Below are positions 1 to 61,915 of a DNA stretch of 61,915 nucleotides, one piece after another. The notes under the pieces were generated by a model that worked only from the letters and a program-made list of their open reading frames with translations, was not told the origin of the DNA and did not search any database. The DNA is from Gluconobacter oxydans (GTDB lineage Bacteria; Pseudomonadota; Alphaproteobacteria; Acetobacterales; Acetobacteraceae), in the NCBI RefSeq assembly GCF_006539685.1, contig NZ_BJNM01000018.1:1-61915 (forward strand), written 5' to 3'. Position 1 is the stretch's first letter. Each line of letters starts with the position of its first letter. Made by a program: the position numbers and the translations under genes.

Positions 1-24
1 AACCGAAACCGGTTTTGACGGGGG

Positions 25-2625
25 TCAGTCTGCCAAGACAGCTTTCCCGTCAATCGTGAGGTCCTTGTCATTGGCCGAAACCTTGACCGTTTCCCCATCA
101 TGGATGCTGCCTTCCAGCAGCAGACTGGCAAGCGGGTTCTGCAGGCTGCGCTGGATGACCCTCTTGAGCGGACGGGCACCATAGACAGGATCGTATCCTG
201 CCGCGGCCAGCCACTCGGTTCCCTTCTCGTCCAGCTCCAAGTCGATCTTACGATCTTCCAGCAGCTTCTGCAGACGGCTGATCTGGATCTTGACGATCCG
301 GTCCATGTCCTTGCGCTGCAAACGGGAGAACAGGATGATCTCGTCCAGACGGTTCAGGAACTCCGGCCGGAAGTGGTTGCGGACCACCTGCATAACCTGC
401 GGACGGACTTCATCCACGGATTCACCATCCGGCAGATTGGCCAGCACTTCAGAGCCGAGGTTACTGGTCAGGACGATGATCGTGTTGCGGAAGTCCACCA
501 CGCGTCCCTGCCCGTCCGTCAGACGTCCGTCATCGAGCACCTGAAGCAGGATGTTGAAGATGTCCTCATGAGCCTTCTCCACCTCATCGAACAGGATCAC
601 CTGATAGGGACGACGGCGAACGGCCTCGGTCAGCACGCCACCTTCATCGTAACCGACATAGCCCGGAGGCGCGCCGATCAGACGGGAAACTGCGTGCTTC
701 TCCATGAATTCGCTCATGTCGATCCGCAGCAGGGCCTTCTCGTCATCGAACAGGAACTGCGCCAGAGCCTTGGTCAGCTCCGTCTTGCCCACGCCCGTCG
801 GGCCAAGGAACAGGAACGAACCGATCGGACGGTTGGGGTCCTGAAGACCGGCACGTGCCCGGCGCACAGCATTCGATACGGCAACCAGCGCCTGCTCCTG
901 CCCGACCACACGCTCACGCAGCGTGTCTTCCATCCGGATCAGTTTGGCGCGCTCCCCTTCGAGCATCCGGTCCACCGGAACACCGGTCCAGCGGGAGACG
1001 ACCGAAGCCACGCCCTGCTCCGTCACGGTATCGGCGAACAGTCCGCTCTTTGACGAGGCGTCCTCTTCTTCCTGAGCCTTGGCGATCTGGGCCTCAAGGT
1101 TCGGGATCAGGCCGTACATCAACTCAGACGCCTTGCCGAGATTACCCTGACGCTGCGCCACTTCCACATCGGAACGTGCCGTGTCGAGCTGTTCCTTCAG
1201 CTTCTGGATCGCGTTCACCCGATCTTTTTCGGCGTGCCATTCAGCACCCATCGCATCGGACTGTTCTTCCAGATCGGCCAGTTCCGCCTCAAGCGCGACC
1301 AGACGGTCCTTCGAGGCTGTGTCGTCCTCCTTGCGGATGGCTTCACGCTCGATCTTGAGCTGGATGATGCGGCGGTCGAGTTCGTCCAGCGCTTCCGGCT
1401 TGCTGTCGATCTGCATGCGCAGACGGCTGGCAGCCTCGTCGATCAGATCGATCGCCTTGTCCGGCAGGAAGCGGTCCGTAATGTAGCGGTTGGAAAGCGT
1501 CGCTGCCGCAACGATGGCGTTGTCCGTGATGCGGACACCATGATGGAGCTCGTACTTTTCCTTGATGCCACGCAGGATCGAGATCGTGTCGGCAACGGAC
1601 GGCTCACCTACGAAGACCGGCTGGAAACGACGGGCCAGAGCCGCGTCCTTCTCAATATACTTGCGATATTCGTCGAGCGTCGTCGCGCCCACGCAGTGCA
1701 GCGTGCCACGGGCCAGTTCGGGCTTGATGAGGTTAGACGCATCCATCGCACCATCGGACCGACCGGCACCGACCAGCGTGTGCATTTCGTCGATGAAGAG
1801 GATGATCTCGCCTTCAGCGGTCTCGATTTCCTTGAGAACAGCTTTCAGACGTTCTTCGAACTCACCGCGATATTTTGCACCAGCGATCAGCGCGCCCATG
1901 TCGAGCGACAGCAGCTTCTTGTTGCGCAGGGCCTCAGGCACATCGCCATTGACGATCCGCTGTGCAAGCCCTTCGACAATGGCCGTCTTACCAACGCCCG
2001 GCTCACCGATCAGAACCGGATTGTTCTTGCTGCGACGGGCCAGGACCTGAATGGTCCGGCGGATTTCCTCGTCACGGCCGATAACCGGATCAAGCTTGCC
2101 TGCCTGCGCGACAGCGGTCACGTCACGGGCATATTTCTTCAGGGCGTCAAAGGTGTTTTCCGCCGAAGCACTCGTGACAGTCCGTCCCTTGCGGATTTCC
2201 GCAACGGCACGTTCCAGAGCAGGCGCCCCCGCCTTGCCGTCAACAAGCGCCTTGCCCGCAGGCGTATGGCTGGCAGCAATCGCCACGAGCAGACGATCCT
2301 GCGCAACATGACTGTCACCAGCGACCTTTGCCGCGGATTCAGCAGCATCGAGCAGACGCGCCAGATCCGGCGTCATCTGCGGCTGGCCCGCACCGGCACC
2401 CTGAACTTTTGGCAGTTTTGCAAGGGCTGCGTCATTGGCGGTCTGAACGACCTTCGGATCACCGCCTGCGGCACGGATCAGGCCGGATGCCGCACCCTGT
2501 TCATCATCCAGCAGGGCCTTGAGCAGATGCTCCGGCGTCAGCTGCTGGTTGTAATCCCGAAGCGCAATGGTCTGTGCGGCCTGAAGAAAGCCCTGGCTGC
2601 GTTCGGTGAAATTCTGAATGTCCAT
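25..2625 (-). CDS. clpB: ATP-dependent disaggregase chaperone ClpB
   Basis: Hexameric Hsp100 chaperone of the cytoplasm that threads aggregated proteins through its pore, working with DnaK/DnaJ. The 866 residues match the usual ClpB length. An N-terminal Clp repeat domain (about 1-145) is followed by the first AAA+ module with Walker A GEPGVGKT at 207-214, a charged coiled-coil middle domain (about 400-525), and a second AAA+ module with GPTGVGKT near residue 610. No ClpP-binding loop is apparent, as expected for ClpB. The start is preceded by an AGAGGA ribosome site. It is transcribed away from the aldo/keto reductase upstream on the same strand, and a heat-shock-like promoter lies between them. 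Identification is very secure. Confidence 0.98.
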
Positions 2626-2703
2626 TCTCTTAAATTCCTCTCATGCCCCGTTACGGCAGCATTGATGTGCTTGGCCGCCCCCCGGAGGCAGCGGCCTGTG
2701 ATT

Positions 2704-2734
2704 AATATTTAGGCAGTCATTTTTTCGTTTCAAG
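2704..2734 (-). promoter_or_regulatory. possible RpoH (sigma-32) promoter of clpB
   Basis: On the minus strand a CTTG box (2734-2731) is followed after 17 bases by CCTAAATATT (2713-2704). This resembles the alphaproteobacterial heat-shock pattern CTTG-N16/17-CYTATNT, though the -10 part is only a partial match. It sits about 80 bases upstream of the clpB start, overlapping the end of the preceding gene. The family expectation that clpB is heat-induced supports it; the match itself is weak. Confidence 0.35.
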
Positions 2735-3802
2735 GGCCTCCCGATGACGTTTTGCCGGTCCCTGCAAAACAAGATCCGCCTTGGAGAGACGATCAAAGGC
2801 ATTCCGGTTCTGATGCCAGTACGGATAGATGAGATCCGGAGCGCTGACATCGTCAAGCCGGCGAACCTGTTCCTGCGTCAGACGGAGCGACGCGGCCGCC
2901 AGATTATCCAGAAGCTGGCTTTCCTGGCGTGCGCCCAGAACCAGTGACGTGATCGCCGGCTTGTGCAGCGTCCAGGCCAGTGCCACACGGGCAGCGGAAA
3001 CGCTGTGCTCTTCGGCGATCTGCACCAGAACCTCAACCGTATCGTAGAGCTTCTTCAGATCCCGGACTTCCGGCTCAGGCCAGCCGGAAATGCGGCGGGA
3101 ATCTTCCGGCGCCGTCTTGCCGCGCCGGTATTTGCCCGTCAGCAACCCACAGGCGAGCGGACTCCAGACCTGCACGCCCAATCCCTGATCGACGGCGAGC
3201 GGCAGCAGTTCATATTCGGCGTCGCGGGCTTCCAGCGAGTAATAAAGCTGCTGACTGACCGGCGCGATCAGACGGTCCCGCTCGGCGGCGCCCAGCAGTT
3301 TCATGGCCTGCCAGCCCGCAAAATTGGAAATCCCCGCATAGCGGATCTTGCCCTGATCGCGCAGGGTCTGGAGCGCCTCAAGCGTCTCCTCGACCGGCGT
3401 CAGACCATCCCATTCATGCAGATAATAGAGATCGATGTGATCGCGCCCCAGGCGACGCAGACTGTCGTCGCAGGCATTGAGGATATGGTGACGCGACAGA
3501 CCCTGTTCGTTCGGCCCTTTTCCCGTTGGGAAACGCACCTTGCTGGTCACGAGCAGTTCGCGGCTGCGCCCCTGAAGGACGCGGCCGAGAATTTCCTCGG
3601 CTTCACCGCCGGAATAGGCATCGGCCGTATCAAACATGTTCACGCCGTGCTCGACGCAGATGTCCACCATGCGGGTCGCTTCGGCGATGTCCACCTTGCC
3701 GGTGGCGGCAAAATTGCCCTGTCCGCCGAACGTCACCGATCCGAAATTGAGTGCTGAAATCTTGAGGCCCGAGCGACCAAGCTGACGATACTGCATATCC
3801 AT
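2717..3802 (-). CDS. aldo/keto reductase
   Basis: NAD(P)H-dependent reductase of the AKR superfamily with a TIM-barrel fold; the substrate cannot be told from sequence. The protein begins MDMQYRQLGRSGLKIS and shows the typical early strand, the catalytic Asp/Tyr region DTADAYSGGEAEEILG, and a YYLHEWDG segment where AKRs carry the active-site His. At 361 residues it is close to Tas/YajO-type enzymes. An upstream in-frame extension exists, but AAGGAG lies 4 bases before this ATG (10 before the next ATG two codons later), so the shorter form is preferred. Gluconobacter relatives carry many such ketose and aldehyde reductases, so a role in sugar or aldehyde reduction is plausible but inferred. 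Confidence 0.88.
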   Translation of the reverse strand: MDMQYRQLGRSGLKISALNFGSVTFGGQGNFAATGKVDIAEATRMVDICVEHGVNMFDTADAYSGGEAEEILGRVLQGRSRELLVTSKVRFPTGKGPNEQGLSRHHILNACDDSLRRLGRDHIDLYYLHEWDGLTPVEETLEALQTLRDQGKIRYAGISNFAGWQAMKLLGAAERDRLIAPVSQQLYYSLEARDAEYELLPLAVDQGLGVQVWSPLACGLLTGKYRRGKTAPEDSRRISGWPEPEVRDLKKLYDTVEVLVQIAEEHSVSAARVALAWTLHKPAITSLVLGARQESQLLDNLAAASLRLTQEQVRRLDDVSAPDLIYPYWHQNRNAFDRLSKADLVLQGPAKRHREALETKK

Positions 3803-3994
3803 CAGGCTCCTTCTTGCTGAGACATACCACGATACACAACACACGAACCCGGGATCGGTCCCGGTAAAATCGCCCCCGCTCCCATAAACGTGAGAAGGGG
3901 GCGTTCCTCTCTTTTGGAAACCCTGTTCACAAACGACGGCCCGGTCCATGATCGACGTCAAAATCCTGTCCGTCGTCATGCTTACGGAGATGCA

Positions 3995-6214
3995 ATGCTG
4001 TCACGTCCCCTGCGCCTTCCCCTGCGCCGAACCCTTCTGGCCTGCGCCATCCTGTCGCCGCTGCTGTCAGCCGGCGCCCTTCAGGCCACAGAACCTCCCG
4101 CCTGCATGGTCGATCTCGCAAAGACCCGGAATGGCTCACTTGGTCTGCCCAATCACGCCGAAGTCACGCCAGATGGGCATTCCGTCCTGTTCCTGCGCTC
4201 GGGGCCGTTCGACACGCATCTGCATCTTTACCGCTACGACCTGCCCGACCATTCGCTGCATGAACTGGCTGCCCCCGCCTCGGGTCCGGAGCATCTGTCG
4301 GTCGAGGAAAAGGCCCGGCGTGAACGGGCGCGCCAGATCATGTCGGGCATCACCGACTATCAGATGAGCGAGGACGGCGGCACGGTTCTGGCATCTCAGG
4401 GCGGGCAGCTTGAACGCATCGCCACCGATGACGGCCGTGTCACGCCGATTGAAGGTCAGTGGATTGCCCCGCGCCTTTCCCCGGACGGGCTGACCCTTGC
4501 CGCGGTGCGGGACAATGACCTGTACAGCGTCGATCTCGTCAGTGGCCACGAGACACGCCTGACGACGGGCGGCAGCGACACCCTGACGCATGGTCTCGCC
4601 GAATTTGCCGCGGCTGAAGAACTGGAGCGCGCGGATGGCGCCTGGTGGTCTCCTGACAGCAAGACCATCCTGTTCGAGGAAGCCGATAACAGCGACGTCG
4701 AAAAGCATTACATCACCAATCCCGAAACCCCGCAGACCGAGCCTGTCTCGTTCCGCTATCCCCGCGCCGGGACAAACAACGCGAAAACGCGCTTTGGTCT
4801 CGTGGACGCAAAAGGCGGCCCGGTCCGCTGGATTTCCTGGGATCACGAGACATGGCCCTATCTTGGTCGCGTGGTCTGGCGGAAGAACGGTCCTCTCGCC
4901 GTCGTGCTGCTCAACCGTGCCCAGACGCAGGAACAGCTTCTCACGATCGACCCTGCAACCGGCGCCACCCATCTCCTGCTCGCCCAGTCCGACCCCGCCT
5001 GGATCGAACTGGACCCGCGCGCGGCCTCCGGCGGACACAGCCTCCCCGTCTTCCTCGCCAATAATGCCGGTTTCCTGTGGGCCGCCGACCGGGGCAAGGA
5101 CTGGCAGCTCGAACTCCATGCGCCTGATGGGAAACTCCAACGCGTCCTGACGCCCCCCAGCCTGTCCTATGTCGCCTTCGACGATTACGACGCCGAACAC
5201 AACACGATCACCGTGACGGTCCGGACCACCCGGCTGGACAATGAGGTCGTGCATATCGACCTTGCAACCGGTGCCGTAACGCCGTTCGTGACGGAGCGTG
5301 GCATCCATAATGTCCATGTCACGAATGGCACGCATACGGCCATGGTGGACACATTCGCCAGCGCGAATGGCACGCGCCAGACGCTGGTCCGGAATGAGAA
5401 CGGTCATGTCATCGCGACACTGCCCAGCGTGGCACAGCCGCCGAAACTTCCGGTTCATGTCGAGTTCACGACGGCCGGTCCGCGTGAGTTCGATGCGGCT
5501 ATCATCCGCCCGGAAAACTTCAGCGCCTCAAAACGCTATCCGGTTGTGCTGTCGGTCTATGCCGGTCCGGGCTCCAAGATGGTCCATGACACGCCGACCT
5601 CCTATCTCGATGACCAGTGCCTGGCCAATCAGGGCTATATCGTCGTCACGCTTGATGGGCGCGGAACGCCGGGACGTGATCATGATTTTGAGCGCGCCAT
5701 CAAGGGCAACCTGATCGACCTGCCGCTTCAGGACCAGATCGACGGACTTCAGGCGCTCGGCAAGCGCCATCATGAAATGGATCTCTCCCGCGTCGGCGTG
5801 CATGGCTGGTCCTTTGGCGGCTATTTCACCGCCATGGCGACCATCCGCCGTCCGGACGTGTTCAAGGTTGGCGTCGCGGGGGCGCCTCCCGTCGATTTCG
5901 CGGATTACGACACGGCCTATACCGAGCGTTATCTCGGCACGCCACAGGAAGACCCGGAAGGTTATCGCAAGAGCAACGTCCTGACCTATGCCGACACGCT
6001 GAAACAGCCTCTGCTGCTCATGCACGGCATTACGGATGACAATGTCTATTTCGAGAACACCATGAAGCTGACGCAGGCCCTGCTTCATGCCGGCAAACCT
6101 TATGACCTGCTGCTGCTGCCGGGCACGCACATGCTGCCTGATCCAGTTATTCGCGCCCGGGTGGCCGAACGGCGCGCGCAATTCCTGAGCACGGTTCTCC
6201 AGCCCGGAAAATAA
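3995..6214 (+). CDS. S9B-family serine peptidase, DPP-IV-like, exported
   Basis: Prolyl-oligopeptidase-family enzyme expected to release N-terminal dipeptides. The N-terminus carries a signal peptide (basic start, LLACAILSPLLSAGAL core, cleavage near QAT). A long beta-propeller domain (about 60-480) precedes an alpha/beta hydrolase domain with nucleophile GWSFGG, an Asp in GITDDNVY and the His in PGTHM, which together form the expected triad. The chosen ATG has CGGAG six bases upstream and gives 739 residues; the in-frame extension before it lacks signal-peptide logic. It is monocistronic and ends at a strong terminator. It probably acts in the periplasm in peptide scavenging, which fits the POT peptide transporter encoded much further along the window. 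Confidence 0.93.
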   Translation: MLSRPLRLPLRRTLLACAILSPLLSAGALQATEPPACMVDLAKTRNGSLGLPNHAEVTPDGHSVLFLRSGPFDTHLHLYRYDLPDHSLHELAAPASGPEHLSVEEKARRERARQIMSGITDYQMSEDGGTVLASQGGQLERIATDDGRVTPIEGQWIAPRLSPDGLTLAAVRDNDLYSVDLVSGHETRLTTGGSDTLTHGLAEFAAAEELERADGAWWSPDSKTILFEEADNSDVEKHYITNPETPQTEPVSFRYPRAGTNNAKTRFGLVDAKGGPVRWISWDHETWPYLGRVVWRKNGPLAVVLLNRAQTQEQLLTIDPATGATHLLLAQSDPAWIELDPRAASGGHSLPVFLANNAGFLWAADRGKDWQLELHAPDGKLQRVLTPPSLSYVAFDDYDAEHNTITVTVRTTRLDNEVVHIDLATGAVTPFVTERGIHNVHVTNGTHTAMVDTFASANGTRQTLVRNENGHVIATLPSVAQPPKLPVHVEFTTAGPREFDAAIIRPENFSASKRYPVVLSVYAGPGSKMVHDTPTSYLDDQCLANQGYIVVTLDGRGTPGRDHDFERAIKGNLIDLPLQDQIDGLQALGKRHHEMDLSRVGVHGWSFGGYFTAMATIRRPDVFKVGVAGAPPVDFADYDTAYTERYLGTPQEDPEGYRKSNVLTYADTLKQPLLLMHGITDDNVYFENTMKLTQALLHAGKPYDLLLLPGTHMLPDPVIRARVAERRAQFLSTVLQPGK

Positions 6215-6237
6215 CGTTCCGTCATACAGACATAAAA

Positions 6238-6267
6238 AGGGGGCCGGATCACACGATCCGGCCCCCT
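6238..6267. terminator. bidirectional Rho-independent terminator
   Basis: A perfect 13-base-pair stem (6238-6250 with 6255-6267) with a four-base loop is followed by TATTTTT and preceded by AAAAA, so it can end transcription in both directions. It separates the convergent peptidase and glutaredoxin genes. Confidence 0.93.
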
Positions 6268-6291
6268 TATTTTTGTAAGGCTTGTCTGAAA

Positions 6292-6945
6292 TCAGACGGC
6301 GATATCGTCGAACAGACCCACGCCAGAGCGTGCGGCCATGGCCTGTCGGTAGGCTTCGACCTCGGCCGGATATACGACGCCCCGGATCAGCGACATGCTG
6401 TGCAGATGCGCATAAAGATGGATGTCATCCGTGGAGAGTTCGCCATTCACGGCCTCGGGCGAACGGATGAGCGGCGCCAGTTCCTTCAGCATCGCATTCA
6501 GCTGCGTGAGCTCGTCGGTCTTTTCTTCCAGAAGGGCACTGAACGAACCCACAGACGGCTCCTTGCGCCGGATGAAGCCAGCACGCGCGGATGTCGTCGC
6601 AAATTCCGGCAGAGGAGCCGCCGCAGCGCGGGGCAGGAACAGGCGATAGAGCGGCGTTCCCGCCTTCTTCAGCCAGGCCGCGATCTCGGGACGAGTCTCA
6701 CCCGTCAGGACAGGGGTTCCGATCGCATCGATATGGGCGACGATATCCATGCTTTCGGGCATGAATGTCCCGTTTTCCTCCAGGATGGGCACAACCTTGC
6801 GGCCGACCATGCGGACCGGGCCGTCAACATCGTCATTGAGCAGGATGCGCTGCTCATACGGGATGTTCTTCAGCCCGAAGATCATCCGCGCTTTGGTGCA
6901 GAACGGGCAGTGTTCATAGATGTAAAGGATATGGGGTGTGCTCAT
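6292..6945 (-). CDS. grxB: glutaredoxin 2
   Basis: GSH-dependent disulfide reductase of the GrxB type, which has a glutathione-S-transferase fold rather than the small Grx fold. The protein begins MSTPHILYIYEHCPFC, giving the CPFC active site near residue 14, and its 217 residues match E. coli Grx2 (about 215). The start is fixed by an excellent AGGAGG eight bases upstream; a longer in-frame extension lacks this. It probably maintains cytosolic thiol redox state. The next gene upstream, yqgE, is 49 bases away on the same strand and may be co-transcribed. Confidence 0.93.
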   Translation of the reverse strand: MSTPHILYIYEHCPFCTKARMIFGLKNIPYEQRILLNDDVDGPVRMVGRKVVPILEENGTFMPESMDIVAHIDAIGTPVLTGETRPEIAAWLKKAGTPLYRLFLPRAAAAPLPEFATTSARAGFIRRKEPSVGSFSALLEEKTDELTQLNAMLKELAPLIRSPEAVNGELSTDDIHLYAHLHSMSLIRGVVYPAEVEAYRQAMAARSGVGLFDDIAV

Positions 6946-6994
6946 GCTGCCCTCCTGTGTCTGGTGGATCATTTCTGCGGAACAGGACGCCTTT

Positions 6995-7621
6995 TCAGGC
7001 TTCCCCGACCGAGGACGAAAGAAGAAGCGGGTCAAAATCTATGGCGACGAGGGCCTGTCGCCATTTTTTCGCATGATCGGTTCCGAACACGATCTCGTCG
7101 GTCGCAGGCGCGATGAACCATGAACTGTCGCGCAGGATTTCCTCTTCGAGCTGCCCCGGCGCCCAGGCGGCATGTCCGAGCGCCATCACGGCCTGTCTGG
7201 GGCCATGCCCCGCGGCGATCTCACGCAGGATGTCCAGACTGGCGGTCAGGGTCGTATGCCCATCGACATCCAGACTCCCCTCCCCCGCCCAGTCCGCCGA
7301 GTGCAGGACAAACCCACGGGCATGCTCGACCGGGCCGCCCATGCACACACCGATCCGGCGTTCAGGGGGGCTGGGTTCGATTCCCAGCTGGGCGAACAGG
7401 TCATCCAGCCCCGGCTGGGACAGGCGCCTGTTGACGATCAGTCCCATCGCGCCGTCCTGCTCCGAATGGGCACAGAGATAGATCACCGTCCGTTCAAAGA
7501 ACGTCTCCGCCAGTGCAGGCGCAGCCACGAGCAGTTTTCCCGTAAGACCGAGTTCCATGAGACCGGCGTCTGTCAGGTTGTCATTCCGTCCGTCGAGTGT
7601 TTTCTTCATGCCTGCCAACAT
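6995..7621 (-). CDS. YqgE/AlgH family protein
   Basis: Conserved bacterial family (formerly UPF0301) of unknown biochemical function, sometimes linked to alginate regulation. The sequence has the family signatures: a TGKLLVAAP start region, FERTVIYLCAH, GLIVNRRL, CMGGPVE and ALGHAAWAPGQLEEE. The start with AGGAAGG nine bases upstream gives 208 residues; longer in-frame starts have no ribosome site. Function cannot be stated beyond the family. Confidence 0.9.
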   Translation of the reverse strand: MLAGMKKTLDGRNDNLTDAGLMELGLTGKLLVAAPALAETFFERTVIYLCAHSEQDGAMGLIVNRRLSQPGLDDLFAQLGIEPSPPERRIGVCMGGPVEHARGFVLHSADWAGEGSLDVDGHTTLTASLDILREIAAGHGPRQAVMALGHAAWAPGQLEEEILRDSSWFIAPATDEIVFGTDHAKKWRQALVAIDFDPLLLSSSVGEA

Positions 7622-7743
7622 GGGTGCATCCCTTCCTGTATTGCAAGCGTTTGCCTTCAGGAGTGTTAATGACATCCAATGTCACTGACCTGGGTATCCC
7701 GTGCCGCCCCTGCCGGGTGCGGCCTGTCCGTCTGGAGATTGCC

Positions 7744-8499
7744 ATGCCTCTCACCGTCCTCGTCACCGGCGCAACCGCAGGTTTCGGTCACGCCATAGCA
7801 ACGCGCCTCGTCCGCGAAGGTCACCGTGTCATCGCGACCGGCCGCCGCAAGGAACGTCTGGAAGCCCTCAAGGACGAACTGGGCGAGAGCGTCCTTCCCT
7901 ATACGCTCGACATGACCGACCGTGAGGCCCTGCGCGCCCTGCCGGCCGCGCTGCCCGAGGAGTGGCAGGATATCGACGTGCTGGTGAACAACGCCGGTCT
8001 CGCACTCGGCATGGAGCCGGCGCAGGATGCCGAGCCCGACAACTGGGAATCGATGATCGCCACGAACGTTTCGGGCGTCGTGGAGCTGACCCGCGCGCTC
8101 CTGCCGGGGATGGTCCAGCGCAATACGGGCTACATCATCGCACTGGGCAGCACGGCCGGGACCTATCCCTACACCGGCGGCAACGTCTATGGCGCGACCA
8201 AGGCCTTCGTGCACCAGTTCACCCAGAACCTGCGCACGGATCTGCTCGGCACCCGCATCCGCGTGACGAATATCGAACCCGGCCTGTGTGGCGGCAGCGA
8301 GTTCAGCAACGTGCGTCTGGGCGATGATGCCAAGGCGGCCGCTGTCTACAAGGACACGACGCCGCTGACGCCCGAAGACATCGCCGGGACCGTCTCCTGG
8401 CTGATTGGCCTGCCCTGGCATGTGAACGTCAATTATCTGGAAATGATGCCGGTCTGTCAGGCCTCGGGTGGACTTGCGGTGAACCGTCATGTCGGCTGA
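7744..8499 (+). CDS. ydfG: NADP-dependent 3-hydroxy acid dehydrogenase (YdfG-like SDR)
   Basis: Short-chain dehydrogenase/reductase. The cofactor motif TGATAGFG (about 8-15), NNAG, catalytic Ser in LGSTAG and the YGATK active site are all present, and the segment EPGLCGGSEFSNVR is characteristic of YdfG, which oxidises 3-hydroxy acids and serine and reduces malonic semialdehyde. Its 251 residues match that subfamily (248 in E. coli). A long in-frame extension upstream is ignored because the Rossmann fold starts immediately at this ATG. The 3' end overlaps the next gene by 11 bases, implying translational coupling to the polyphosphate kinase. Confidence 0.9.
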   Translation: MPLTVLVTGATAGFGHAIATRLVREGHRVIATGRRKERLEALKDELGESVLPYTLDMTDREALRALPAALPEEWQDIDVLVNNAGLALGMEPAQDAEPDNWESMIATNVSGVVELTRALLPGMVQRNTGYIIALGSTAGTYPYTGGNVYGATKAFVHQFTQNLRTDLLGTRIRVTNIEPGLCGGSEFSNVRLGDDAKAAAVYKDTTPLTPEDIAGTVSWLIGLPWHVNVNYLEMMPVCQASGGLAVNRHVG

Positions 8500-9367
8500 A
8501 ACCGGGCTTCCTTCCCAACTTCGCATTACGGACGGAAAGAAGTTCCTTCTGTCCTCCATCGCGACGAACGACAAGCTCGGCCGCCAGAAGAACACATCCC
8601 GCACCCGGATCCGCGACTGCGTGGACCGGATGTCCGTCCTGCAGCAGCGGCTCGCGGCCTATGCCACCCACGGCATTCTGGTCGTGCTTCAGGGTATGGA
8701 CACCGCCGGCAAGGATGGGGCGATCCGTCATGCTTTCTCCGGCCTGAATCCGCAGGGCGTGCATGTCACGTCCTTCAAGGCTCCCGTCGGCATTGCCACA
8801 CGTCATGACGATCTGTGGCGCATCCATCTTGCCGTGCCGTCGCGCGGGGAGATCGGTATTTTCAACCGCAGCCATTATGAAGATGTCCTGGTGGAGCGCG
8901 TGCATCCGGACATGGTGCGGGCGCGCGGGCTCGACCCTGATCTTCCGGATTTCTGGGATCACCGTCTCGGCGATCTGCGCAATTTCGAGAGCTATCTGCG
9001 TCGGCAGAACATCATCGTCCTCAAGCTGTTCCTGCATATTTCACCCGAAGAGCAGCGGCAGCGCCTGCTCAAGCGGCTGGACCATCCGGAAAAGCGCTGG
9101 AAGTTCAGCCCGTCGGACCTGAAGGAACGCGAGTTCTGGCCGCATTATACCGCAGCCTACGAAGAAGCCATCCGTGCGACCGCAACGCCGGACGCCCCCT
9201 GGATCGTCATTCCGGCGGACCATAAATGGCTCGCCCGCGTGCTTGTGGCCGAGGCTTTGCTGGATACGCTGGAAAGCCTGCACCTCAAGGAGCCGGAACA
9301 GAAAATGTCCGATGCGCTCAAGGAGGCCCAGCAGGCCCTGCTCAAAGGCGCGGCCAAGACCGTCTGA
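8489..9367 (+). CDS. ppk2: polyphosphate kinase 2 family protein
   Basis: PPK2 enzymes transfer phosphate between polyphosphate and nucleoside mono- or diphosphates. The Walker A motif GMDTAGKDG, the FNRSHYEDVLVERVHP lid/Walker B region and a DHKWLARVL segment define the family. Length (292) and the lid sequence resemble class III enzymes that phosphorylate both AMP and ADP; the class is inferred. It starts inside the 3' end of the SDR gene. The GT61 gene follows 8 bases later, so the three genes look like one transcript, with no obvious metabolic link among them. Confidence 0.93.
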   Translation: MSAETGLPSQLRITDGKKFLLSSIATNDKLGRQKNTSRTRIRDCVDRMSVLQQRLAAYATHGILVVLQGMDTAGKDGAIRHAFSGLNPQGVHVTSFKAPVGIATRHDDLWRIHLAVPSRGEIGIFNRSHYEDVLVERVHPDMVRARGLDPDLPDFWDHRLGDLRNFESYLRRQNIIVLKLFLHISPEEQRQRLLKRLDHPEKRWKFSPSDLKEREFWPHYTAAYEEAIRATATPDAPWIVIPADHKWLARVLVAEALLDTLESLHLKEPEQKMSDALKEAQQALLKGAAKTV

Positions 9368-9375
9368 CCCTGACC

Positions 9376-10479
9376 ATGCCACTTTTCTCCCGTCTCAGGC
9401 GCCTGTTCTCTCCACCAGCCGGCCCCTCCGGTCTGGCGGAGATCGCACGTAGCACGACCATTCTCGAAACCTGTCCCGTCCGACCGGTTCCCGCGCCCTG
9501 CGCCTCTGCCCTGAGCCATCCGGAACGCAACCCGTTCCGGGACTGGGAGAGCATGCCGGTTACGGTCAGTCAGTTCGCCCTGCGCGACGTCGTGCTGGAC
9601 CAGCCGCTGATGACGCTGCTGCATGCAGGTTATCCGGTCACTGAAACCGCCTATGTCCAGGATCCGGAGGCCGTGCGTAACCTGAAGCTGCGTTCTGCGG
9701 ATATCGTCCGCTGCGCACCCTTCAAGGGCGTGACCGCAAGCTGTGTCGATCACTGGGCTTCGAACTTTTATCACTGGGTCGCTCATACGGTCCCCACCCT
9801 GCATGTCCTGTCCCAGGCAGGCAGGCCGGTGCGCCTTGGCCTGCCCGAACATATGCATCCGTGGCAGTTCGAGACGCTGGAGCTTTTTGGACTAAACGGT
9901 GACGCCCATATCCGTCTGCAGCAAGGGCGGCAGTACGCCTTCCAAGCCCTCGACTATATCGCCTTCGTCAATGGCAGCGCCGATTTCGCTGTCTCCGACC
10001 TGTCACGCGCCGCCTATGCACGGCTGCGTCAGGCCGCAGGTGCCACAACGCCATCTGCCGGACGACGGCTCTATATCGAGCGTGGCAGTTCGGCCAACCG
10101 GCATGTTCCTAACGAAGCCGAACTGGCGGCAGGGCTGGAAAAACTCGGCTTCGAGCGCGTGCATCCCGAAACGCTGTCGCTATCCGAGCAGATCCGTCTG
10201 TTCAGCGACGCCGGGATGGTCATGGGGATGCTGGGGGCCGGCATGGCTAATATCGCCTGGTGTCAGCCGGGAACGCTCGTTTACGAACTCGTTCCGTCCC
10301 ATCACATCAATCCCTGTTTTGCCGCCATGGCGACACAGGGCGGGCTGAAATACTGGGCGGATGTCTTCGAGACAGGGGCGGCACGGGAAAACCATACGGA
10401 CGATGCCGCCATCCCGCTTTCGGTCGCAGACATCCTTGACCGCGTCCGGGAACTGGTAGCTCTTCTTCCCGACGCCTGA
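9376..10479 (+). CDS. glycosyltransferase family 61 protein
   Basis: GT61/DUF563 protein, a family that includes plant xylosyl- and arabinosyl-transferases and bacterial exopolysaccharide enzymes. The recognisable parts are the NFYHWVAHTVPTLHVL segment near residue 130 and the C-terminal GAGMANIAWCQPGTLVYE motif, both typical of the domain. The start chosen is the first ATG after the PPK2 stop; a longer frame would overlap that gene by 140 bases. No membrane helices are seen, so it is probably cytoplasmic. The sugar donor and acceptor are unknown. No other glycosyltransferase lies next to it, although a polysaccharide-type ABC exporter is encoded 35 kb away. Confidence 0.85.
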   Translation: MPLFSRLRRLFSPPAGPSGLAEIARSTTILETCPVRPVPAPCASALSHPERNPFRDWESMPVTVSQFALRDVVLDQPLMTLLHAGYPVTETAYVQDPEAVRNLKLRSADIVRCAPFKGVTASCVDHWASNFYHWVAHTVPTLHVLSQAGRPVRLGLPEHMHPWQFETLELFGLNGDAHIRLQQGRQYAFQALDYIAFVNGSADFAVSDLSRAAYARLRQAAGATTPSAGRRLYIERGSSANRHVPNEAELAAGLEKLGFERVHPETLSLSEQIRLFSDAGMVMGMLGAGMANIAWCQPGTLVYELVPSHHINPCFAAMATQGGLKYWADVFETGAARENHTDDAAIPLSVADILDRVRELVALLPDA

Positions 10480-10485
10480 AAAAAC

Positions 10486-10516
10486 AACCCCGCCGGAGAC
10501 CTGCTCCGGCGGGGTT
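10486..10516. terminator. Rho-independent terminator
   Basis: A perfect 13-base-pair stem (10486-10498 with 10504-10516) with a five-base loop is followed by CTGTTTCTT, and an A-run precedes it. It separates the convergent GT61 and RNA-helicase genes and could serve both. Confidence 0.9.
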
Positions 10517-10542
10517 CTGTTTCTTAGATCCTGAAAGACGGA

Positions 10543-12354
10543 TCAAGAACGGCGCTTGCGGCTCGAACCGTCACCGCGCGGACCGTCACCGGCTGCGGGC
10601 TTCGGACGGCCATAGCCCGAACCGCCGCGGCCCTTGTAACCACCGCCGGCACCACCGCGCGGACCGCCCTTGAAGCCACCGCCCGAACGGCCACCGCCGC
10701 CAAAGCGCTTGCCTTCACCCGGGTTGCGGCCACGGGGACCCATGCCACCGGCAGGGGCCTCGGACGGCTCGATCGTCACTTCGTCGGCTTCCGCGCCGGC
10801 GAGGCAGGACTTGAAGCGGGCCACGCTCTCATCCGCGATCTGGAAATAGGTCTGTTCCTGATCGATGCGGATGCTGCCGATCTCACGCTTCTGCACGCCA
10901 CCCAGACGGCAGATCAGCGGGATCAACCATTTCGGATCAGCACGTTCGGTGCGACCAACGCCCATCTTGAACCACTCACCGGACATGGTGTGCTCTTCAC
11001 GCGGTGCACGCTCGCCACGCTCCGTACGGCGCGGAGCCTCGACGGACATCGGGCGGATCTGCTCGACCTTCGGCAGACGCGCACGATACAGACCGACCAG
11101 CGCGGCTGCGAGCTTGGTGGCGTCGTACTTCTCGACCAGCTGGTTGACCAGCTCGTCGGACATGTCGTCCACGGCGTTCGTCAGGATCGGATCGTGCATC
11201 AGGCGCGTCTTGTCCTGCTCGGCAATGGCATCGGCCGTGGGAACGGCTTCCCATTCGGCCTGGATCTTCGCCATCTGAAGCAGGCGCTCGGCCCGGCGGC
11301 GCTGGTTCAGCGGAACCATCAGAACGCTGGTGCCCTTGCGGCCTGCACGACCCGTACGGCCCGAACGATGCAGCAGGGTCTCGGCAGCCGTCGGGATGCT
11401 TGCATGGATCACGAGGCTCAGCGCCGGCACGTCAATGCCGCGTGCTGCAACGTCGGTCGCAACGCAGACCCGGGCCTGACCGGAGCGCAGGCTCTCGATC
11501 GCACGGCTGCGCTCGTTCTGGCCCATCTCGCCGGAAATGGCGACGGAGGCGAAACCGCGCTCCAGAAGAGCAGCCTGGACCTGGTTGACCATCATGCGGG
11601 TGTTGCAGAACACCATGGCCGTCGGGCTCTCGTAGAAACGCAGCACGTTGACGAGCGAGCGTTCGATTTCCTGCGGCTGCGTGATGACGCAGCGATAGGT
11701 GATGTCGGAATGCTGCTTGGCACCCGACACCGTGTCGATCCGCTCGGCATTCTTCTGGTAACGGCGTGCCAGCGAAGCGATCTCGCGGGCGATCGTTGCG
11801 GAGAACAGCAGCGTACGGCGCTCGGCCGGGGCGGCATCGAGAAGCTGCTCCAGCTCCTCGCGGAAGCCCATGTCCAGCATTTCGTCGGCTTCGTCGAGCA
11901 CGACGCAACGCAGGGCGGACAGGTCAAGCGAGCCACGCGACAGGTGATCGCACAGACGGCCGGGAGTTCCGACCACGATATGGGCGCCGCGGTTCAGCTC
12001 ACGGGCTTCACTGCGGGCATCGGTGCCGCCAATGCAGCTCGCGATGCGGGCGCCGGTTTCGGCATAAAGCCATTTGAGTTCGGACTGGACCTGAAGCGCC
12101 AGCTCACGCGTCGGCGCAATCACAAGCGCCATGGGCTGAGGGGACGGCGGAAGGCGATCGGCGTCTCCGAGCAGGGTCGGAGCGATGGCCAGGCCGAAGG
12201 CGACGGTCTTGCCCGACCCCGTCTGCGCGGAAACCAGCAGGTCGCGCTCGTCCAGCCCCGGCTGCAGAACTGCTTCCTGAACAGGAGTCAGCTGTTCGTA
12301 GCCACGTGCCTCAAGGGCGCGCTTAAGGGCAGGATGGGTATCGGGAAAAGGCAT
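10543..12354 (-). CDS. DEAD-box ATP-dependent RNA helicase (DeaD/DbpA type)
   Basis: RNA-unwinding enzyme acting on ribosome assembly or mRNA decay. Motifs appear in order: AQTGSGKT (I), PTRELALQ (Ia), GTPGR, DEAD, SAT, ARGID and HRSGRTGRAGR. A DbpA-type RNA-binding domain follows at about 455-525. The last roughly 75 residues are a low-complexity Gly/Arg tail, as in cold-shock DeaD proteins, probably binding RNA non-specifically. At 603 residues it is typical. The ribosome site is poor and the leader AT-rich, which could suit cold or stress control, but that is inference. Confidence 0.95.
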   Translation of the reverse strand: MPFPDTHPALKRALEARGYEQLTPVQEAVLQPGLDERDLLVSAQTGSGKTVAFGLAIAPTLLGDADRLPPSPQPMALVIAPTRELALQVQSELKWLYAETGARIASCIGGTDARSEARELNRGAHIVVGTPGRLCDHLSRGSLDLSALRCVVLDEADEMLDMGFREELEQLLDAAPAERRTLLFSATIAREIASLARRYQKNAERIDTVSGAKQHSDITYRCVITQPQEIERSLVNVLRFYESPTAMVFCNTRMMVNQVQAALLERGFASVAISGEMGQNERSRAIESLRSGQARVCVATDVAARGIDVPALSLVIHASIPTAAETLLHRSGRTGRAGRKGTSVLMVPLNQRRRAERLLQMAKIQAEWEAVPTADAIAEQDKTRLMHDPILTNAVDDMSDELVNQLVEKYDATKLAAALVGLYRARLPKVEQIRPMSVEAPRRTERGERAPREEHTMSGEWFKMGVGRTERADPKWLIPLICRLGGVQKREIGSIRIDQEQTYFQIADESVARFKSCLAGAEADEVTIEPSEAPAGGMGPRGRNPGEGKRFGGGGRSGGGFKGGPRGGAGGGYKGRGGSGYGRPKPAAGDGPRGDGSSRKRRS

Positions 12355-12516
12355 ATTTTATGAACACTCGGCAAACGTCACGCCGACGACAGGATGCGGC
12401 GGCTGGAATGCCGCTGCATAAAGACTTCCAGCCGAAAATGCCAGAAAGAACGTATGGAAGGCTTTTTCTTGTTCTTCCCGCTCCGTCCGGCACCCGCGAC
12501 GCAGTCCCTGCCCTGT

Positions 12517-13167
12517 TCAGTTCCTCGGCTTGCGCCCGATCACCGCATGCACCGTATCGCGCCATGCCGTGAGGTCCTCAGGCGGCACGACCTCGCCCGT
12601 ATCCAGTTCGGCCAGCCCGGCGCGGGACATCAGCACACTGGCCAGACGCACGCGATCCGCCGGCTCAAGCGCCTGCCAGATCGCCACGGCTTTCACCGCA
12701 TGGAACTGGTCGGAAAACGTCAGGATCAGCGGCGCACCGGGCTTGAGGACACGTACGACTTCCGTCAGCACGGCCAGCGGCTGCGTCAGATAGGCCAGCC
12801 CGTCGCAGAGTGTTACGGCATCGAAGCTGTCATCCTCGAAAGGCAGCGTCGTGACTTCGTTAAGGTCCTGCACCACACGCTCGCCCAGCACGGGATTGGA
12901 ATCCAGGGCACTCTTGGAGATCCCGAGCCCGACCACGCGCTGGAATGTCGCTTCCTCGGGATAATGGCTGAGCGCGCCTGCCATCAGATCCAGCACCGCT
13001 CCACCGACCGGCAAGGCCGTCTGATACAGGGCCGTCACGGCAGTCCGCGCGCCCATATCCATCAGCGAATCCGGCACGCGCTGGGCATAGAAAATCGTGT
13101 CGGGCTCGCTGTTGGCGCGCGTGAACGCCGCTGCGTGCATTCCTTCAAGCTGTTCCGGGCCGCTCAT
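12517..13167 (-). CDS. class I SAM-dependent methyltransferase
   Basis: Small cytoplasmic methyltransferase-fold protein of 216 residues. The SAM-binding glycine region is seen at VLDLMAGALSHYP, with a later acidic loop and LPFEDDSFDAVTLCDGLAYL, matching Methyltransf_11 proteins. Substrate unknown. The ATG has GAAGGAG seven bases before it; upstream in-frame codons overlap the divergent dapF and are not credible. It lies back-to-back with dapF, the two starts being only 84 bases apart. Confidence 0.82.
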   Translation of the reverse strand: MSGPEQLEGMHAAAFTRANSEPDTIFYAQRVPDSLMDMGARTAVTALYQTALPVGGAVLDLMAGALSHYPEEATFQRVVGLGISKSALDSNPVLGERVVQDLNEVTTLPFEDDSFDAVTLCDGLAYLTQPLAVLTEVVRVLKPGAPLILTFSDQFHAVKAVAIWQALEPADRVRLASVLMSRAGLAELDTGEVVPPEDLTAWRDTVHAVIGRKPRN

Positions 13168-13251
13168 GTCCACTCCTTCTGATCCAGCAGCCGAAATGAG
13201 GGCATGTTCCCCGTGCGTCAACCCGCGGGATGCTTTATGAGAGGCGCCATC

Positions 13252-14025
13252 ATGACCCTCTCCTTCACGAAAATGCACGGTCTGGGCAACGATTTCGTCG
13301 TGATCGACGGCCGCCAGAACGATCCCGCCCTTGATACTGCGACGATCCGCCATCTATGCGACCGGCGCTTCGGAATCGGCTGCGACCAGCTTGTCCTACT
13401 GACGCCGCCGACGCTGGCAGGGGCAGACGTGCATGTCCGTTTCTTCAATCCGGACGGTTCGGAGGCCGGGGCCTGCGGCAATGCATCGCGCTGCGTGGCG
13501 AAGTTCGTCGGCGGCACTCCGACGCTCCAGACGGCCGCCGGCCTCCTCCCCACGGCACAGGATGGCGATCTCTTCACGGTCGATATGGGCGCGCCCCGAC
13601 TGGACTGGCAGGATGTGCCATTGTCCAAGGCCTGTGACACGCTGCACCTGCCATTGCATGACGCGGCCGCCTGCTCGATGGGAAATCCGCACGCCACGCT
13701 GTTCGGTGACGCTTCCCGCGCAGAAACGCTGGGACCGGGCCTCGAACGCGATCCCCTCTTCCCGGAACGCGCCAATATCGGTTTTGCGCAGATCCTCTCC
13801 CCGACACACATGCGTCTGCGCGTCTGGGAGCGTGGCGCTGGCCTGACGCTCGCCTGTGGATCGGGTGCCTGTGCTGCGGTCGTAAACACTGTTCGTCGCG
13901 GCCTGACAGAACGGACCTGCACGGTCACGATGGATGGCGGAGACCTGCGCATTACATGGCGCGAAGACGAACATGTTCTCATGACAGGCCCCGCCGTCAC
14001 GGTCTTCCACGGGACAACCGCGTGA
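13252..14025 (+). CDS. dapF: diaminopimelate epimerase
   Basis: Converts LL- to meso-diaminopimelate for lysine and peptidoglycan synthesis. The two catalytic cysteines are visible in GACGNASRC and ACGSGACA, and the start [15 protein letters not shown] is classic. A GAGAGG site lies seven bases before this ATG; an alternative ATG five codons earlier has no comparable site. The 257 residues are slightly short of the usual 270-280. The stop overlaps the GTG start of mtaB by four bases (GTGA), so the two are translationally coupled. Confidence 0.96.
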
Positions 14026-15224
14026 CAGCGTCCGTCCTGACCTTCGGCTGCCGCCTCAACGCCCATGAAAGCGACGGCATAGCCCACCACGCGCGCGGGC
14101 AGGACGACACGATCATCGTCAATACCTGCGCCGTGACGACCACAGCCGAACGACAGGCCCGGCAGGCCATCCGGCGCGCGCATCGTGAGAATCCGGACGC
14201 AAAGATCGTCGTAACGGGTTGTGCTTCCGACATCGCACCGGATCGCTGGGCCGGGTTGCCGGGCGTTGTCCGCGTGGTGCCCAACGAAGACAAGCTCAAG
14301 CCAGCCATCTGGGGTGACACCAGCGCAGGCCTGCCGCCATCCCGTCACGCGCGCGCCCTCCTTCAGGTCCAGCAGGGCTGCGATCACCGCTGCACTTTCT
14401 GCATCATTCCGTATGGTCGCGGAGATTCCCGATCCACTCCCGTTGAAGACGCCATCGCGCGCGCCGAAGCGCTTGTCGAAGCCGGGCATCAGGAAATCGT
14501 CCTGACCGGCGTGGACATCGCCTCATGGCAAGGGTCCGGGGGCAAGGGACTGGGCGCGTTGTGTCGCGAACTGCTGCGCCGTGTGGACGGCGTACGGCGA
14601 CTGCGCCTGTCTTCCATCGACCCTGTCCTTCTTGATGCGCAAACCGGGGACGCGGATTTGTGGTGGCTTCTGGAAAACGAACCCCGCCTGATGCCGCATC
14701 TGCACCTGTCCCTGCAGGCCGGCTCGGACCTCATTCTTAAGCGCATGAAGCGCCGCCATGATACGGCAGGGGTCGCGGCAACATTACGCCGTGTTCGATC
14801 CATACGCCCGGAGACAGGCGTTGGCGCCGATCTGATCGCGGGCTTTCCCACGGAAACGAATGCCCTGTTCGAAGAGACCCGCGCCTTTATCGAAGAGCAG
14901 CAGATCCCCTTCCTGCATGTCTTCCCTTACAGCGAACGCCCCGGCACGCCCGCCGCCCGCATGCCGGCCGTCCCCAATGCCGAACGCCAGAAACGCGCGG
15001 CCTGTCTGCGCGATATCGGCGAGGCAAACCGTGACCGTTTCCTGCAACGCCTCATCGGCACCGACTTCGATATTCTGGCCGAGACGCCGGATCGCGGCCA
15101 CTCGCCGGAATTTGCCGCCGTGCGCCTGACCGGAACCGCGCCTGCGCCACTCCGGGGCAGTTTCGTGCCTGTTCGCGCCACAGGACTGGAAAACGGAACA
15201 CTTCTGGCCGAAATCCGCAGCTGA
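14022..15224 (+). CDS. mtaB: tRNA (t6A37) methylthiotransferase MtaB
   Basis: Radical-SAM enzyme that methylthiolates t6A at position 37 of ANN-decoding tRNAs. The N-terminal UPF0004 domain has its three cluster cysteines in FGCRLN, NTCAVT and TGCASD. The radical-SAM motif is CDHRCTFC, followed by the PYGRGDSRS signature, and a C-terminal TRAM-like segment follows. GTG start overlapping the dapF stop gives 400 residues; the in-frame ATG further upstream would run well into dapF. ftsY follows after 60 bases. The CRLN variant and overall length favour MtaB over MiaB or RimO. Confidence 0.93.
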
Positions 15225-15284
15225 AACGCGCTCAGATCTTCCTATACCCTTGACGTTCGGGCCGACCTGTCCGAACTCCCTTGC

Positions 15285-16244
15285 ATGGCTGGATTTTTCT
15301 CACGACTCAAACAGGGTCTCTCGCGGTCGAGCTCGCGTCTCGGCGCCGTCTTCACGCATCGCAAGCTGGATGAAACAGCTCTTGAAGAGCTCGAGGACGA
15401 GCTGATCGCAGCCGATCTCGGACCGGCCGTGGCCGAGCGCGTCATCGAGAACTTCCGCAGCACTCGCTTTGGCAAGGACGTCACCAGCGACGAAATCCGC
15501 GAGACCCTCGCAACCGAGATCGCCCGCGTCCTTGAACCTGTTGCCATTCCCTTCGAGCCCGACCCGAAGAAGAAACCCCATGTCGTGCTGGTTGTCGGCG
15601 TCAACGGTGTTGGCAAGACCACCACGATCGGCAAGATGGCCCGCCATTACACGGAAGAAGGCAAATCCGTGATGCTGGTGGCTGGCGACACGTTCCGGGC
15701 CGCCGCCGTCGAACAGCTTGAAGTCTGGGGCAAGCGCGCCAACGTGCCCGTCATCGCCGGCAAGCATGGTGCCGATGCTGCGGGTCTGGCCTATGATGGC
15801 CTCAAGCGCGCAACCGAAGCCGGAACCGACCTGCTCCTGATCGACACTGCCGGGCGCCTGCACAACAAGGGCGCGCTGATGGAGGAACTGGCCAAGATCA
15901 TCCGCGTCATGCGGAAGTTCGATGAAACCGCGCCCCACTCCGTGCTCCTGGTTCTGGACGCAACCACCGGCCAGAACGCCATCGAACAGGTGCGGGTCTT
16001 CCGTGAGCTGGTGAATGTAACCGGCCTGATCGTGACCAAACTGGACGGTTCCGCCCGCGGCGGGATTGTTGTGGCACTTGCGGAGCAGTTCAAACTGCCG
16101 GTTCACATGGTCGGTGTCGGAGAACAGGCCGAGGATCTGCGTCCTTTCTCGGCGCAGGAATACGCAAAGGGTCTGGTCGGTGGCTCCAACGATCTGGCAT
16201 CCAGACTGATGGAAACTTCAACCGACGAAACGCCTTCCGCGTAA
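15285..16244 (+). CDS. ftsY: signal recognition particle receptor FtsY
   Basis: SRP receptor GTPase that docks ribosome-nascent-chain complexes at the inner membrane. The NG domain is complete: GVNGVGKTTT P-loop, DTFRAAAVEQL, DTAGR and TKLDGSARGG. At 319 residues it lacks the long acidic A domain of E. coli FtsY, as is common in alphaproteobacteria. It follows dapF-mtaB on the same strand and probably shares their transcript; the pair ftsY-mtaB is conserved in many alphaproteobacteria. Its 3' end converges on the small membrane protein gene with only 25 bases between. Confidence 0.97.
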   Translation: MAGFFSRLKQGLSRSSSRLGAVFTHRKLDETALEELEDELIAADLGPAVAERVIENFRSTRFGKDVTSDEIRETLATEIARVLEPVAIPFEPDPKKKPHVVLVVGVNGVGKTTTIGKMARHYTEEGKSVMLVAGDTFRAAAVEQLEVWGKRANVPVIAGKHGADAAGLAYDGLKRATEAGTDLLLIDTAGRLHNKGALMEELAKIIRVMRKFDETAPHSVLLVLDATTGQNAIEQVRVFRELVNVTGLIVTKLDGSARGGIVVALAEQFKLPVHMVGVGEQAEDLRPFSAQEYAKGLVGGSNDLASRLMETSTDETPSA

Positions 16245-16269
16245 GGCGCCAAATCCTGCGGCCTGCCGA

Positions 16270-16740
16270 TCAGGTCGCAGGCGCATCCTCGTCCGAAGAC
16301 ATCCATTCTTCCTGAAGATACGCGATGCGTTTTTCAATGGACTTGCGCTCGCGTCGCGCGATTTCCGCGTTCCAAAGCCGGCCGCTGATGGCCGATGCTT
16401 CCGCCACGAGCCAGGCTGCCCCCGCAGCAAGCCAGTCCAGCGCCAGCGTCACGGGCTGCGTGATCTGCGCGATACACGTCTCCCAGTCCCCGTTTGCAGC
16501 CCAGGCCTCGTGCAGAGGATGCACCATGGCAGCGCCGACATAGAACATCACGATCATGATCCGCTGACCGTCAGCATTGGGATCAACGAGCTTCAGGGCA
16601 ACCAGAGGAAGCAGCAGAACGCCGGCAACCAGCAGGCTTCCGGGAACATAGGAAAGCAGCAGCCCGATGATGATCCCGTGCCACCACCGGAATCCCGGGG
16701 CCCGGAGCGATCCCGGGTCTGCCTGTCTAACGGACGCCAT
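16270..16740 (-). CDS. small membrane protein encoded with pseudokinase
   Basis: Unrecognised 156-residue protein. Residues about 20-50 are strongly hydrophobic and a second hydrophobic stretch lies near 62-75, so two membrane helices are likely. The C-terminal third is a charged amphipathic helix (ARRERKSIEKRIAYLQEEW) with an acidic tail, probably cytoplasmic. The start lies 9 bases after the pseudokinase stop and its GAGGA ribosome site overlaps that stop codon, so the pair is surely co-translated. A role as membrane anchor or partner of the pseudokinase is inferred from this alone. Confidence 0.75.
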   Translation of the reverse strand: MASVRQADPGSLRAPGFRWWHGIIIGLLLSYVPGSLLVAGVLLLPLVALKLVDPNADGQRIMIVMFYVGAAMVHPLHEAWAANGDWETCIAQITQPVTLALDWLAAGAAWLVAEASAISGRLWNAEIARRERKSIEKRIAYLQEEWMSSDEDAPAT

Positions 16741-16749
16741 GAGTCTTCC

Positions 16750-18720
16750 TCACTGACAGAACTCCAGCCAGATACTCACCATTGCCACGGCGATGCCCGT
16801 CAGAAGTGAAAAGAATTCTCCCGAATTGCGTGCTTCACGATCATTGGCCGCCCTGCGCTCGGGCGCTTCATCAAGAACACGCATCAGATTGCTGATTTCC
16901 GCTTCGGCTTCCTGCGCCTGACGCTGATCCAGCCGAAGACCCGTCGGATCATTGACGATCGCCAGGAACGTACCGAGATTTCCGTCTTCCGCCGCCTTTC
17001 CAAGGCGCACGCGCCGTCGGGCACGCGAAGTCTTGCTCCGCCACTGGCGCAGTTCCGTTTCCAGCAGCGGCAACGCCCGCTGCGCCAGGAAGCTGAGCGG
17101 TGTTCTGTCGAACTTCCTCTGTACGGCCGCAAGCACGGTCAGATCAGCGAGCCAGCCCGGCAATCCTGCTTTCTGAGACTGGGAGAGCGGAATAATCCTC
17201 TGACGCGCGCAGTTCGCTTCAAGAAAGGAACGCATCTGATCATCCAGAAAGCCGCTCCGTCCCAGAGCCTCGTCCGGCAGATCCTCAATTCCCGCATGCC
17301 GGTTCAGCCATTGCAACAGCCCTTCCGGCAGGGAAATCCGGGCCTCCAGACATCTCTTTGAAAGGCAGGGCAGAAATCTGTTCAGCTCATAGGGGAAACG
17401 TCTGACCAGATCCGCCCCCCTGGTACCGATGCGTCGTGCCGCCACGGACAGGGCGCTAATCTGATGGCTCTGCCGCTGAGGCAGATGGGCGGACATGAAG
17501 GCATCGGGATTGGCTGCCATGAAACTCAGGATATTCCGGACCGTCCGCTCTTCATCCGGCGTGGACGGCTGAACCGTGGCCTGAACCACCATCTGGGGAA
17601 GCGCCTCGGGCCAGAACCAGGTGCCACCCCAGAACATGGGCGCGGCAGGATCGAGGACGGAAATCGCATGCGTGATGACCATCGTGGCAGGATCAACCGC
17701 CTTGCTGCCACCGGCCGGAAGAAATGAGGCACTCGCCTGTTCGATCAGCCCCGCCATGACGGAGAGTTCAAGTTCGCGACCCAGCCAGTTGCTGACGACT
17801 TTCCTCTGAAGCAATGCGGAAAACTCCGCAGGGTGCCGCCCCGCATACCAGGCGAGGGCCTGCGGCGTGTAGACGGCATTTCCACCGATCATGAGGGGGA
17901 TACGCGCGGGAATAACCGGACGAACCGTAAAGACCTTGCTGGGCGCGATCGTCACAAGATCGCGCGGCGAGGGGCGGCTGACAGGATCATCGGAAAGCAT
18001 CGCCGTCAGAAGCGAGCGCAGCCCGACCGGCACGTTCTGGCCATCCATATAGGCGGCGGGTGTGCCGATTTCGAAACGCCGCTTGAGAATATCCGTATCG
18101 GAGAGGCCTTCAAGAGGGAGCTTTCCGATAGCGAGCGCAAGAATGACGACCCCCAGAGAAAAAACATCGCAGTCCGTCGTCCCCTCGCCGCGGGCGGAGG
18201 GACGACAGACCGCTGAAGACAGGGGTTCGAAAAGAACAGGCTGTTTTTCACCCGGTGCGGCCACTCCCAGAGGCCCAAGCACGACCTTGTGCAGCCCCTG
18301 CCCGACGAACAGGTTGTCGGGACGGATGCTGCGGCATGTCAGCTTTTCAGCCTCCAGCCGCTGAAGGAGCGACGCCATCGGACGGATGACACCGTCGATC
18401 AGTTGGCTCTCGGTCCACAACCCCAGCCCTTCCGCAAGCGAGGGACCGGGGGGATGGGGACAGAGCAGCCATAAGGTGCCCTGAGAGTATTCATGGGTCT
18501 GGATCGGAATCACGCTCTCATGACGAAAGAACATGATTTCCGTAAGTCGGGGCGAAGGCGCGAAGGGAGCCAGGGCCAGATAGGACGCCCCGGATGCCGT
18601 TACGTCCTGGGCGCTATAGGTCGCACAGCCGCCGAGATCGGGCTGTTTGCGGTCCAGGCTGATCAGATACCGCTCGGCGATGAGCAGTTCCTGGCTGTTA
18701 TCTGCCTGTGTGTCGGCCAT
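16750..18720 (-). CDS. protein-kinase-like protein (predicted pseudokinase) with C-terminal membrane helix
   Basis: The first about 260 residues follow the Ser/Thr kinase fold: a glycine-poor N-lobe, a catalytic-loop equivalent CRSIRPDNL (129-137) and the subdomain IX DVFSLGVV with its Asp at 185. The essential residues are changed: HRDxK has become CRSIR, and the DFG position reads LGPLG (148-152). No clear VAIK lysine is seen. It is therefore predicted to be catalytically dead. The middle 260-600 is unrecognised. The final 20 residues (FFSLLTGIAVAMVSIW region) form a membrane helix. It is followed 9 bases later by a small membrane protein gene. Function unknown; a scaffold or sensing role is inferred. 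Confidence 0.8.
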   Translation of the reverse strand: MADTQADNSQELLIAERYLISLDRKQPDLGGCATYSAQDVTASGASYLALAPFAPSPRLTEIMFFRHESVIPIQTHEYSQGTLWLLCPHPPGPSLAEGLGLWTESQLIDGVIRPMASLLQRLEAEKLTCRSIRPDNLFVGQGLHKVVLGPLGVAAPGEKQPVLFEPLSSAVCRPSARGEGTTDCDVFSLGVVILALAIGKLPLEGLSDTDILKRRFEIGTPAAYMDGQNVPVGLRSLLTAMLSDDPVSRPSPRDLVTIAPSKVFTVRPVIPARIPLMIGGNAVYTPQALAWYAGRHPAEFSALLQRKVVSNWLGRELELSVMAGLIEQASASFLPAGGSKAVDPATMVITHAISVLDPAAPMFWGGTWFWPEALPQMVVQATVQPSTPDEERTVRNILSFMAANPDAFMSAHLPQRQSHQISALSVAARRIGTRGADLVRRFPYELNRFLPCLSKRCLEARISLPEGLLQWLNRHAGIEDLPDEALGRSGFLDDQMRSFLEANCARQRIIPLSQSQKAGLPGWLADLTVLAAVQRKFDRTPLSFLAQRALPLLETELRQWRSKTSRARRRVRLGKAAEDGNLGTFLAIVNDPTGLRLDQRQAQEAEAEISNLMRVLDEAPERRAANDREARNSGEFFSLLTGIAVAMVSIWLEFCQ

Positions 18721-18809
18721 TGAAGTCCCGTTGTTTCCCTATCCGGTCTTTTGTGCCGGACAGGGATTGAGACTTCGTTAATGCAGGGCCGATTCCGAAG
18801 TTGAAGACC

Positions 18810-20099
18810 TCAGTCCTCGAACGGATCACGCATCAGGATGGTGTCGTCGCGCTCCGGGCTGGTGGAGAGCAGCGTCACCGGAGCTTCGATCAGTTCCTCG
18901 ATGCGACGGACGTACTTGATGGCCTGTGCCGGGAGTTCAGCCCAGGAACGGGCGCCTGCGGTCGTTTCTTTCCAGCCCGGCATCGTCTCGTAAACCGGCT
19001 TGACGCGGGCCTGTGCCCCCGGAGCGGACGGGAAGGTCTCGATCTTCTGACCGTCCAGTTCATAGCCGACACAGATGGAGATCTCGTCCAGACCATCGAG
19101 AACGTCGAGCTTCGTCAGGGCAATGCCGCTGACGCCACCGACGCGGACAGCGCGACGGATCAGAACCGCGTCGAACCAGCCGCAGCGACGCGGACGACCG
19201 GTGACGGTACCGAACTCATGGCCACGCTCGCCGAGGGTGCGGCCGGTCTGGTCATGAAGTTCGGTCGGGAACGGCCCCTCACCCACGCGGGTGGTGTAGG
19301 CCTTGGCGATCCCGAGCACGAAGCCAACGGAAGACGGGCTCACACCACTGCCCGACGCTGCCACGGCCGCAACCGTATTGGAGCTCGTGACGAACGGGTA
19401 GGTGCCGTGATCGACGTCCAGCATGACGGCTTGCGCACCTTCGAACAGGATGCGCCGACCGGCACGGCGGGCTTCGTCCAGACGATCCCAGACCTGACAG
19501 GAGAATGGCAGAAGGCGCGGGGTGATCTCGGCCAGGAAGTCCTTGAGCTGCTCCTTGGTGAACGTCTCGGCACCCAGACCGGCGAGCAGCGTGTTGTGAT
19601 GCAGGAGCAGTTCGTCCAGCTTCCAGTCCAGCGTCTCGGGCTCGGCGAGATCGCAGATGCGGATGGCGCGACGGGCCACCTTATCTTCGTAGGCCGGACC
19701 GATACCGCGACCGGTCGTACCAATCTTGTGGTCGCCGCGAGCGGCTTCACGCGCACGGTCGAGCGCACCGTGGACCGGTAGGATCAGCGGCGCGTTCTCG
19801 GCGATCCACAGCGTCTCGGGCGTAACAACCAGACCCTGCGCCGTCACGCGGTCGATCTCGGTCATCAGGGCCTTCGGGTCCACGACGACACCATTGCCGA
19901 TCACGCCGATCTTGCCACGAACCAGACCAGACGGCAGCAGGGAAAGTTTGTAGATCTGATCGCCCACGACCAGCGTGTGACCGGCGTTGTGACCACCCTG
20001 AAAGCGGACAACGATATCGGCGCGGCTGGCGAGCCAGTCGACGATCTTGCCTTTACCCTCGTCCCCCCACTGGGTTCCGATCACGGTGACGTTGGACAT
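18810..20099 (-). CDS. purA: adenylosuccinate synthetase
   Basis: GTP-dependent enzyme that joins IMP and aspartate, the first step to [11 protein letters not shown] at the N-terminus (P-loop), GGHNAGHT and the conserved [13 protein letters not shown] segment are all present. The 429 residues fit the family. An AGGAAG site precedes the ATG by seven bases. It follows hisZ on the same strand after a 54-base gap, so serC-hisZ-purA may be one transcript linking serine, histidine and purine synthesis. Confidence 0.97.
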
Positions 20100-20153
20100 G
20101 AGCTGACTTCCTAGAACTGAAGAGACTGGGGAAAAACGAAAAGAAACGATGGA

Positions 20154-21293
20154 TCAGAGCGGCCGGGCCGCACCATCCTTCCAGACATGGGTGCAGCGCA
20201 GATGCCGCGCCTGAGCGGCCGCGTCTTCGTCGTGCGACAATGCAGAGACCGTGGCATAACCGGCCTTATGCAGACCGGACAGGCTGGCCGCATCGAGATC
20301 AACCGGAACATAGCAGCGCGGACGCGACGCAGAGACCGGAGCTGCACGCAGAAGGGCCTGCGGACGAAGCGTCAGACCACAGGCTGGCTCCTGCCCGGCC
20401 AGATAGCGGCCGCCACGTCCCAGTTCCTCACGGGAACTGGTGGAGAACACCGTTACACACAGTCCGGTATGATAGCGCCATCCCCGGAAATCGACGGGAT
20501 CAATCGTCAGACGCAGATCCGGGCTACGCTCGCGGATTGCGGCCACGGATGCCGCCAGACGCTCGAAATACCCGACGACGTCCTTGGGGTAATCCAGCGA
20601 AGCCAGCAGATCCAACGCACGGTCGGCAGGACCGGCAGCACGCAGCATGACCGCCAGCATCCCGGCAATCGGACCACCCAGTTCGGCCACGGCGCTGGCA
20701 TCCTTGCGGTCCAGCGCATGCAGCAGGGGTTCACGATCGGCTTCGGGAATGACGCCTTCGATCAGGCCCAGCGCCAGTGCGGGCATGGACAGATCGAACG
20801 AGACGCCTTCAATTCCGAGCTCCGCGAGAGCCTTCGCACCAAGCGCAATGACTTCCGCATCCGCCTGCGCGCTGTCCGGGCCGATCAATTCGATCCCGGC
20901 CTGAGAAATCTGGCGGTCGGCTTCGCGGCCCGGCGTGCCGACAACGATGCAGCTTCCCGAGTAGGACAGGCGCAGCGGGCGCGGCGCGTCCTGAAGACGG
21001 ATGCTCGCAATGCGCGCGATCTGCGTGGTCATGTCCGGACGTAGCGCCATCATGCGATGCGAATTTGGGTCCATCAGACGGAAGGTCTGGGGCGCAAGGG
21101 ATTCGCCCGATCCACCAAGCAGCGACGTTTCGAACTCCAGCAGGGGCGGACGGACGCGCTGATAGCCGTGACGAGAAAACGCTTCCATTACACTGGCGAT
21201 GCCGCGGGCTTCCGCTTCGGCTTCACCGGGCAGCAGGTCCGCAAAACCGGACGGCAGAAGCGCGGCGCTCGGGGTCTCGGAATACAGGCTCAT
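20154..21293 (-). CDS. hisZ: ATP phosphoribosyltransferase regulatory subunit
   Basis: HisZ is a catalytically inactive histidyl-tRNA-synthetase paralogue that activates the short form of HisG, the first enzyme of histidine synthesis. The class-II aaRS core is visible: PPLLEFE near residue 45, the [12 protein letters not shown] motif, and a degenerate C-terminal portion. Its length (379) fits HisZ rather than HisS, and no anticodon-binding domain is seen. The start overlaps the serC stop by four bases (ATGA). A short-form hisG must exist elsewhere in the genome; it is not in this window. Confidence 0.9.
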
Positions 21294-22447
21294 GCCGAAA
21301 ACTCCGCACGGGTCTGCTCATGCGCCCAGTCGAGCCAGGGTAGGAGCGCTTCGATATCCGCCGTCTCGACCGTGGCGCCACCCCAGATCCGCAAGCCGGC
21401 CGGGGCATCACGATAGAATGCGAGATCGTAACCCGCGCCCTCTTTCGCCACGAGACCCGTCAGATGCTTGACGGCCTTGCCCTTTGCTTCGGCGGACAGG
21501 CTTTCAAACCAGGGGGCTGTGATTTTCAGGCAGATGGACGTGCTGGAGCGCGTCTCTTCCTTGGCAGACAGGAAGGACACCCAGTCCGCTGTTGCAATCC
21601 ACTTCGTCACGGCAGCCAGATTCTGCTGCGAACGGGCCTTCAGGGCGGGCAGGCCGCCAATCTGTTCAGCCCAGCGCAGACCGTCCAGCGCGTCCTCGAC
21701 GCAGAGCATGGACGGCGTGTTGATCGTATCGCCTTCGAAGATGGCCTCGATCAGGCCCTTCTTGTTGGCCAGACGGAAAATCTTGGGCAGCGGACGCGGA
21801 GACGGCTGGGCCAGACGGGCGGCGGCACGCGGGCTCAGCGCCACCATGCCATGCGCGGCCTCGCCACCCAGCGCCTTCTGCCAAGACCAGGTCACGATAT
21901 CGAGCCGGTCCCAGGGCAGATCCATCGCAAAGGCCGCAGACGTGGCATCGCAGATGACCAGCCCTTCGTGCTCAGCCGGAATGGCACTGGCATCCGGGAT
22001 GCAGACACCCGACGTCGTGCCGTTCCATGTCAGGATGACATCGCGGGTCCAGTCCACTTTCGTCAGATCAGGCAGTTCGCCATAAGGCGCGTCCAGAACC
22101 CGCAGATCCTCGATTTTCAGGACGTCGCGCAGATCCTGCGCCCAGGTTCCGGAGAAGCTTTCGAAAGACAGGACATCAATCCCGCGCTCACCCGCAAGCG
22201 CCCACAGGATCATTTCCACGGCCCCCGTATCGGAAGCCGGGACAATGCCGACGCGCCAGTCCGACGGAATGCCGAGCACGTCTTTCGAGCGCGTGATGAC
22301 TTCCCTGAGACGCGCGCGGCCTTCCGGCGCACGGTGCGAACGGCCCAGCAGGGCCTGGTCCAGACCGGACAACGACCATCCGGGGCGCTTGGCGCAGGGA
22401 CCTGAGGAGAAGAACGGGCGGGAGGGTCTGACAGTCGGCTTGGACAT
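21290..22447 (-). CDS. serC: phosphoserine aminotransferase
   Basis: PLP enzyme of the serine pathway (3-phosphohydroxypyruvate to phosphoserine), also used in pyridoxine synthesis. The Schiff-base lysine is seen in [14 protein letters not shown], and the early segment [16 protein letters not shown] is typical of the 380-390-residue alphaproteobacterial subtype. The stop overlaps the hisZ start by four bases, so serC is read first. No serA is adjacent. tRNA-Leu lies just upstream on the same strand. Confidence 0.95.
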
Positions 22448-22501
22448 GCTCGTTCCGGGCTGATCGGTCCTGAGGTCATTCCGGCAGGAAATGACCGCTC
22501 A

Positions 22502-22585
22502 TGGTGCGAGAGAGGGGACTCGAACCCCTATGCCTTTCGGCGGTCGATTTTGAGCCGACTGCGTCTACCGTTCCGCCACTCTCGC
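22502..22585 (-). tRNA. tRNA-Leu (anticodon CAA)
   Basis: On the minus strand a 7-base acceptor stem GCGAGAG pairs with CTCTCGC, with discriminator A and an encoded CCA. The anticodon loop CTCAAAA gives CAA, reading UUG. A long variable arm of the class II type and the T-arm GGGGTTCGAGTCCCC are present. Folding was done by eye. Confidence 0.93.
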
Positions 22586-22659
22586 GCGGGCGGCCCGAAC
22601 CCTAATGCATTCCCGGCGAAAGTGCCAGACTGCAAAATCTGAGGCGCAGAATGCAGACT

Positions 22660-23559
22660 TTAAAGCCCCAGCATCAGAAGCAGGTTCTGGATCGCGGCGC
22701 CCGAAGCTCCCTTCCCCAGATTATCCAGCCGCGCCGTCAGGACGACCTGCTCGCCATTATGATGGACGCGCAATTCCATGTCGTCGGTATTGGCCAGGGT
22801 GTCGGCCACAAGCTGCGTCTCGGCAGGAAGAACGCGCACATGTTCACATCCCGCATAGGCGTCCTGAAGCGCGGCTTCGAGTTCCGCGGCCGAAGGCTGC
22901 CCCGGCAGGTCCTTCAGGTGCAGCGGGATGGAAACAATCATGCCCTGCGGGAAATGCCCGACCGACGGCACGAACAGCGGCTGGCGCGTCAGGCCCGAAT
23001 AGTGCCGGATTTCAGGCAGATGTTTGTGCTTGAGGTTCAGCCCGTACAGGAAGAAAGCCGGACCACCGTTCTTTTCATGCTCCTCGATCGCCACACGGCC
23101 TGCCCCGCTATAGCCGGAGACGGCGTTGATCGAGACGGGATGATCGGCCGGGAGCAGCCCCGCCCGGACGAGCGGACGCATCAGGGCAATGGCGCCCGTC
23201 GGGTAGCAGCCGGGATTGGCGACAAACCGCGCGCCCTTGATGGCAGCCGCCTGTTCCGCGTCCAGCTCGGGGAAACCATAGACCCAGCCATCTGCGATCC
23301 GGTGTGCCGTGCTGGCATCCAGAATCCGGACGCCCAGTCCTTCCGCCAGCGCCACCGTCTCCCGCGCCGCATCATCCGGCAGGCACAGGATAGCGACATC
23401 GGCCTGCTCAAGCATGGAGCGACGGGCTGCAGTATCCTTGCGCAACGCAGGGTCGATGGACAGGATTTCCAGACCATAAGACGCGGGCAACGCCTCGATC
23501 CGCTGGCGGATGCCCAGACCTGTCGTGCCTGCTTCCCCATCAATGAAAATGCGTGCCAT
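22660..23559 (-). CDS. argC: N-acetyl-gamma-glutamyl-phosphate reductase
   Basis: NADPH-dependent reductase of arginine synthesis. The start MARIFIDGEAGTTGLGI carries the nucleotide-binding glycines, and the catalytic cysteine is in NPGCYPTGAI. At 299 residues it belongs to the shorter ArgC type (about 310) rather than the 340-residue type. No other arg gene is adjacent. It is divergent from mazG, with 174 bases between the starts in which no strong motif is seen. Confidence 0.95.
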   Translation of the reverse strand: MARIFIDGEAGTTGLGIRQRIEALPASYGLEILSIDPALRKDTAARRSMLEQADVAILCLPDDAARETVALAEGLGVRILDASTAHRIADGWVYGFPELDAEQAAAIKGARFVANPGCYPTGAIALMRPLVRAGLLPADHPVSINAVSGYSGAGRVAIEEHEKNGGPAFFLYGLNLKHKHLPEIRHYSGLTRQPLFVPSVGHFPQGMIVSIPLHLKDLPGQPSAAELEAALQDAYAGCEHVRVLPAETQLVADTLANTDDMELRVHHNGEQVVLTARLDNLGKGASGAAIQNLLLMLGL

Positions 23560-23733
23560 GCGCCATCCACCCTGTCTGCAAATCCGTTCCGCCCCGGCAG
23601 ATGCCTGAAACGTCCGGCAGTCGTTTTACGTCGGGAATGTCATGCTGTCACCCGCTGCCACCTTACCCAGTGCTTTCATCCATGAAGCCACGCGGGTATG
23701 AACCTTGCAGCACGATAACAGCAGGATGTTTCC

Positions 23734-24516
23734 ATGACCCAGTCCTCCCCCCGGCAGATCGACCGCCTGCTGGACGTCATGAAGCGCCTGCGCGACCCGG
23801 AGGCCGGTTGCCCCTGGGACGTGGAGCAGACCCCGGCCACGATTGCGCCGTTCGCGATTGAGGAAGCTTACGAAGTCATGGATGCCATCGCCCGTGACGA
23901 CCGCGAGGCCATCCCTGACGAACTGGGCGATTTGCTGCTTCAGGTCGTCTTTCAGGCCCAGATGGCCTCGGAAGTCGGGCATTTCGACTTTGAGACCGTC
24001 GCAGGCACCATTGCTGACAAGCTGGTGCGCCGTCATCCGCATGTCTTCGGCGATGCGGCGCTGGATGACGACACATGGGAGCGGGAAAAGGAAGTCGAGC
24101 GCCAGCGGAAGGCGGAATACGGCACGCTGGCGGGTGTCGCCCTGCCCCTTCCCGCACTCATGCGGGCCGCCAAGCTGACGCGCCGCGCGGCCCGCGTGGG
24201 CTTCGACTGGGACGATGCCACCGGTATCCTCGACAAGGTTCATGAGGAGATCGACGAACTGAAAGCCGAAATTGGGGGAGACCGTGACCGGATCGAGGAC
24301 GAACTCGGCGACGTCCTCTTCACGGTCGCTAGTCTGGCCCGCAAGCTGGATATCGACCCTGAAGCCGCTCTGCGCCGGAGCAACGACAAGTTCACCCGTC
24401 GCTTTGAAGCCATGGAAACCATGCTGGCCGAAAAGGGACAGACCATGGCCGAACAGGATCTCCCGACGATGGAAGCCCTCTGGCAGGCCGCGAAGAAGAT
24501 TCCTGGCATGAAATGA
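23734..24516 (+). CDS. mazG: nucleoside triphosphate pyrophosphohydrolase MazG
   Basis: House-cleaning enzyme that hydrolyses NTPs, including aberrant ones, to NMP and pyrophosphate. Two all-alpha MazG domains are evident: the N-terminal one with LRDPEAGCPWDVEQT and EEAYEVMDAI, and the C-terminal one with EIDELKAEI and ELGDVLFTVASL, both with the ExxE...ExxD metal-binding pattern. The 260 residues match the family. The ATG is preceded by AGGA eight bases upstream. Confidence 0.95.
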   Translation: MTQSSPRQIDRLLDVMKRLRDPEAGCPWDVEQTPATIAPFAIEEAYEVMDAIARDDREAIPDELGDLLLQVVFQAQMASEVGHFDFETVAGTIADKLVRRHPHVFGDAALDDDTWEREKEVERQRKAEYGTLAGVALPLPALMRAAKLTRRAARVGFDWDDATGILDKVHEEIDELKAEIGGDRDRIEDELGDVLFTVASLARKLDIDPEAALRRSNDKFTRRFEAMETMLAEKGQTMAEQDLPTMEALWQAAKKIPGMK

Positions 24517-24548
24517 GGTCCGGATTTTCGGTACGGGCGTCTATTCTG

Positions 24549-24626
24549 AATGTAACAGGCGCTCAATCCTCAATGTAACAGCCGCGCGGTTCATGGTCCT
24601 GTACAATCCGTATCACTCAGTTACAT
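24549..24626. repeat. ATGTAAC repeats before the serine-rich gene
   Basis: The 10-mer AATGTAACAG occurs at 24549-24558 and again at 24572-24581, exactly 23 bases apart, and the inverted core GTTACAT lies at 24620-24626. All three are in the otherwise featureless 180-base gap between mazG and the serine-rich protein gene. Spacing of about two helical turns suggests a protein-binding array, but this is inference from pattern alone. Confidence 0.4.
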
Positions 24627-24696
24627 CAGTCCTTATCCTTTATTAACCTTCTGATCCGAAAATGACTTCGTTCCTATCCCACGGAGTCTTTTCCTC

Positions 24697-24960
24697 ATGA
24701 CAAGCATTTCCTCTATCGGCTCGTCCGCCATGAGCAGTCTTTACAGCACCAGCAGTGCGTCCTCTTCCAGTTCGTCCTCGTCATCCAGCGGCACGTCCTC
24801 CACGCAGGAAACCACCACGACCAAGCTGAACGCCGATGGCTCTACGACGACCATCGTCGAAGACGCCCAGGGCAACATCATCTCCGAGAGGACGTCCGGC
24901 GGCTCCTCGAACTCCGGTTCCAGCAGCGACACGAGCCACCTGCTCAGCGTCTCCGCTTAA
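24697..24960 (+). CDS. serine-rich low-complexity small protein
   Basis: Unrecognised protein of 87 residues. Roughly the first 35 are mostly serine, including an unbroken run of ten serines, then a threonine patch, then NADGSTTTIVEDAQGNIISER, which looks like a short beta-hairpin repeat, and a second Ser/Gly-rich tail. No signal peptide or membrane helix is seen. GGAG ten bases before the ATG and the coherent codon use support it as a gene. Similar Ser/Thr-rich proteins with NADG-type motifs occur in other alphaproteobacteria without known function. Monocistronic, between mazG and the glucose dehydrogenase. Confidence 0.65.
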   Translation: MTSISSIGSSAMSSLYSTSSASSSSSSSSSSGTSSTQETTTTKLNADGSTTTIVEDAQGNIISERTSGGSSNSGSSSDTSHLLSVSA

Positions 24961-25089
24961 TTCCAGACCGCGGGCAGCCGGTTATGTTCAACGCTGCCCA
25001 ACCCGTCCCCTGCACTTTATATTTTAAAGAAACTGCATTCTGACGCTGCGCTTTAGATCCTTCAGATCCATTCCGAAGGAAAAACATCC

Positions 25090-27510
25090 ATGGCGCCGTC
25101 TTCCGCCCGGCCGTTATTGCAGACCCTGACCGGTATTGGTCTCGCCATACTGGGACTGGCCCTCTTCCTGCCGGGGCTGCGGCTCATCGCACTGGGTGGT
25201 TCATTCTATTATGCCGTGGCTGGTCTGCTCATGATCCTGTCCGGTATCATGCTGACCATGGGGCGGCGGTCCGGTCTGGCAATCTATGCCGCCCTTCTGG
25301 CCTATACCCTGATCTGGGCGCTGTGGCGTGTCGGGCTTGATGGCTGGCGGCTCATTCCGCCCCTTGCCCTTCCTGCCGGCATCGGTCTGTGGGTTTTCGG
25401 TCCCTGGATCGGCGGGCGGATGATGGACAGCCAGAGCCATGTCCGGATCAACAGCACCGTCCTAGGAGGCATGGGAGGCTGTCTGGCGCTGTTCGTCGTC
25501 ATGTTTGCCTGTGGCTGGTACATCACGGGCCAGCGCTACCAGCAGTTCAACCCTTTCCCAGGCTCAACGGGAGCGAGCCTGTCCGGAAGTGACCAGATGG
25601 CCGCCAATGACTGGCAGTTCCATGGCGGCACACCGGCCGGAGACCGTTTTGCAGCCCCGACGCAGATCAACGCACAGAACGCCCATAACCTGAAGGTCGC
25701 CTGGGTCTATCACAGTGGCGATCTTCCCCGACCCGGCGAGAACTCCCGCGGCCGCGAGTTCAGTTTCAAAGCCACCCCCATCAAGATCGGCAATCGTCTG
25801 TTCTTCTGCACGCCGCACCGTGACGTCGTGGCGCTGGATGCCACGACCGGCAAGGAAGTCTGGCACTACCGGCCCGGCGGCGAGTTTGGCGCGAATATCT
25901 ATCAGGCCTGCCGCGGCGTTTCCTATGCCGATATTCCGGGAGCAACGGACTGCACCCATCGCATCATTTCAACGGATTCCGGCTCCCCGCCGACGCTTTT
26001 CGCGCTTGATGCCGAGACCGGGCAGCTCTGTCACAGCTTCGGGCATGACGGGAAGATCGACCTTCGCGACGGCATGGGCACCATTCCGCCGGGCTTTCAT
26101 TTCATCACCTCCCCGCCCATGGTCCTGCACAACCGGATCGTCACCAGCGGCTGGGTCTATGATGACCAGTCCGTTGATGAGCCCTCCGGCGTCATCCGCG
26201 CCTTCGACGCCACGACCGGGCAACTCGCCTGGGCGTGGGACATGGGCCGCGTTCCGGCCAACAGCCCGCTCGGCCCCAACGAAACCTTCACGCGCGGAAC
26301 ACCGAATGGCTGGGGCGTCTATACGGCTGATGCCGGGCTGAACATGGTCTATGTGCCGCTCGGCATTGCCACGCCGGACTATTATGGCGTCAAGCGGCGT
26401 CCGTTTGACGAGAAATACGACACGTCTCTCGCTGCGCTGGACCTGACGACCGGCGAGGAACGCTGGCATTTTCAGGCCGTGCATCATGATCTGTGGGATT
26501 TCGATCTTCCCGTCGGCCCGTCTCTGGTCGATCTGCCGGATGCCAGCGGCACGCTTACGCCGGCCCTCGTCCAGACCACGAAGCAGGGCGAACTCTTTGT
26601 TCTGGATCGGCGGACGGGGCAGCCGTTCTATCGTGTGCAGGAAAAACCCGTTCCGGGTGGGGACATCCCAAACGAACGCTATTCCCCGACCCAGCCCTAT
26701 TCGGTGGACATGCCGAACCTGCGTCGCCCCGATTTGACAGAAGATGATCTGTGGGGCGCCACACCATTCGATCAGCTTGCCTGCCGGATCGCCTTTCATT
26801 CCATGCGCTTCAAGGGCCTCTACACACCACCCAGCGAACAGGGCACGATCGGCTTCCCCGCCTTCGATGGCGTGGCGGACTGGTATGGCGGAACGATCGA
26901 TCCGACGCATGGCGTCATGTATATCAACACGACGTTCATCCCGTTCCTTATGACGCTCGTGCCGCATGACAGGGCCGTGCAGGAAGGCCTGTTCAAACCC
27001 TGGCATGGATGGAATCAGCCCTATCCGGAGCCGGTTTTCACCAACAATCCGCAGCATGGCCTGCCCTATGCCGCCGTCATCAAGCCCTGGCTCGGACTGT
27101 TCGGCGCTCCGTGCCTTGCGCCGCCCTGGGGCAAGATGCAGGCGATCGATCTTGTTCATCGCCGGGTCATCTGGGAGCGCGCACTCGGCACCACGAAGAA
27201 TGTCGGGCCGACAAACATGCTGCGGATGCCTGTCGGCCTTCCCACCAGCATCTTCTCCATGGGCGGCAGCGTGACGACGCCCAACGGCCTCGTTTTCATG
27301 GGGGCGCTGGCGGATCAGAGCTTCCATATTCTGGACGGGCATGACGGACACACCCTGTTCAGAACCGAGCTTGATGCCGGCGGCAATGCCACACCCATGA
27401 CCTATATGGGAGAGGACGGACGGCAGTATGTCGTGCTGGCCGTGGGCGGACATGGCGGACTGAAAACGCGGAACAGCGACGAGGTCGTGGCGTTCGCGTT
27501 GCCGAAATAA
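25090..27510 (+). CDS. gcd: membrane-bound PQQ-dependent glucose dehydrogenase
   Basis: Quinoprotein that oxidises D-glucose to gluconolactone in the periplasm, passing electrons to ubiquinone. The first about 130 residues form five membrane helices; the rest is the eight-bladed PQQ propeller. The catalytic aspartate region VHHDLWDFDLP places the base at Asp467, the equivalent of E. coli Asp466, and further signatures (GTPNGWGVYTADAG, MGGSVTTPNGLVF) match. Length 806 is near the Gluconobacter enzyme (about 808). AAGGA lies nine bases upstream of the ATG. It ends at its own terminator. This enzyme is the hallmark of rapid incomplete glucose oxidation in acetic acid bacteria. Confidence 0.97.
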   Translation: MAPSSARPLLQTLTGIGLAILGLALFLPGLRLIALGGSFYYAVAGLLMILSGIMLTMGRRSGLAIYAALLAYTLIWALWRVGLDGWRLIPPLALPAGIGLWVFGPWIGGRMMDSQSHVRINSTVLGGMGGCLALFVVMFACGWYITGQRYQQFNPFPGSTGASLSGSDQMAANDWQFHGGTPAGDRFAAPTQINAQNAHNLKVAWVYHSGDLPRPGENSRGREFSFKATPIKIGNRLFFCTPHRDVVALDATTGKEVWHYRPGGEFGANIYQACRGVSYADIPGATDCTHRIISTDSGSPPTLFALDAETGQLCHSFGHDGKIDLRDGMGTIPPGFHFITSPPMVLHNRIVTSGWVYDDQSVDEPSGVIRAFDATTGQLAWAWDMGRVPANSPLGPNETFTRGTPNGWGVYTADAGLNMVYVPLGIATPDYYGVKRRPFDEKYDTSLAALDLTTGEERWHFQAVHHDLWDFDLPVGPSLVDLPDASGTLTPALVQTTKQGELFVLDRRTGQPFYRVQEKPVPGGDIPNERYSPTQPYSVDMPNLRRPDLTEDDLWGATPFDQLACRIAFHSMRFKGLYTPPSEQGTIGFPAFDGVADWYGGTIDPTHGVMYINTTFIPFLMTLVPHDRAVQEGLFKPWHGWNQPYPEPVFTNNPQHGLPYAAVIKPWLGLFGAPCLAPPWGKMQAIDLVHRRVIWERALGTTKNVGPTNMLRMPVGLPTSIFSMGGSVTTPNGLVFMGALADQSFHILDGHDGHTLFRTELDAGGNATPMTYMGEDGRQYVVLAVGGHGGLKTRNSDEVVAFALPK

Positions 27511-27542
27511 GCCCGAACAGGCGTTTTTCATCCAAAAAGATG

Positions 27543-27568
27543 CGCCGGGCCTGCGGGTCCGGCGTTTT
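27543..27568 (+). terminator. Rho-independent terminator of gcd
   Basis: A nine-base-pair GC stem (27543-27551 with 27556-27564, one G-T pair) with loop TGCG is followed by TTTT. It lies 32 bases after the glucose dehydrogenase stop and 36 before the queA start, so queA needs its own promoter or readthrough. Confidence 0.8.
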
Positions 27569-27599
27569 CATGTGGGCTGAACCTGCTAGAGAGCATCCC

Positions 27600-28643
27600 A
27601 TGACGGATGATCTCGCCCCATTCGACTTCGAACTCCCGCGCGACCACATCGCGACAGAGCCTGCCCGCCCGCGTGACAGTGCAACGCTGCTGCATGTCCG
27701 GCCCGGTCTACCACCCGATCCGCATGTGATTCGCGACCTGCCGGATTTCCTGCGTGAAGGGGATCTGCTGATTGCCAACAATACGGCCGTCATCCGCGCC
27801 CAGCTTGCCGCCACACGCGGCGAAGCGAAGATCGGCCTGACGCTCGACCGTATTCTGGCGAATGGAAGCTGGCATGCCCTGGCGCGCAATTCCCGGAAGC
27901 TGAAGCCGCAGGACATCCTGCATTTCGGCGATGATCCGGTCACGGCCACCGTGATCGAGAACGAAGGTGACGGCGCGGTCAGCATCCGCTTCTCGGTCGA
28001 GGGAGACGAGTTCGACGCGTTTCTCGAACGGGTCGGCGCGCTGGCCCTGCCCCCGTATATCGAGCGTCCTTTCGGCCCGACGAAGCAGGACGATGCGGAT
28101 TACCGCACGATTTTCTCGCAGTATCGCGGTGCCGTGGCCGCTCCGACGGCCGGCCTGCATTTCACGCCTGAAGTGCTCGCAGCTTTGGACGCAAAAGGCA
28201 TCCAGCGCCGGACTCTGACACTGCATGTTGGTGCGGGGACGTTCCTGCCGGTCCGCTCCACCATCGCCGAGCACAAAATGCACGCGGAATGGGGCGAGAT
28301 CGACGCCGAAACTGCGGCCGCCATCAACGAGACCCGTGCGCGTGGCGGCCGGATCGTCGCCGTTGGCACCACGTCCCTGCGCCTGCTGGAAAGCGCGGCC
28401 CGCGAAGACGGCACCGTCGCACCATGGCGCGGCGAGACCTCTATTTTCATCAAGCCCGGATACCGCTTCAAGGCAGTGGACGTGCTGATGACGAACTTCC
28501 ATCTGCCGCGTTCGACGCTGTTCATGCTCGTCTGCGCGTTCAGCGGCACCGAGACCATGCGTGAGGCCTATGCCTACGCCATCGCCAACGGATTGCGGTT
28601 CTATTCGTATGGCGATGCCTGCCTGCTGGAGCGCGCCCCATGA
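27600..28643 (+). CDS. queA: tRNA preQ1(34) S-adenosylmethionine ribosyltransferase-isomerase
   Basis: Transfers the ribosyl part of SAM to preQ1 in tRNA to give epoxyqueuosine. Family signatures are [19 protein letters not shown] at the start, [10 protein letters not shown]-like [10 protein letters not shown], the [10 protein letters not shown] segment and the [11 protein letters not shown]-terminal motif. The ATG with AGAGAG seven bases before it gives 347 residues, the usual length; the in-frame extension would overlap the upstream terminator. The stop overlaps the tgt start (ATGA), so the two enzymes are made together. Confidence 0.96.
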
Positions 28644-29818
28644 GCGATCACAAGACCGATCACGCTACCAAAATGACCTGGGTGCCCGAAGCAACCTGCG
28701 GCATGGCGCGCGCAGGCCACCTGCACACCCGCCACGGCACGATCCCGACCCCGACCTTCATGCCGGTGGGCACCGTCGGCACGGTCAAAGGCATGACGAT
28801 GGATGCCGTGCGCTCCACGGGTGCGGGCATCGTTCTGGGCAATACCTATCATCTCATGCTGCGCCCCACAGCGGACCGCGTGCAGAAGCTGGGCGGCCTG
28901 CACAAAATGATGGATTGGCCCGGCCCGATCCTGACCGATTCCGGCGGGTTTCAGGTCATGTCGCTCGGTGCGCTGCGCAAGCTCGATGAAGATGGCGTGA
29001 CGTTCCGCTCCCACATCGACGGCAGCAAGCATCGCCTGACTCCGGAAATATCGACCGATATCCAGTTCAAGCTCGACGCGACCATCACCATGGCGTTCGA
29101 CGAATGCCCCGCACTCCCCGCCACGCCGGAAGTGCTGCGGAAATCCATGGAAATGTCGATGCGCTGGGCCGCCCGCTCCCGCGAGGCTTTCGTGGCGCGC
29201 GAAGGATATGGACAGTTTGGCATCGTACAGGGCGGCACCGAGCGCGATCTACGCGAATATTCCATCAAGGCTCTGACTGATATCGGCTTTGAAGGCTATG
29301 CGATCGGCGGTCTGGCTGTGGGCGAAGGTCAGGAGCTGATGTTCTCGACGCTGGACTTCACCGCGCCAATGCTGCCGCAGGACAAGGCGCGGTATCTGAT
29401 GGGCGTCGGCACGCCGGACGACCTGCTGGGCGCAGTCATGCGAGGCGTGGACATGTTCGACTGCGTGATGCCTTCCCGTGCCGGTCGCACGGCTCGCGCC
29501 TATACCGAGCGCGGTACGATCAACCTGCGCAACGCCCGTTTCGCTGACGATACCCGCCCGCTGACGCCGCATGACGACACACCCGTCGCCGGACGCTACA
29601 GCCGCGCCTATCTGCACCATCTGTTCCGCGCCAACGAGATGCTCGGCCCGATGCTGCTGACCTGGCACAACCTGGCCTATTACCAGCGCCTGATGCGCCA
29701 GATCCGCGCCGCCATCGTGGACGGCACGCTTGATGCCCTGGCCGTGAAACTGCGGGAAGACTGGGCGAAGGGCGACTGGACCGAAGACGAATGGCCGATG
29801 CCTGATCTGGCTCTGTAA
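28640..29818 (+). CDS. tgt: queuine tRNA-ribosyltransferase
   Basis: Exchanges guanine-34 for preQ1 in GUN-anticodon tRNAs. The active-site sections [11 protein letters not shown] and [17 protein letters not shown] are present, including the nucleophilic Asp in the latter. The last part of the protein should carry the zinc site; the region near [10 protein letters not shown] and YLHHLF fits, but the typical CxCxxC is replaced by a form without clustered cysteines. Length 392 is normal. It is coupled to queA; the reading order gives QueA before Tgt although Tgt acts first. Confidence 0.95.
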
Positions 29819-29820
29819 GC

Positions 29821-29927
29821 TGGGGCTTTACCCCAGACCCCACAAAGGGACGCGGTCCCTTTGATCCCGATTCATGAATTGGGGTGAAGGGGTCCAGACC
29901 CCTTCCCGGTGCAGGGCAGAGCCCTGC
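29821..29927. repeat. intergenic multi-hairpin repeat element
   Basis: Four adjacent perfect inverted repeats follow the tgt stop: TGGGG/CCCCA (29821-29835), AAAGGGA/TCCCTTT (29844-29862), GAAGGGGT/ACCCCTTC (29886-29905) and GCAGGGC/GCCCTGC (29911-29927). Segments such as GGTCCAGACCCC are familiar from dispersed intergenic repeats in Rhodospirillales, but only one copy lies here. It may also act as a terminator for tgt. No ORF is inside it. Confidence 0.7.
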
Positions 29928-30028
29928 AATACGGCCCAGCGCGCTCCGCCCTACGCCCTGATCCCGACAAACTGTCACAACATTCCCGTGCCCGCCTGCG
30001 TTAACGTCGCAGGAGGAGCAGACACGGC

Positions 30029-30808
30029 ATGCACAATCTCATCACGCTGACGGCTCAGGGACTGGTGGGCGAAGGACGGCTTCAGCTTGAAGAGCTGGCG
30101 CTCGCATTCGTTCTGTCCTCCCTTGTGGGACTGGAACGTGAGATCCGGCAGAAAAGTGCGGGTCTGCGGACGCATACGCTGGTCGGGGTTTCCGCCGCCC
30201 TGTTCATGCTGATTTCCAAATACGGCTTCATGGATGTCATCGATGCCGGGCGGATCGTGCTGGATCCGTCCCGCGTGGCCGCGCAGATCGTCTCGGGGAT
30301 CGGCTTCATCGGGGGTGGCGTGATTTTCATGCGCCGCGATGCCGTGCGGGGCCTGACAACGGCCGCGGCCATCTGGTTCACGGCGGCTCTGGGAATGGCC
30401 TGCGGTGCAGGACTGCCCATTCTCGCCATTGCCACGACAGTTGCCCATTTCATCGTCATGGTGCTGTTTCCAAAACTGCTGAAACAGCTTCCCCGCTCGG
30501 GAGAACAGTCAACCGAGCTGACGATTTCCTATGAAGACAGCCGCGGTCTGCTCCGGACCATTCTGGTGAGTTGCACGGAACTGCGCTTTGCCATTGATGG
30601 CGTGCGCCTCGAAGAAGAAAGCCAGAATGCTGAACAGCTTCTGGATGCGGCGGACCGTGAAGGGACAGCTCCCGCCTCACCACGTCCGCGCCTCGTCACG
30701 CTGACCATGCTGGTTCATGGCAAGCGGCCCGTTTCCCATCTCATTACGGGACTGGGCGCGATTGATGGTGTTCATGAAGTCAGGAAAATCGATCCTGACC
30801 ATGACTGA
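30029..30808 (+). CDS. MgtC/SapB family membrane protein
   Basis: Inner-membrane protein of the MgtC family. The N-terminal domain has about four hydrophobic helices with the conserved GLEREIRQKSAGLRTHTLV and GIGFIGGGVIFM segments (about residues 35-105). The C-terminal half is soluble and resembles the ACT-like domain seen in longer MgtC proteins. Length 259 is longer than MgtC itself (about 230). AGGAGGAG lies about ten bases upstream of the ATG. In pathogens MgtC relates to magnesium limitation and ATP synthase control; its role here is not known. Confidence 0.88.
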   Translation: MHNLITLTAQGLVGEGRLQLEELALAFVLSSLVGLEREIRQKSAGLRTHTLVGVSAALFMLISKYGFMDVIDAGRIVLDPSRVAAQIVSGIGFIGGGVIFMRRDAVRGLTTAAAIWFTAALGMACGAGLPILAIATTVAHFIVMVLFPKLLKQLPRSGEQSTELTISYEDSRGLLRTILVSCTELRFAIDGVRLEEESQNAEQLLDAADREGTAPASPRPRLVTLTMLVHGKRPVSHLITGLGAIDGVHEVRKIDPDHD

Positions 30809-30820
30809 ACACCATCGTGT

Positions 30821-31897
30821 TTACCGGGCCGTCGGCAGCGCCTTTTCATACCGGTCCCAGTGCGTCGCCAGTTCCTTCACGACCACACTCCCCACCGTAT
30901 AGGCGGCATCGACCGAGGCCTGGAATCCCGAAAAACCGGTCTCATGCGCTTCATCCGACAGAAGCTGCGCGGCGCTCTGGCCCGGTGGCTGCATGTCGAA
31001 ATTGCTGGCCGTCCGCAGGATTAGCGCGCGCTTCGGATCAACGCGCCCCGCCTTCCCCTGAAGCGCCAGAGCCTGACAGAATGCGACGTCTTCTTCAGCC
31101 GTTGTCGCCATGACGCCCTGCCCGTCCGTCCAGTATTTCACCCAGCGTTCGGCCCACTGGTTCATTTTCGCACCAACCCAGAAGGTTTCGCCTGAGATCG
31201 TGTCGCCAAGCTGTACGGAAGGCGGTTTCTGGGCTGCGGCAAAACCGGTATAGCGTAGGCGGGAGACCTTCAGACCGGCATTGTCCGGCAAGGCAATGTC
31301 CTTCGTCAGACCATAAGCCCACTGCACCAGTGCCGGATCGAGCGTGTATTCCATGTCCCCCATGCCGGAATGGGACGCAGGGCGGGGCTTTTCATCCGGC
31401 GTGCTGCCCTGCACGGGTGTGAACCCATCCGGCCAGGAGGCCGGAATTTCGCGCGGGTCGATCAGGTGCGACAGGCCGCCATTAATGACGTGCGGCGCCC
31501 AGACGGCCGAACCTATGGTCCCGAAATTCGGATCAATTCCACCGATCCCGGCCAGCACGAAATAGGCGTGGCGCAGATCAAAACGCGGGTCGAGCACGAG
31601 GGCTGTGATGGCAGATGCCATGTGCTCAGGCCCCTCACCGCTCGCGATCCCCAGAACATGCAGGTCCGGATTGTAATGCATCACGTCATGATCGGTGCCG
31701 GGTGCCGGGATCGTCTTCTGCAGCGGCAGTTTTTCGATCCAGTTCTGGTATTCGCCCGCCGTGTCTCCCGTATCCCTGCCGATCTCGAAGGTTGTGACGA
31801 CAACCACGCGCACGGGGATTGGCGCATGAGCCGAAGCCGAACCAAAGGCACAGAGGGACAGGAGCGCGGCCCCAAAAACGGTTGAGACAGATTTCAC
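30821..31897 (-). CDS. purine nucleoside permease (NUP family), exported
   Basis: The mature protein belongs to the NUP family, first described as a yeast nucleoside permease but with a nucleoside-phosphorylase-like sequence. A clear signal peptide is present (MKSVSTVFGAALLSLCAFGSASA). The segments VVVVTTFEIG, LGIASGEGPEHMA, FVLAGIGGIDPNFGTIGSAVW and VINGGL resemble phosphorylase substrate-binding loops. No membrane helices are seen after the signal, so it is probably a soluble periplasmic enzyme or binding protein rather than a carrier. It is coupled to the exported adenosine deaminase by an ATGA overlap and translated second. Confidence 0.85.
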   Translation of the reverse strand: MKSVSTVFGAALLSLCAFGSASAHAPIPVRVVVVTTFEIGRDTGDTAGEYQNWIEKLPLQKTIPAPGTDHDVMHYNPDLHVLGIASGEGPEHMASAITALVLDPRFDLRHAYFVLAGIGGIDPNFGTIGSAVWAPHVINGGLSHLIDPREIPASWPDGFTPVQGSTPDEKPRPASHSGMGDMEYTLDPALVQWAYGLTKDIALPDNAGLKVSRLRYTGFAAAQKPPSVQLGDTISGETFWVGAKMNQWAERWVKYWTDGQGVMATTAEEDVAFCQALALQGKAGRVDPKRALILRTASNFDMQPPGQSAAQLLSDEAHETGFSGFQASVDAAYTVGSVVVKELATHWDRYEKALPTAR

Positions 31898-33435
31898 TGG
31901 TAGAGTCCCTCATGTGTGACAGTGGCTTCAAACGTGCCGAACCGCTGTTCGAGCGTCCATTGCAGACGGGCCTTTTCGCTGGATTTCAGGAAAGTCGTGC
32001 AAGAGCTGGATACGATGGGCAGTGTCCGGCAGGCGGGCACAAACTGCCCCGGCTGATGATCGACCCACAGGCTTTCGCCTGGCACGAAGGCATATTCCAG
32101 ACCAGTGCGGGACAGGGTTTTCAGAGCGGCATAAGACAGATCATAGGTCTGGGCTGCGCGGACATATTCCTGCGTCAGATCCCCACGCGAAACCCCCTCG
32201 TCATCCGTGGACAGCGCGACGGGTACGCCAGCCCGGCGATAGAGCGGGAACGGATGGGCCGCGCCTTTGATACCAAGGATCTCGTCATTGCTGGTCAGGT
32301 TGACTTCCACCATCACATGGCGCCGCGCCATCTCGGCCAGAAGCGAGGCCGGATCGTCCTCAAGCGCCACGTCCACGCCATGCCCGATCCGGTTGGCTCC
32401 TGCCACGTCAATGGCTGCTCGGATGTGGTGACGCAGACCTTCCGTGGGGACGAGACCGGTTGTCAGTTCGCCAGCATGCAGGCTCAGTTTCACGCCCGGA
32501 TAAACGCCGTTCAGGAAATGGAACATCCGCATGTGCAGGTCATAATCGCGCATGGCCGTTGGATCGTCTTCAGGGGCCACGATGTTAAGCCCGACAAAAC
32601 GCGGATCGGCTTCCACGGTCGCATAACCGGCATCCAGCTGCGCATAGACGGCCTGCGGCGGTAATGTGCGCAGGGTCTGGAACAGATAGCGCACCGTCAC
32701 CGCACATCCCGGATGGGCCTGCGGGGTTCCGCATTTCAGAACATCCCGCGCCTGCGCTTCCATCTGGTCCGTCTCGGCGCGGGCTTTCTGCACGAGGCCC
32801 GGAATTTCCGGCATGAGCGCCTGGTGCGCGGCCGGGAAGTCATCGCCCTTCAGCGGGTGATGAAAGCCCGCGCCAATCATCCCGCCGATCCCAGGTGAAA
32901 TCATCAGCTCCAGATAGGTTACATGGTCGCGGGCCGCCCGGTCACGCGCTTCGGCCAGCATATCGCCCGAATGCGCATCGTCGATGGAGCCAAACCGGGC
33001 GAATGTCGCGAAGAAATGGTCATGCCCGGAGGCGTCGCCGAGAGCAGGCACGAAGTCCCGCATGGACAGCGCATCGATCAGGACATTTTCCGATTCCGCG
33101 TGATGCGACAGTTCGGCGGCAGGAAGCTCACCCTCTCCCAGATGTGTACAGGCATGGTCGAGGATGCGTTTCTCCTTCAGCGACACACACAGACCATCGC
33201 GCGCGGCCCAGTCCAGCATGTTTTCGGCGTAGACCGCACCAACCAGATGGTTGTGCAGGTCCGCCCCTTTCGGAAAGGCACGGAGAAACATGTTCAGCCT
33301 GACCGGATCGTTCCGGATCCGGTCATAAACCTGTGCAACAGACTGCGGAGCCGCATGTACAGCCGGAATCATCGTCAGAGCAGAAGTCATACCCAGAAAA
33401 ACGGCAGGCAGAACACGAAAGAAAGGATGTCGCAT
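31894..33435 (-). CDS. adenosine deaminase family protein, exported
   Basis: Metal-dependent amidohydrolase converting adenosine to inosine. A signal peptide (MRHPFFRVLPAVF then a hydrophobic core, cleavage near VHA) precedes the barrel. Metal ligands are GADLHNHLVGA (H61, H63), LSLHAGEL and the STDDEGV aspartates; RIGHGVD and VEVNLTSN also match the family, although the usual CPxSN is NLTSN here. At 513 residues it is longer than cytosolic ADA (about 340), nearer the ADGF/secreted type. It overlaps the nup gene by four bases. Together they look like periplasmic purine-nucleoside processing. Confidence 0.88.
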   Translation of the reverse strand: MRHPFFRVLPAVFLGMTSALTMIPAVHAAPQSVAQVYDRIRNDPVRLNMFLRAFPKGADLHNHLVGAVYAENMLDWAARDGLCVSLKEKRILDHACTHLGEGELPAAELSHHAESENVLIDALSMRDFVPALGDASGHDHFFATFARFGSIDDAHSGDMLAEARDRAARDHVTYLELMISPGIGGMIGAGFHHPLKGDDFPAAHQALMPEIPGLVQKARAETDQMEAQARDVLKCGTPQAHPGCAVTVRYLFQTLRTLPPQAVYAQLDAGYATVEADPRFVGLNIVAPEDDPTAMRDYDLHMRMFHFLNGVYPGVKLSLHAGELTTGLVPTEGLRHHIRAAIDVAGANRIGHGVDVALEDDPASLLAEMARRHVMVEVNLTSNDEILGIKGAAHPFPLYRRAGVPVALSTDDEGVSRGDLTQEYVRAAQTYDLSYAALKTLSRTGLEYAFVPGESLWVDHQPGQFVPACRTLPIVSSSCTTFLKSSEKARLQWTLEQRFGTFEATVTHEGLYQ

Positions 33436-33592
33436 GGCGCGACGATGCCGCCCCGTCCCCGACGTGGCAAGCCATTTTCAGATCGTGACAAATGCTGTCT
33501 GCATCAGCCGTTCCGGACAGCAGAAAAGCTGGTCCGTCTGCCTCCCTGATGGCATAACGGCTCCCCGTTCACCGGCGAGACCTGTCCCTTCC

Positions 33593-34651
33593 ATGCCAGC
33601 TTCCCCGAAACCCGATACAGGGCCTGAAGCCCGGATTGCGGCGCATGCCCGTCATCTGGGCTTCGATGCGGTCGGGTTCTGCAAGGCGGAACTCGGGCCG
33701 GATGTGGCTCGGAACCTGCGGGAGTTCGTCGCGCAGGGTCATCACGGCACGATGGAGTGGATGGAAACGCGTCTCGAGGAACGTGCCCATCCGAAAGCCC
33801 TGTGGCCCGAAGTCCGGAGCGTGATTTCACTCGGCCTGTCCTATGCGCCAGCCGAAGGACCGACGACCGATCCCGAATGCGGCAATATTTCCGTCTATGC
33901 CCGCAACCGAGACTATCACGACGTCATCAAGGGCATGCTCAAGCATCTGGCGCAGTTCGTCGTGAAGCTGGGCGGCCCGGAAACGCAGGTAAAGGTTTTC
34001 GTCGATACAGCCCCCGTCTCGGAACGCGCATTGGCGGAGAAAGCACATCTTGGCTGGACAGGAAAACACACCTGCCTCGTCTCGCGCGAGCATGGGTCAT
34101 GGCTGCTTCTGGGTGAGATCTACACCACGCTGGAGCTGACACCGTCCGAGCCCACTGGCGGAAGCTGCGGCTCCTGCACGCGTTGCCTAACCGCCTGCCC
34201 CACAGAGGCCTTCACCGGCCCGGGAAAAATGGATGCCCGGCGCTGCATCTCGTATCTGACGATCGAGCATAAAGGCCCGATCCCGCATGACCTGCGCCCT
34301 AAAATCGGCAATCATATCTATGGCTGCGATGACTGCCTGTCTGTCTGCCCGTGGAACCGTTTTGCCGAGACCGCGCGGCACATCAAGCTTCAGGCCCGGC
34401 CGGAGCTGATCGCGCCAAAACTCGACGAGCTGGTCCGATTGGATGATGCGACGTTCCGGACATTCTTTTCCGGCTCTCCGGTCAAGCGGATCGGACGCAA
34501 CCGCTTCGTGCGCAACGTCCTGATCGCGATCGGCAACTCCGCCGATCCGTCGCTCGTATCTTCTGCACGGGATCTGCTGAATGATCCGGACCCTGACGTT
34601 TCCGAAACCGCGCAATGGGCTTTGAGCCGCCTTGAGGAGCAACCGGCATGA
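33593..34651 (+). CDS. queG: epoxyqueuosine reductase
   Basis: Cobalamin- and iron-sulfur-dependent enzyme that reduces epoxyqueuosine to queuosine in tRNA. The N-terminal cobalamin-binding region has YARNRDYHDVIK and KVFVDTAPVSERALAEKAHLGW-like segments, followed by two [4Fe-4S] motifs (CGSCTRCLTACPT and CDDCLSVCPWN) and a C-terminal HEAT-like helix region ending SETAQWALSRL. This start gives 352 residues, the usual size; a longer in-frame region overlaps the divergent ada start and looks like leader. The stop overlaps the next start (ATGA). Confidence 0.94.
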   Translation: MPASPKPDTGPEARIAAHARHLGFDAVGFCKAELGPDVARNLREFVAQGHHGTMEWMETRLEERAHPKALWPEVRSVISLGLSYAPAEGPTTDPECGNISVYARNRDYHDVIKGMLKHLAQFVVKLGGPETQVKVFVDTAPVSERALAEKAHLGWTGKHTCLVSREHGSWLLLGEIYTTLELTPSEPTGGSCGSCTRCLTACPTEAFTGPGKMDARRCISYLTIEHKGPIPHDLRPKIGNHIYGCDDCLSVCPWNRFAETARHIKLQARPELIAPKLDELVRLDDATFRTFFSGSPVKRIGRNRFVRNVLIAIGNSADPSLVSSARDLLNDPDPDVSETAQWALSRLEEQPA

Positions 34652-34878
34652 GTGATCTCGTCAAACGCAGCCTGTCTCTGTCAGGACACCGGACATCCGT
34701 GGCGTTGGAACCCGAATTCTGGACGGTACTAGATGCGATGGCGGCAGTCCGCCAGCAGAGCTTTGCGTCTCTGGTCGCCTCTCTCGATGCCGCGCGACCA
34801 CCCGAACGCCCGCTGGCCTCAGCCCTGCGGGTTGCAGCGCTGATGCATCTTCAGAAAAGCATTCAGACGGCCGGTTAG
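34648..34878 (+). CDS. ribbon-helix-helix domain protein
   Basis: A 76-residue protein of the RHH_4 type. The strand LSLSGHRTSVALEPEF and the helix pair WTVLDAMAAVRQQSFASLVASLD give the classic fold that binds DNA as a dimer. It has no second domain. The start overlaps the queG stop by four bases, so its level is linked to queG. No toxin partner is adjacent. Its stop codon overlaps the stop of the convergent gene. Regulatory targets unknown. Confidence 0.82.
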   Translation: MSDLVKRSLSLSGHRTSVALEPEFWTVLDAMAAVRQQSFASLVASLDAARPPERPLASALRVAALMHLQKSIQTAG

Positions 34879-35231
34879 CTCCCGGCGCTGTCTGCGGGCA
34901 GGCCCAGCCATTCCGGATGTTTGCGCTCGATCCAGCGCAGGACGCGACCCTGAAGGCGGCGGAAGAGCGGAATATCCTGCGAAAGCAGCATCACGCCGAC
35001 CGGCAGCATCCACAAACCCAGAACAGGCAGGATGGACAGAACGCCGCCCAGCATGAACAGCACGCCCGCCGGAATCCGGACCCATTTGTGATCCGGCTCC
35101 CTCAGCCAGTTCAGCACTTTCTGCAGCCGCTCGGGCAGACGCTGGATCAGAAGATCCATCAGTTCGTCATCAGAGCGGAAAGGGGTCGAAGGGGCAGTCT
35201 GAATCGGGGTGGGCATGAAAATATCCGTCAT
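34875..35231 (-). CDS. small conserved transmembrane protein
   Basis: A 118-residue protein with a soluble N-terminal helix (DDELMDLLIQRLPERLQKVL) and one long or two short hydrophobic helices (VLFMLGGVLSILPVLGLWMLPVGVMLLSQ), then an amphipathic basic tail. It resembles PGPGW-type small membrane proteins in layout, but the exact motif is not present. Function unknown. Its stop codon overlaps the stop of the ribbon-helix-helix gene on the other strand. The 5' leader contains CGTCTC-N8-GAGACG (35252-35271), a perfect dyad that may form an mRNA hairpin. Confidence 0.75.
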   Translation of the reverse strand: MTDIFMPTPIQTAPSTPFRSDDELMDLLIQRLPERLQKVLNWLREPDHKWVRIPAGVLFMLGGVLSILPVLGLWMLPVGVMLLSQDIPLFRRLQGRVLRWIERKHPEWLGLPADSAGS

Positions 35232-35391
35232 GAAACGAGCTGAAGAACCTGCGTCTCAAAAGCATGAGACGGCGATAAGTTCGTAATTCCCACCTTATAC
35301 TACACCGCGGGTCCGGACGGTTGGCTCTTCCGGAGCCCCCTGCCTGCGATCTGTCATTTGCCGCTGTGAGCGGGCGTGCTAGATTGATGCC

Positions 35392-36222
35392 ATGGCTATC
35401 TGGGGCAAGATGTTCGGTGGTGTCGCGGGCTTCGCGGTTGGTGGTCCTTTCGGAGCATTGATGGGCGCAGCGCTGGGACATGCGGCCGATAACGGTTCGC
35501 TACTCAAGCCCTCGACGGGCGGCTGGAGCGAGCGTTTTCCCGCGAATGGCCGGCCCGATCCCAACAGCGCGGCCTTTTTCGGCGCCGCCAAGATCGCTGC
35601 GGCCCTGGGCAAGCGCGATCAGCTTTATGCCATCGGCCTTGTCGCCCTGTGTGCAAAGCTGGCGAAGATCGACGGGCCGGTGAACCGGCACGAAATCAAC
35701 GCTTTCAAGACCTGCTTCCAGTTCCCCCCTGATAACGTCAAGGAAGTCGGCATGCTGTTCGATCGCGCCCGCGACCGGACGGACGATTTCGAGATGTATG
35801 CCCGCGAAATGGGCAAGGCCTATGCCGATAACACGGCGCCTCTTGAAAACCTCATGACGGCCCTGTTCCGCATCGCCCGTGCCGATGCCGGGCCGAGCCG
35901 AGAACTTCACCCGAAGGAAATCGATTTCCTGCAGCGCGTGCACCGGGCATTCGGCCTGCCGCCAGGTGCGTGGGACCGGGCGGAAAGCGGCAACAGCCGC
36001 GCCGCCAGCGGGAACGAGCCGGACGCCTATCGCATTCTCGGCATCACCCGCAGCGCGACCGATACGGAAATCCGCGTGCGCTGGCGCACCCTCATCCGCG
36101 AGCACCATCCGGACGTCCTGGCGCAGAAGCCCATGTCGGAAGCAGAGCGCCGGCGTGCTCAGGACCGGGTGGCCCGCATCAATGCCGCCTGGGACCGCAT
36201 CAAGCGCGACCGGCAGCTTTGA
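35392..36222 (+). CDS. TerB-like / J-domain protein (DjlA-like)
   Basis: A 276-residue co-chaperone-type protein. The first 40 residues are glycine-rich and hydrophobic (GGVAGFAVGGPFGALMGAALG), likely a single membrane segment as in DjlA. A TerB/DjlA central helical domain (about 75-195) has the acidic LAKIDGPVNRHEI pattern. The C-terminal J domain (about 208-276) has AYRILGI and the HPD signature in REHHPDVLAQ. It should stimulate DnaK at the membrane. It is monocistronic. Confidence 0.88.
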   Translation: MAIWGKMFGGVAGFAVGGPFGALMGAALGHAADNGSLLKPSTGGWSERFPANGRPDPNSAAFFGAAKIAAALGKRDQLYAIGLVALCAKLAKIDGPVNRHEINAFKTCFQFPPDNVKEVGMLFDRARDRTDDFEMYAREMGKAYADNTAPLENLMTALFRIARADAGPSRELHPKEIDFLQRVHRAFGLPPGAWDRAESGNSRAASGNEPDAYRILGITRSATDTEIRVRWRTLIREHHPDVLAQKPMSEAERRRAQDRVARINAAWDRIKRDRQL

Positions 36223-36296
36223 TCTTTCGCAATCCTGCGGAAACTTTCAGTCACCCGGAAGCGTAGACCAGTCTCAACCGGCAAGAGAGACGTGCC

Positions 36297-36449
36297 ATGG
36301 GACTGATTCTGCTTGTAATCCTGATCCTCCTGCTGATCGGTGCGCTGCCGTCATGGCCGTACAGTTCGAAATGGGGCTACTACCCTTCCGGCGGCCTCGG
36401 CCTGATCGTGGTCATCGTCGTGATCCTTGTCCTGATGGGACAGATCTGA
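36297..36449 (+). CDS. DUF3309-type 50-residue membrane protein
   Basis: A short ORF begins MGLILLVILILLLIGALPSW, continues with a WGYYPSGGLGLIV core and ends in MGQI. The pattern of two hydrophobic stretches around PSWPYS and GYYPSGG is the DUF3309 family, common in alphaproteobacteria and of unknown function. GAGAG lies about eight bases before the ATG. A strong terminator follows, which supports expression. Confidence 0.85.
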   Translation: MGLILLVILILLLIGALPSWPYSSKWGYYPSGGLGLIVVIVVILVLMGQI

Positions 36450-36470
36450 CCCCAAAAAATCTCTCCACAA

Positions 36471-36504
36471 AAAAAACCGCGCCCCTCCCGGAGCGCGGTT
36501 TTTT
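36471..36504. terminator. bidirectional Rho-independent terminator
   Basis: AAAAAACCGCGC (36471-36482) pairs with GCGCGGTTTTTT (36493-36504) across a ten-base loop. The A-run and T-run on the two sides allow termination of both the DUF3309 gene and the convergent polyol dehydrogenase gene. Confidence 0.93.
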
Positions 36505-36522
36505 GTGCCCTGAAGAAGAGGA

Positions 36523-37980
36523 TCAGGCCGGAATAGCGGCCTTCACGCCTTTCTCGCGGATGACCTTGCGCAGAGCGATGACCTTCTGGTCCAGCTCGGA
36601 CGTGTCCAGATCGCGCCAGCCGTCGAACGCCGGCAGCTTGAGAGCACTTTCAAAATCGTCGGCCTTGGCCAGCTTCTTCTGGGCCTCGCCATAAGTCGGC
36701 TCGGACGATTCATACGTCCCGCCCTTCTCGTCACGACCGCGGAGCATCTCGAGATAGGATGCAATCCCGAACGCAATCCGCGACAGATCGCGCTTGCACT
36801 CGATCGCCCGGCGCACGGTTTCCGTCCAGAACACCTGGATCTTGGAGCAGCCGTCACTCGCGATCCGCAGCGTCTGATCGGACATGGCCTTGTTGGAAAA
36901 ACGGCTGATGACGCTGTCCCGGTAACCTTCAAGCGTCATACCCGGCGGTGCCTTCAGGGTCGGGATGACGTCCTTGTTCAGGTAGTTTTCAAGGTTGCCG
37001 CGCAGATCCTTGTCCTCGATCGCGTCATCCACGTTCTCGTATCCGACCAGAATACCCGGGAAGCAGAGCGTGATATGACCGGCATTGAGCATCCGGATCT
37101 TCACGTGCTCCCAGTCCGTCACATCGTCCACCAGCTGCACGCCAGCCTTTTCCAGCGGCGGGCGTCCGTTGGCGAACCGGTCTTCCAGCACCCACTGGTG
37201 GAAATCCTCGGCCACCAGTGGCAGGTCGTCATCCAGTCCGCTGGCCGCGTTCAGCTTCTTCGCGATTTCCGCCGAGACAGTCGGGGTAATGCGATCGACC
37301 ATGCCGTTCGGGAAGGTCGCGTTTTCCTCGATCCACTTGGCCAGTTCCGGATCGCGGGCCTTTGCATAGCCGAGGAAGGCCTTGCGGGCGACATTGCCAT
37401 TATGGCGCAGGTTATCGCAGGACATGACCGTAAACGCCTTGCCACCGGCATCCCGGCGACGGCGCAGGGCTTCCACGACATAACCGAAAACGGTGGACGG
37501 CTTTTCCGGATTCTGAAGATCGGCCTTTACTGCCGCATTCTCCAGATCGAACGCACCGGTCGTCTCGTTGATGTTGTAGCCGCCTTCCGTGATCGTCATG
37601 GAAACGATGCGGATGGCCGGATCAACGAGATGCTTCAGCACGGCTTCCGGATCGGCCGGGGCGAGCAGGTAGTCACGCAATGCGCCCATGACACGCACCG
37701 TACTCTTGCCGGACGGGGCCGTCTCGGTCAGGGAATACAGGCAGTCCTGAGCCTTGAATTCCTCAGCCTTTTTCTTCGAGCGGTCACTGCCCGTCAGGCC
37801 AACACCAACAATCGCCCAGTCCGGCGCATGCTCAAGGATCTGCTCGACGTAGAACGCCTCATGGGCCCGGAAGAAGTTACCCACGCCGAAATGCACGATC
37901 CCCGGCTTGATCCCGTCGATGTCATAGGGGGGAGCCTGGACATTGGCAGGAAGAGACTTGAGGGTTTCGCGCGTAATCAT
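36523..37980 (-). CDS. mannitol 2-dehydrogenase family polyol dehydrogenase
   Basis: Long-chain polyol dehydrogenase that interconverts D-mannitol and D-fructose with NAD(P). The N-terminal Rossmann domain begins IVHFGVGNFFRAHEA, and the catalytic site is the K-x5-N-x2-H pattern in VKIRMLNAGH. At 485 residues from the ATG with GGAG six bases upstream, it matches the Gluconobacter NADP-linked mannitol dehydrogenase; a longer frame has no ribosome site. It is cytoplasmic and probably serves fructose reduction for NADPH turnover or osmolyte mannitol. Fructuronate reductases share the fold, so substrate is inferred. Confidence 0.9.
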   Translation of the reverse strand: MITRETLKSLPANVQAPPYDIDGIKPGIVHFGVGNFFRAHEAFYVEQILEHAPDWAIVGVGLTGSDRSKKKAEEFKAQDCLYSLTETAPSGKSTVRVMGALRDYLLAPADPEAVLKHLVDPAIRIVSMTITEGGYNINETTGAFDLENAAVKADLQNPEKPSTVFGYVVEALRRRRDAGGKAFTVMSCDNLRHNGNVARKAFLGYAKARDPELAKWIEENATFPNGMVDRITPTVSAEIAKKLNAASGLDDDLPLVAEDFHQWVLEDRFANGRPPLEKAGVQLVDDVTDWEHVKIRMLNAGHITLCFPGILVGYENVDDAIEDKDLRGNLENYLNKDVIPTLKAPPGMTLEGYRDSVISRFSNKAMSDQTLRIASDGCSKIQVFWTETVRRAIECKRDLSRIAFGIASYLEMLRGRDEKGGTYESSEPTYGEAQKKLAKADDFESALKLPAFDGWRDLDTSELDQKVIALRKVIREKGVKAAIPA

Positions 37981-38129
37981 GGAATTCTCCGTGGTTTCGG
38001 GCCGGTCGCTGACGGGGACCGACAAGGCCGGGCATGTGCCATCTTAGCCCCGGAACAACGTAAAAACCGAATGACGGTTTCAACAGGAGCCATTCCGCCC
38101 CCCTGGCTGCCATTCGCGGGACGGCCTGT

Positions 38130-39197
38130 TCAGAGGCCTTTTGCGGCGCTCGCATCGGAGCGCATGACCACCCCGACGGCCCGTTCGAGATCCTCGCGGA
38201 ACAGGGACATCACAAAGCGCATCTCAGGGCGGGTCTGCTCTTCCAGCCGTGGCAGGAGGTCGAGGATTTCCTCGTCTTCGGACTGCTGTTCGTGCTGGTT
38301 CCGCTTTGCGCGCAACTGCTCTTCACAACTATGTGCCAGCGCCCGCAGCGCATGACTCAGCCCCTTGTAGAGGGGCAGCAGACCTGTGTTCCCTGCCGCA
38401 CGCCCCGTCGCAATGGCGCGTGCCACCAGCATCGTGTCGTTCAGCAGCCGCCGCATCAGTCTGGGAAGTGACGCCAGAACCGGATCGCGCTTTTCCAGTT
38501 CCTTCCAGCGCTCACGCCGTGCCTCGGTCACGGCGTCTTCCAGTTCCGTCAGCAGGGCCACACAGTCATCACTCTGGCGCTCGATCGCCGCCCAGCCCAT
38601 ATTCTGGTCGAGCGCGCTCTTGAGAAGCTGGTCCATGCGACGCAACAGGCGCGCGGCCGTATGGAAGGCCTGTTTGCGCGCGCTGCTGTGCAGGATGAAG
38701 AACGGCACCACGATCGAGACCGCAACGCCCACCACGATGGCCAGAAGCCGCGTGATCATGGGCAGGAACGGGCTGCCCTGGCTCGGGAAAAGATACACGA
38801 TCATCAGCGTGATGCAGGCAAAACGCAGCGTCGGCTGGATGGCGCTCAGAAACACCAACGGGGCCAGCATGATCCAGAACGGGATCCAGCGCAGGCCCGT
38901 CGTGATCTCCAGCACGACCGCACACACCCCTGCCAGCGCTCCGATCAGCGTACCACTGATCTGGTCCCGCGCCGTCGTCATGGTCTGGCTGATGCTGGAC
39001 TGCGTGACAATCAGCGCTGTCACGAGCGCCCAGATCGTCTCCTGCAGATGCATGAGCGAACCCACGATCCAGGCCACTACGACCGACACCAGAACGCGGA
39101 TGGTCTGGCGCGTCGCGGGGCGCATCACTTCGCGCCATCTGCTGTGTCGGGGCGGCACGGACAGCCATTTCCGGCTCAGACGTGTCAGAAGGTTCAT
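38130..39197 (-). CDS. FUSC/YccC-type inner-membrane transporter
   Basis: Aromatic-acid-exporter-like protein. Residues about 30-175 form six hydrophobic helices (LVSVVVAWIVGSLMHL to IVVGVAVSIVVPFFIL) including the FUSC-type TMTTARDQISGTLIGALAG region. The remaining 180 residues are a helical cytoplasmic domain rich in Arg and Leu. At 355 residues it is a half-size FUSC protein; the full-length type (about 650) has a second membrane half. It starts 27 bases after the DegP-type protease stop, so the two may be co-transcribed, hinting at envelope stress. Substrate unknown. Confidence 0.85.
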   Translation of the reverse strand: MNLLTRLSRKWLSVPPRHSRWREVMRPATRQTIRVLVSVVVAWIVGSLMHLQETIWALVTALIVTQSSISQTMTTARDQISGTLIGALAGVCAVVLEITTGLRWIPFWIMLAPLVFLSAIQPTLRFACITLMIVYLFPSQGSPFLPMITRLLAIVVGVAVSIVVPFFILHSSARKQAFHTAARLLRRMDQLLKSALDQNMGWAAIERQSDDCVALLTELEDAVTEARRERWKELEKRDPVLASLPRLMRRLLNDTMLVARAIATGRAAGNTGLLPLYKGLSHALRALAHSCEEQLRAKRNQHEQQSEDEEILDLLPRLEEQTRPEMRFVMSLFREDLERAVGVVMRSDASAAKGL

Positions 39198-39224
39198 GGC
39201 AGCTTTCAGCGCAGGAAAACGACG

Positions 39225-40805
39225 TCAGTTCCCGAGGAAGGGCACCGGCACCCAGCGCAGTCCATCATCGTCCTGAACCAGCAGCAGCACTTCCGTCTTC
39301 TTGCGCTCATGCAGACGCTGCACGGCCTTGGCGAAATCATCCGGCGTGTTGATCTGGTCCTGCCCGACCTGCGTAATCACGTTCCCTTCCGCAATCCCGC
39401 GCGATGCGGCGGGGCTTCCGGCCTCGACACGCGAGACGAGAACGCCACGCTGATCGTCGGTCAGGGCATACTGCGTGCGGGCATCCGCATCGATCGAACT
39501 GACCGTTACGCCCAGCTCGCCCAGTGCCGCATGACGATGTTCGGGCTGATGCGTGTCTGAAGGCGGCATATCCGGCGGCGTAGGCGACTGGCCCAGCGTA
39601 ATCGGCAACGTCTTGAGCGCACCCTTGTGCCAGACCGTCAGCTGCGCCTTCGCACCAGGCAGGATGGACGCGATGATGCGCGGCATGGTCTGGCCGGTCA
39701 CGTCCTGATCGCCCACGCGGGTGATGATGTCGCCAACCTCAAGCCCCGCTTTTGCAGCAGGGCCTTTCGGATCGATTTCCGAAATCAGCGTCCCCTTGCC
39801 ATTGGAACCATCCGGCTTGTGGAAATCGAGCGTCTCGGCGATGTCGTTCGTCACGTCCTGGAACTTCAGCCCCATCCAGCCACGGGAGACATGCCCCGTG
39901 CGACGCAGCTGGTCGATAATCCCGCGCGCATCATCAGCCGGAATGGCAAAGCCGATGCCAATGGAATCGCCGCCCGCACCGCCATAAATCAGTGTGTTGA
40001 TGCCGATGACTTCGCCGGACAGATTGAACAGCGGACCACCCGAATTGCCGCGATTAATGGCCGCGTCCGTCTGGATGTAATCGTCATACAGCCCGTGTTC
40101 GACGTTTCGTCCGCGCGAGGAAATGATGCCCGCCGTCACGGTTCCGTTCAGCCCGAACGGATTGCCGATCGCCAGAACCCAGTCCCCGATCCGCGCCTTG
40201 TCGCTCTGCCCGAGCGGAACGGTCGGGAGCGGATGCTTCGGCTTGACCTCGAGCACCGCCAGATCGACCTGACTGTCCCGCCCTACGATCCGCGCCGGCA
40301 TTTCAGTCCCGTCCTGAAGCGTCACGCTGACCTGATCCGCCCCTTCGATGACGTGGTTGTTCGTCACGATGATGCCGGACGCATCGATGATGAAGCCCGA
40401 GCCCAGAGCCTGCTGCCGGCGCGGCGGCTGGTTCGGGGCCGGTTTGTGCTTCAGGTAATCATGGAAGAACTTTTCCAGCGGGGAGCCCGGCTGGAAAGGA
40501 GGCACCTGGGGGCCGTCCGGATCGCTGGAATCCGGGCCCTTGTCGTCATTCTTTGACGGCTTGAGAACCGCGGATGTCGAGACGTTCACGACCGAGGGAA
40601 GCAGCCTGTTCGCCAGATCCGCGAAGCTCGACGGCACGGAACGCGGCGCCGGGGTCGGCACCGAAGACGGCTGGCTTGAGGTCGGCGGCGCGCTCTGGGC
40701 AAAGGCAGGGCCCACACTCCAGCCTCCCGAAAGGGACAGGGCCAGACCGGAAACAGCAAGACAGGCAGCACGACGGGCGCCGGAACGGGCGAGCAGGTTT
40801 TTCAT
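39225..40805 (-). CDS. degP: DegP/Do family periplasmic serine protease
   Basis: Exported trypsin-fold protease and chaperone of the envelope. A signal peptide precedes a low-complexity Ser/Pro linker. The catalytic triad is seen in NNHVIEGADQ (His), DLAVLEV (Asp) and NRGNSGGPLF (Ser). Two PDZ domains follow (about 300-390 and 425-515) with the carboxylate loop RGWMGLKF. At 526 residues the length fits DegP/MucD. Paralogues DegQ/DegS cannot be excluded, though two PDZ domains rule out DegS. The FUSC gene follows on the same strand. Confidence 0.94.
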   Translation of the reverse strand: MKNLLARSGARRAACLAVSGLALSLSGGWSVGPAFAQSAPPTSSQPSSVPTPAPRSVPSSFADLANRLLPSVVNVSTSAVLKPSKNDDKGPDSSDPDGPQVPPFQPGSPLEKFFHDYLKHKPAPNQPPRRQQALGSGFIIDASGIIVTNNHVIEGADQVSVTLQDGTEMPARIVGRDSQVDLAVLEVKPKHPLPTVPLGQSDKARIGDWVLAIGNPFGLNGTVTAGIISSRGRNVEHGLYDDYIQTDAAINRGNSGGPLFNLSGEVIGINTLIYGGAGGDSIGIGFAIPADDARGIIDQLRRTGHVSRGWMGLKFQDVTNDIAETLDFHKPDGSNGKGTLISEIDPKGPAAKAGLEVGDIITRVGDQDVTGQTMPRIIASILPGAKAQLTVWHKGALKTLPITLGQSPTPPDMPPSDTHQPEHRHAALGELGVTVSSIDADARTQYALTDDQRGVLVSRVEAGSPAASRGIAEGNVITQVGQDQINTPDDFAKAVQRLHERKKTEVLLLVQDDDGLRWVPVPFLGN

Positions 40806-40929
40806 ACCTGCACGCTAACGCAGAACGTGGTCCTTCGTCACCATCCCGCCGTTCAGGATGCGTTTTCGGCCCGGTCATGCTAGGGTCAGAGTCCTTTCCG
40901 ATACCATATTCCCCTGATGAGAGCCCGGC

Positions 40930-42129
40930 ATGACTGACACCACGCCCCCCAACGACATGCCGCCCGGCTCCCCCGAGACCAATCTTCCCAGCGCCGAGAC
41001 CCGCATTACAGACATCCTGAAAAACGAGCAGGACGCCCAGGGCTCAAACGTCCTGTCCTTCGCCGCGCTGGAGAGTGTGTCGGTCCGCAACGGTCATGCC
41101 CATGTCTCGCTGGCGACGTCGCGCGACAATGCCTCGCGCGTGGAGCCTCTGCGGCCGCGCGTCGAAGCCGCGATTGCGAGCCTGCCGGGCATCACGGGCG
41201 CCACGCTGTCCTTCACGTCCCATCGTCCCGCAACGCCGGCCGCTGCCAATGCCCCGGCTCAAAGCGGCGGGCACCGGCCTTTCAATCTGGGCGACAAACG
41301 CCGCAATGCCGCGAGCCGGCATGCGCCTGAAACGCTGCTGCCCGGCGTCAAGGCCGTCATTGCGGTCGCATCGGGCAAGGGCGGCGTCGGGAAGTCCACC
41401 ACAGCCGTCAACCTGGCGGTCGGGCTGGCCCAGCAGGGCCTGAAAACCGGCCTTCTCGACGCCGACATCTATGGCCCGTCCCTGCCCCGCATGCTGGGAC
41501 GCAACGCCCGCCCGGAAGTCGTGGACGGGACGATCCTGCCGATCGAAGCCTGGGGCCTGAAAAGCATGTCCATCGGCTATCTGGTAGACGAGAACCAGGC
41601 CATGATCTGGCGCGGCCCGATGGTCATGGGCGCCCTGACGCAGTTTCTGGGTGAAGTCGAATGGGGCGAACTGGACGTCCTCGTGATCGACATGCCGCCC
41701 GGCACCGGAGACGCCCAGCTGACCCTGGCCCAGAAGCTCGGTCCCAAGCTTGCTGCCGGTGGCGCCGTCATCGTCTCCACACCCCAGGATATCGCGCTGC
41801 TGGATGCACGGCGCGGTGTGGCCATGTTCGAGCGGATGGAAACGCCTATCCTCGGCGTCGTCGAGAACATGTCCTATTTCTGCTGCCCGAACTGCAACCA
41901 TCGCACGGAACTGTTCGGACATGGGGGCGCCAAGGCCGAAGCAGAGAAAATGGGGGTCCCGTTCCTGGCGGAAATCCCGCTGCTGGCCGATATCCGCGCA
42001 AGTGGCGATGAGGGAACCCCGATCATCCTTTCCGCACCACAGAGCGAAGCCGCACAGGCCTATACGAGGCTCGCGCAGGCTGTGGCCCGCTCCCTGTCTT
42101 CCGAACACAGCACGAAAGAACGGCCATGA
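40930..42129 (+). CDS. mrp: iron-sulfur cluster carrier protein (Mrp/ApbC)
   Basis: P-loop NTPase that delivers Fe-S clusters. An N-terminal DUF59-type domain (about 15-100) precedes the deviant Walker A GKGGVGKSTTAVNLA, DADIYGPSLPRMLG and the IDMPPGTGDAQLT box. The C-terminal cluster-binding cysteines are in CCPNCNHRTELFG. At 399 residues it fits the Mrp/NBP35 group. The stop overlaps the start of a small lipoprotein gene by four bases (ATGA). Confidence 0.95.
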   Translation: MTDTTPPNDMPPGSPETNLPSAETRITDILKNEQDAQGSNVLSFAALESVSVRNGHAHVSLATSRDNASRVEPLRPRVEAAIASLPGITGATLSFTSHRPATPAAANAPAQSGGHRPFNLGDKRRNAASRHAPETLLPGVKAVIAVASGKGGVGKSTTAVNLAVGLAQQGLKTGLLDADIYGPSLPRMLGRNARPEVVDGTILPIEAWGLKSMSIGYLVDENQAMIWRGPMVMGALTQFLGEVEWGELDVLVIDMPPGTGDAQLTLAQKLGPKLAAGGAVIVSTPQDIALLDARRGVAMFERMETPILGVVENMSYFCCPNCNHRTELFGHGGAKAEAEKMGVPFLAEIPLLADIRASGDEGTPIILSAPQSEAAQAYTRLAQAVARSLSSEHSTKERP

Positions 42130-42281
42130 TCCGTCTTCTTCTCATCGGCGCCTGCCTGACACTGGGGGCCTGCTCCCAGATGGTCACGCATCGTGGCCTG
42201 TCTTCCGATGGTTACGGCTTCACGCAGGACTCTCAGCATCTGCCGCCACCCGCTGACCTGATGACGCCTATCCCGCACTAA
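42126..42281 (+). CDS. small predicted lipoprotein
   Basis: A 51-residue protein starting MIRLLLIGACLTLGAC: a short hydrophobic segment and a lipobox-like LGAC with cysteine at 16, then a polar, proline-rich tail (DSQHLPPPADLMTPIPH). It starts inside the mrp stop and is thus coupled to it. Unrecognised. Its codon use fits its neighbours. Likely lipidated and periplasm-facing. Confidence 0.7.
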   Translation: MIRLLLIGACLTLGACSQMVTHRGLSSDGYGFTQDSQHLPPPADLMTPIPH

Positions 42282-42360
42282 AATCCTGCGCAGGCACAGA
42301 GAATCGCTCTCCGAAGCTTGACCTGATACGCCCCGGCATGGAAAAAGCCGCACTGCTGAT

Positions 42361-42435
42361 GCCGGGTTAGCACAGTGGTAGTGCAGCGGTTTTGTAAACC
42401 GAAGGCCGGGGGTTCAAATCCCTCACCCGGCACCA
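42361..42435 (+). tRNA. tRNA-Thr (anticodon TGT)
   Basis: The acceptor stem GCCGGGT pairs with ACCCGGC, discriminator A, encoded CCA. The anticodon loop TTTGTAA gives TGT (codon ACA). The T-arm GGGGGTTCAAATCCCTC is clear. A G-A mismatch sits at the outer anticodon-stem pair. Folded by eye. Confidence 0.93.
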
Positions 42436-42890
42436 GCTTTTTCCAAAAAGCGGCCAATACCCCGGGCGACTGGAAAATGTTGTTCAAACCGGGACTTGCA
42501 CGTCGAAATGCCGGCATTTCCAAGGCCACGGACTCCAGAAACACCCTCTGAAAATCAGTAATGCACAAGTATCGTAATCGCAGAGGGTGGAATGTGGGTA
42601 TTCCCAGAATCCTCTTGACAGCTTTGTGCTGAGAATCGGATTGCACCCACGATTCGTGGATGAAATTATCAAACCAAATCAGATACTTAAAAACATAACC
42701 CCGAGAATCAGTCCGAATCGAACCGCCTTAAAGAGAGTCTCCAAGCCTGTGGATAACTCTGTTCGTAAAAAAATCAGCAGCTGTTGTGATGAGAGTCACA
42801 CGAATTCGGTCTGAATCTCCCAAAAAACCCACGCAAATAAAAACAGACAAGAAAATCTGCTTTTACCTGACGTTTACAGTCATGAATATT
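42436..42890. other. AT-rich non-coding stretch with DnaA box and GANTC cluster
   Basis: No credible gene is seen here. The composition is visibly more AT-rich than its surroundings. A perfect DnaA-box sequence, TGTGGATAA, lies at 42748-42756. Nine GANTC sites (the CcrM target) lie in 42532-42817, at 42532, 42607, 42633, 42651, 42705, 42715, 42735, 42793 and 42813, against about one expected by chance in that length. A weak inverted repeat (GCAGA / TCTG, about 42845-42870) may terminate the minus-strand thyX unit. The stretch follows the tRNA 3' end directly. Confidence 0.6.
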
Positions 42891-43088
42891 TTACGACGCA
42901 GGCCAGAAAAAATGAATGGCCAGAGAAGTCAGAACAAGAGCAATAGCTATTGCCGTCCATAGAAATAGATTTGGCGCTCTTTCTGGTACATCTTCGACTG
43001 GATTGGCCGCCTGTGCTTCTCTTGCGACGAGCATCAGGCGTTCAAGATCGTTTCCGGCAGGTCCCGGAGCGGGATCAGGATGCGCCAT
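42891..43088 (-). CDS. small single-helix membrane protein downstream of thyX
   Basis: A 65-residue protein whose start overlaps the thyX 3' end by 14 bases. The first two thirds are polar (a short helix near [14 protein letters not shown], then a proline-rich link), and the end is a strong membrane helix ([22 protein letters not shown]). Tail-anchored topology is likely. Unrecognised; likely co-transcribed with thyX. Confidence 0.6.
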
Positions 43089-43986
43089 CCAGAACCGCCG
43101 CCATTTCCGACCACTCGCGCTTGGTCAGGCCGGAATTTTCCTGCGTGACCGTTTCACCGGCCAGACGGCGGCGCACCACCTTCAGCATACCGGCAGAAAG
43201 CGTGAAGGCGCCGAGACGATATTCCTCAAAGGCCGCCGCCGTTGCCGGAACCCACGCCTTGAGAATCTCGATCATTTTTTCCGCATAGACGCGGATTTCA
43301 TACTGCGCGTGCGGATCGGCCCGCAGGGCAAGGAAATGCATCAGATTATGCAGATCGATCTTCCAGTACCACTGCGTATAGGTGTTCAGGGTCAGGTTGA
43401 TCCGCGCGAGTTCACGCGCCAGACCTCTTCCTTCCGGGTTCAGAAGGCTTTCGTAGTCATCATAGCACTGGCTGGCATCGCGGCGCAGGATCTCCAGAAC
43501 CTGATGCGCCGTATCGGCATCCAGGGCATCGCTCCGCCCCTGCCGGTTCGAACTGCTCTGTGCGGCGACCTGGTCCATCGCCGGCAGATAGAATTCGCGG
43601 TCCAGAATGGAATAGCGCGCGGAATACTCATTCACGCTCGCCATGCGATGGCGGATCCACTGACGCGCCACGAACACGGGCAACTTCACATGGAACTTGA
43701 TCTCGCACATCTCGAACGGCGTGGAATGACGGTGACGCATCAGATAGCGGATCAGCCCCGCATCCTCGGACACCTTCTTCGTCCCGCGGCCGTAAGACAC
43801 CCGGGCCGCCTGCACGACCGCACCATCATCGCCCATATAGTCGACGACGCGCAGGAAGCCATGATCCAGCACCTCGAAAGGTGTGAAAAGCAGGTTTTCC
43901 ATCGCCGCCACGGTCGGACGGGAGGTCAGCTGGGGTTCGCTGCGCTGCGCTTCGATTTCAGCGCGCTGTTCGGATGTCAGTGCCAT
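43075..43986 (-). CDS. thyX: flavin-dependent thymidylate synthase
   Basis: Makes dTMP from dUMP using FAD and methylene-THF. The ThyX signature [15 protein letters not shown] matches RHRxxSxxxxSxR exactly. Segments such as [13 protein letters not shown] are the substrate-binding region. At 303 residues it is a typical alphaproteobacterial form. Its presence suggests the strain does not rely on ThyA, though thyA could lie elsewhere. A small membrane-protein gene overlaps its 3' end. Confidence 0.95.
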
Positions 43987-44125
43987 GGCGGCGGCTTTAG
44001 CATGGGCTTTTGCCCGACGTCATCCGAATGAATCGGATTGACACGATTCCGGAGGCTTAATTTTTTTCATCCCCGCCTTTTCCCTTGCGACGGGACACGC
44101 GCACTCCTATGTTCAGCAGTGCAAG

Positions 44126-44404
44126 GGGTTCGTCCCCGGCTATGGCGATAAACGGTAAGTGAAATAAGTGTTGTGGACCCGGGGGCAGTGCCCGGCGTCT
44201 CCACCAAGAACAACCCCTCGCAAAAGGGGTCTGTGGGGACGAAACAGGCTCGACACGCATGGTAAAGACTTATCTTTTGCCCGGCATTGTACCACCGTCA
44301 TCGGGCTAAACTTACAAGTGCCAACGATAACTCAGAGGTGCTCGCTGTCGCTGCATAAGCGATAAGCGCGGTTCGGGAGGGCACCGGGCAACAGAAGCCC
44401 TCCC
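44126..44404 (+). ncRNA. ssrA: two-piece (permuted) tmRNA
   Basis: The acceptor piece comes first and ends GTCTCCACCA at 44206; the coding piece starts GGGGACGAAACAGG at 44235, its first seven bases pairing with CGTCTCC of the acceptor piece. A 28-base intervening segment with a CCCCT/AGGGG hairpin lies between. The tag ORF at 44320-44358 reads ANDNSEVLAVAA followed by TAA, starting from a GCC resume codon. A hairpin (44375-44404) closes the coding piece. This circular permutation is the alphaproteobacterial pattern. The 5' edge of the acceptor piece is approximate. Confidence 0.92.
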
Positions 44405-44504
44405 ACCTCATCATGTCCCCGACATTCACAGCAAAGACGGCTTGCCATCCGCGCCCGTCTGTCGCATCCCTGAGCAAGTTGACCGAAACATCAGGCTTGC
44501 GACC

Positions 44505-45080
44505 ATGAGCGACGACGATCACAACGGCCAGGACGGCTTCGAGCACGAGCTTCCCGAGAGCCTTCTCCCTTATGATGACTGGGTGGAAGACGCCTATCGT
44601 GAAGTCATGCTGCGTGCGATCGAGCATGTCGCGGCTGAAGGCCTGCCGGGCGCCCACCACTTCTATCTGACGTTCCGCACGAACCGCCCGGATGTCATCA
44701 TCCCTGCCCGTCTGCGGGCGCAGTATCCCGAAGAGATGACCATCGTCCTGCAGCACCAGTTCTGGGACCTGGCACTGGACCGCGAGAAGAACGTGATTTC
44801 CGTTGGCCTGTCCTTCGGCGGCGTTGGCAGCATCCTGTGCATCCCCGTGAACGCCATCACGGCTTTTGCCGATCCCCATATCCGCATGGCACTGCGCTTC
44901 AGCCATTCCCCGCTGGAGGAGGATGAAGACGTCGAGATCCCCGAAGGCGCCGTGGAGCCGGACGATATCGATCCCGCCCACCATCCTGAAGTCCAGCCGG
45001 AAACGACTTCGTCCGAAGACGTGAAGAAAGATGCGGAAGTCGTCAGCCTGGCCGCATTCCGCAAGCGGCCACCGACCTGA
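44505..45080 (+). CDS. sspB: SspB-family ClpXP adaptor protein
   Basis: Binds the tmRNA tag and delivers tagged proteins to ClpXP. The core is the SspB fold (YDDWVEDAYREVMLRAIEHV, FYLTFRT, IPARLRAQYPEEMTIVLQHQFWDL), with a long acidic linker and a conserved ClpX-binding C-terminal peptide (VVSLAAFRKR). Taken from the ATG that removes a non-conserved N-terminal stretch, it has 191 residues. It lies 100 bases after ssrA, the very RNA whose products it handles, which makes the link functional as well as positional. Confidence 0.9.
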   Translation: MSDDDHNGQDGFEHELPESLLPYDDWVEDAYREVMLRAIEHVAAEGLPGAHHFYLTFRTNRPDVIIPARLRAQYPEEMTIVLQHQFWDLALDREKNVISVGLSFGGVGSILCIPVNAITAFADPHIRMALRFSHSPLEEDEDVEIPEGAVEPDDIDPAHHPEVQPETTSSEDVKKDAEVVSLAAFRKRPPT

Positions 45081-45127
45081 GCATCCGCCCTGCAGGGTTT
45101 CGAAAACGGATTGGCCAGACAGTGTTT

Positions 45128-45149
45128 TTCCGGCCTATACTGGCCGGAA
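45128..45149. promoter_or_regulatory. perfect inverted repeat in front of VOC gene
   Basis: TTCCGGCC (45128-45135) and GGCCGGAA (45142-45149) flank TATACT, which resembles a -10 box. The dyad ends 23 bases before the VOC-family start. It could be an operator overlapping the promoter, or an mRNA hairpin; no T-run follows in either direction, so a terminator is unlikely. Confidence 0.4.
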
Positions 45150-45172
45150 CGTCGCTCTCATGAGGGATCCCC

Positions 45173-45565
45173 ATGCGCTTTACCGTCGATCGCCTTGACC
45201 ATATCGTGCTGACCGTCCGGGACCGGACCCTGTCTGCGTCCTGGTATCAGCGTGTTCTGGGGATGGATATCGACGAATACGGCCGCAACAACCGTGTGGC
45301 CCTGAGCTTTGGCGGACAGAAGATCAATCTGCGTCCCGAAGGTTCGGAAGGCTGGGAAACGGCGGGCGATGCCGCGCCGGGAACGTCAGACCTGTGCTTT
45401 ACGACAGCCATTGCCAGCGAACATATCGTCCGGCATCTGGAAAAATGCGGGGTGGAGATCGTCGAAGGACCGGTGGCGCGTCTGGGGGCGCTGGGTCCGA
45501 TCACGTCCGTCTATTGCCGCGACCCGGACGGCAATCTGATCGAACTCGCCTCCTATAACGGCTGA
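45173..45565 (+). CDS. VOC-family (glyoxalase/dioxygenase-like) protein
   Basis: A 130-residue metal-binding VOC-fold protein. The paired beta-alpha-beta-beta-beta units show LDHIVLTVRD with a His ligand at about 10, and DPDGNLIELASY with a Glu ligand near the C-terminus. The middle portion fits virulence-associated glyoxalase-like proteins; fosfomycin-resistance proteins are a related fold. Substrate unknown. GAGGG precedes the ATG by seven bases. A perfect inverted repeat lies just upstream. Confidence 0.88.
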   Translation: MRFTVDRLDHIVLTVRDRTLSASWYQRVLGMDIDEYGRNNRVALSFGGQKINLRPEGSEGWETAGDAAPGTSDLCFTTAIASEHIVRHLEKCGVEIVEGPVARLGALGPITSVYCRDPDGNLIELASYNG

Positions 45566-45599
45566 GGGCGGCAGAGCGCACGCCCCGCCGCCCGCCGGG

Positions 45600-45818
45600 T
45601 CACCAGTTCTTGGAAATCAGCCAGAACTCTTCGGAAGTCAGCGTGATGGCATTGCAGTCCTTCGTTTCGGCTGCAGCCTTGGCAAGGGCATGAATGCGCT
45701 CGATCATGATCGTCTTGCGCTGGTGAGCCTCGGACGTTTCCTTGACGGTCGATAAGGTCTGCAGAGCGGACTCGGACGCTTTGGCGACGCGCGCGGCGTC
45801 AATGGCGGCATAAGACAT
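45600..45818 (-). CDS. small hypothetical helical protein
   Basis: An unrecognised 72-residue protein. It is alanine-rich and helical (AAIDAARVAKASESALQTL, then a second helix around KTIMIERIHALAKAAAE) and ends in EEFWLISKNW. No signal or membrane helix. AGGGAG lies seven bases before the ATG, which supports it as a real gene. No partner gene is adjacent. Confidence 0.6.
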   Translation of the reverse strand: MSYAAIDAARVAKASESALQTLSTVKETSEAHQRKTIMIERIHALAKAAAETKDCNAITLTSEEFWLISKNW

Positions 45819-45911
45819 GAACTGTCTCCCTGAATGTCAAAACCGGGAGGCAGCCTACTCCACGCGGGATCGGATACCAACTCCGCCGCCCCCGCATCGC
45901 CGCAGCACACC

Positions 45912-46709
45912 CTAGACGGGCGTTGCTGCCACCGCCGCCTCATAGGCATCCAGCACATCCGCAGCCGGACCATCCATGCGGACTTCCCCGCTCTCCATCC
46001 AGATGATGCGCGTGCACCATTGACGCAGAACCGTCAGCGCATGGGATGTCACGACCAGGATCTCAGCCGCATCGACCATCCCTTCCAGCCGCGCCCTGGC
46101 CTTGTCCTGGAACTTCTGGTCACCGGCCATGAACCATTCGTCCATCAGCAGGATCCGCGAGCGCGGCACCGTTGCCAGCGCAAATCCCAGCCGAATGGAC
46201 ATGCCCGAGGAATAGAGGCGCACCGGAAGATCGAAAAACGCCCCCAGATCGGAGAATGCCTCCACATCCTTTTCCAGCTCCTGCGTCGCAGCCCGGCTCA
46301 GTCCCATCCGGCAGGCGAAGAGCTGGATGTTTTCCCGCCCCGTGAGCTCGCTGTTCATGCCGGCTTTCGGATCGATGAGAGCATGGGTATCGCCTTCGAT
46401 ATCCAGGATCCCATCATCCGTTTCATAAATCCCGGCCAGAACACGCAGCAGCGTCGATTTTCCCGCGCCGTTATGCCCGACGAGGCCGACCCTTTCCCCT
46501 TCCGAAATCGTGAAGCTGACTTTGGAGAGAGCCTGGACTTCCACGACCTCGGTTGCATTGCCGCTCATCCGCATCCGGCCGCCAACCGCTTCCGTCTTCC
46601 CGGCCACAGTGCTTCGGGCGCGCGACAGCAGGGTCTTTTTCAGGGAGCGGGAGCCGCCATGGAGTACGGGGAAAGACAGGGACAGGTCTTCAAGGCGGAT
46701 ATGGGCCAT
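45912..46709 (-). CDS. ABC exporter ATPase, polysaccharide (Wzt/KpsT type)
   Basis: ATP-binding subunit of an ABC-2 polysaccharide exporter. Walker A GHNGAGKSTLL, the atypical family signature LYSSGMSIRLGFA (as in Wzt/KpsT/TagH), Walker B ILLMDEW and an H-loop near TSHALTVL are present. At 265 residues it lacks the C-terminal carbohydrate-binding domain of Wzt, so it is KpsT-like. The start is four bases after the permease stop. No glycosyltransferase or capsule genes are adjacent. Confidence 0.92.
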   Translation of the reverse strand: MAHIRLEDLSLSFPVLHGGSRSLKKTLLSRARSTVAGKTEAVGGRMRMSGNATEVVEVQALSKVSFTISEGERVGLVGHNGAGKSTLLRVLAGIYETDDGILDIEGDTHALIDPKAGMNSELTGRENIQLFACRMGLSRAATQELEKDVEAFSDLGAFFDLPVRLYSSGMSIRLGFALATVPRSRILLMDEWFMAGDQKFQDKARARLEGMVDAAEILVVTSHALTVLRQWCTRIIWMESGEVRMDGPAADVLDAYEAAVAATPV

Positions 46710-46713
46710 AGCG

Positions 46714-47583
46714 TCAGATCCAGAAAACCAGGCGCGACCGCACCCGGATGAATGACCGCACGGCAATCAGCCAGAACACCACGCTGGTGGCCAGCGCAAT
46801 GCCCCAGATCTGCAGGGACGGCACATGGCCCAGAAGAGGCTCGCGCACGATTTCCAGCAGCGGATAGAACGGATTGTACAGCAGGTAAGCTGCCCTGGGT
46901 CCGAGCTGCTGCGGCATCCAGATGACCGGCGTGACATAAAACACGATCTGCAGCAGCGCGCCGATGATCGGTGCAACATCGCGGAAACGCGCGCAGAGCG
47001 AACCGAACAGCATACAGGCGGCAAAACCGTCCAGGCCCCACAGCACAAGCGCAGGGATCGCCAGAAGGGCGTCCATCCCCGGCCAGAGATGATAGAGGGC
47101 GAACACGCCAAGCGGCACGACGATGTTGTGGGCGAAGACGATCGCGTTGCGCACCACGACCCGCACCGCATACAGCAGGAACGGCAGCCGAACGGACCGC
47201 ACCATGTCCTCGGCATCAAGGAAGCAGGTGCAGGATTCCTGGATCAGGCTGGAAAACCCGACGCTCCACAGGGTAAGCGACAGCGACAGGAACGGCAGAT
47301 AGGACGCAAGCTGCATGTGAAACAGCTTGCTGTAGAGAACCCCCATCGAGGCGACCATCAGGGCAGAGGTAATGGTCAGCCAGAACGGCCCCAGTGCGGA
47401 CCCGCGGTACCGGAGCCGGATATCGAGCCAGCCCAGCCTGACACCCAGCCGCCACAGACGCCGTGTTTCCTTCCAGTCCGCCCAGGCCCGGGCCGCAGGA
47501 CTGCCCCGCAGAGCGTCACGACTGACCTGCCTGTGCGGCGCATCGTTACGTGCGACATCTGAAGCTGGAGAAGATACACTCAT
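46714..47583 (-). CDS. ABC exporter permease, polysaccharide (Wzm/KpsM type)
   Basis: Inner-membrane subunit of the exporter, 289 residues with about six membrane helices. Recognisable segments are DIRLRYRGSALGPFWLT near residue 55 (the conserved R-x-x-x-LGP entry motif of ABC-2 permeases), RLPFLLYAVRVVVRNAIVFAHN, and the WMPQQLGPRAAYLLYNPFYPLLEIVREPLL C-terminal block. It is encoded immediately upstream of the ATPase. The substrate is probably a surface glycan. Confidence 0.92.
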   Translation of the reverse strand: MSVSSPASDVARNDAPHRQVSRDALRGSPAARAWADWKETRRLWRLGVRLGWLDIRLRYRGSALGPFWLTITSALMVASMGVLYSKLFHMQLASYLPFLSLSLTLWSVGFSSLIQESCTCFLDAEDMVRSVRLPFLLYAVRVVVRNAIVFAHNIVVPLGVFALYHLWPGMDALLAIPALVLWGLDGFAACMLFGSLCARFRDVAPIIGALLQIVFYVTPVIWMPQQLGPRAAYLLYNPFYPLLEIVREPLLGHVPSLQIWGIALATSVVFWLIAVRSFIRVRSRLVFWI

Positions 47584-47790
47584 ATCGTCCGCCTACCCGA
47601 TCCCCCCACCCCCGGCAAGAAGGCGGGCGGGGGAAGTTCATATTCGGGAAATGAATCTCCGCTACACTCCTTTCCGTAAGCCGTTCCCTGTCAGAAAATC
47701 TGTTCTGCAGAGCCCTTTTTCCTAGTTTCGCCTTAATCCCCGTGTATGCTTGTCACATTGAGACAAGTTTTCCTCAGGTGCCCAGACCCG

Positions 47791-49149
47791 ATGCCCAGAC
47801 CCGTCTTTCCGTTCCGGACCACTGTCCGCACCCTGTCTCTCATCCGTGCGGGTGCTGCTTTGGGTCTGGTCGGACTGCTCGCCGCCTGCGCCGGCAACAA
47901 TGCTGACATGGGCGGCGGATCGGAGCTTCCGGTTTCACAGGAAGCGGCGAATTACCGCGCCCACGCAAAATCCTATTATGCTCCCCCGGGCCCGCCCAGT
48001 GATCCCTGGGGGCCGTACATCCAGGAAGCCTCCAACCGCTTTGATGTGCCCGAGGCCTGGATCAGGGCCGTCATGCAGCAGGAATCCGGCGGGCACCTTT
48101 TCGATCATAACGGCAATTTCATCACCTCGGTTCCCGGCGCCATGGGCCTTCTTCAGCTCATGCCGCCGACCTATGACGACATGCGCCAGCAATACGGGCT
48201 CGGCGAAGATCCTTACGATCCGCACGACAACATCCTCGCGGGGACGGCCTATCTCCGGCAGATGTATGACATCTACGGATCTCCCGGCTTTCTCGCGGCC
48301 TATAACGACGGACCCGGAAGCCTCGACCGCTATCTCCGCCGGGGCCGCGCCCTGCCCCGCGAAACGCGCCGCTATGTGGCTGCCATCGGCCCGCATATCG
48401 CTGGCATCACGCCACATAACCGCTCCGCGGCTGACCTTCTGGTCGCCCAGCATGATCCCAACTCCCAGGTCATGCTGGCCCAGAACACACAATCGGCAGA
48501 CATAGCTCCGGTCACTTCGGCCTCCGAGCGGCAGGCCGTCAGCGCAGCATGGAACCACAGGGAAGCCGCCGACACGTCGTCTGACGATTCAGATTCGGAC
48601 ACTCCGACCGCGACACCTCAGACGGCTCCTGTTCAGGTCGCATCCGCCGCAGGATCCGAAGCTCCCGCGAGCATCAGCGCCGCCTGGGCCGCACGTGGCT
48701 TTACGCCGACGCCGGCCCGCCCCGCCGTCCGGCAGGCATCCGTTCCCGATGACGAAGTCGCGGACAACCGGGTTACAGCGCAGGAAATCCCGATCGGGCA
48801 TCACCTGCAGCCGCAGCCGATCATGGCCGTCATGCCGGCCAGCCGGGTTCAGCCCCGCATTTCCCTTCCGGCCGTTTCCGCATCGTCCAAAGCAGCGACG
48901 GGCAACTGGGCCATTCAGGTCGGCGCCTTCGCCAATGCGAAGCAGGCAAGCATCGCCACGTCTGCAGCCCATAGCAAAGGTGGCGTCGTGGTGGCTTCGG
49001 CCCGATCGCAGGTTGAGAGCGTGAAGGGGGGCCGTTCGCATCTCTATCGCGCCCGCCTGACCGGTCTGACGCATGAAAATGCAGTTGCAGCCTGTCGCCG
49101 TCTGTCGCACGGTTCTCCATGCGTCGTGGTTCCGCCCGGCGCATATTGA
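47791..49149 (+). CDS. lytic transglycosylase (SLT) lipoprotein with SPOR domain
   Basis: Peptidoglycan-cleaving enzyme of 452 residues. A signal with lipobox GLLAAC gives a lipoprotein. The SLT domain (about 75-195) has the catalytic Glu in MQQESGG, GAMGLLQLMPPTYDDM and the AAYNDGPG motif. A long low-complexity linker leads to a C-terminal SPOR domain (about 370-450: WAIQVGAFANAKQASI, YRARLTGLT), which binds denuded septal glycan. An in-frame ATG 15 codons earlier lacks a ribosome site; this one is an imperfect choice too. Role inferred: septal wall remodelling. Confidence 0.9.
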   Translation: MPRPVFPFRTTVRTLSLIRAGAALGLVGLLAACAGNNADMGGGSELPVSQEAANYRAHAKSYYAPPGPPSDPWGPYIQEASNRFDVPEAWIRAVMQQESGGHLFDHNGNFITSVPGAMGLLQLMPPTYDDMRQQYGLGEDPYDPHDNILAGTAYLRQMYDIYGSPGFLAAYNDGPGSLDRYLRRGRALPRETRRYVAAIGPHIAGITPHNRSAADLLVAQHDPNSQVMLAQNTQSADIAPVTSASERQAVSAAWNHREAADTSSDDSDSDTPTATPQTAPVQVASAAGSEAPASISAAWAARGFTPTPARPAVRQASVPDDEVADNRVTAQEIPIGHHLQPQPIMAVMPASRVQPRISLPAVSASSKAATGNWAIQVGAFANAKQASIATSAAHSKGGVVVASARSQVESVKGGRSHLYRARLTGLTHENAVAACRRLSHGSPCVVVPPGAY

Positions 49150-49200
49150 TCCGTTTCCGGGCCTTTTCGCCCGCTTTTCTGACAGGGATACACCACCCCG

Positions 49201-49749
49201 ATGCGCCGCTTCTTTGCAACGACCGCTTTCTGCGCTGTCTCCCTCGCCGGCGCCCTGACCACCGCTCCGGCGCATGCTGCCCTTGAAACCGGCACCCATG
49301 CTCCGGATTTCTCCGCTTCTGCCAGCCTCGGCGGGCACGAGTTCACTTATCATCTGGCCGATGCGCTCAAGACCGGGCCCGTCGTCCTGTATTTCTACCC
49401 GGCGGCCTTCACCAAGGGCTGCACGATCGAAGCCCATGAGTTTGCGGATGCCATCCCGGACTTCAAGGCACAGGGCGCCACCGTCATCGGCATTTCCATG
49501 GATCCGATCGACAAGCTGAACCGCTTCTCGGTCAGTGAATGTCGCAGCGTTTTCCCAGTCGCAGCCGATCCGACCGGCAAGATCACCCTCAGCTATGCCG
49601 CCAAGATGCCCCTGCTCCACATGGCAAGCCGCACGTCCTATGTCATCGCACAGGACGGCCATATCGCCATGAGCTATGCCTCGATGTCTCCTGACGAGCA
49701 TGTTTCGCGCGCCCTGGCCGCGGTAAAGGCCCTGAAGCAGCATCCGTGA
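49201..49749 (+). CDS. periplasmic peroxiredoxin (BCP/PrxQ type)
   Basis: Thiol peroxidase of 182 residues with a signal peptide (MRRFFATTAFCAVSLAGALT, cleavage near AHA). The peroxidatic Cys is C74 in PAAFTKGCT. The usual second Cys five residues on is replaced by His79; another Cys at 114 (VSECRSVF) could serve as the resolving residue, as in some PrxQ types. The AhpC/TSA fold covers about 33-165. It overlaps the next gene by GTGA. Probably protects the envelope from peroxide. Confidence 0.9.
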   Translation: MRRFFATTAFCAVSLAGALTTAPAHAALETGTHAPDFSASASLGGHEFTYHLADALKTGPVVLYFYPAAFTKGCTIEAHEFADAIPDFKAQGATVIGISMDPIDKLNRFSVSECRSVFPVAADPTGKITLSYAAKMPLLHMASRTSYVIAQDGHIAMSYASMSPDEHVSRALAAVKALKQHP

Positions 49750-50333
49750 GTACCCGTTCTCCGTCCACAGCTCGGGACCTGTTCGGGCAGCATCACGTTG
49801 GCGATTCACGCCCCCTGAAGCTTGCTGAAGACATCACCAGCACGGCGATCTATGGCGGCCCGCAGGACTGTTACCGTTACACCCTGCACCGCGTCTGGGA
49901 CGAAAGCCGTCCCATGATCATGTGGCTGATGATGAATCCGTCTGTCGCGACCGAGTTTGGCGATGACCGGACAGTCGCCAAGTGCCAGCGCTATGCACGC
50001 GCCTGGGGCTATGGCGGCATGTTCGTGGGCAACAGCTTTGCCTATCGTTGCACGGACCAGAAGCGGCTGCTGGAAGTGCCCGATCCTGTCGGACCTGACA
50101 ACGATGCCCATCTTCTGGACATGGCCCGGCAGGCCGATCTTGTGGTTCTGGCTTACGGCTCCCCACAGGCCAAGGGCCTGCGCGCCCGGGGGACGGAAGT
50201 CGCCCGCATGCTGGCTCATCACGGCATCAAAGTGACAGCCCTGCGTCTGAGCAAAAGCGGGCGTCCGGAACACCCGCTTTATCTCCCCTCAGCCCTCACC
50301 CCGCAGCCGCTCGATCCGGATATGCTGGACTGA
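49746..50333 (+). CDS. DUF1643 domain protein
   Basis: A 195-residue conserved protein beginning at a GTG that overlaps the peroxiredoxin stop. Family features are RYTLHRVWDESRPMIMWLMMNPS, DDRTVAKCQRYARAWGYGGMFVGN and YLPSALTPQPLD. DUF1643 proteins occur widely, often near mobile or defence genes, but their function is unknown. Here the only neighbour on its transcript is the exported peroxiredoxin. Confidence 0.85.
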   Translation: MSTRSPSTARDLFGQHHVGDSRPLKLAEDITSTAIYGGPQDCYRYTLHRVWDESRPMIMWLMMNPSVATEFGDDRTVAKCQRYARAWGYGGMFVGNSFAYRCTDQKRLLEVPDPVGPDNDAHLLDMARQADLVVLAYGSPQAKGLRARGTEVARMLAHHGIKVTALRLSKSGRPEHPLYLPSALTPQPLDPDMLD

Positions 50334-50365
50334 GCGGCATTTCTGGCGGGACGCAGGCCTGACGA

Positions 50366-50992
50366 TCAGTTCCCGGCCTTGTCCTGCTCGTGGATGCTCC
50401 AGACGAGCACCACATGCTGGTCATGGTTGGGATAGGTCGCCTGCGGCTGGATTGAACCGGAGGCCTTCTTGCTCTTGTACAGGGCCTGAATGGCCTGCAT
50501 GTCCGCGGCCAGAAGTTCGTTCGTAACCGGGCCGCCGGCCCGAAGCTTCGTCGCCGCTTCCAGATCAGCGGTCGAGACCTTCTTGTTCCCCTGGAACTCC
50601 ACCTTGTCGAGCACCAGAGCGGTCGGGCTCGCTGCGCCTGCAGCCTGTTCTTCGATAACCAGCTTGACGGAGACGGCCTTGCCGGAAATCCGCATCTGCT
50701 CTCCGAGGCTGACACCCACCTTCCGGGCCGAATACAGATCGCCCACGCGCTTCTGCGCAGCGGCCAGTTCATCGCGCGTGACCATGTCACCCGCGTGATG
50801 ACCGAAGGCCTGGAGAATATCCGCCGTCGGAACGCGGCTGTTGCCCTGAACAGCCACAGTCATCAACTTTAGCGGAACAGTTGGCGCCGGGATGGCGGCG
50901 TGAGCCTGCTCAGTGATAATCATTCCGGTAACAGGGACCACGGCAAGCGAAACGCCAAGAAAACTCCGGGCCAGCAGGGAGCGAAGGGACAT
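50366..50992 (-). CDS. exported tandem-POTRA protein without barrel
   Basis: A 208-residue secreted protein with a signal peptide (basic MSLRSLLARSF start, hydrophobic core, cleavage near AHA). Two POTRA-like repeats follow (about 42-125 and 126-200), each showing the pattern of BamA/ShlB POTRA units: a VQGNSRVPTADI or FQGNKKVSTADL strand, a helix pair and a basic-Tyr loop. No beta-barrel domain follows, which is unusual. AGGAG lies eight bases before the ATG. It is divergent from the OprB porin gene. Confidence 0.7.
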   Translation of the reverse strand: MSLRSLLARSFLGVSLAVVPVTGMIITEQAHAAIPAPTVPLKLMTVAVQGNSRVPTADILQAFGHHAGDMVTRDELAAAQKRVGDLYSARKVGVSLGEQMRISGKAVSVKLVIEEQAAGAASPTALVLDKVEFQGNKKVSTADLEAATKLRAGGPVTNELLAADMQAIQALYKSKKASGSIQPQATYPNHDQHVVLVWSIHEQDKAGN

Positions 50993-51240
50993 CTGGCAAT
51001 CTCCTGTAATGAAAAAAATGAGAAATTCTCTGACTTTTACGCTACAGGACTTCCCTGCTTTGGCAAATCTTCCTCTGAACCCCGGTGGCGCCTTCTTTTT
51101 GACGCCTTTCTTCCAATACTGGCGCCTCGGGTCCAATTCTGCCCCTGACAGGATCTTCAGGGATACACCGCTCCCAGCAGCTCTGGACCACCACCAGGCT
51201 CCCGTTTCACCAACTCCATTGAAAAGGCCCCGCCCGCTTC

Positions 51241-52800
51241 ATGCCTGTACTCGCTTCTTTCGCCCGGACTTCTTCCCGAATCCGTTCCGAACCCCTGCGG
51301 TCTGTCCTGATGGGGCTTTTTTCCGTTTCCATGCTGGCTGCCACCGTCGACAGTGCTCAGGCGCAGTCCGATCCTGACCCCAACAGCGCCCGCAACCGCG
51401 TTTCCCGAGCTGCTGCCCTGTCGTCTCCTGCCCCCCAGAACAGTGAGACACCGGCCAATGGTGGCAGCAACACGCCCATCATGCAGAACACCGTCTCCGG
51501 TTTCGCCCAGACGGAAGGGGACCCGGGGCCATACTTTTCCGCGCCCATGGGATCGCAGCATTTCCTGGGAGACTGGGGCGGCGTACAGCCCTGGCTTCTC
51601 AAGCGCGGCATCCACCTCATGGCCGCCATCAACGAAGAATTTGCCGGTAATTTCACAGGCGGCAAGGAGCGTGCCTATTCCGACGCCGGACAGTTCGGCA
51701 TCGAACTGGATATCGACTGGGACAAGCTCGCCGGCGTGCGGAATTTCTGGACGCATACCCTGATCGTGAACGGCCATGGCCAGAGCGTTTCGCGCAATTT
51801 CGGCGACTCCATCGCTGGCGTGCAGCAGATCTACGGTGCCCGAGGCAACGTGGTGGCGCACATGGTCGCGATGTATGGCGAGATGTCCTTCGTTCATAAC
51901 CGCATCGATGTCAGCGCGGGCTGGATTCCGGTCGGCAGCTTCTTTGCCGCCTCCCCCCTGTTCTGCGACTTCATGAACGTCGCCATGTGCGGCAATCCCG
52001 CGCCGAACAAATATACGGAAGGCAACCGTGACTGGCCGTCGGGCAATCTGGGCGCCGTCGTCCGGGCCATGCCGACCATGGACACCTATATCATGGCGGG
52101 CCTCTTCGCGGTCAGCCCGCACTCCTATAACGGCGGCATCTCGGGCTGGTCCTGGGCGCAGTCGGGCCTTGGCAAGTTCTCCACGCCCGTTGAAATCGGC
52201 TGGACCCCCAAGTTCGGCCACAACCAGCTTCAGGGCCATTACGTCATCGGCTATTCCTACGACAATTCGCGTTACGTGAACCTGTACGAGGATATTCACG
52301 GCAATTCCTGGCAGCTCACGGGCCAGCCCCGCCGCTATGAGGCAGGCCGCAACAGTGCGTGGCTCATCCTCGACCAGATGCTGGTCCGCAATGGCCCCGG
52401 CAACACGAACGGTCTGATCGCCATGGCAGGCGCGATGTACAGCGATGGCAAGACCGTCGCGATGCGTGACCATGAATGGGCCGGTCTGGTCGATACCGGT
52501 TCCGCCTGGGGCCGTCCGCTCGATACGGTCGGCGCAATGTACCAGCATTTCGACATGAGCCACACGGCAGCCCTGCAGCAGGAATCGTCCCTGGCGCTTG
52601 GCCTGCCCTATCAGGACAACCAGTGGGGCGCGGTCTACGGTCCGCAGAGCCATGAGAACGTGTACGAACTGTTCTATTCCGCCCATATCGCCCGGGCGAT
52701 GGCGCTTCAGCCGGACTTCCAGTACATCCAGCGCCCGAGTGCCACGACGACCTTCCATGATGCCGCCGTTCTGGGCGTTCAGTTCACCGTCGTTCTCTGA
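51241..52800 (+). CDS. OprB-family carbohydrate-selective porin
   Basis: Outer-membrane porin for sugar uptake. A signal peptide (hydrophobic MGLFSVSMLAATV, cleavage near AQA) and a Ser/Pro linker precede the barrel domain with GDWGGVQPWLLKRGI, NRIDVSAGWIPVG and periodic beta strands ending in FTVVL, a terminal hydrophobic residue pattern typical of barrels. Length 519. A second, diverged OprB lies 2.5 kb away on the other strand. It has its own terminator. Confidence 0.9.
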   Translation: MPVLASFARTSSRIRSEPLRSVLMGLFSVSMLAATVDSAQAQSDPDPNSARNRVSRAAALSSPAPQNSETPANGGSNTPIMQNTVSGFAQTEGDPGPYFSAPMGSQHFLGDWGGVQPWLLKRGIHLMAAINEEFAGNFTGGKERAYSDAGQFGIELDIDWDKLAGVRNFWTHTLIVNGHGQSVSRNFGDSIAGVQQIYGARGNVVAHMVAMYGEMSFVHNRIDVSAGWIPVGSFFAASPLFCDFMNVAMCGNPAPNKYTEGNRDWPSGNLGAVVRAMPTMDTYIMAGLFAVSPHSYNGGISGWSWAQSGLGKFSTPVEIGWTPKFGHNQLQGHYVIGYSYDNSRYVNLYEDIHGNSWQLTGQPRRYEAGRNSAWLILDQMLVRNGPGNTNGLIAMAGAMYSDGKTVAMRDHEWAGLVDTGSAWGRPLDTVGAMYQHFDMSHTAALQQESSLALGLPYQDNQWGAVYGPQSHENVYELFYSAHIARAMALQPDFQYIQRPSATTTFHDAAVLGVQFTVVL

Positions 52801-52828
52801 TACGCGAAACACAGCGGTTTTTCTGCGA

Positions 52829-52855
52829 AGCGGGGCCTGAAGGGTCCCGCTTTTT
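52829..52855 (+). terminator. Rho-independent terminator of OprB gene
   Basis: AGCGGG (52829-52834) pairs with CCCGCT (52846-52851), with further GC pairing inside, and is followed by TTTTTC. It lies 28 bases after the porin stop. Confidence 0.8.
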
Positions 52856-52889
52856 CGTATCCGGTCATCTTCGGTAATCACAATTTAGT

Positions 52890-52904
52890 TGCGAATAACT
52901 CGCA
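52890..52904. promoter_or_regulatory. possible Fur (iron) box
   Basis: TGCGA-ATAAC-TCGCA is a perfect 15-base dyad (52890-52904) in an AT-rich context (TTAGTTGCGAATAACTCGCA). It resembles alphaproteobacterial Fur/Irr-type operators and lies 44 bases before the proposed start of a TonB-dependent receptor gene, as expected for iron-repressed uptake genes. Confidence 0.45.
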
Positions 52905-52948
52905 TTATACTGATAACCCGCCAGACTGTTCATTGTTCCGAGGTTTTC

Positions 52949-55198
52949 GTGCGCGCATCGCTTTCTGCACCGTTCTTACGCCCATGGCGGGCTGCGCGCC
53001 TGTCCTGCCTGCTTCTGGCAGGAACAGCCTTCCCCGTTCTCGCAGCCGATCCTGTCCCGGCCACGGCAACCGCCACGGCCCCCAAAACCAAGCCAGCCGC
53101 CAAAACTGCCAGCGCTGCCGCGCAGGTCACGCCTGACGAGGAGATCGTGGTCCGGGCCAGAAAGCGGGACCAGATGCAGGTCAGCAGCGGCGGGCAGCTT
53201 GGCGCTCTGGGCAACAAGAAAGGTCTGGACGTTCCGTTCAACATCCGCAGCTATAACTCCAGCCTGATCCTGAACCAGCAGTCCCAGACTCTCGGCGAAG
53301 TGCTGGAAAACGATCCATCCGTCCGCACGACTTTCGGCTACGGCAATTTCTCGGAAATGTTCGTCATCCGGGGGTTTGCGGTGGATGGCGACGACGTGTC
53401 GATCAACGGCCTGTACGGCATCACCCCCCGTCAGCTCGTCTCACCCGAGCTGTATGATCAGGTGCAGGTTCTCAATGGGGCCAGCGCATTCCTCAACGGC
53501 GCAGCACCGAGCGGGTCAGCCATTGGCGGCAACATCAACCTGCTGTTCAAGCATGCGACGAACGCCCCCCTCACCCGCATCACGGGTGACTACACCAGCA
53601 GCGCCATGGGCGGTGGCAGCATTGATGTCGGCCGTCGTTTCGGCGAGGACAAGGCCTTCGGTGTGCGGCTGAACGTGGCGGGCAAGAGCGGCGAGGATTC
53701 TGTCACGGATGAATACCGGCATTCCACGACGCTGGGCGCGGATTTCGACTGGCATGACCGCGACAACCGTACCCGCATCACCATGGATATCGATTACGAA
53801 AACCAGGGCGTGAACGGTGGCCGACCGGCGATCTTCCTGGGCAGCGATGTCACATCCGTTCCCCGCCCCGCTGCGCCCTCGCACAATTTCGGTCAGCGCT
53901 GGGCCTATAACGACCTGAACTATGTCTTCGGCATGCTCAACGTCGAGCATGACCTGACGAAGAACGTCACGCTCTATGGTGCCTTCGGGGCCCTGACCAG
54001 CAACGAGAAGGGCAATTACTCCAACCCGACCGTCACCGACGCGGCGACCGGCTCTGGAACCGCCGGTGCCATGTATGTGCCGTACGATCAGACCAACGAA
54101 AGCACGCGCGCAGGTGTGCGCGCCCATTTCCGCACCGGCCCCGTCCGCCACGAGATCAACGCCGGCGGCTCCGGCCTGTGGGAAGACAGCGCCGCCGCCT
54201 ATGCGATGGCTCTCACGCCCGGTACGACCAACATCTACAACACGCCACAGTTTGCCGCCCCGGCCGAGACCTTTGCGGGTGGCGTCGTCAACGATCCGCA
54301 GACGATCAGCCGAACGCGCCTGTACAGCCTGTTCTTCTCGGACACGATGTCGTTCTTCCATGACCGCGTCGCCCTGACAGGCGGCTTCCGGTACCAGAAC
54401 ATGCTCATCAACGGCTATAATTACAGCACGACCGGTCAGGGCGCGATGAGCAGCCATTATGACCAGGATGCCATCACGCCGGTCGTCGGGCTGGTCATCC
54501 ACCCGACCCGCCGGACATCGCTGTATTTCAACCGGATCGAGGGCCTCTCCCAAGGCCCGACGGCGACCGGAAACGTTCAGAACGTGGGCGAGATCTTCCC
54601 GCCCTACAAATCCACCCAGTATGAAGTCGGCGCAAAATACGACACGGGCCGCTTCAGCGCCGCGCTTGCCGTCTATGAGATTTCACAGCCCAATGCCTAT
54701 TCCGTGGCGGTCGGCAATACGGGTGAATTCGCATTCCGCGAAGACGGTCTGCAACGCAATCGCGGTATCGAACTGACGCTGAATGGAGAAATCCTGCCCG
54801 GCCTGCGCTTCAATGGCGGTGGCACGGTGATCCAGGCAGACCTGCGCCATACGGCAGGCGGCCTTCAGGACGGCAACACGGCCATCGGCGTGCCGAATTA
54901 CACGATCAACGGCAATCTCGAATACGATCTGCCGTTCCTCAAAGGCGCCACGGTCGTGGGCCGCGTAGTCAACACGGGCAAGCAGTGGGTCAACACCGCC
55001 AATACGCTGCACATTCCGGTCTGGACACGCTTTGATCTGGCGGGCCGCTATACGTTCGTGACGCATCACACGCCGGTCACGCTGCGCTTCGGCGTCGATA
55101 ACCTGGCCAACACGCGCTACTGGTCCTCGGCATTCAACGGCTATCTGATGCAGGGCATGCCCCGCACCTTCAAGTTCTCCTTCACGACGGATCTGTAA
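52949..55198 (+). CDS. TonB-dependent receptor (siderophore type)
   Basis: Outer-membrane active transporter of 749 residues. A signal peptide (LSCLLLAGTAFPVLA) leads to a plug domain (about 90-200) with LGEVLENDPSVRTTFGYGNFSEMFVIRGF and VQVLNGASAFLNGAAPSG segments typical of FhuA/FecA-like receptors, then a barrel ending TFKFSFTTDL. The GTG start has CGAGG five bases upstream. A TTG start further upstream lies inside the Fur-like box and is rejected. Substrate probably a ferric siderophore, by family. Confidence 0.9.
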   Translation: MRASLSAPFLRPWRAARLSCLLLAGTAFPVLAADPVPATATATAPKTKPAAKTASAAAQVTPDEEIVVRARKRDQMQVSSGGQLGALGNKKGLDVPFNIRSYNSSLILNQQSQTLGEVLENDPSVRTTFGYGNFSEMFVIRGFAVDGDDVSINGLYGITPRQLVSPELYDQVQVLNGASAFLNGAAPSGSAIGGNINLLFKHATNAPLTRITGDYTSSAMGGGSIDVGRRFGEDKAFGVRLNVAGKSGEDSVTDEYRHSTTLGADFDWHDRDNRTRITMDIDYENQGVNGGRPAIFLGSDVTSVPRPAAPSHNFGQRWAYNDLNYVFGMLNVEHDLTKNVTLYGAFGALTSNEKGNYSNPTVTDAATGSGTAGAMYVPYDQTNESTRAGVRAHFRTGPVRHEINAGGSGLWEDSAAAYAMALTPGTTNIYNTPQFAAPAETFAGGVVNDPQTISRTRLYSLFFSDTMSFFHDRVALTGGFRYQNMLINGYNYSTTGQGAMSSHYDQDAITPVVGLVIHPTRRTSLYFNRIEGLSQGPTATGNVQNVGEIFPPYKSTQYEVGAKYDTGRFSAALAVYEISQPNAYSVAVGNTGEFAFREDGLQRNRGIELTLNGEILPGLRFNGGGTVIQADLRHTAGGLQDGNTAIGVPNYTINGNLEYDLPFLKGATVVGRVVNTGKQWVNTANTLHIPVWTRFDLAGRYTFVTHHTPVTLRFGVDNLANTRYWSSAFNGYLMQGMPRTFKFSFTTDL

Positions 55199-55220
55199 TC
55201 CGCCTCAGACCGCCGAAAAC

Positions 55221-55259
55221 GAAAAACGCGCCCTCCCTTCCGGGAGCGGCGCGTTTTTC
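55221..55259. terminator. bidirectional Rho-independent terminator
   Basis: GAAAAACGCGCC (55221-55232) pairs with GGCGCGTTTTTC (55248-55259), with an inner stem CTCCC/GGGAG. It separates the convergent receptor and second OprB genes. Confidence 0.92.
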
Positions 55260-55285
55260 ATATCCGGTTTTCCGGTCGGGAAAGA

Positions 55286-56848
55286 TCAGAACGTGATACC
55301 CGTCTCGAAATCCAGAAGCAGCGGGTTCTTGTAGCGGTTCGTGCCGCCAGTGCTCCAGATATACTGCGCACCTGGGCGGATCACGAGCCAGGGCGTCGGG
55401 CGCCAGCCATAGTTCAGCTCAAGCGCATGCTCGCCGGACGGCTTGTTGATGCCTTCGGCCCCGGCAGCCTGCATCTGGCGCGCCCAGATCGTCAGCTTCG
55501 GGTTCACCCACAGCATCTTCATGCCAATGCTGATCGTATCGTTCGGACGGCTGCGGAACGTGCCCTTGCGGGTCACACCCCAGGTGATGAAATACGGTGC
55601 GACAGACGTGCGCGGATCACCCCAGGTGAAGGATGTGAACAGCGTCGTGCCACGGTTCGGATCGGCCTCATCACGCTGAAGCATGCGATCGAACTGGAAC
55701 CAGCCACCAAACCGGCCGCGGACCTTTTCGCTCGGGGCCGAAATCAGGTACTGCGCCGGCACACCGAAACTTCCAAGCTTGGAATAAACGTCGCTGACTT
55801 CAGACGTATCCCAGTAGCCGCCGATCTTGATGTTGGTCTGGAGCGGACCGCTGTAGTCGTCCTTGCCACCCTGATGGCAGCCAAGCTGGAACGGCAGATA
55901 GGTGCCGGTCGCATCGTGAAGGTTCAGCTTCCAGCCGTTATGCGTGTTCGAAATCACCGGATCGACCGAATACGCACCGAACTGCACCAGGTAATGGTCG
56001 TTTCCGGCCGGATAGAACTTCACCCAGGCGCCCGGATGGGCCGTCGGATACCAGCCATAGCCCGAGTTCATCGCAATGGACTGCGGCATGCCGCAGATCG
56101 CATTTGATTCGAACTGGCAATACTGGCTCATGCCCCAGTAGACCGAAGACTGCTCGAAGTCGTTTTCGGTGTTGATCTCACCGACCTCGGTCGTGACGTA
56201 TTTGTTCCAGGGCATTTCCCAGGACAGACGCGTCAGACGCACCGTCTCACCCGAGCCGAAAATCTGCTGCGGGCTGTCCATCGCCGGAAGCGTGGCACCG
56301 ATGCCCAGACCCTGACGCGCCGTGATCAGCGTGTGGAACATACCCAGATTCAGGCCGGTCAGCTTCTTGAGGTTGAAGTCGATATTGATGCCGAACTCAT
56401 CCGCATAACGCGCGGCCTTGGTCTTGCCGCCCATCGGATTGCCGGCACTATCCTCAAGATAGTGTCCGCCGATATTGATGCCCTTGTCGGTCAGCCAGGT
56501 ACGCCAGCCACCCCAGTCACCCGTCATGGTGCTCTGGGTCAGCCAGTCATGAAACGATGCCGGGAAGAAACGGCTTTCCGTCGTATCGGACGTTTTTGCT
56601 GCAGTTTCGACGCCTGTCTTTGTCGGAGCCGGTTTGACCAGCAGCGGAACCGGAGAAATGGATTTCGTCCGGATCTGCGGGGTGCCCATGGTCGCCGTGC
56701 TGGTTCTGGCGGCAGCTTTCTGCCGCCCGTCAACAACGCCGGCTGGTGTCGTCTGTGCATGACCAACGGCAGTAATGCCAGGAAGCACCGCTGTCATGAC
56801 ACAGGCCGTCAACAGCGCTTTCGTCCAATCCTGCCCGAACGTCCCCAT
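55286..56848 (-). CDS. OprB-family carbohydrate-selective porin (second copy)
   Basis: A 520-residue outer-membrane porin of the same family as the one 2.5 kb away but clearly diverged. A signal peptide (TKALLTACVMTAVLPG, cleavage near GHA) and a linker precede TGDWGGWRTWLTDKGI, and periodic strands run to the end, which closes with FETGITF. The ATG has GGAAG immediately before it and GGGAG 13 bases upstream. Probably takes up sugars; expression may differ from the first copy. Confidence 0.88.
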   Translation of the reverse strand: MGTFGQDWTKALLTACVMTAVLPGITAVGHAQTTPAGVVDGRQKAAARTSTATMGTPQIRTKSISPVPLLVKPAPTKTGVETAAKTSDTTESRFFPASFHDWLTQSTMTGDWGGWRTWLTDKGINIGGHYLEDSAGNPMGGKTKAARYADEFGINIDFNLKKLTGLNLGMFHTLITARQGLGIGATLPAMDSPQQIFGSGETVRLTRLSWEMPWNKYVTTEVGEINTENDFEQSSVYWGMSQYCQFESNAICGMPQSIAMNSGYGWYPTAHPGAWVKFYPAGNDHYLVQFGAYSVDPVISNTHNGWKLNLHDATGTYLPFQLGCHQGGKDDYSGPLQTNIKIGGYWDTSEVSDVYSKLGSFGVPAQYLISAPSEKVRGRFGGWFQFDRMLQRDEADPNRGTTLFTSFTWGDPRTSVAPYFITWGVTRKGTFRSRPNDTISIGMKMLWVNPKLTIWARQMQAAGAEGINKPSGEHALELNYGWRPTPWLVIRPGAQYIWSTGGTNRYKNPLLLDFETGITF

Positions 56849-57065
56849 CTTCCAAACTGTCTCCCTGTGACACCATTGCAGCCGACAGCACCCGAGGCTG
56901 TTGCTGGGCACTGTCATACAGTCCGGAAACGGTCCAGAATAGAGTGTGGAAGACCTCTGTTTTCGTAATATGCCTTTCGCGACACAGTCCCGAAGCAGAA
57001 CGCCAAATTTTTATCCGGAGATTTCTCCCGGATTACAAAAAGTTTAACGCTACAGTTTCCGGGGC

Positions 57066-58565
57066 TTATTCGCCGATCACAGTTACGTGTTCCTGATCCC
57101 ATCGCCGAGTCAAAGGCTCCAGAAGCGCCAGAACCACCACGACGGCAGCCGCCACTTCACACAGCGTCCGGAACAGCCCGGCATAGAGCGCAGCCCCGCC
57201 ACCGCCCGCCACGACCTCGGGCGGGAGCGCCGCCTGATTGGCGATAATGCTGCCCACATACATGGCAATCCCCCATAACAGATAGAGCGCCCCCATCATG
57301 AAACCGCTCAACCGCGCGGGCGAATAGCGCGCGATGATGGCCAGTCCCAGACCATTCGTCAGCAGTTCCGCCAGAGACAGGAAGCCGTATCCCACCACCA
57401 TGATCCACGGAGACACCAGCCCGTCCGCATGAGCGGCCGCCGCCCACCAGACCGCAAATCCGATCGAGACCATCGCATAACCGAGAAGCATCTTGCGGGC
57501 GTGGGATGTCTGTTTCTGCTGCTGGCCCATCCGGTTGTACAGGAACGCCAGAACCGGGCTGAGGGCCATGATCCAGACGGAATTGAGCACCTGAAACTGC
57601 CCGGCCGACATGTGAAAGAGCGTCACGCCCCCGATGCGATAGTCACCGGAAACCCCACGCAGGGCAAACAGCGTCAGGGATGTCATCATCTGCTGGTAGA
57701 ACACGAGATAGATCGTACCCTGCAGACACAGCAGATAGGTGAGCCGAAGCCCCGGACGCTCGGTCTGGGGGGCCCGCACATAGAGCGCAACCCAGATCGC
57801 CGCCAGTCCCGCCCCCGCCGCAATCACGCACAGACGCGCCAGCGTATCACTGCCCAGAACCCAGGCATTGAAGGCGGTCAGCAAAGCAAGACCACCCGCA
57901 ACCATTCCGAACCGTGACAACGGGACCGGCTGTTTTTCCGAAACCGGCGTCGTCGGCTCAAGCCAGCTGGAGCGCAGCACATAATAGAGCAGCCCGATCC
58001 CCAGTCCGACCGCACAGGTCGCAAAGGCGACCGGTGCCCCGTAATGGATCTGAAGCCACGGCGTAAGCAGCATGGAGACGGTCGAGCCAACATTGACGGA
58101 CATGTAATACAGCGTGAAAGCCGCATCGAGCGCGGCATCATCACCCTTGTAGATCCGACGCACCAGATTGCCGGCATTGGGCTTGAACAGGCCGTTTCCC
58201 GTGGAAATCAGGGCCATCGCCACCAGCAGCAGCGTGTGGGACTGAAGCGCTGCCGCCAGAAAGGCATAGCCGCAGGTCAGGGACAGGGCCCCCATGACCA
58301 TTGTCCGCCGCGCGCCCAGCACGCGGTCACCAATGACGCCACCGATGACAGGCGTGATGTAGGTCAGCGCCCCGAAGGCGCCCATCATGAGATTGGCGGC
58401 CGCATCGGCCATTCTGAGCTGCTCGACCATGAACAGCGTCAGGACGGCCTGCATGCCGTAATATCCGAACCGCTCCCACAGTTCGATGGCCAGAACGACC
58501 GTAAACGCCCTGCGGCGCAGTCCCGGAGCAGAAGCCCCGGCTGAAGAAAAAGAGGAAGCGGTCAT
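57066..58565 (-). CDS. POT/PTR2-family proton-coupled peptide transporter
   Basis: Inner-membrane transporter of 499 residues with about 14 helices. The signature ExxERF is seen in ELWERFGYYGMQAVLTLFM, and the substrate-binding FYQQMMTSLTLFA motif and the GxxFKPN segment GNGLFKPNAGN are present. It imports di- and tripeptides with protons. It lies just upstream of the second OprB gene on the same strand, 217 bases apart. Confidence 0.93.
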   Translation of the reverse strand: MTASSFSSAGASAPGLRRRAFTVVLAIELWERFGYYGMQAVLTLFMVEQLRMADAAANLMMGAFGALTYITPVIGGVIGDRVLGARRTMVMGALSLTCGYAFLAAALQSHTLLLVAMALISTGNGLFKPNAGNLVRRIYKGDDAALDAAFTLYYMSVNVGSTVSMLLTPWLQIHYGAPVAFATCAVGLGIGLLYYVLRSSWLEPTTPVSEKQPVPLSRFGMVAGGLALLTAFNAWVLGSDTLARLCVIAAGAGLAAIWVALYVRAPQTERPGLRLTYLLCLQGTIYLVFYQQMMTSLTLFALRGVSGDYRIGGVTLFHMSAGQFQVLNSVWIMALSPVLAFLYNRMGQQQKQTSHARKMLLGYAMVSIGFAVWWAAAAHADGLVSPWIMVVGYGFLSLAELLTNGLGLAIIARYSPARLSGFMMGALYLLWGIAMYVGSIIANQAALPPEVVAGGGGAALYAGLFRTLCEVAAAVVVVLALLEPLTRRWDQEHVTVIGE

Positions 58566-58601
58566 ACAGAACCCGTCAGAAACCAGAAGACGGGCCGCAT
58601 C

Positions 58602-58751
58602 TTAGGGTAAATGCCACTCCCCGGCGAGGATCAGTGCGTGCGTACTGATGATGCCCAGAACCATCACGAAGATCAGCGCCACAATACCGCCGATGATGTC
58701 ACTCCACGGCCATTCCGGCAGTCTCGACCGGACGCGATGCACCATCCCCAT
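58602..58751 (-). CDS. 49-residue membrane protein downstream of J-protein gene
   Basis: A short ORF starting MGMVHRVRSRLPEWPW, with a central membrane helix (IIGGIVALIFVMVLGIIST) and ending HALILAGEWHLP. It starts four bases after the J-protein stop and an AGGAG lies ten bases before its ATG inside that gene. Unrecognised. Its tight coupling suggests it is made with the co-chaperone. Confidence 0.65.
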   Translation of the reverse strand: MGMVHRVRSRLPEWPWSDIIGGIVALIFVMVLGIISTHALILAGEWHLP

Positions 58752-58755
58752 GTCT

Positions 58756-59676
58756 TCAGCTCTCCTGCTGGCTGAAGAAGGCCTCCAGCTCGGGGGAGAC
58801 AGTACCGATATGAACCTGCAACGTCACCAGCAGATCACCGGCCGGATGCTTTTTATCCGCTCCGATGCCGCGACCGGACAGACGCAGGACCTTGCCGCTG
58901 TCGGAATGCTTCGGAATCTTGACCGCGACATCGCCCTTTGGCGTCGGAACCGCGACCTTGCCACCCAGAATGGCCGTCTTGAGATCCACATCCTGCGTGA
59001 TACGCAGGTTGCGCCCCTCACGGACATACCGGCTGTCAGGCGTGACCGTGATCGTCAGAAGCGCGTCACCCGGAACACCCGGCTGCCCATCCATTCCTGG
59101 ACGGCCGGGCGCACCCTTGCCGCGCACGCGCAGGGTCTGGCCATCTTCCACCCCTGGCGGAATACGGACCTCGGTATGCCCGCCCTCACCCAGCGTCAGA
59201 TCCAGGGACGTCCCCAGAACAGCCTGCTGGAACGAGATCGTCACCGCATAGCGGCGGTCAGATCCCTTGGACGCACGACGCCCGGCCGAACCTCCCGGCT
59301 GGAAATCGCCGCTAAAGCCGCCACCGAACATGTCCGAAAAGAAAGAGCCGAGATCTTCCTGACTGAAACCGCCCTGGAAGCCCTGTGCGCCCCCACGCGG
59401 ACCGCCCGGACCATACCCGCCGCCGCCAAAGCCACCGCCGAACGGTCCGCGTTCCTGACCGTCGGCATCGATCTCGCCGCGATCGAAACGCGCGCGCTTT
59501 TCCTTGTCGCCGATGATGTTATAGGCCTGCCCGACCGCCTTGAAGCGCTCTTCGGCCTTCTTGTCGTCCGGATTGTGATCCGGATGGTACTGCTTGGCCA
59601 GTTTCCGATACGCACTGCGGATTTCCTTGTCCGTCGCCGTTTTCGAAACGCCCAGTACCGAATATGGGTCGCTCAT
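58756..59676 (-). CDS. J-domain co-chaperone (CbpA/DnaJ class B-like)
   Basis: A 306-residue DnaJ-type protein. The J domain (1-70) has HPD in KQYHPDHNPD, then a Gly/Phe-rich region (about 75-130) and the two-part C-terminal substrate-binding domain. There is no CxxCxGxG zinc domain, so it is class B (CbpA-like). The start overlaps the stop of the upstream 52-residue gene (ATGA), and a 49-residue membrane protein follows. It likely works with DnaK. Confidence 0.93.
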   Translation of the reverse strand: MSDPYSVLGVSKTATDKEIRSAYRKLAKQYHPDHNPDDKKAEERFKAVGQAYNIIGDKEKRARFDRGEIDADGQERGPFGGGFGGGGYGPGGPRGGAQGFQGGFSQEDLGSFFSDMFGGGFSGDFQPGGSAGRRASKGSDRRYAVTISFQQAVLGTSLDLTLGEGGHTEVRIPPGVEDGQTLRVRGKGAPGRPGMDGQPGVPGDALLTITVTPDSRYVREGRNLRITQDVDLKTAILGGKVAVPTPKGDVAVKIPKHSDSGKVLRLSGRGIGADKKHPAGDLLVTLQVHIGTVSPELEAFFSQQES

Positions 59677-59831
59677 GTCATCTCCCCGTCTTCTTCAGGT
59701 CCCTCATCCAGCAGGGAAATCAGGACCGCAATGACTTCATCCTGCGGGAACCCGGCCCGCACACCGTCTGAGATCAAGGCCTGCAGCTTCGGGCGAAGAT
59801 AATCCTCTGCGGGATGTCCGTCGTCTGCCAT
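59673..59831 (-). CDS. 52-residue protein upstream of J-protein gene
   Basis: A small soluble, acidic protein, MADDGHPAEDYLRPKLQ to DEGPEEDGEMT, with one helix region (LISDGVRAGFPQDEVIAVLISLLDE). GGAGG lies seven bases before the ATG, which supports translation. The stop overlaps the J-protein start. Unrecognised; it could regulate or assist the co-chaperone, by context only. Confidence 0.72.
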   Translation of the reverse strand: MADDGHPAEDYLRPKLQALISDGVRAGFPQDEVIAVLISLLDEGPEEDGEMT

Positions 59832-59878
59832 TTCTGATCCTCCGTTATTCCCAGATGTGTGATCGCACGGGGCTGGGG

Positions 59879-60826
59879 TCAATGTTTCAGAACAAACTCT
59901 GCAATATCAGACACTACTGCACCATCCAGCGGAAGTGATCCATCCGCAGCCGGAGCAACACCAAGATCCGCCAGCGGATGGGTCACATTCGGCAGCAGAA
60001 CAACCTGCGCCTTCGGATCAGACGCCTTCAGCAGCGGCAGGTCTGCAGTTGCGCTGACCTGACGATCCGCCGCCCCCTGCATGATCAGAACCGGCCCACG
60101 ATAAGCCCTGAGCAGAGCGACGGGGTCATGATGAAAAAGATCGATCATGTAGTCCTGAACGGCTGGATGAAACAGCTGGCGCAATCCCGGATGCAGCGTC
60201 TGGACATCCACATGATGCCCGGCTTCGAGCGCATTGATCGCCCCGTCAATCTGCGGCAGCACCGTCTGCGCAGAAGGCACGGCATGAAGCTGGCTACGCA
60301 GCACTTCACCCAGAGGTCGACCTGGGGTGGACAGAAGGATCAGTCCGCAGATATCGGCCTGTCCCTGCGCAGCAGCCAGGGCGACAAGCCCACCCTCACT
60401 ATGTCCTGCGAGCCAGACACAGCGTACACCGGCCTTACGCCGGATGACGGCAATCCAGTTCCGCACATCGGTGGCATAGTCCGCAATCGTGACGTGATTA
60501 CCGTCTGCTACGGCCTGTTTGCTGCCGAACATGCCGCGCTTGTCGATCCGGACGGAAGAAATCCCGCGTTTCGCCAGCCCATCCGCAATCTGCCGCAGTG
60601 TCGCAGGCTTGGGGCCCAGAGCAGAGTTTCCATCCCGGTCCGTCGGCCCGGAGCCCGAAATCATCAGAACGACGGGCGTACCGGCCCCCGCATTCACGAA
60701 GGTCCCTGCCAACGGCCCCAGAGGACCAGGCGCTTCAATGGCCGTGCTCTCAGCCGCAACGGCATGAGACGACAGTCCACCCAGGCCCGACAGGAGCAGG
60801 AGGAAACGAAACACTGCAGGCTTCAT
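59879..60826 (-). CDS. alpha/beta hydrolase, exported
   Basis: A 315-residue hydrolase with a signal peptide (MKPAVFRFLLLLSGLGGLSS, cleavage near AVA). The nucleophile is in GHSEGG; an oxyanion strand LMISGSGPTDRDG and the late NVTHPL His are consistent with the fold. Substrate unknown. AGGAG lies before the ATG. It is separated by 47 bases from the small gene of the J-protein operon. Confidence 0.82.
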   Translation of the reverse strand: MKPAVFRFLLLLSGLGGLSSHAVAAESTAIEAPGPLGPLAGTFVNAGAGTPVVLMISGSGPTDRDGNSALGPKPATLRQIADGLAKRGISSVRIDKRGMFGSKQAVADGNHVTIADYATDVRNWIAVIRRKAGVRCVWLAGHSEGGLVALAAAQGQADICGLILLSTPGRPLGEVLRSQLHAVPSAQTVLPQIDGAINALEAGHHVDVQTLHPGLRQLFHPAVQDYMIDLFHHDPVALLRAYRGPVLIMQGAADRQVSATADLPLLKASDPKAQVVLLPNVTHPLADLGVAPAADGSLPLDGAVVSDIAEFVLKH

Positions 60827-60861
60827 TCTGCGTCTCCTGTTCAGGTGTCCAGCGCCCCGCC

Positions 60862-61915
60862 TTACCGTGTAAAGGCTCTGACGAAGGCGTTCTGCTGTTT
60901 GACTTCGACGGGGAGTCTGGTGTCGGTGAGGGCTTTGCCCTGCCAGCCGGCGCCGAGAGCGATGTACAGCGCGACGGCGTTGCGGACGCGGGCGAGGCGG
61001 CCGACGACGGCCTGGTCCTCGGCGGACAGGGCGGTCTGTTCGGTCGTCAGCACGTTCAGGTATCCGGTCAGACCGGCCGTGAACAGCTTCTGCGCGCGGT
61101 CGCGGGCCAGGCCGGCATCGACGGAGGCCTGGTTCAGCTCCTCGACCAGCTCGGCATTATGCCGCCAGTCGCCCATCGCGTCCTCGACATCCGCAAACGC
61201 CTTGAGCACCGTCTTGCGGTAGGTCAGGCGGCTGCCCTCGGCCTCGGCCCGGGCCTGCGCGATCGCGGCGGTGTAGCGGCCGCCATGGATGACCGGCAGC
61301 GTCGCCATCATCATGAAGCTCCACGCCATGCCACCCGCCTGGAACGCCTGATAGGCGGCGGACGCGTTCGGGTTGAACGTCAGCGGGATCATGAATTTCG
61401 GATAGAGGTTCGACACCGCAATGCCCACGCGTGCCGTATCGGCGGCGTATTCGGCCTCGGCCACGCGGATGTCGGGGCGGTTGGCGAGCACGATCGAGGG
61501 CAGGCTGTCGGGGAAGCGCGGCAGATCCGGGATCGGACGGCGCTTTTCCAGCTCTTCCTCAAGCTGGCCCGGCATGTCGCCGACGAGCACGGCGATGGCA
61601 TGCATCAGCCGCTCTTCCTGCTCGTGCAGCGGGGCCAGACGGGCGCGTTCGAGATGTTCTTCCGTCTGCGCCTGCGCCACGGCCAGCGTGTTGCCCAGAC
61701 CATGGGTATAGAGCTTTTCGGTCAGTTCGCGCGAGCGCACGGCCACGTCGATGGCGCGTTCGGTGACGGTCAGACGCTCCTGCACGGAGCGCAGCGTCAC
61801 GTAATCCGTCGCCATCTCGGCCAGCAGCGCGAGGAGGACCGCACGCCGGTTCTCGATCGATTCCTCGACGATCCGCTTGCGCTCTTCCACCTGCCGGGCA
61901 ATGTGGCCGAACAGA
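60862..61915 (-). CDS. NodT-like outer-membrane efflux factor (5' part beyond window)
   Basis: The visible 351 codons form the C-terminal part of a TolC/NodT-family outer-membrane channel, with two helical repeats (VRSRELTEKLYTHGLGNTLAVAQAQ and LARDRAQKLFTAGLTGYLNVLTTEQ). The frame stays open past the window end: LFGHIARQ precedes an in-frame GTG at 61890, which resembles the conserved DLFGxxRRQ of this family, so the gene begins upstream of the window. A typical full length is about 480. RND-type partner genes would be expected beyond the window. Confidence 0.88.
   Translation of the reverse strand, partial: LFGHIARQVEERKRIVEESIENRRAVLLALLAEMATDYVTLRSVQERLTVTERAIDVAVRSRELTEKLYTHGLGNTLAVAQAQTEEHLERARLAPLHEQEERLMHAIAVLVGDMPGQLEEELEKRRPIPDLPRFPDSLPSIVLANRPDIRVAEAEYAADTARVGIAVSNLYPKFMIPLTFNPNASAAYQAFQAGGMAWSFMMMATLPVIHGGRYTAAIAQARAEAEGSRLTYRKTVLKAFADVEDAMGDWRHNAELVEELNQASVDAGLARDRAQKLFTAGLTGYLNVLTTEQTALSAEDQAVVGRLARVRNAVALYIALGAGWQGKALTDTRLPVEVKQQNAFVRAFTR

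Follow-up and report, generated by a model that had tools for sequence, protein, structure and literature searches.

Behind a tRNA-Thr gene of Gluconobacter oxydans lies an AT-rich gap that carries a DnaA box and a crowd of GANTC sites, and the question is what such a gap is for. The window, by which we mean the whole stretch of 61,915 nucleotides analysed here, corresponds to C18, one of the 107 contigs that make up a draft genome of 2.71 Mb. In the gap, at positions 42436-42890, GC content drops to 44.4% against 61.9% across the window, as the initial annotation had seen, and the perfect DnaA box that it had read there is present too (Table 1). Three explanations had been offered: a replication origin, a titration or regulatory site, or the relic of an element inserted at the tRNA. 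The second fits what we find: the gap is conserved and apparently non-coding, and its DnaA and IHF motifs keep a fixed spacing. We argue that it is probably, if only just, a non-coding chromosomal control site for DnaA and IHF, of the datA kind, which would restrain DnaA after initiation.

The gap is flanked by convergent genes, and is therefore the promoter region of neither neighbour. A terminator scan finds none just after tRNA-Thr on the + strand, so that read-through from this gene would be allowed. In the six genomes tested, no frame stays open throughout a 270-bp part of the gap, each being interrupted by at least one stop. A small protein was considered and rejected: a frame that begins with ATG and crosses block A is free of stops in the window, but has in-frame stops in loci L015-L017, both readings being by eye. 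On the far side of the locus, a two-piece (permuted) alphaproteobacterial tmRNA adjoins thyX, at window positions 44081-44449.

Table 1. Features of the gap, its neighbours and related DnaA-box loci. Fractions refer to the 14 Gluconobacter-type gaps unless stated otherwise.
Feature	Position	Strand	Remarks
tRNA-Thr (TGT)	42361-42435	+	ARAGORN and Rfam; transcribed towards the element
Nine GANTC (CcrM target) sites	42531..42817	.	287 bp; counted in the gap
Conserved block A, TGGAATGTGGGTATTCC...CTTGACAG	42556..42621	.	Gluconobacter only; best 12-bp windows 94-100% mean conservation
Weak DnaA box TAATGCACA	42559..42567	+	one mismatch to TTWTNCACA in the window; at most two in 13/14
Weak DnaA box TGTGGGTAT (as read on +)	42593..42601	-	at most two mismatches in 14/14
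IHF-type site TAAGTATCTGATT	42677..42689	-	strand of the main DnaA box; start +67 from box start
Conserved GANTC between IHF-type site and DnaA box	42715..42719	.	14/14
Perfect DnaA box TTATCCACA (TGTGGATAA in the window)	42748-42756	-	exact motif
Weak DnaA box TTACGAACA	42760..42768	-	tandem, 12 bp from main box; at most two mismatches in 14/14
CRP-like palindrome TGTGA-N6-TCACA	42785..42800	.	exact, same spacing in 12/14; 0/7 other gaps
Conserved GANTC	42813..42817	.	13/14
Intrinsic-terminator-like stem-loop, thyX-side transcript	42834..42869	-	weak: 1 found vs shuffles averaging 1.1
Small ORF, 65 aa	42891..43088	-	no Pfam match; convergent with tRNA-Thr; 3' end conserved in alignment
thyX (Thy1 family)	43075..43986	-	convergent neighbour of the gap
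plsC-side box	G000:C2:151035-151050 (L066), also L144-L163		motif search
uvrC-side loci	L164, L167-L170, L172, L173, L177, L178, L183, L184, L186, L187, L190, L191		other genera of the family

The first step is to see how far the gap is shared by relatives, a check that the initial annotation had proposed. A BLASTN search with the gap finds matches in 14 of 26 genomes of the same genus, our own included, and the remaining loci of the genus were located through thyX. The perfect box with its flank TGTGGATAANTNTGTT is found in the same gap in 21 of the 26 genomes (our own and 20 of 25 congeners); the five from which the element is absent (G054, G077, G079, G081 and G083) have no tRNA-Thr beside thyX either. 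Two genomes, G069 and G072, have the box yet no tRNA-Thr in that place. Over all 21 gaps, the string of an intact tRNA-Thr stands upstream of the site in 14, its 3' half alone in three, and neither in four. At three loci (L013, L017 and L047) the 5' half of the tRNA gene is replaced and the 3' half, which adjoins the element, is kept whole, a pattern such as integration into the tRNA gene would leave.

The 21 gaps fall into two sets: 14 align well, and will be called Gluconobacter-type, and seven form a looser group, called group 2. In the 14-row alignment, mean identity reaches 88-95% in 15-bp blocks at block A and at the box with its flank, and is about 50% in the stretches between conserved blocks. 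The pattern of block A occurs at 13 loci among 84,980 species, each represented by one genome, in a scan that may exclude records near that of the window itself; all 13 are titled Gluconobacter, with one locus per genome. In a sample of the family, three of 59 other genomes match the gap, over just 20-38 bp around a DnaA box. These short matches, which come from three other genera and from a small contig of our own genome, were set aside as DnaA-box contexts where they were read, the one in G030 being judged by the box scan only; the flank GAGTTATCCACAG recurs near E. coli oriC and at further DnaA sites within the family. Judging by these searches, the element is restricted to one lineage.

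The second step concerns the GANTC sites. They start at 42531, 42607, 42633, 42651, 42705, 42715, 42735, 42793 and 42813, so the count of nine in about 286 bases was accurate. An excess of roughly eight times chance had been claimed for them: the excess is real, and its size depends on the baseline, being about 4-fold against the composition of the gap and more than 20-fold against the rate of 1.40 per kb over 455,915 sampled bases of the genome, window included. First-order Markov resamplings of the gap hold 2.3 sites on average, and reach nine once in 2000. Equal density elsewhere, which had been named as a ground for doubt, does not occur in the sampled bases: among 287-bp stretches starting at a site, no cluster of five or more is found outside the gap, and the maximum of four is attained by five stretches. 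The next-densest 286-bp bin of the window holds two sites, and other AT-rich windows (below 48% GC) in the sampled DNA hold between zero and three.

The initial annotation had read these sites as CcrM targets. The genome encodes a CcrM-like methylase (NF050803, E 2e-189, 629 bits, below the model cut-off of 830; E 2e-144 against the CcrM of PDB 6pbd). The cluster as such is not conserved: only the sites at 42715 and 42813, two of the nine, are kept across the 14 Gluconobacter-type gaps, the former with one row that reads GACTC instead of GAATC. Eight or nine sites per gap are found in the window, G070 and G075 alone (P at most 0.002); among the 14 gaps, two others reach a nominal P below 0.05, and in group 2 the P values of five out of seven gaps are between 0.006 and 0.027. 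An excess of GANTC, taken alone, was thus rejected as a general property of Gluconobacter, 11 of the 14 gaps having at most five sites, and the extreme density is peculiar to the source species and its two nearest relatives. Summed counts come to 68 against 27.4 expected in the 14 Gluconobacter-type gaps, and to 31 against 11.3 in the seven of group 2, with neither total reached in 1000 resamplings, for stretches that were picked after the alignment had been inspected. The GANTC cluster is a partly species-specific layer on the conserved element.

The third step is the search for protein-binding motifs. The genome encodes a DnaA protein, and a count of DnaA boxes over the whole genome had been recommended: perfect boxes number 10 against 8 for a reversed-pattern control, and as such are therefore without genome-wide enrichment. 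A scan of the 14-row alignment for TTWTNCACA, in which up to two mismatches were allowed and 12 rows or more had to match, returns five positions (42559, 42593, 42748, 42760 and 42762), of which the last two overlap; permuted motifs yield a mean of 0.74 conserved positions, and none of 300 reaches five. When at most one mismatch is allowed, 42748 alone remains, a result equalled by 15 of 300 permuted motifs.

For IHF we used WATCARNNNNTTR, our own relaxation of the consensus printed as TAAnnnnTTGATW in PMC10950094. The putative site YAANNNNYTGATW at 42677 is exact in 12 of the 14 Gluconobacter-type gaps and has one mismatch in the other two; a conserved match of that kind is obtained with one of 500 permuted motifs. 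Measured on the strand of the main box, the motif starts at +67 or +68 in the 12 exact gaps and, in four of the seven gaps of group 2, at +68 or +69; the rows that are not exact comprise two at +67 with one mismatch and two at +69 with two, and in G072 the motif sits at +26. Altogether, a motif on this strand at +67 to +69 is exact in 16 of the 21 gaps, and has one mismatch in two more. The baseline is six matches in 720,000 strand-bases, or one per 120,000, from 360 kb of our own genome; since that sample is mostly GC-rich, chance matches would be commoner in an AT-rich gap. Of the nine perfect boxes elsewhere in the genome, a single one, situated on a 3.3-kb contig, is accompanied by a nearby IHF motif, at +76.

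The GC skew had been proposed as a way to place oriC. Within the window the skew is negative in 29 of 30 bins of 2 kb, the positive one being 18-20 kb, and it keeps its sign across the gap. A clear two-arm pattern emerges from twenty sampled 20-kb stretches of G072, a genome labelled as the same genus with only about 45% GC and a contig of 2.16 Mb: a sharp origin-type change occurs near 969 kb, at the gap between hemE and maf (both names are our reading of the proteins). The skew also changes at hemE in G064, G065 and G079; in G073, hemE is absent from the 60 kb sampled. In our own genome the hemE/maf gap is on contig C17, with motifs recognisable by eye as shared with that of G072, and without a perfect DnaA box. 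One result complicates this picture: in the three Gluconobacter-type genomes tested, the skew does not change at hemE/maf. Our own (G000) has its cumulative minimum near C17:54 kb, 37 kb from hemE/maf, within C17:16.8-54 kb, after a short positive patch at 40-45 kb; G062 (C2) has its minimum about 22 kb away, with mixed signs beyond; and G070 (C5) has no lasting change within the 53 kb sampled. None of the skew-change places of these genomes is inside the window. In the three relatives that have both loci on one contig, all outside Gluconobacter proper, oriC and the site are separated by 345 kb in G072, or 16% of its contig, by about 547 kb in G065 (about 17%) and by about 520 kb in G064 (about 14%), the last two percentages being relative to rounded assemblies of 3.3 and 3.6 Mb, all contigs counted.

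A non-coding site with DnaA boxes, away from the origin and beside a tRNA gene, calls for a comparison with datA and DARS, which were defined in E. coli. We take DARS1 and DARS2 to be the bioD-uvrB and rppH-mutH intergenic regions, and we scanned these two, together with the datA and oriC regions of E. coli K-12, in the same way as the gap. The scan of datA gives TTGTAAACA at -12, TTATCCACA at 0 and TAACCTATTGATA at +65 on the same strand; additional boxes are found at -67, +162(+) and +174(-). In the window, with offsets calculated from scan coordinates, the corresponding series is TTACGAACA at -12, TTATCCACA at 0 and TAAGTATCTGATT at +67, with weak boxes at +155(+) and +189(-). The string AACAGAGTTATCCACAG is common to both. 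A box at -12 and an IHF motif at +65 never occur together in the DARS1, DARS2 and oriC regions. Two limits apply to this comparison: DARS1 too has a weak box at -12, so that the tandem alone cannot single out datA, and the IHF scan finds no match in the E. coli oriC region despite the known site described there (PMC10950094), so that the motif misses real sites. Both points made a datA-like reading slightly less likely in our judgement, and a DARS-type site slightly more so.

The resemblance extends beyond the offsets. As described in PMC10950094, E. coli datA lies downstream of a tRNA-Gly operon, has a single IHF site, and is activated by IHF after initiation, while read-through from the tRNA controls the binding of IHF and turns datA down. 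The gap is likewise AT-rich, non-coding, off-origin and downstream of a tRNA gene; by motif, it has several DnaA boxes, one perfect and three conserved weak ones, and a single IHF site between them at a fixed spacing. There are also differences. The far boxes are weaker in the window, with two mismatches at +155 and one at +189, and no counterpart is seen of the datA box at -67; the window adds its GANTC sites and the CRP-like palindrome. Moreover, the datA core points away from its tRNA, whereas the element of the window is inverted relative to tRNA-Thr, and the neighbouring genes differ. For these reasons we neither class the gap as homologous to datA nor claim common descent: the element resembles datA and may work like datA, and our claim stops short of saying that it is datA. 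The same source calls DnaA-box clusters of Bacillus subtilis and Streptomyces coelicolor, which are off-origin boxes repressing untimely initiation, analogous to datA (PMC10950094); IHF is not in that description, and the likeness to our gap is one of description.

From this anatomy we infer the following mechanism. DnaA would bind the strong box at 42748 and its tandem weak neighbour at 42760, and IHF, bending the DNA 67 bp away at 42677, would bring in DnaA bound to the weak boxes at 42593 and 42559. The resulting complex would lower the amount of active ATP-DnaA after initiation, by stimulated hydrolysis or by plain sequestration, and early re-initiation would be prevented. Timing could be set in two ways. 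Transcription that continues past tRNA-Thr could dislodge IHF, and the passage of the fork would leave GANTC sites hemimethylated until CcrM acts. Hemimethylation of GANTC after fork passage, and the over-representation of GANTC in intergenic DNA, are described in PMC3973325; IHF is described as broadly conserved in PMC4245941.

The gap is not the only conserved DnaA site of these genomes. Another box, TGTGGATAASTCTGTG, whose flank is similar, is found in 22 of the 26 genomes when one mismatch to the TGTT pattern is allowed, a count that tolerates one other letter at the N position or at the last base in G083-type variants. In the 21 loci of the genus that were read (G076 left out), and in two other genera, its place is the 3' coding end of plsC; at three of these 23 loci the longest frame was another, and it was the sequence that revealed plsC. 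All 23 have the same serine codon, TCT, within the box, and two of these genomes have about 70% GC; the search pattern itself fixes the first and third letters of the codon and four genomes have no match, so that this identity supports a constraint at the DNA level only weakly. In G054, G077, G079 and G081, neither the thyX-side nor the plsC-side motif is found at one mismatch or fewer. Over the family, the motif TGTGGATAANTNTGTK is present in 79 of 150 genomes, our own included, with two matches for the reversed control. Thirty of its loci were read: 11 are plsC matches ending at or near the site, one stands just before hemE, 15 directly precede an ORF that we read as uvrC-like from its protein, and three are without assignment. 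An IHF motif is near the plsC-side box at none of 12 loci tested; at four of 13 uvrC-side loci such a motif occurs on the opposite strand, at a distance of about 100 bp. By eye, several uvrC-side loci have two neighbouring boxes, one inverted at 5 bp and one in tandem at 3 bp, an arrangement also seen in the DARS1 region of E. coli beside uvrB. A small contig of our own genome (L007, G000:C75, 700-1020) carries, also by eye, a plasmid-replication-like gene, a DnaA box and iteron-like repeats resembling CAACGAAACCCCGAA.

These sites bear on the closest rival of a datA-like function, according to which the gap would be a passive off-origin binding site that sequesters DnaA without the ATP hydrolysis of datA. 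Its DnaA boxes are indeed conserved in a non-promoter position, as is the plsC-side box, which has no IHF motif nearby. Yet simple titration leaves unexplained both the strand and spacing of the IHF-type site and the conservation of block A, and we hold it to be unlikely.

More doubtful still is the opposite function, a DARS-type site that would recharge DnaA with ATP. DARS sites are off-origin DnaA-box sites as well, the weak box at -12 is shared with DARS1, and DARS2 is described as needing IHF along with its DnaA boxes (PMC4245941); in group 2, three of the seven gaps carry an additional inverted box (TTATCCACC or TTATCCACT) 26 bp upstream. However, the inverted boxes are placed differently, the gap of the window having none as close to the main box as that of DARS1 (+14), and no DARS region of E. 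coli has a same-strand IHF motif at about +65. Finally, Fis, which DARS2 requires, is described as confined to gamma-proteobacteria related to E. coli (PMC4245941).

The gap could also be the regulatory region of an unannotated small RNA or other transcript, under the control of DnaA, CcrM/GcrA and a CRP-family protein. The palindrome TGTGA-N6-TCACA, which we take to be the CRP consensus, is kept in most Gluconobacter-type gaps; the string TTGACAG is conserved in block A, and so are the two GANTC sites already mentioned. But TTGACAG was rejected as a -35 element, since the alignment has nothing conserved at -10 after it, and a scan of the gap for sigma70-type promoters finds none. No Rfam family reaches its gathering score in the gap, where the one match is a snoRNA at chance level, and the folding z of block A is just -1.7. 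A small RNA was rejected on these grounds, and we give the regulatory reading a low probability.

The two remaining rivals fare worse. That the gap is the relic of an element integrated at tRNA-Thr, or a chance cluster, is very improbable: the replaced 5' half of the tRNA gene in three relatives and the confinement of extreme GANTC density to three genomes would suit it, but the blocks keep position and spacing across divergent genomes, instead of diverging at a neutral rate, and summed GANTC counts exceed all 1000 resamplings in both groups, again for stretches picked after the alignment had been seen. An origin, main or secondary, is hardly credible: the gap is AT-rich and shares DnaA boxes and some GANTC sites with the alphaproteobacterial oriC of the hemE region, besides having an IHF-type site, but the skew keeps its sign on both sides, the oriC homologue is the hemE/maf gap of C17, and the site is 345-547 kb from oriC where both could be placed.

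A site of the datA kind thus remains our preferred reading, and it can be carried one step further, tentatively and with considerable doubt. Acetic-acid bacteria would possess a datA-type brake on the E. coli layout, with a tandem box at -12 and IHF at about +66, but coupled to CcrM: the passage of the fork would be reported by GANTC sites that lie hemimethylated between IHF site and box, and growth by read-through from tRNA-Thr. Together with the plsC box, and with the DARS1-like site on the uvrC side in other genera, the brake would be one of a set of sites that control DnaA away from the origin, in parallel to datA and DARS. DARS-like sites are reported in Vibrio cholerae (PMC6090056). Among the open-access PMC records listed, judged by title and opening of the abstract, none describes a datA-like alphaproteobacterial site, which is weak evidence of absence as 'datA' also matches 'data'. 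Under the reading that involves CcrM, a datA-type brake in alphaproteobacteria would be new to the group. The element offers a defined 300-bp target for deletion and footprinting and, if the reading is true, a datA-type brake arose or survived more widely than in E. coli.
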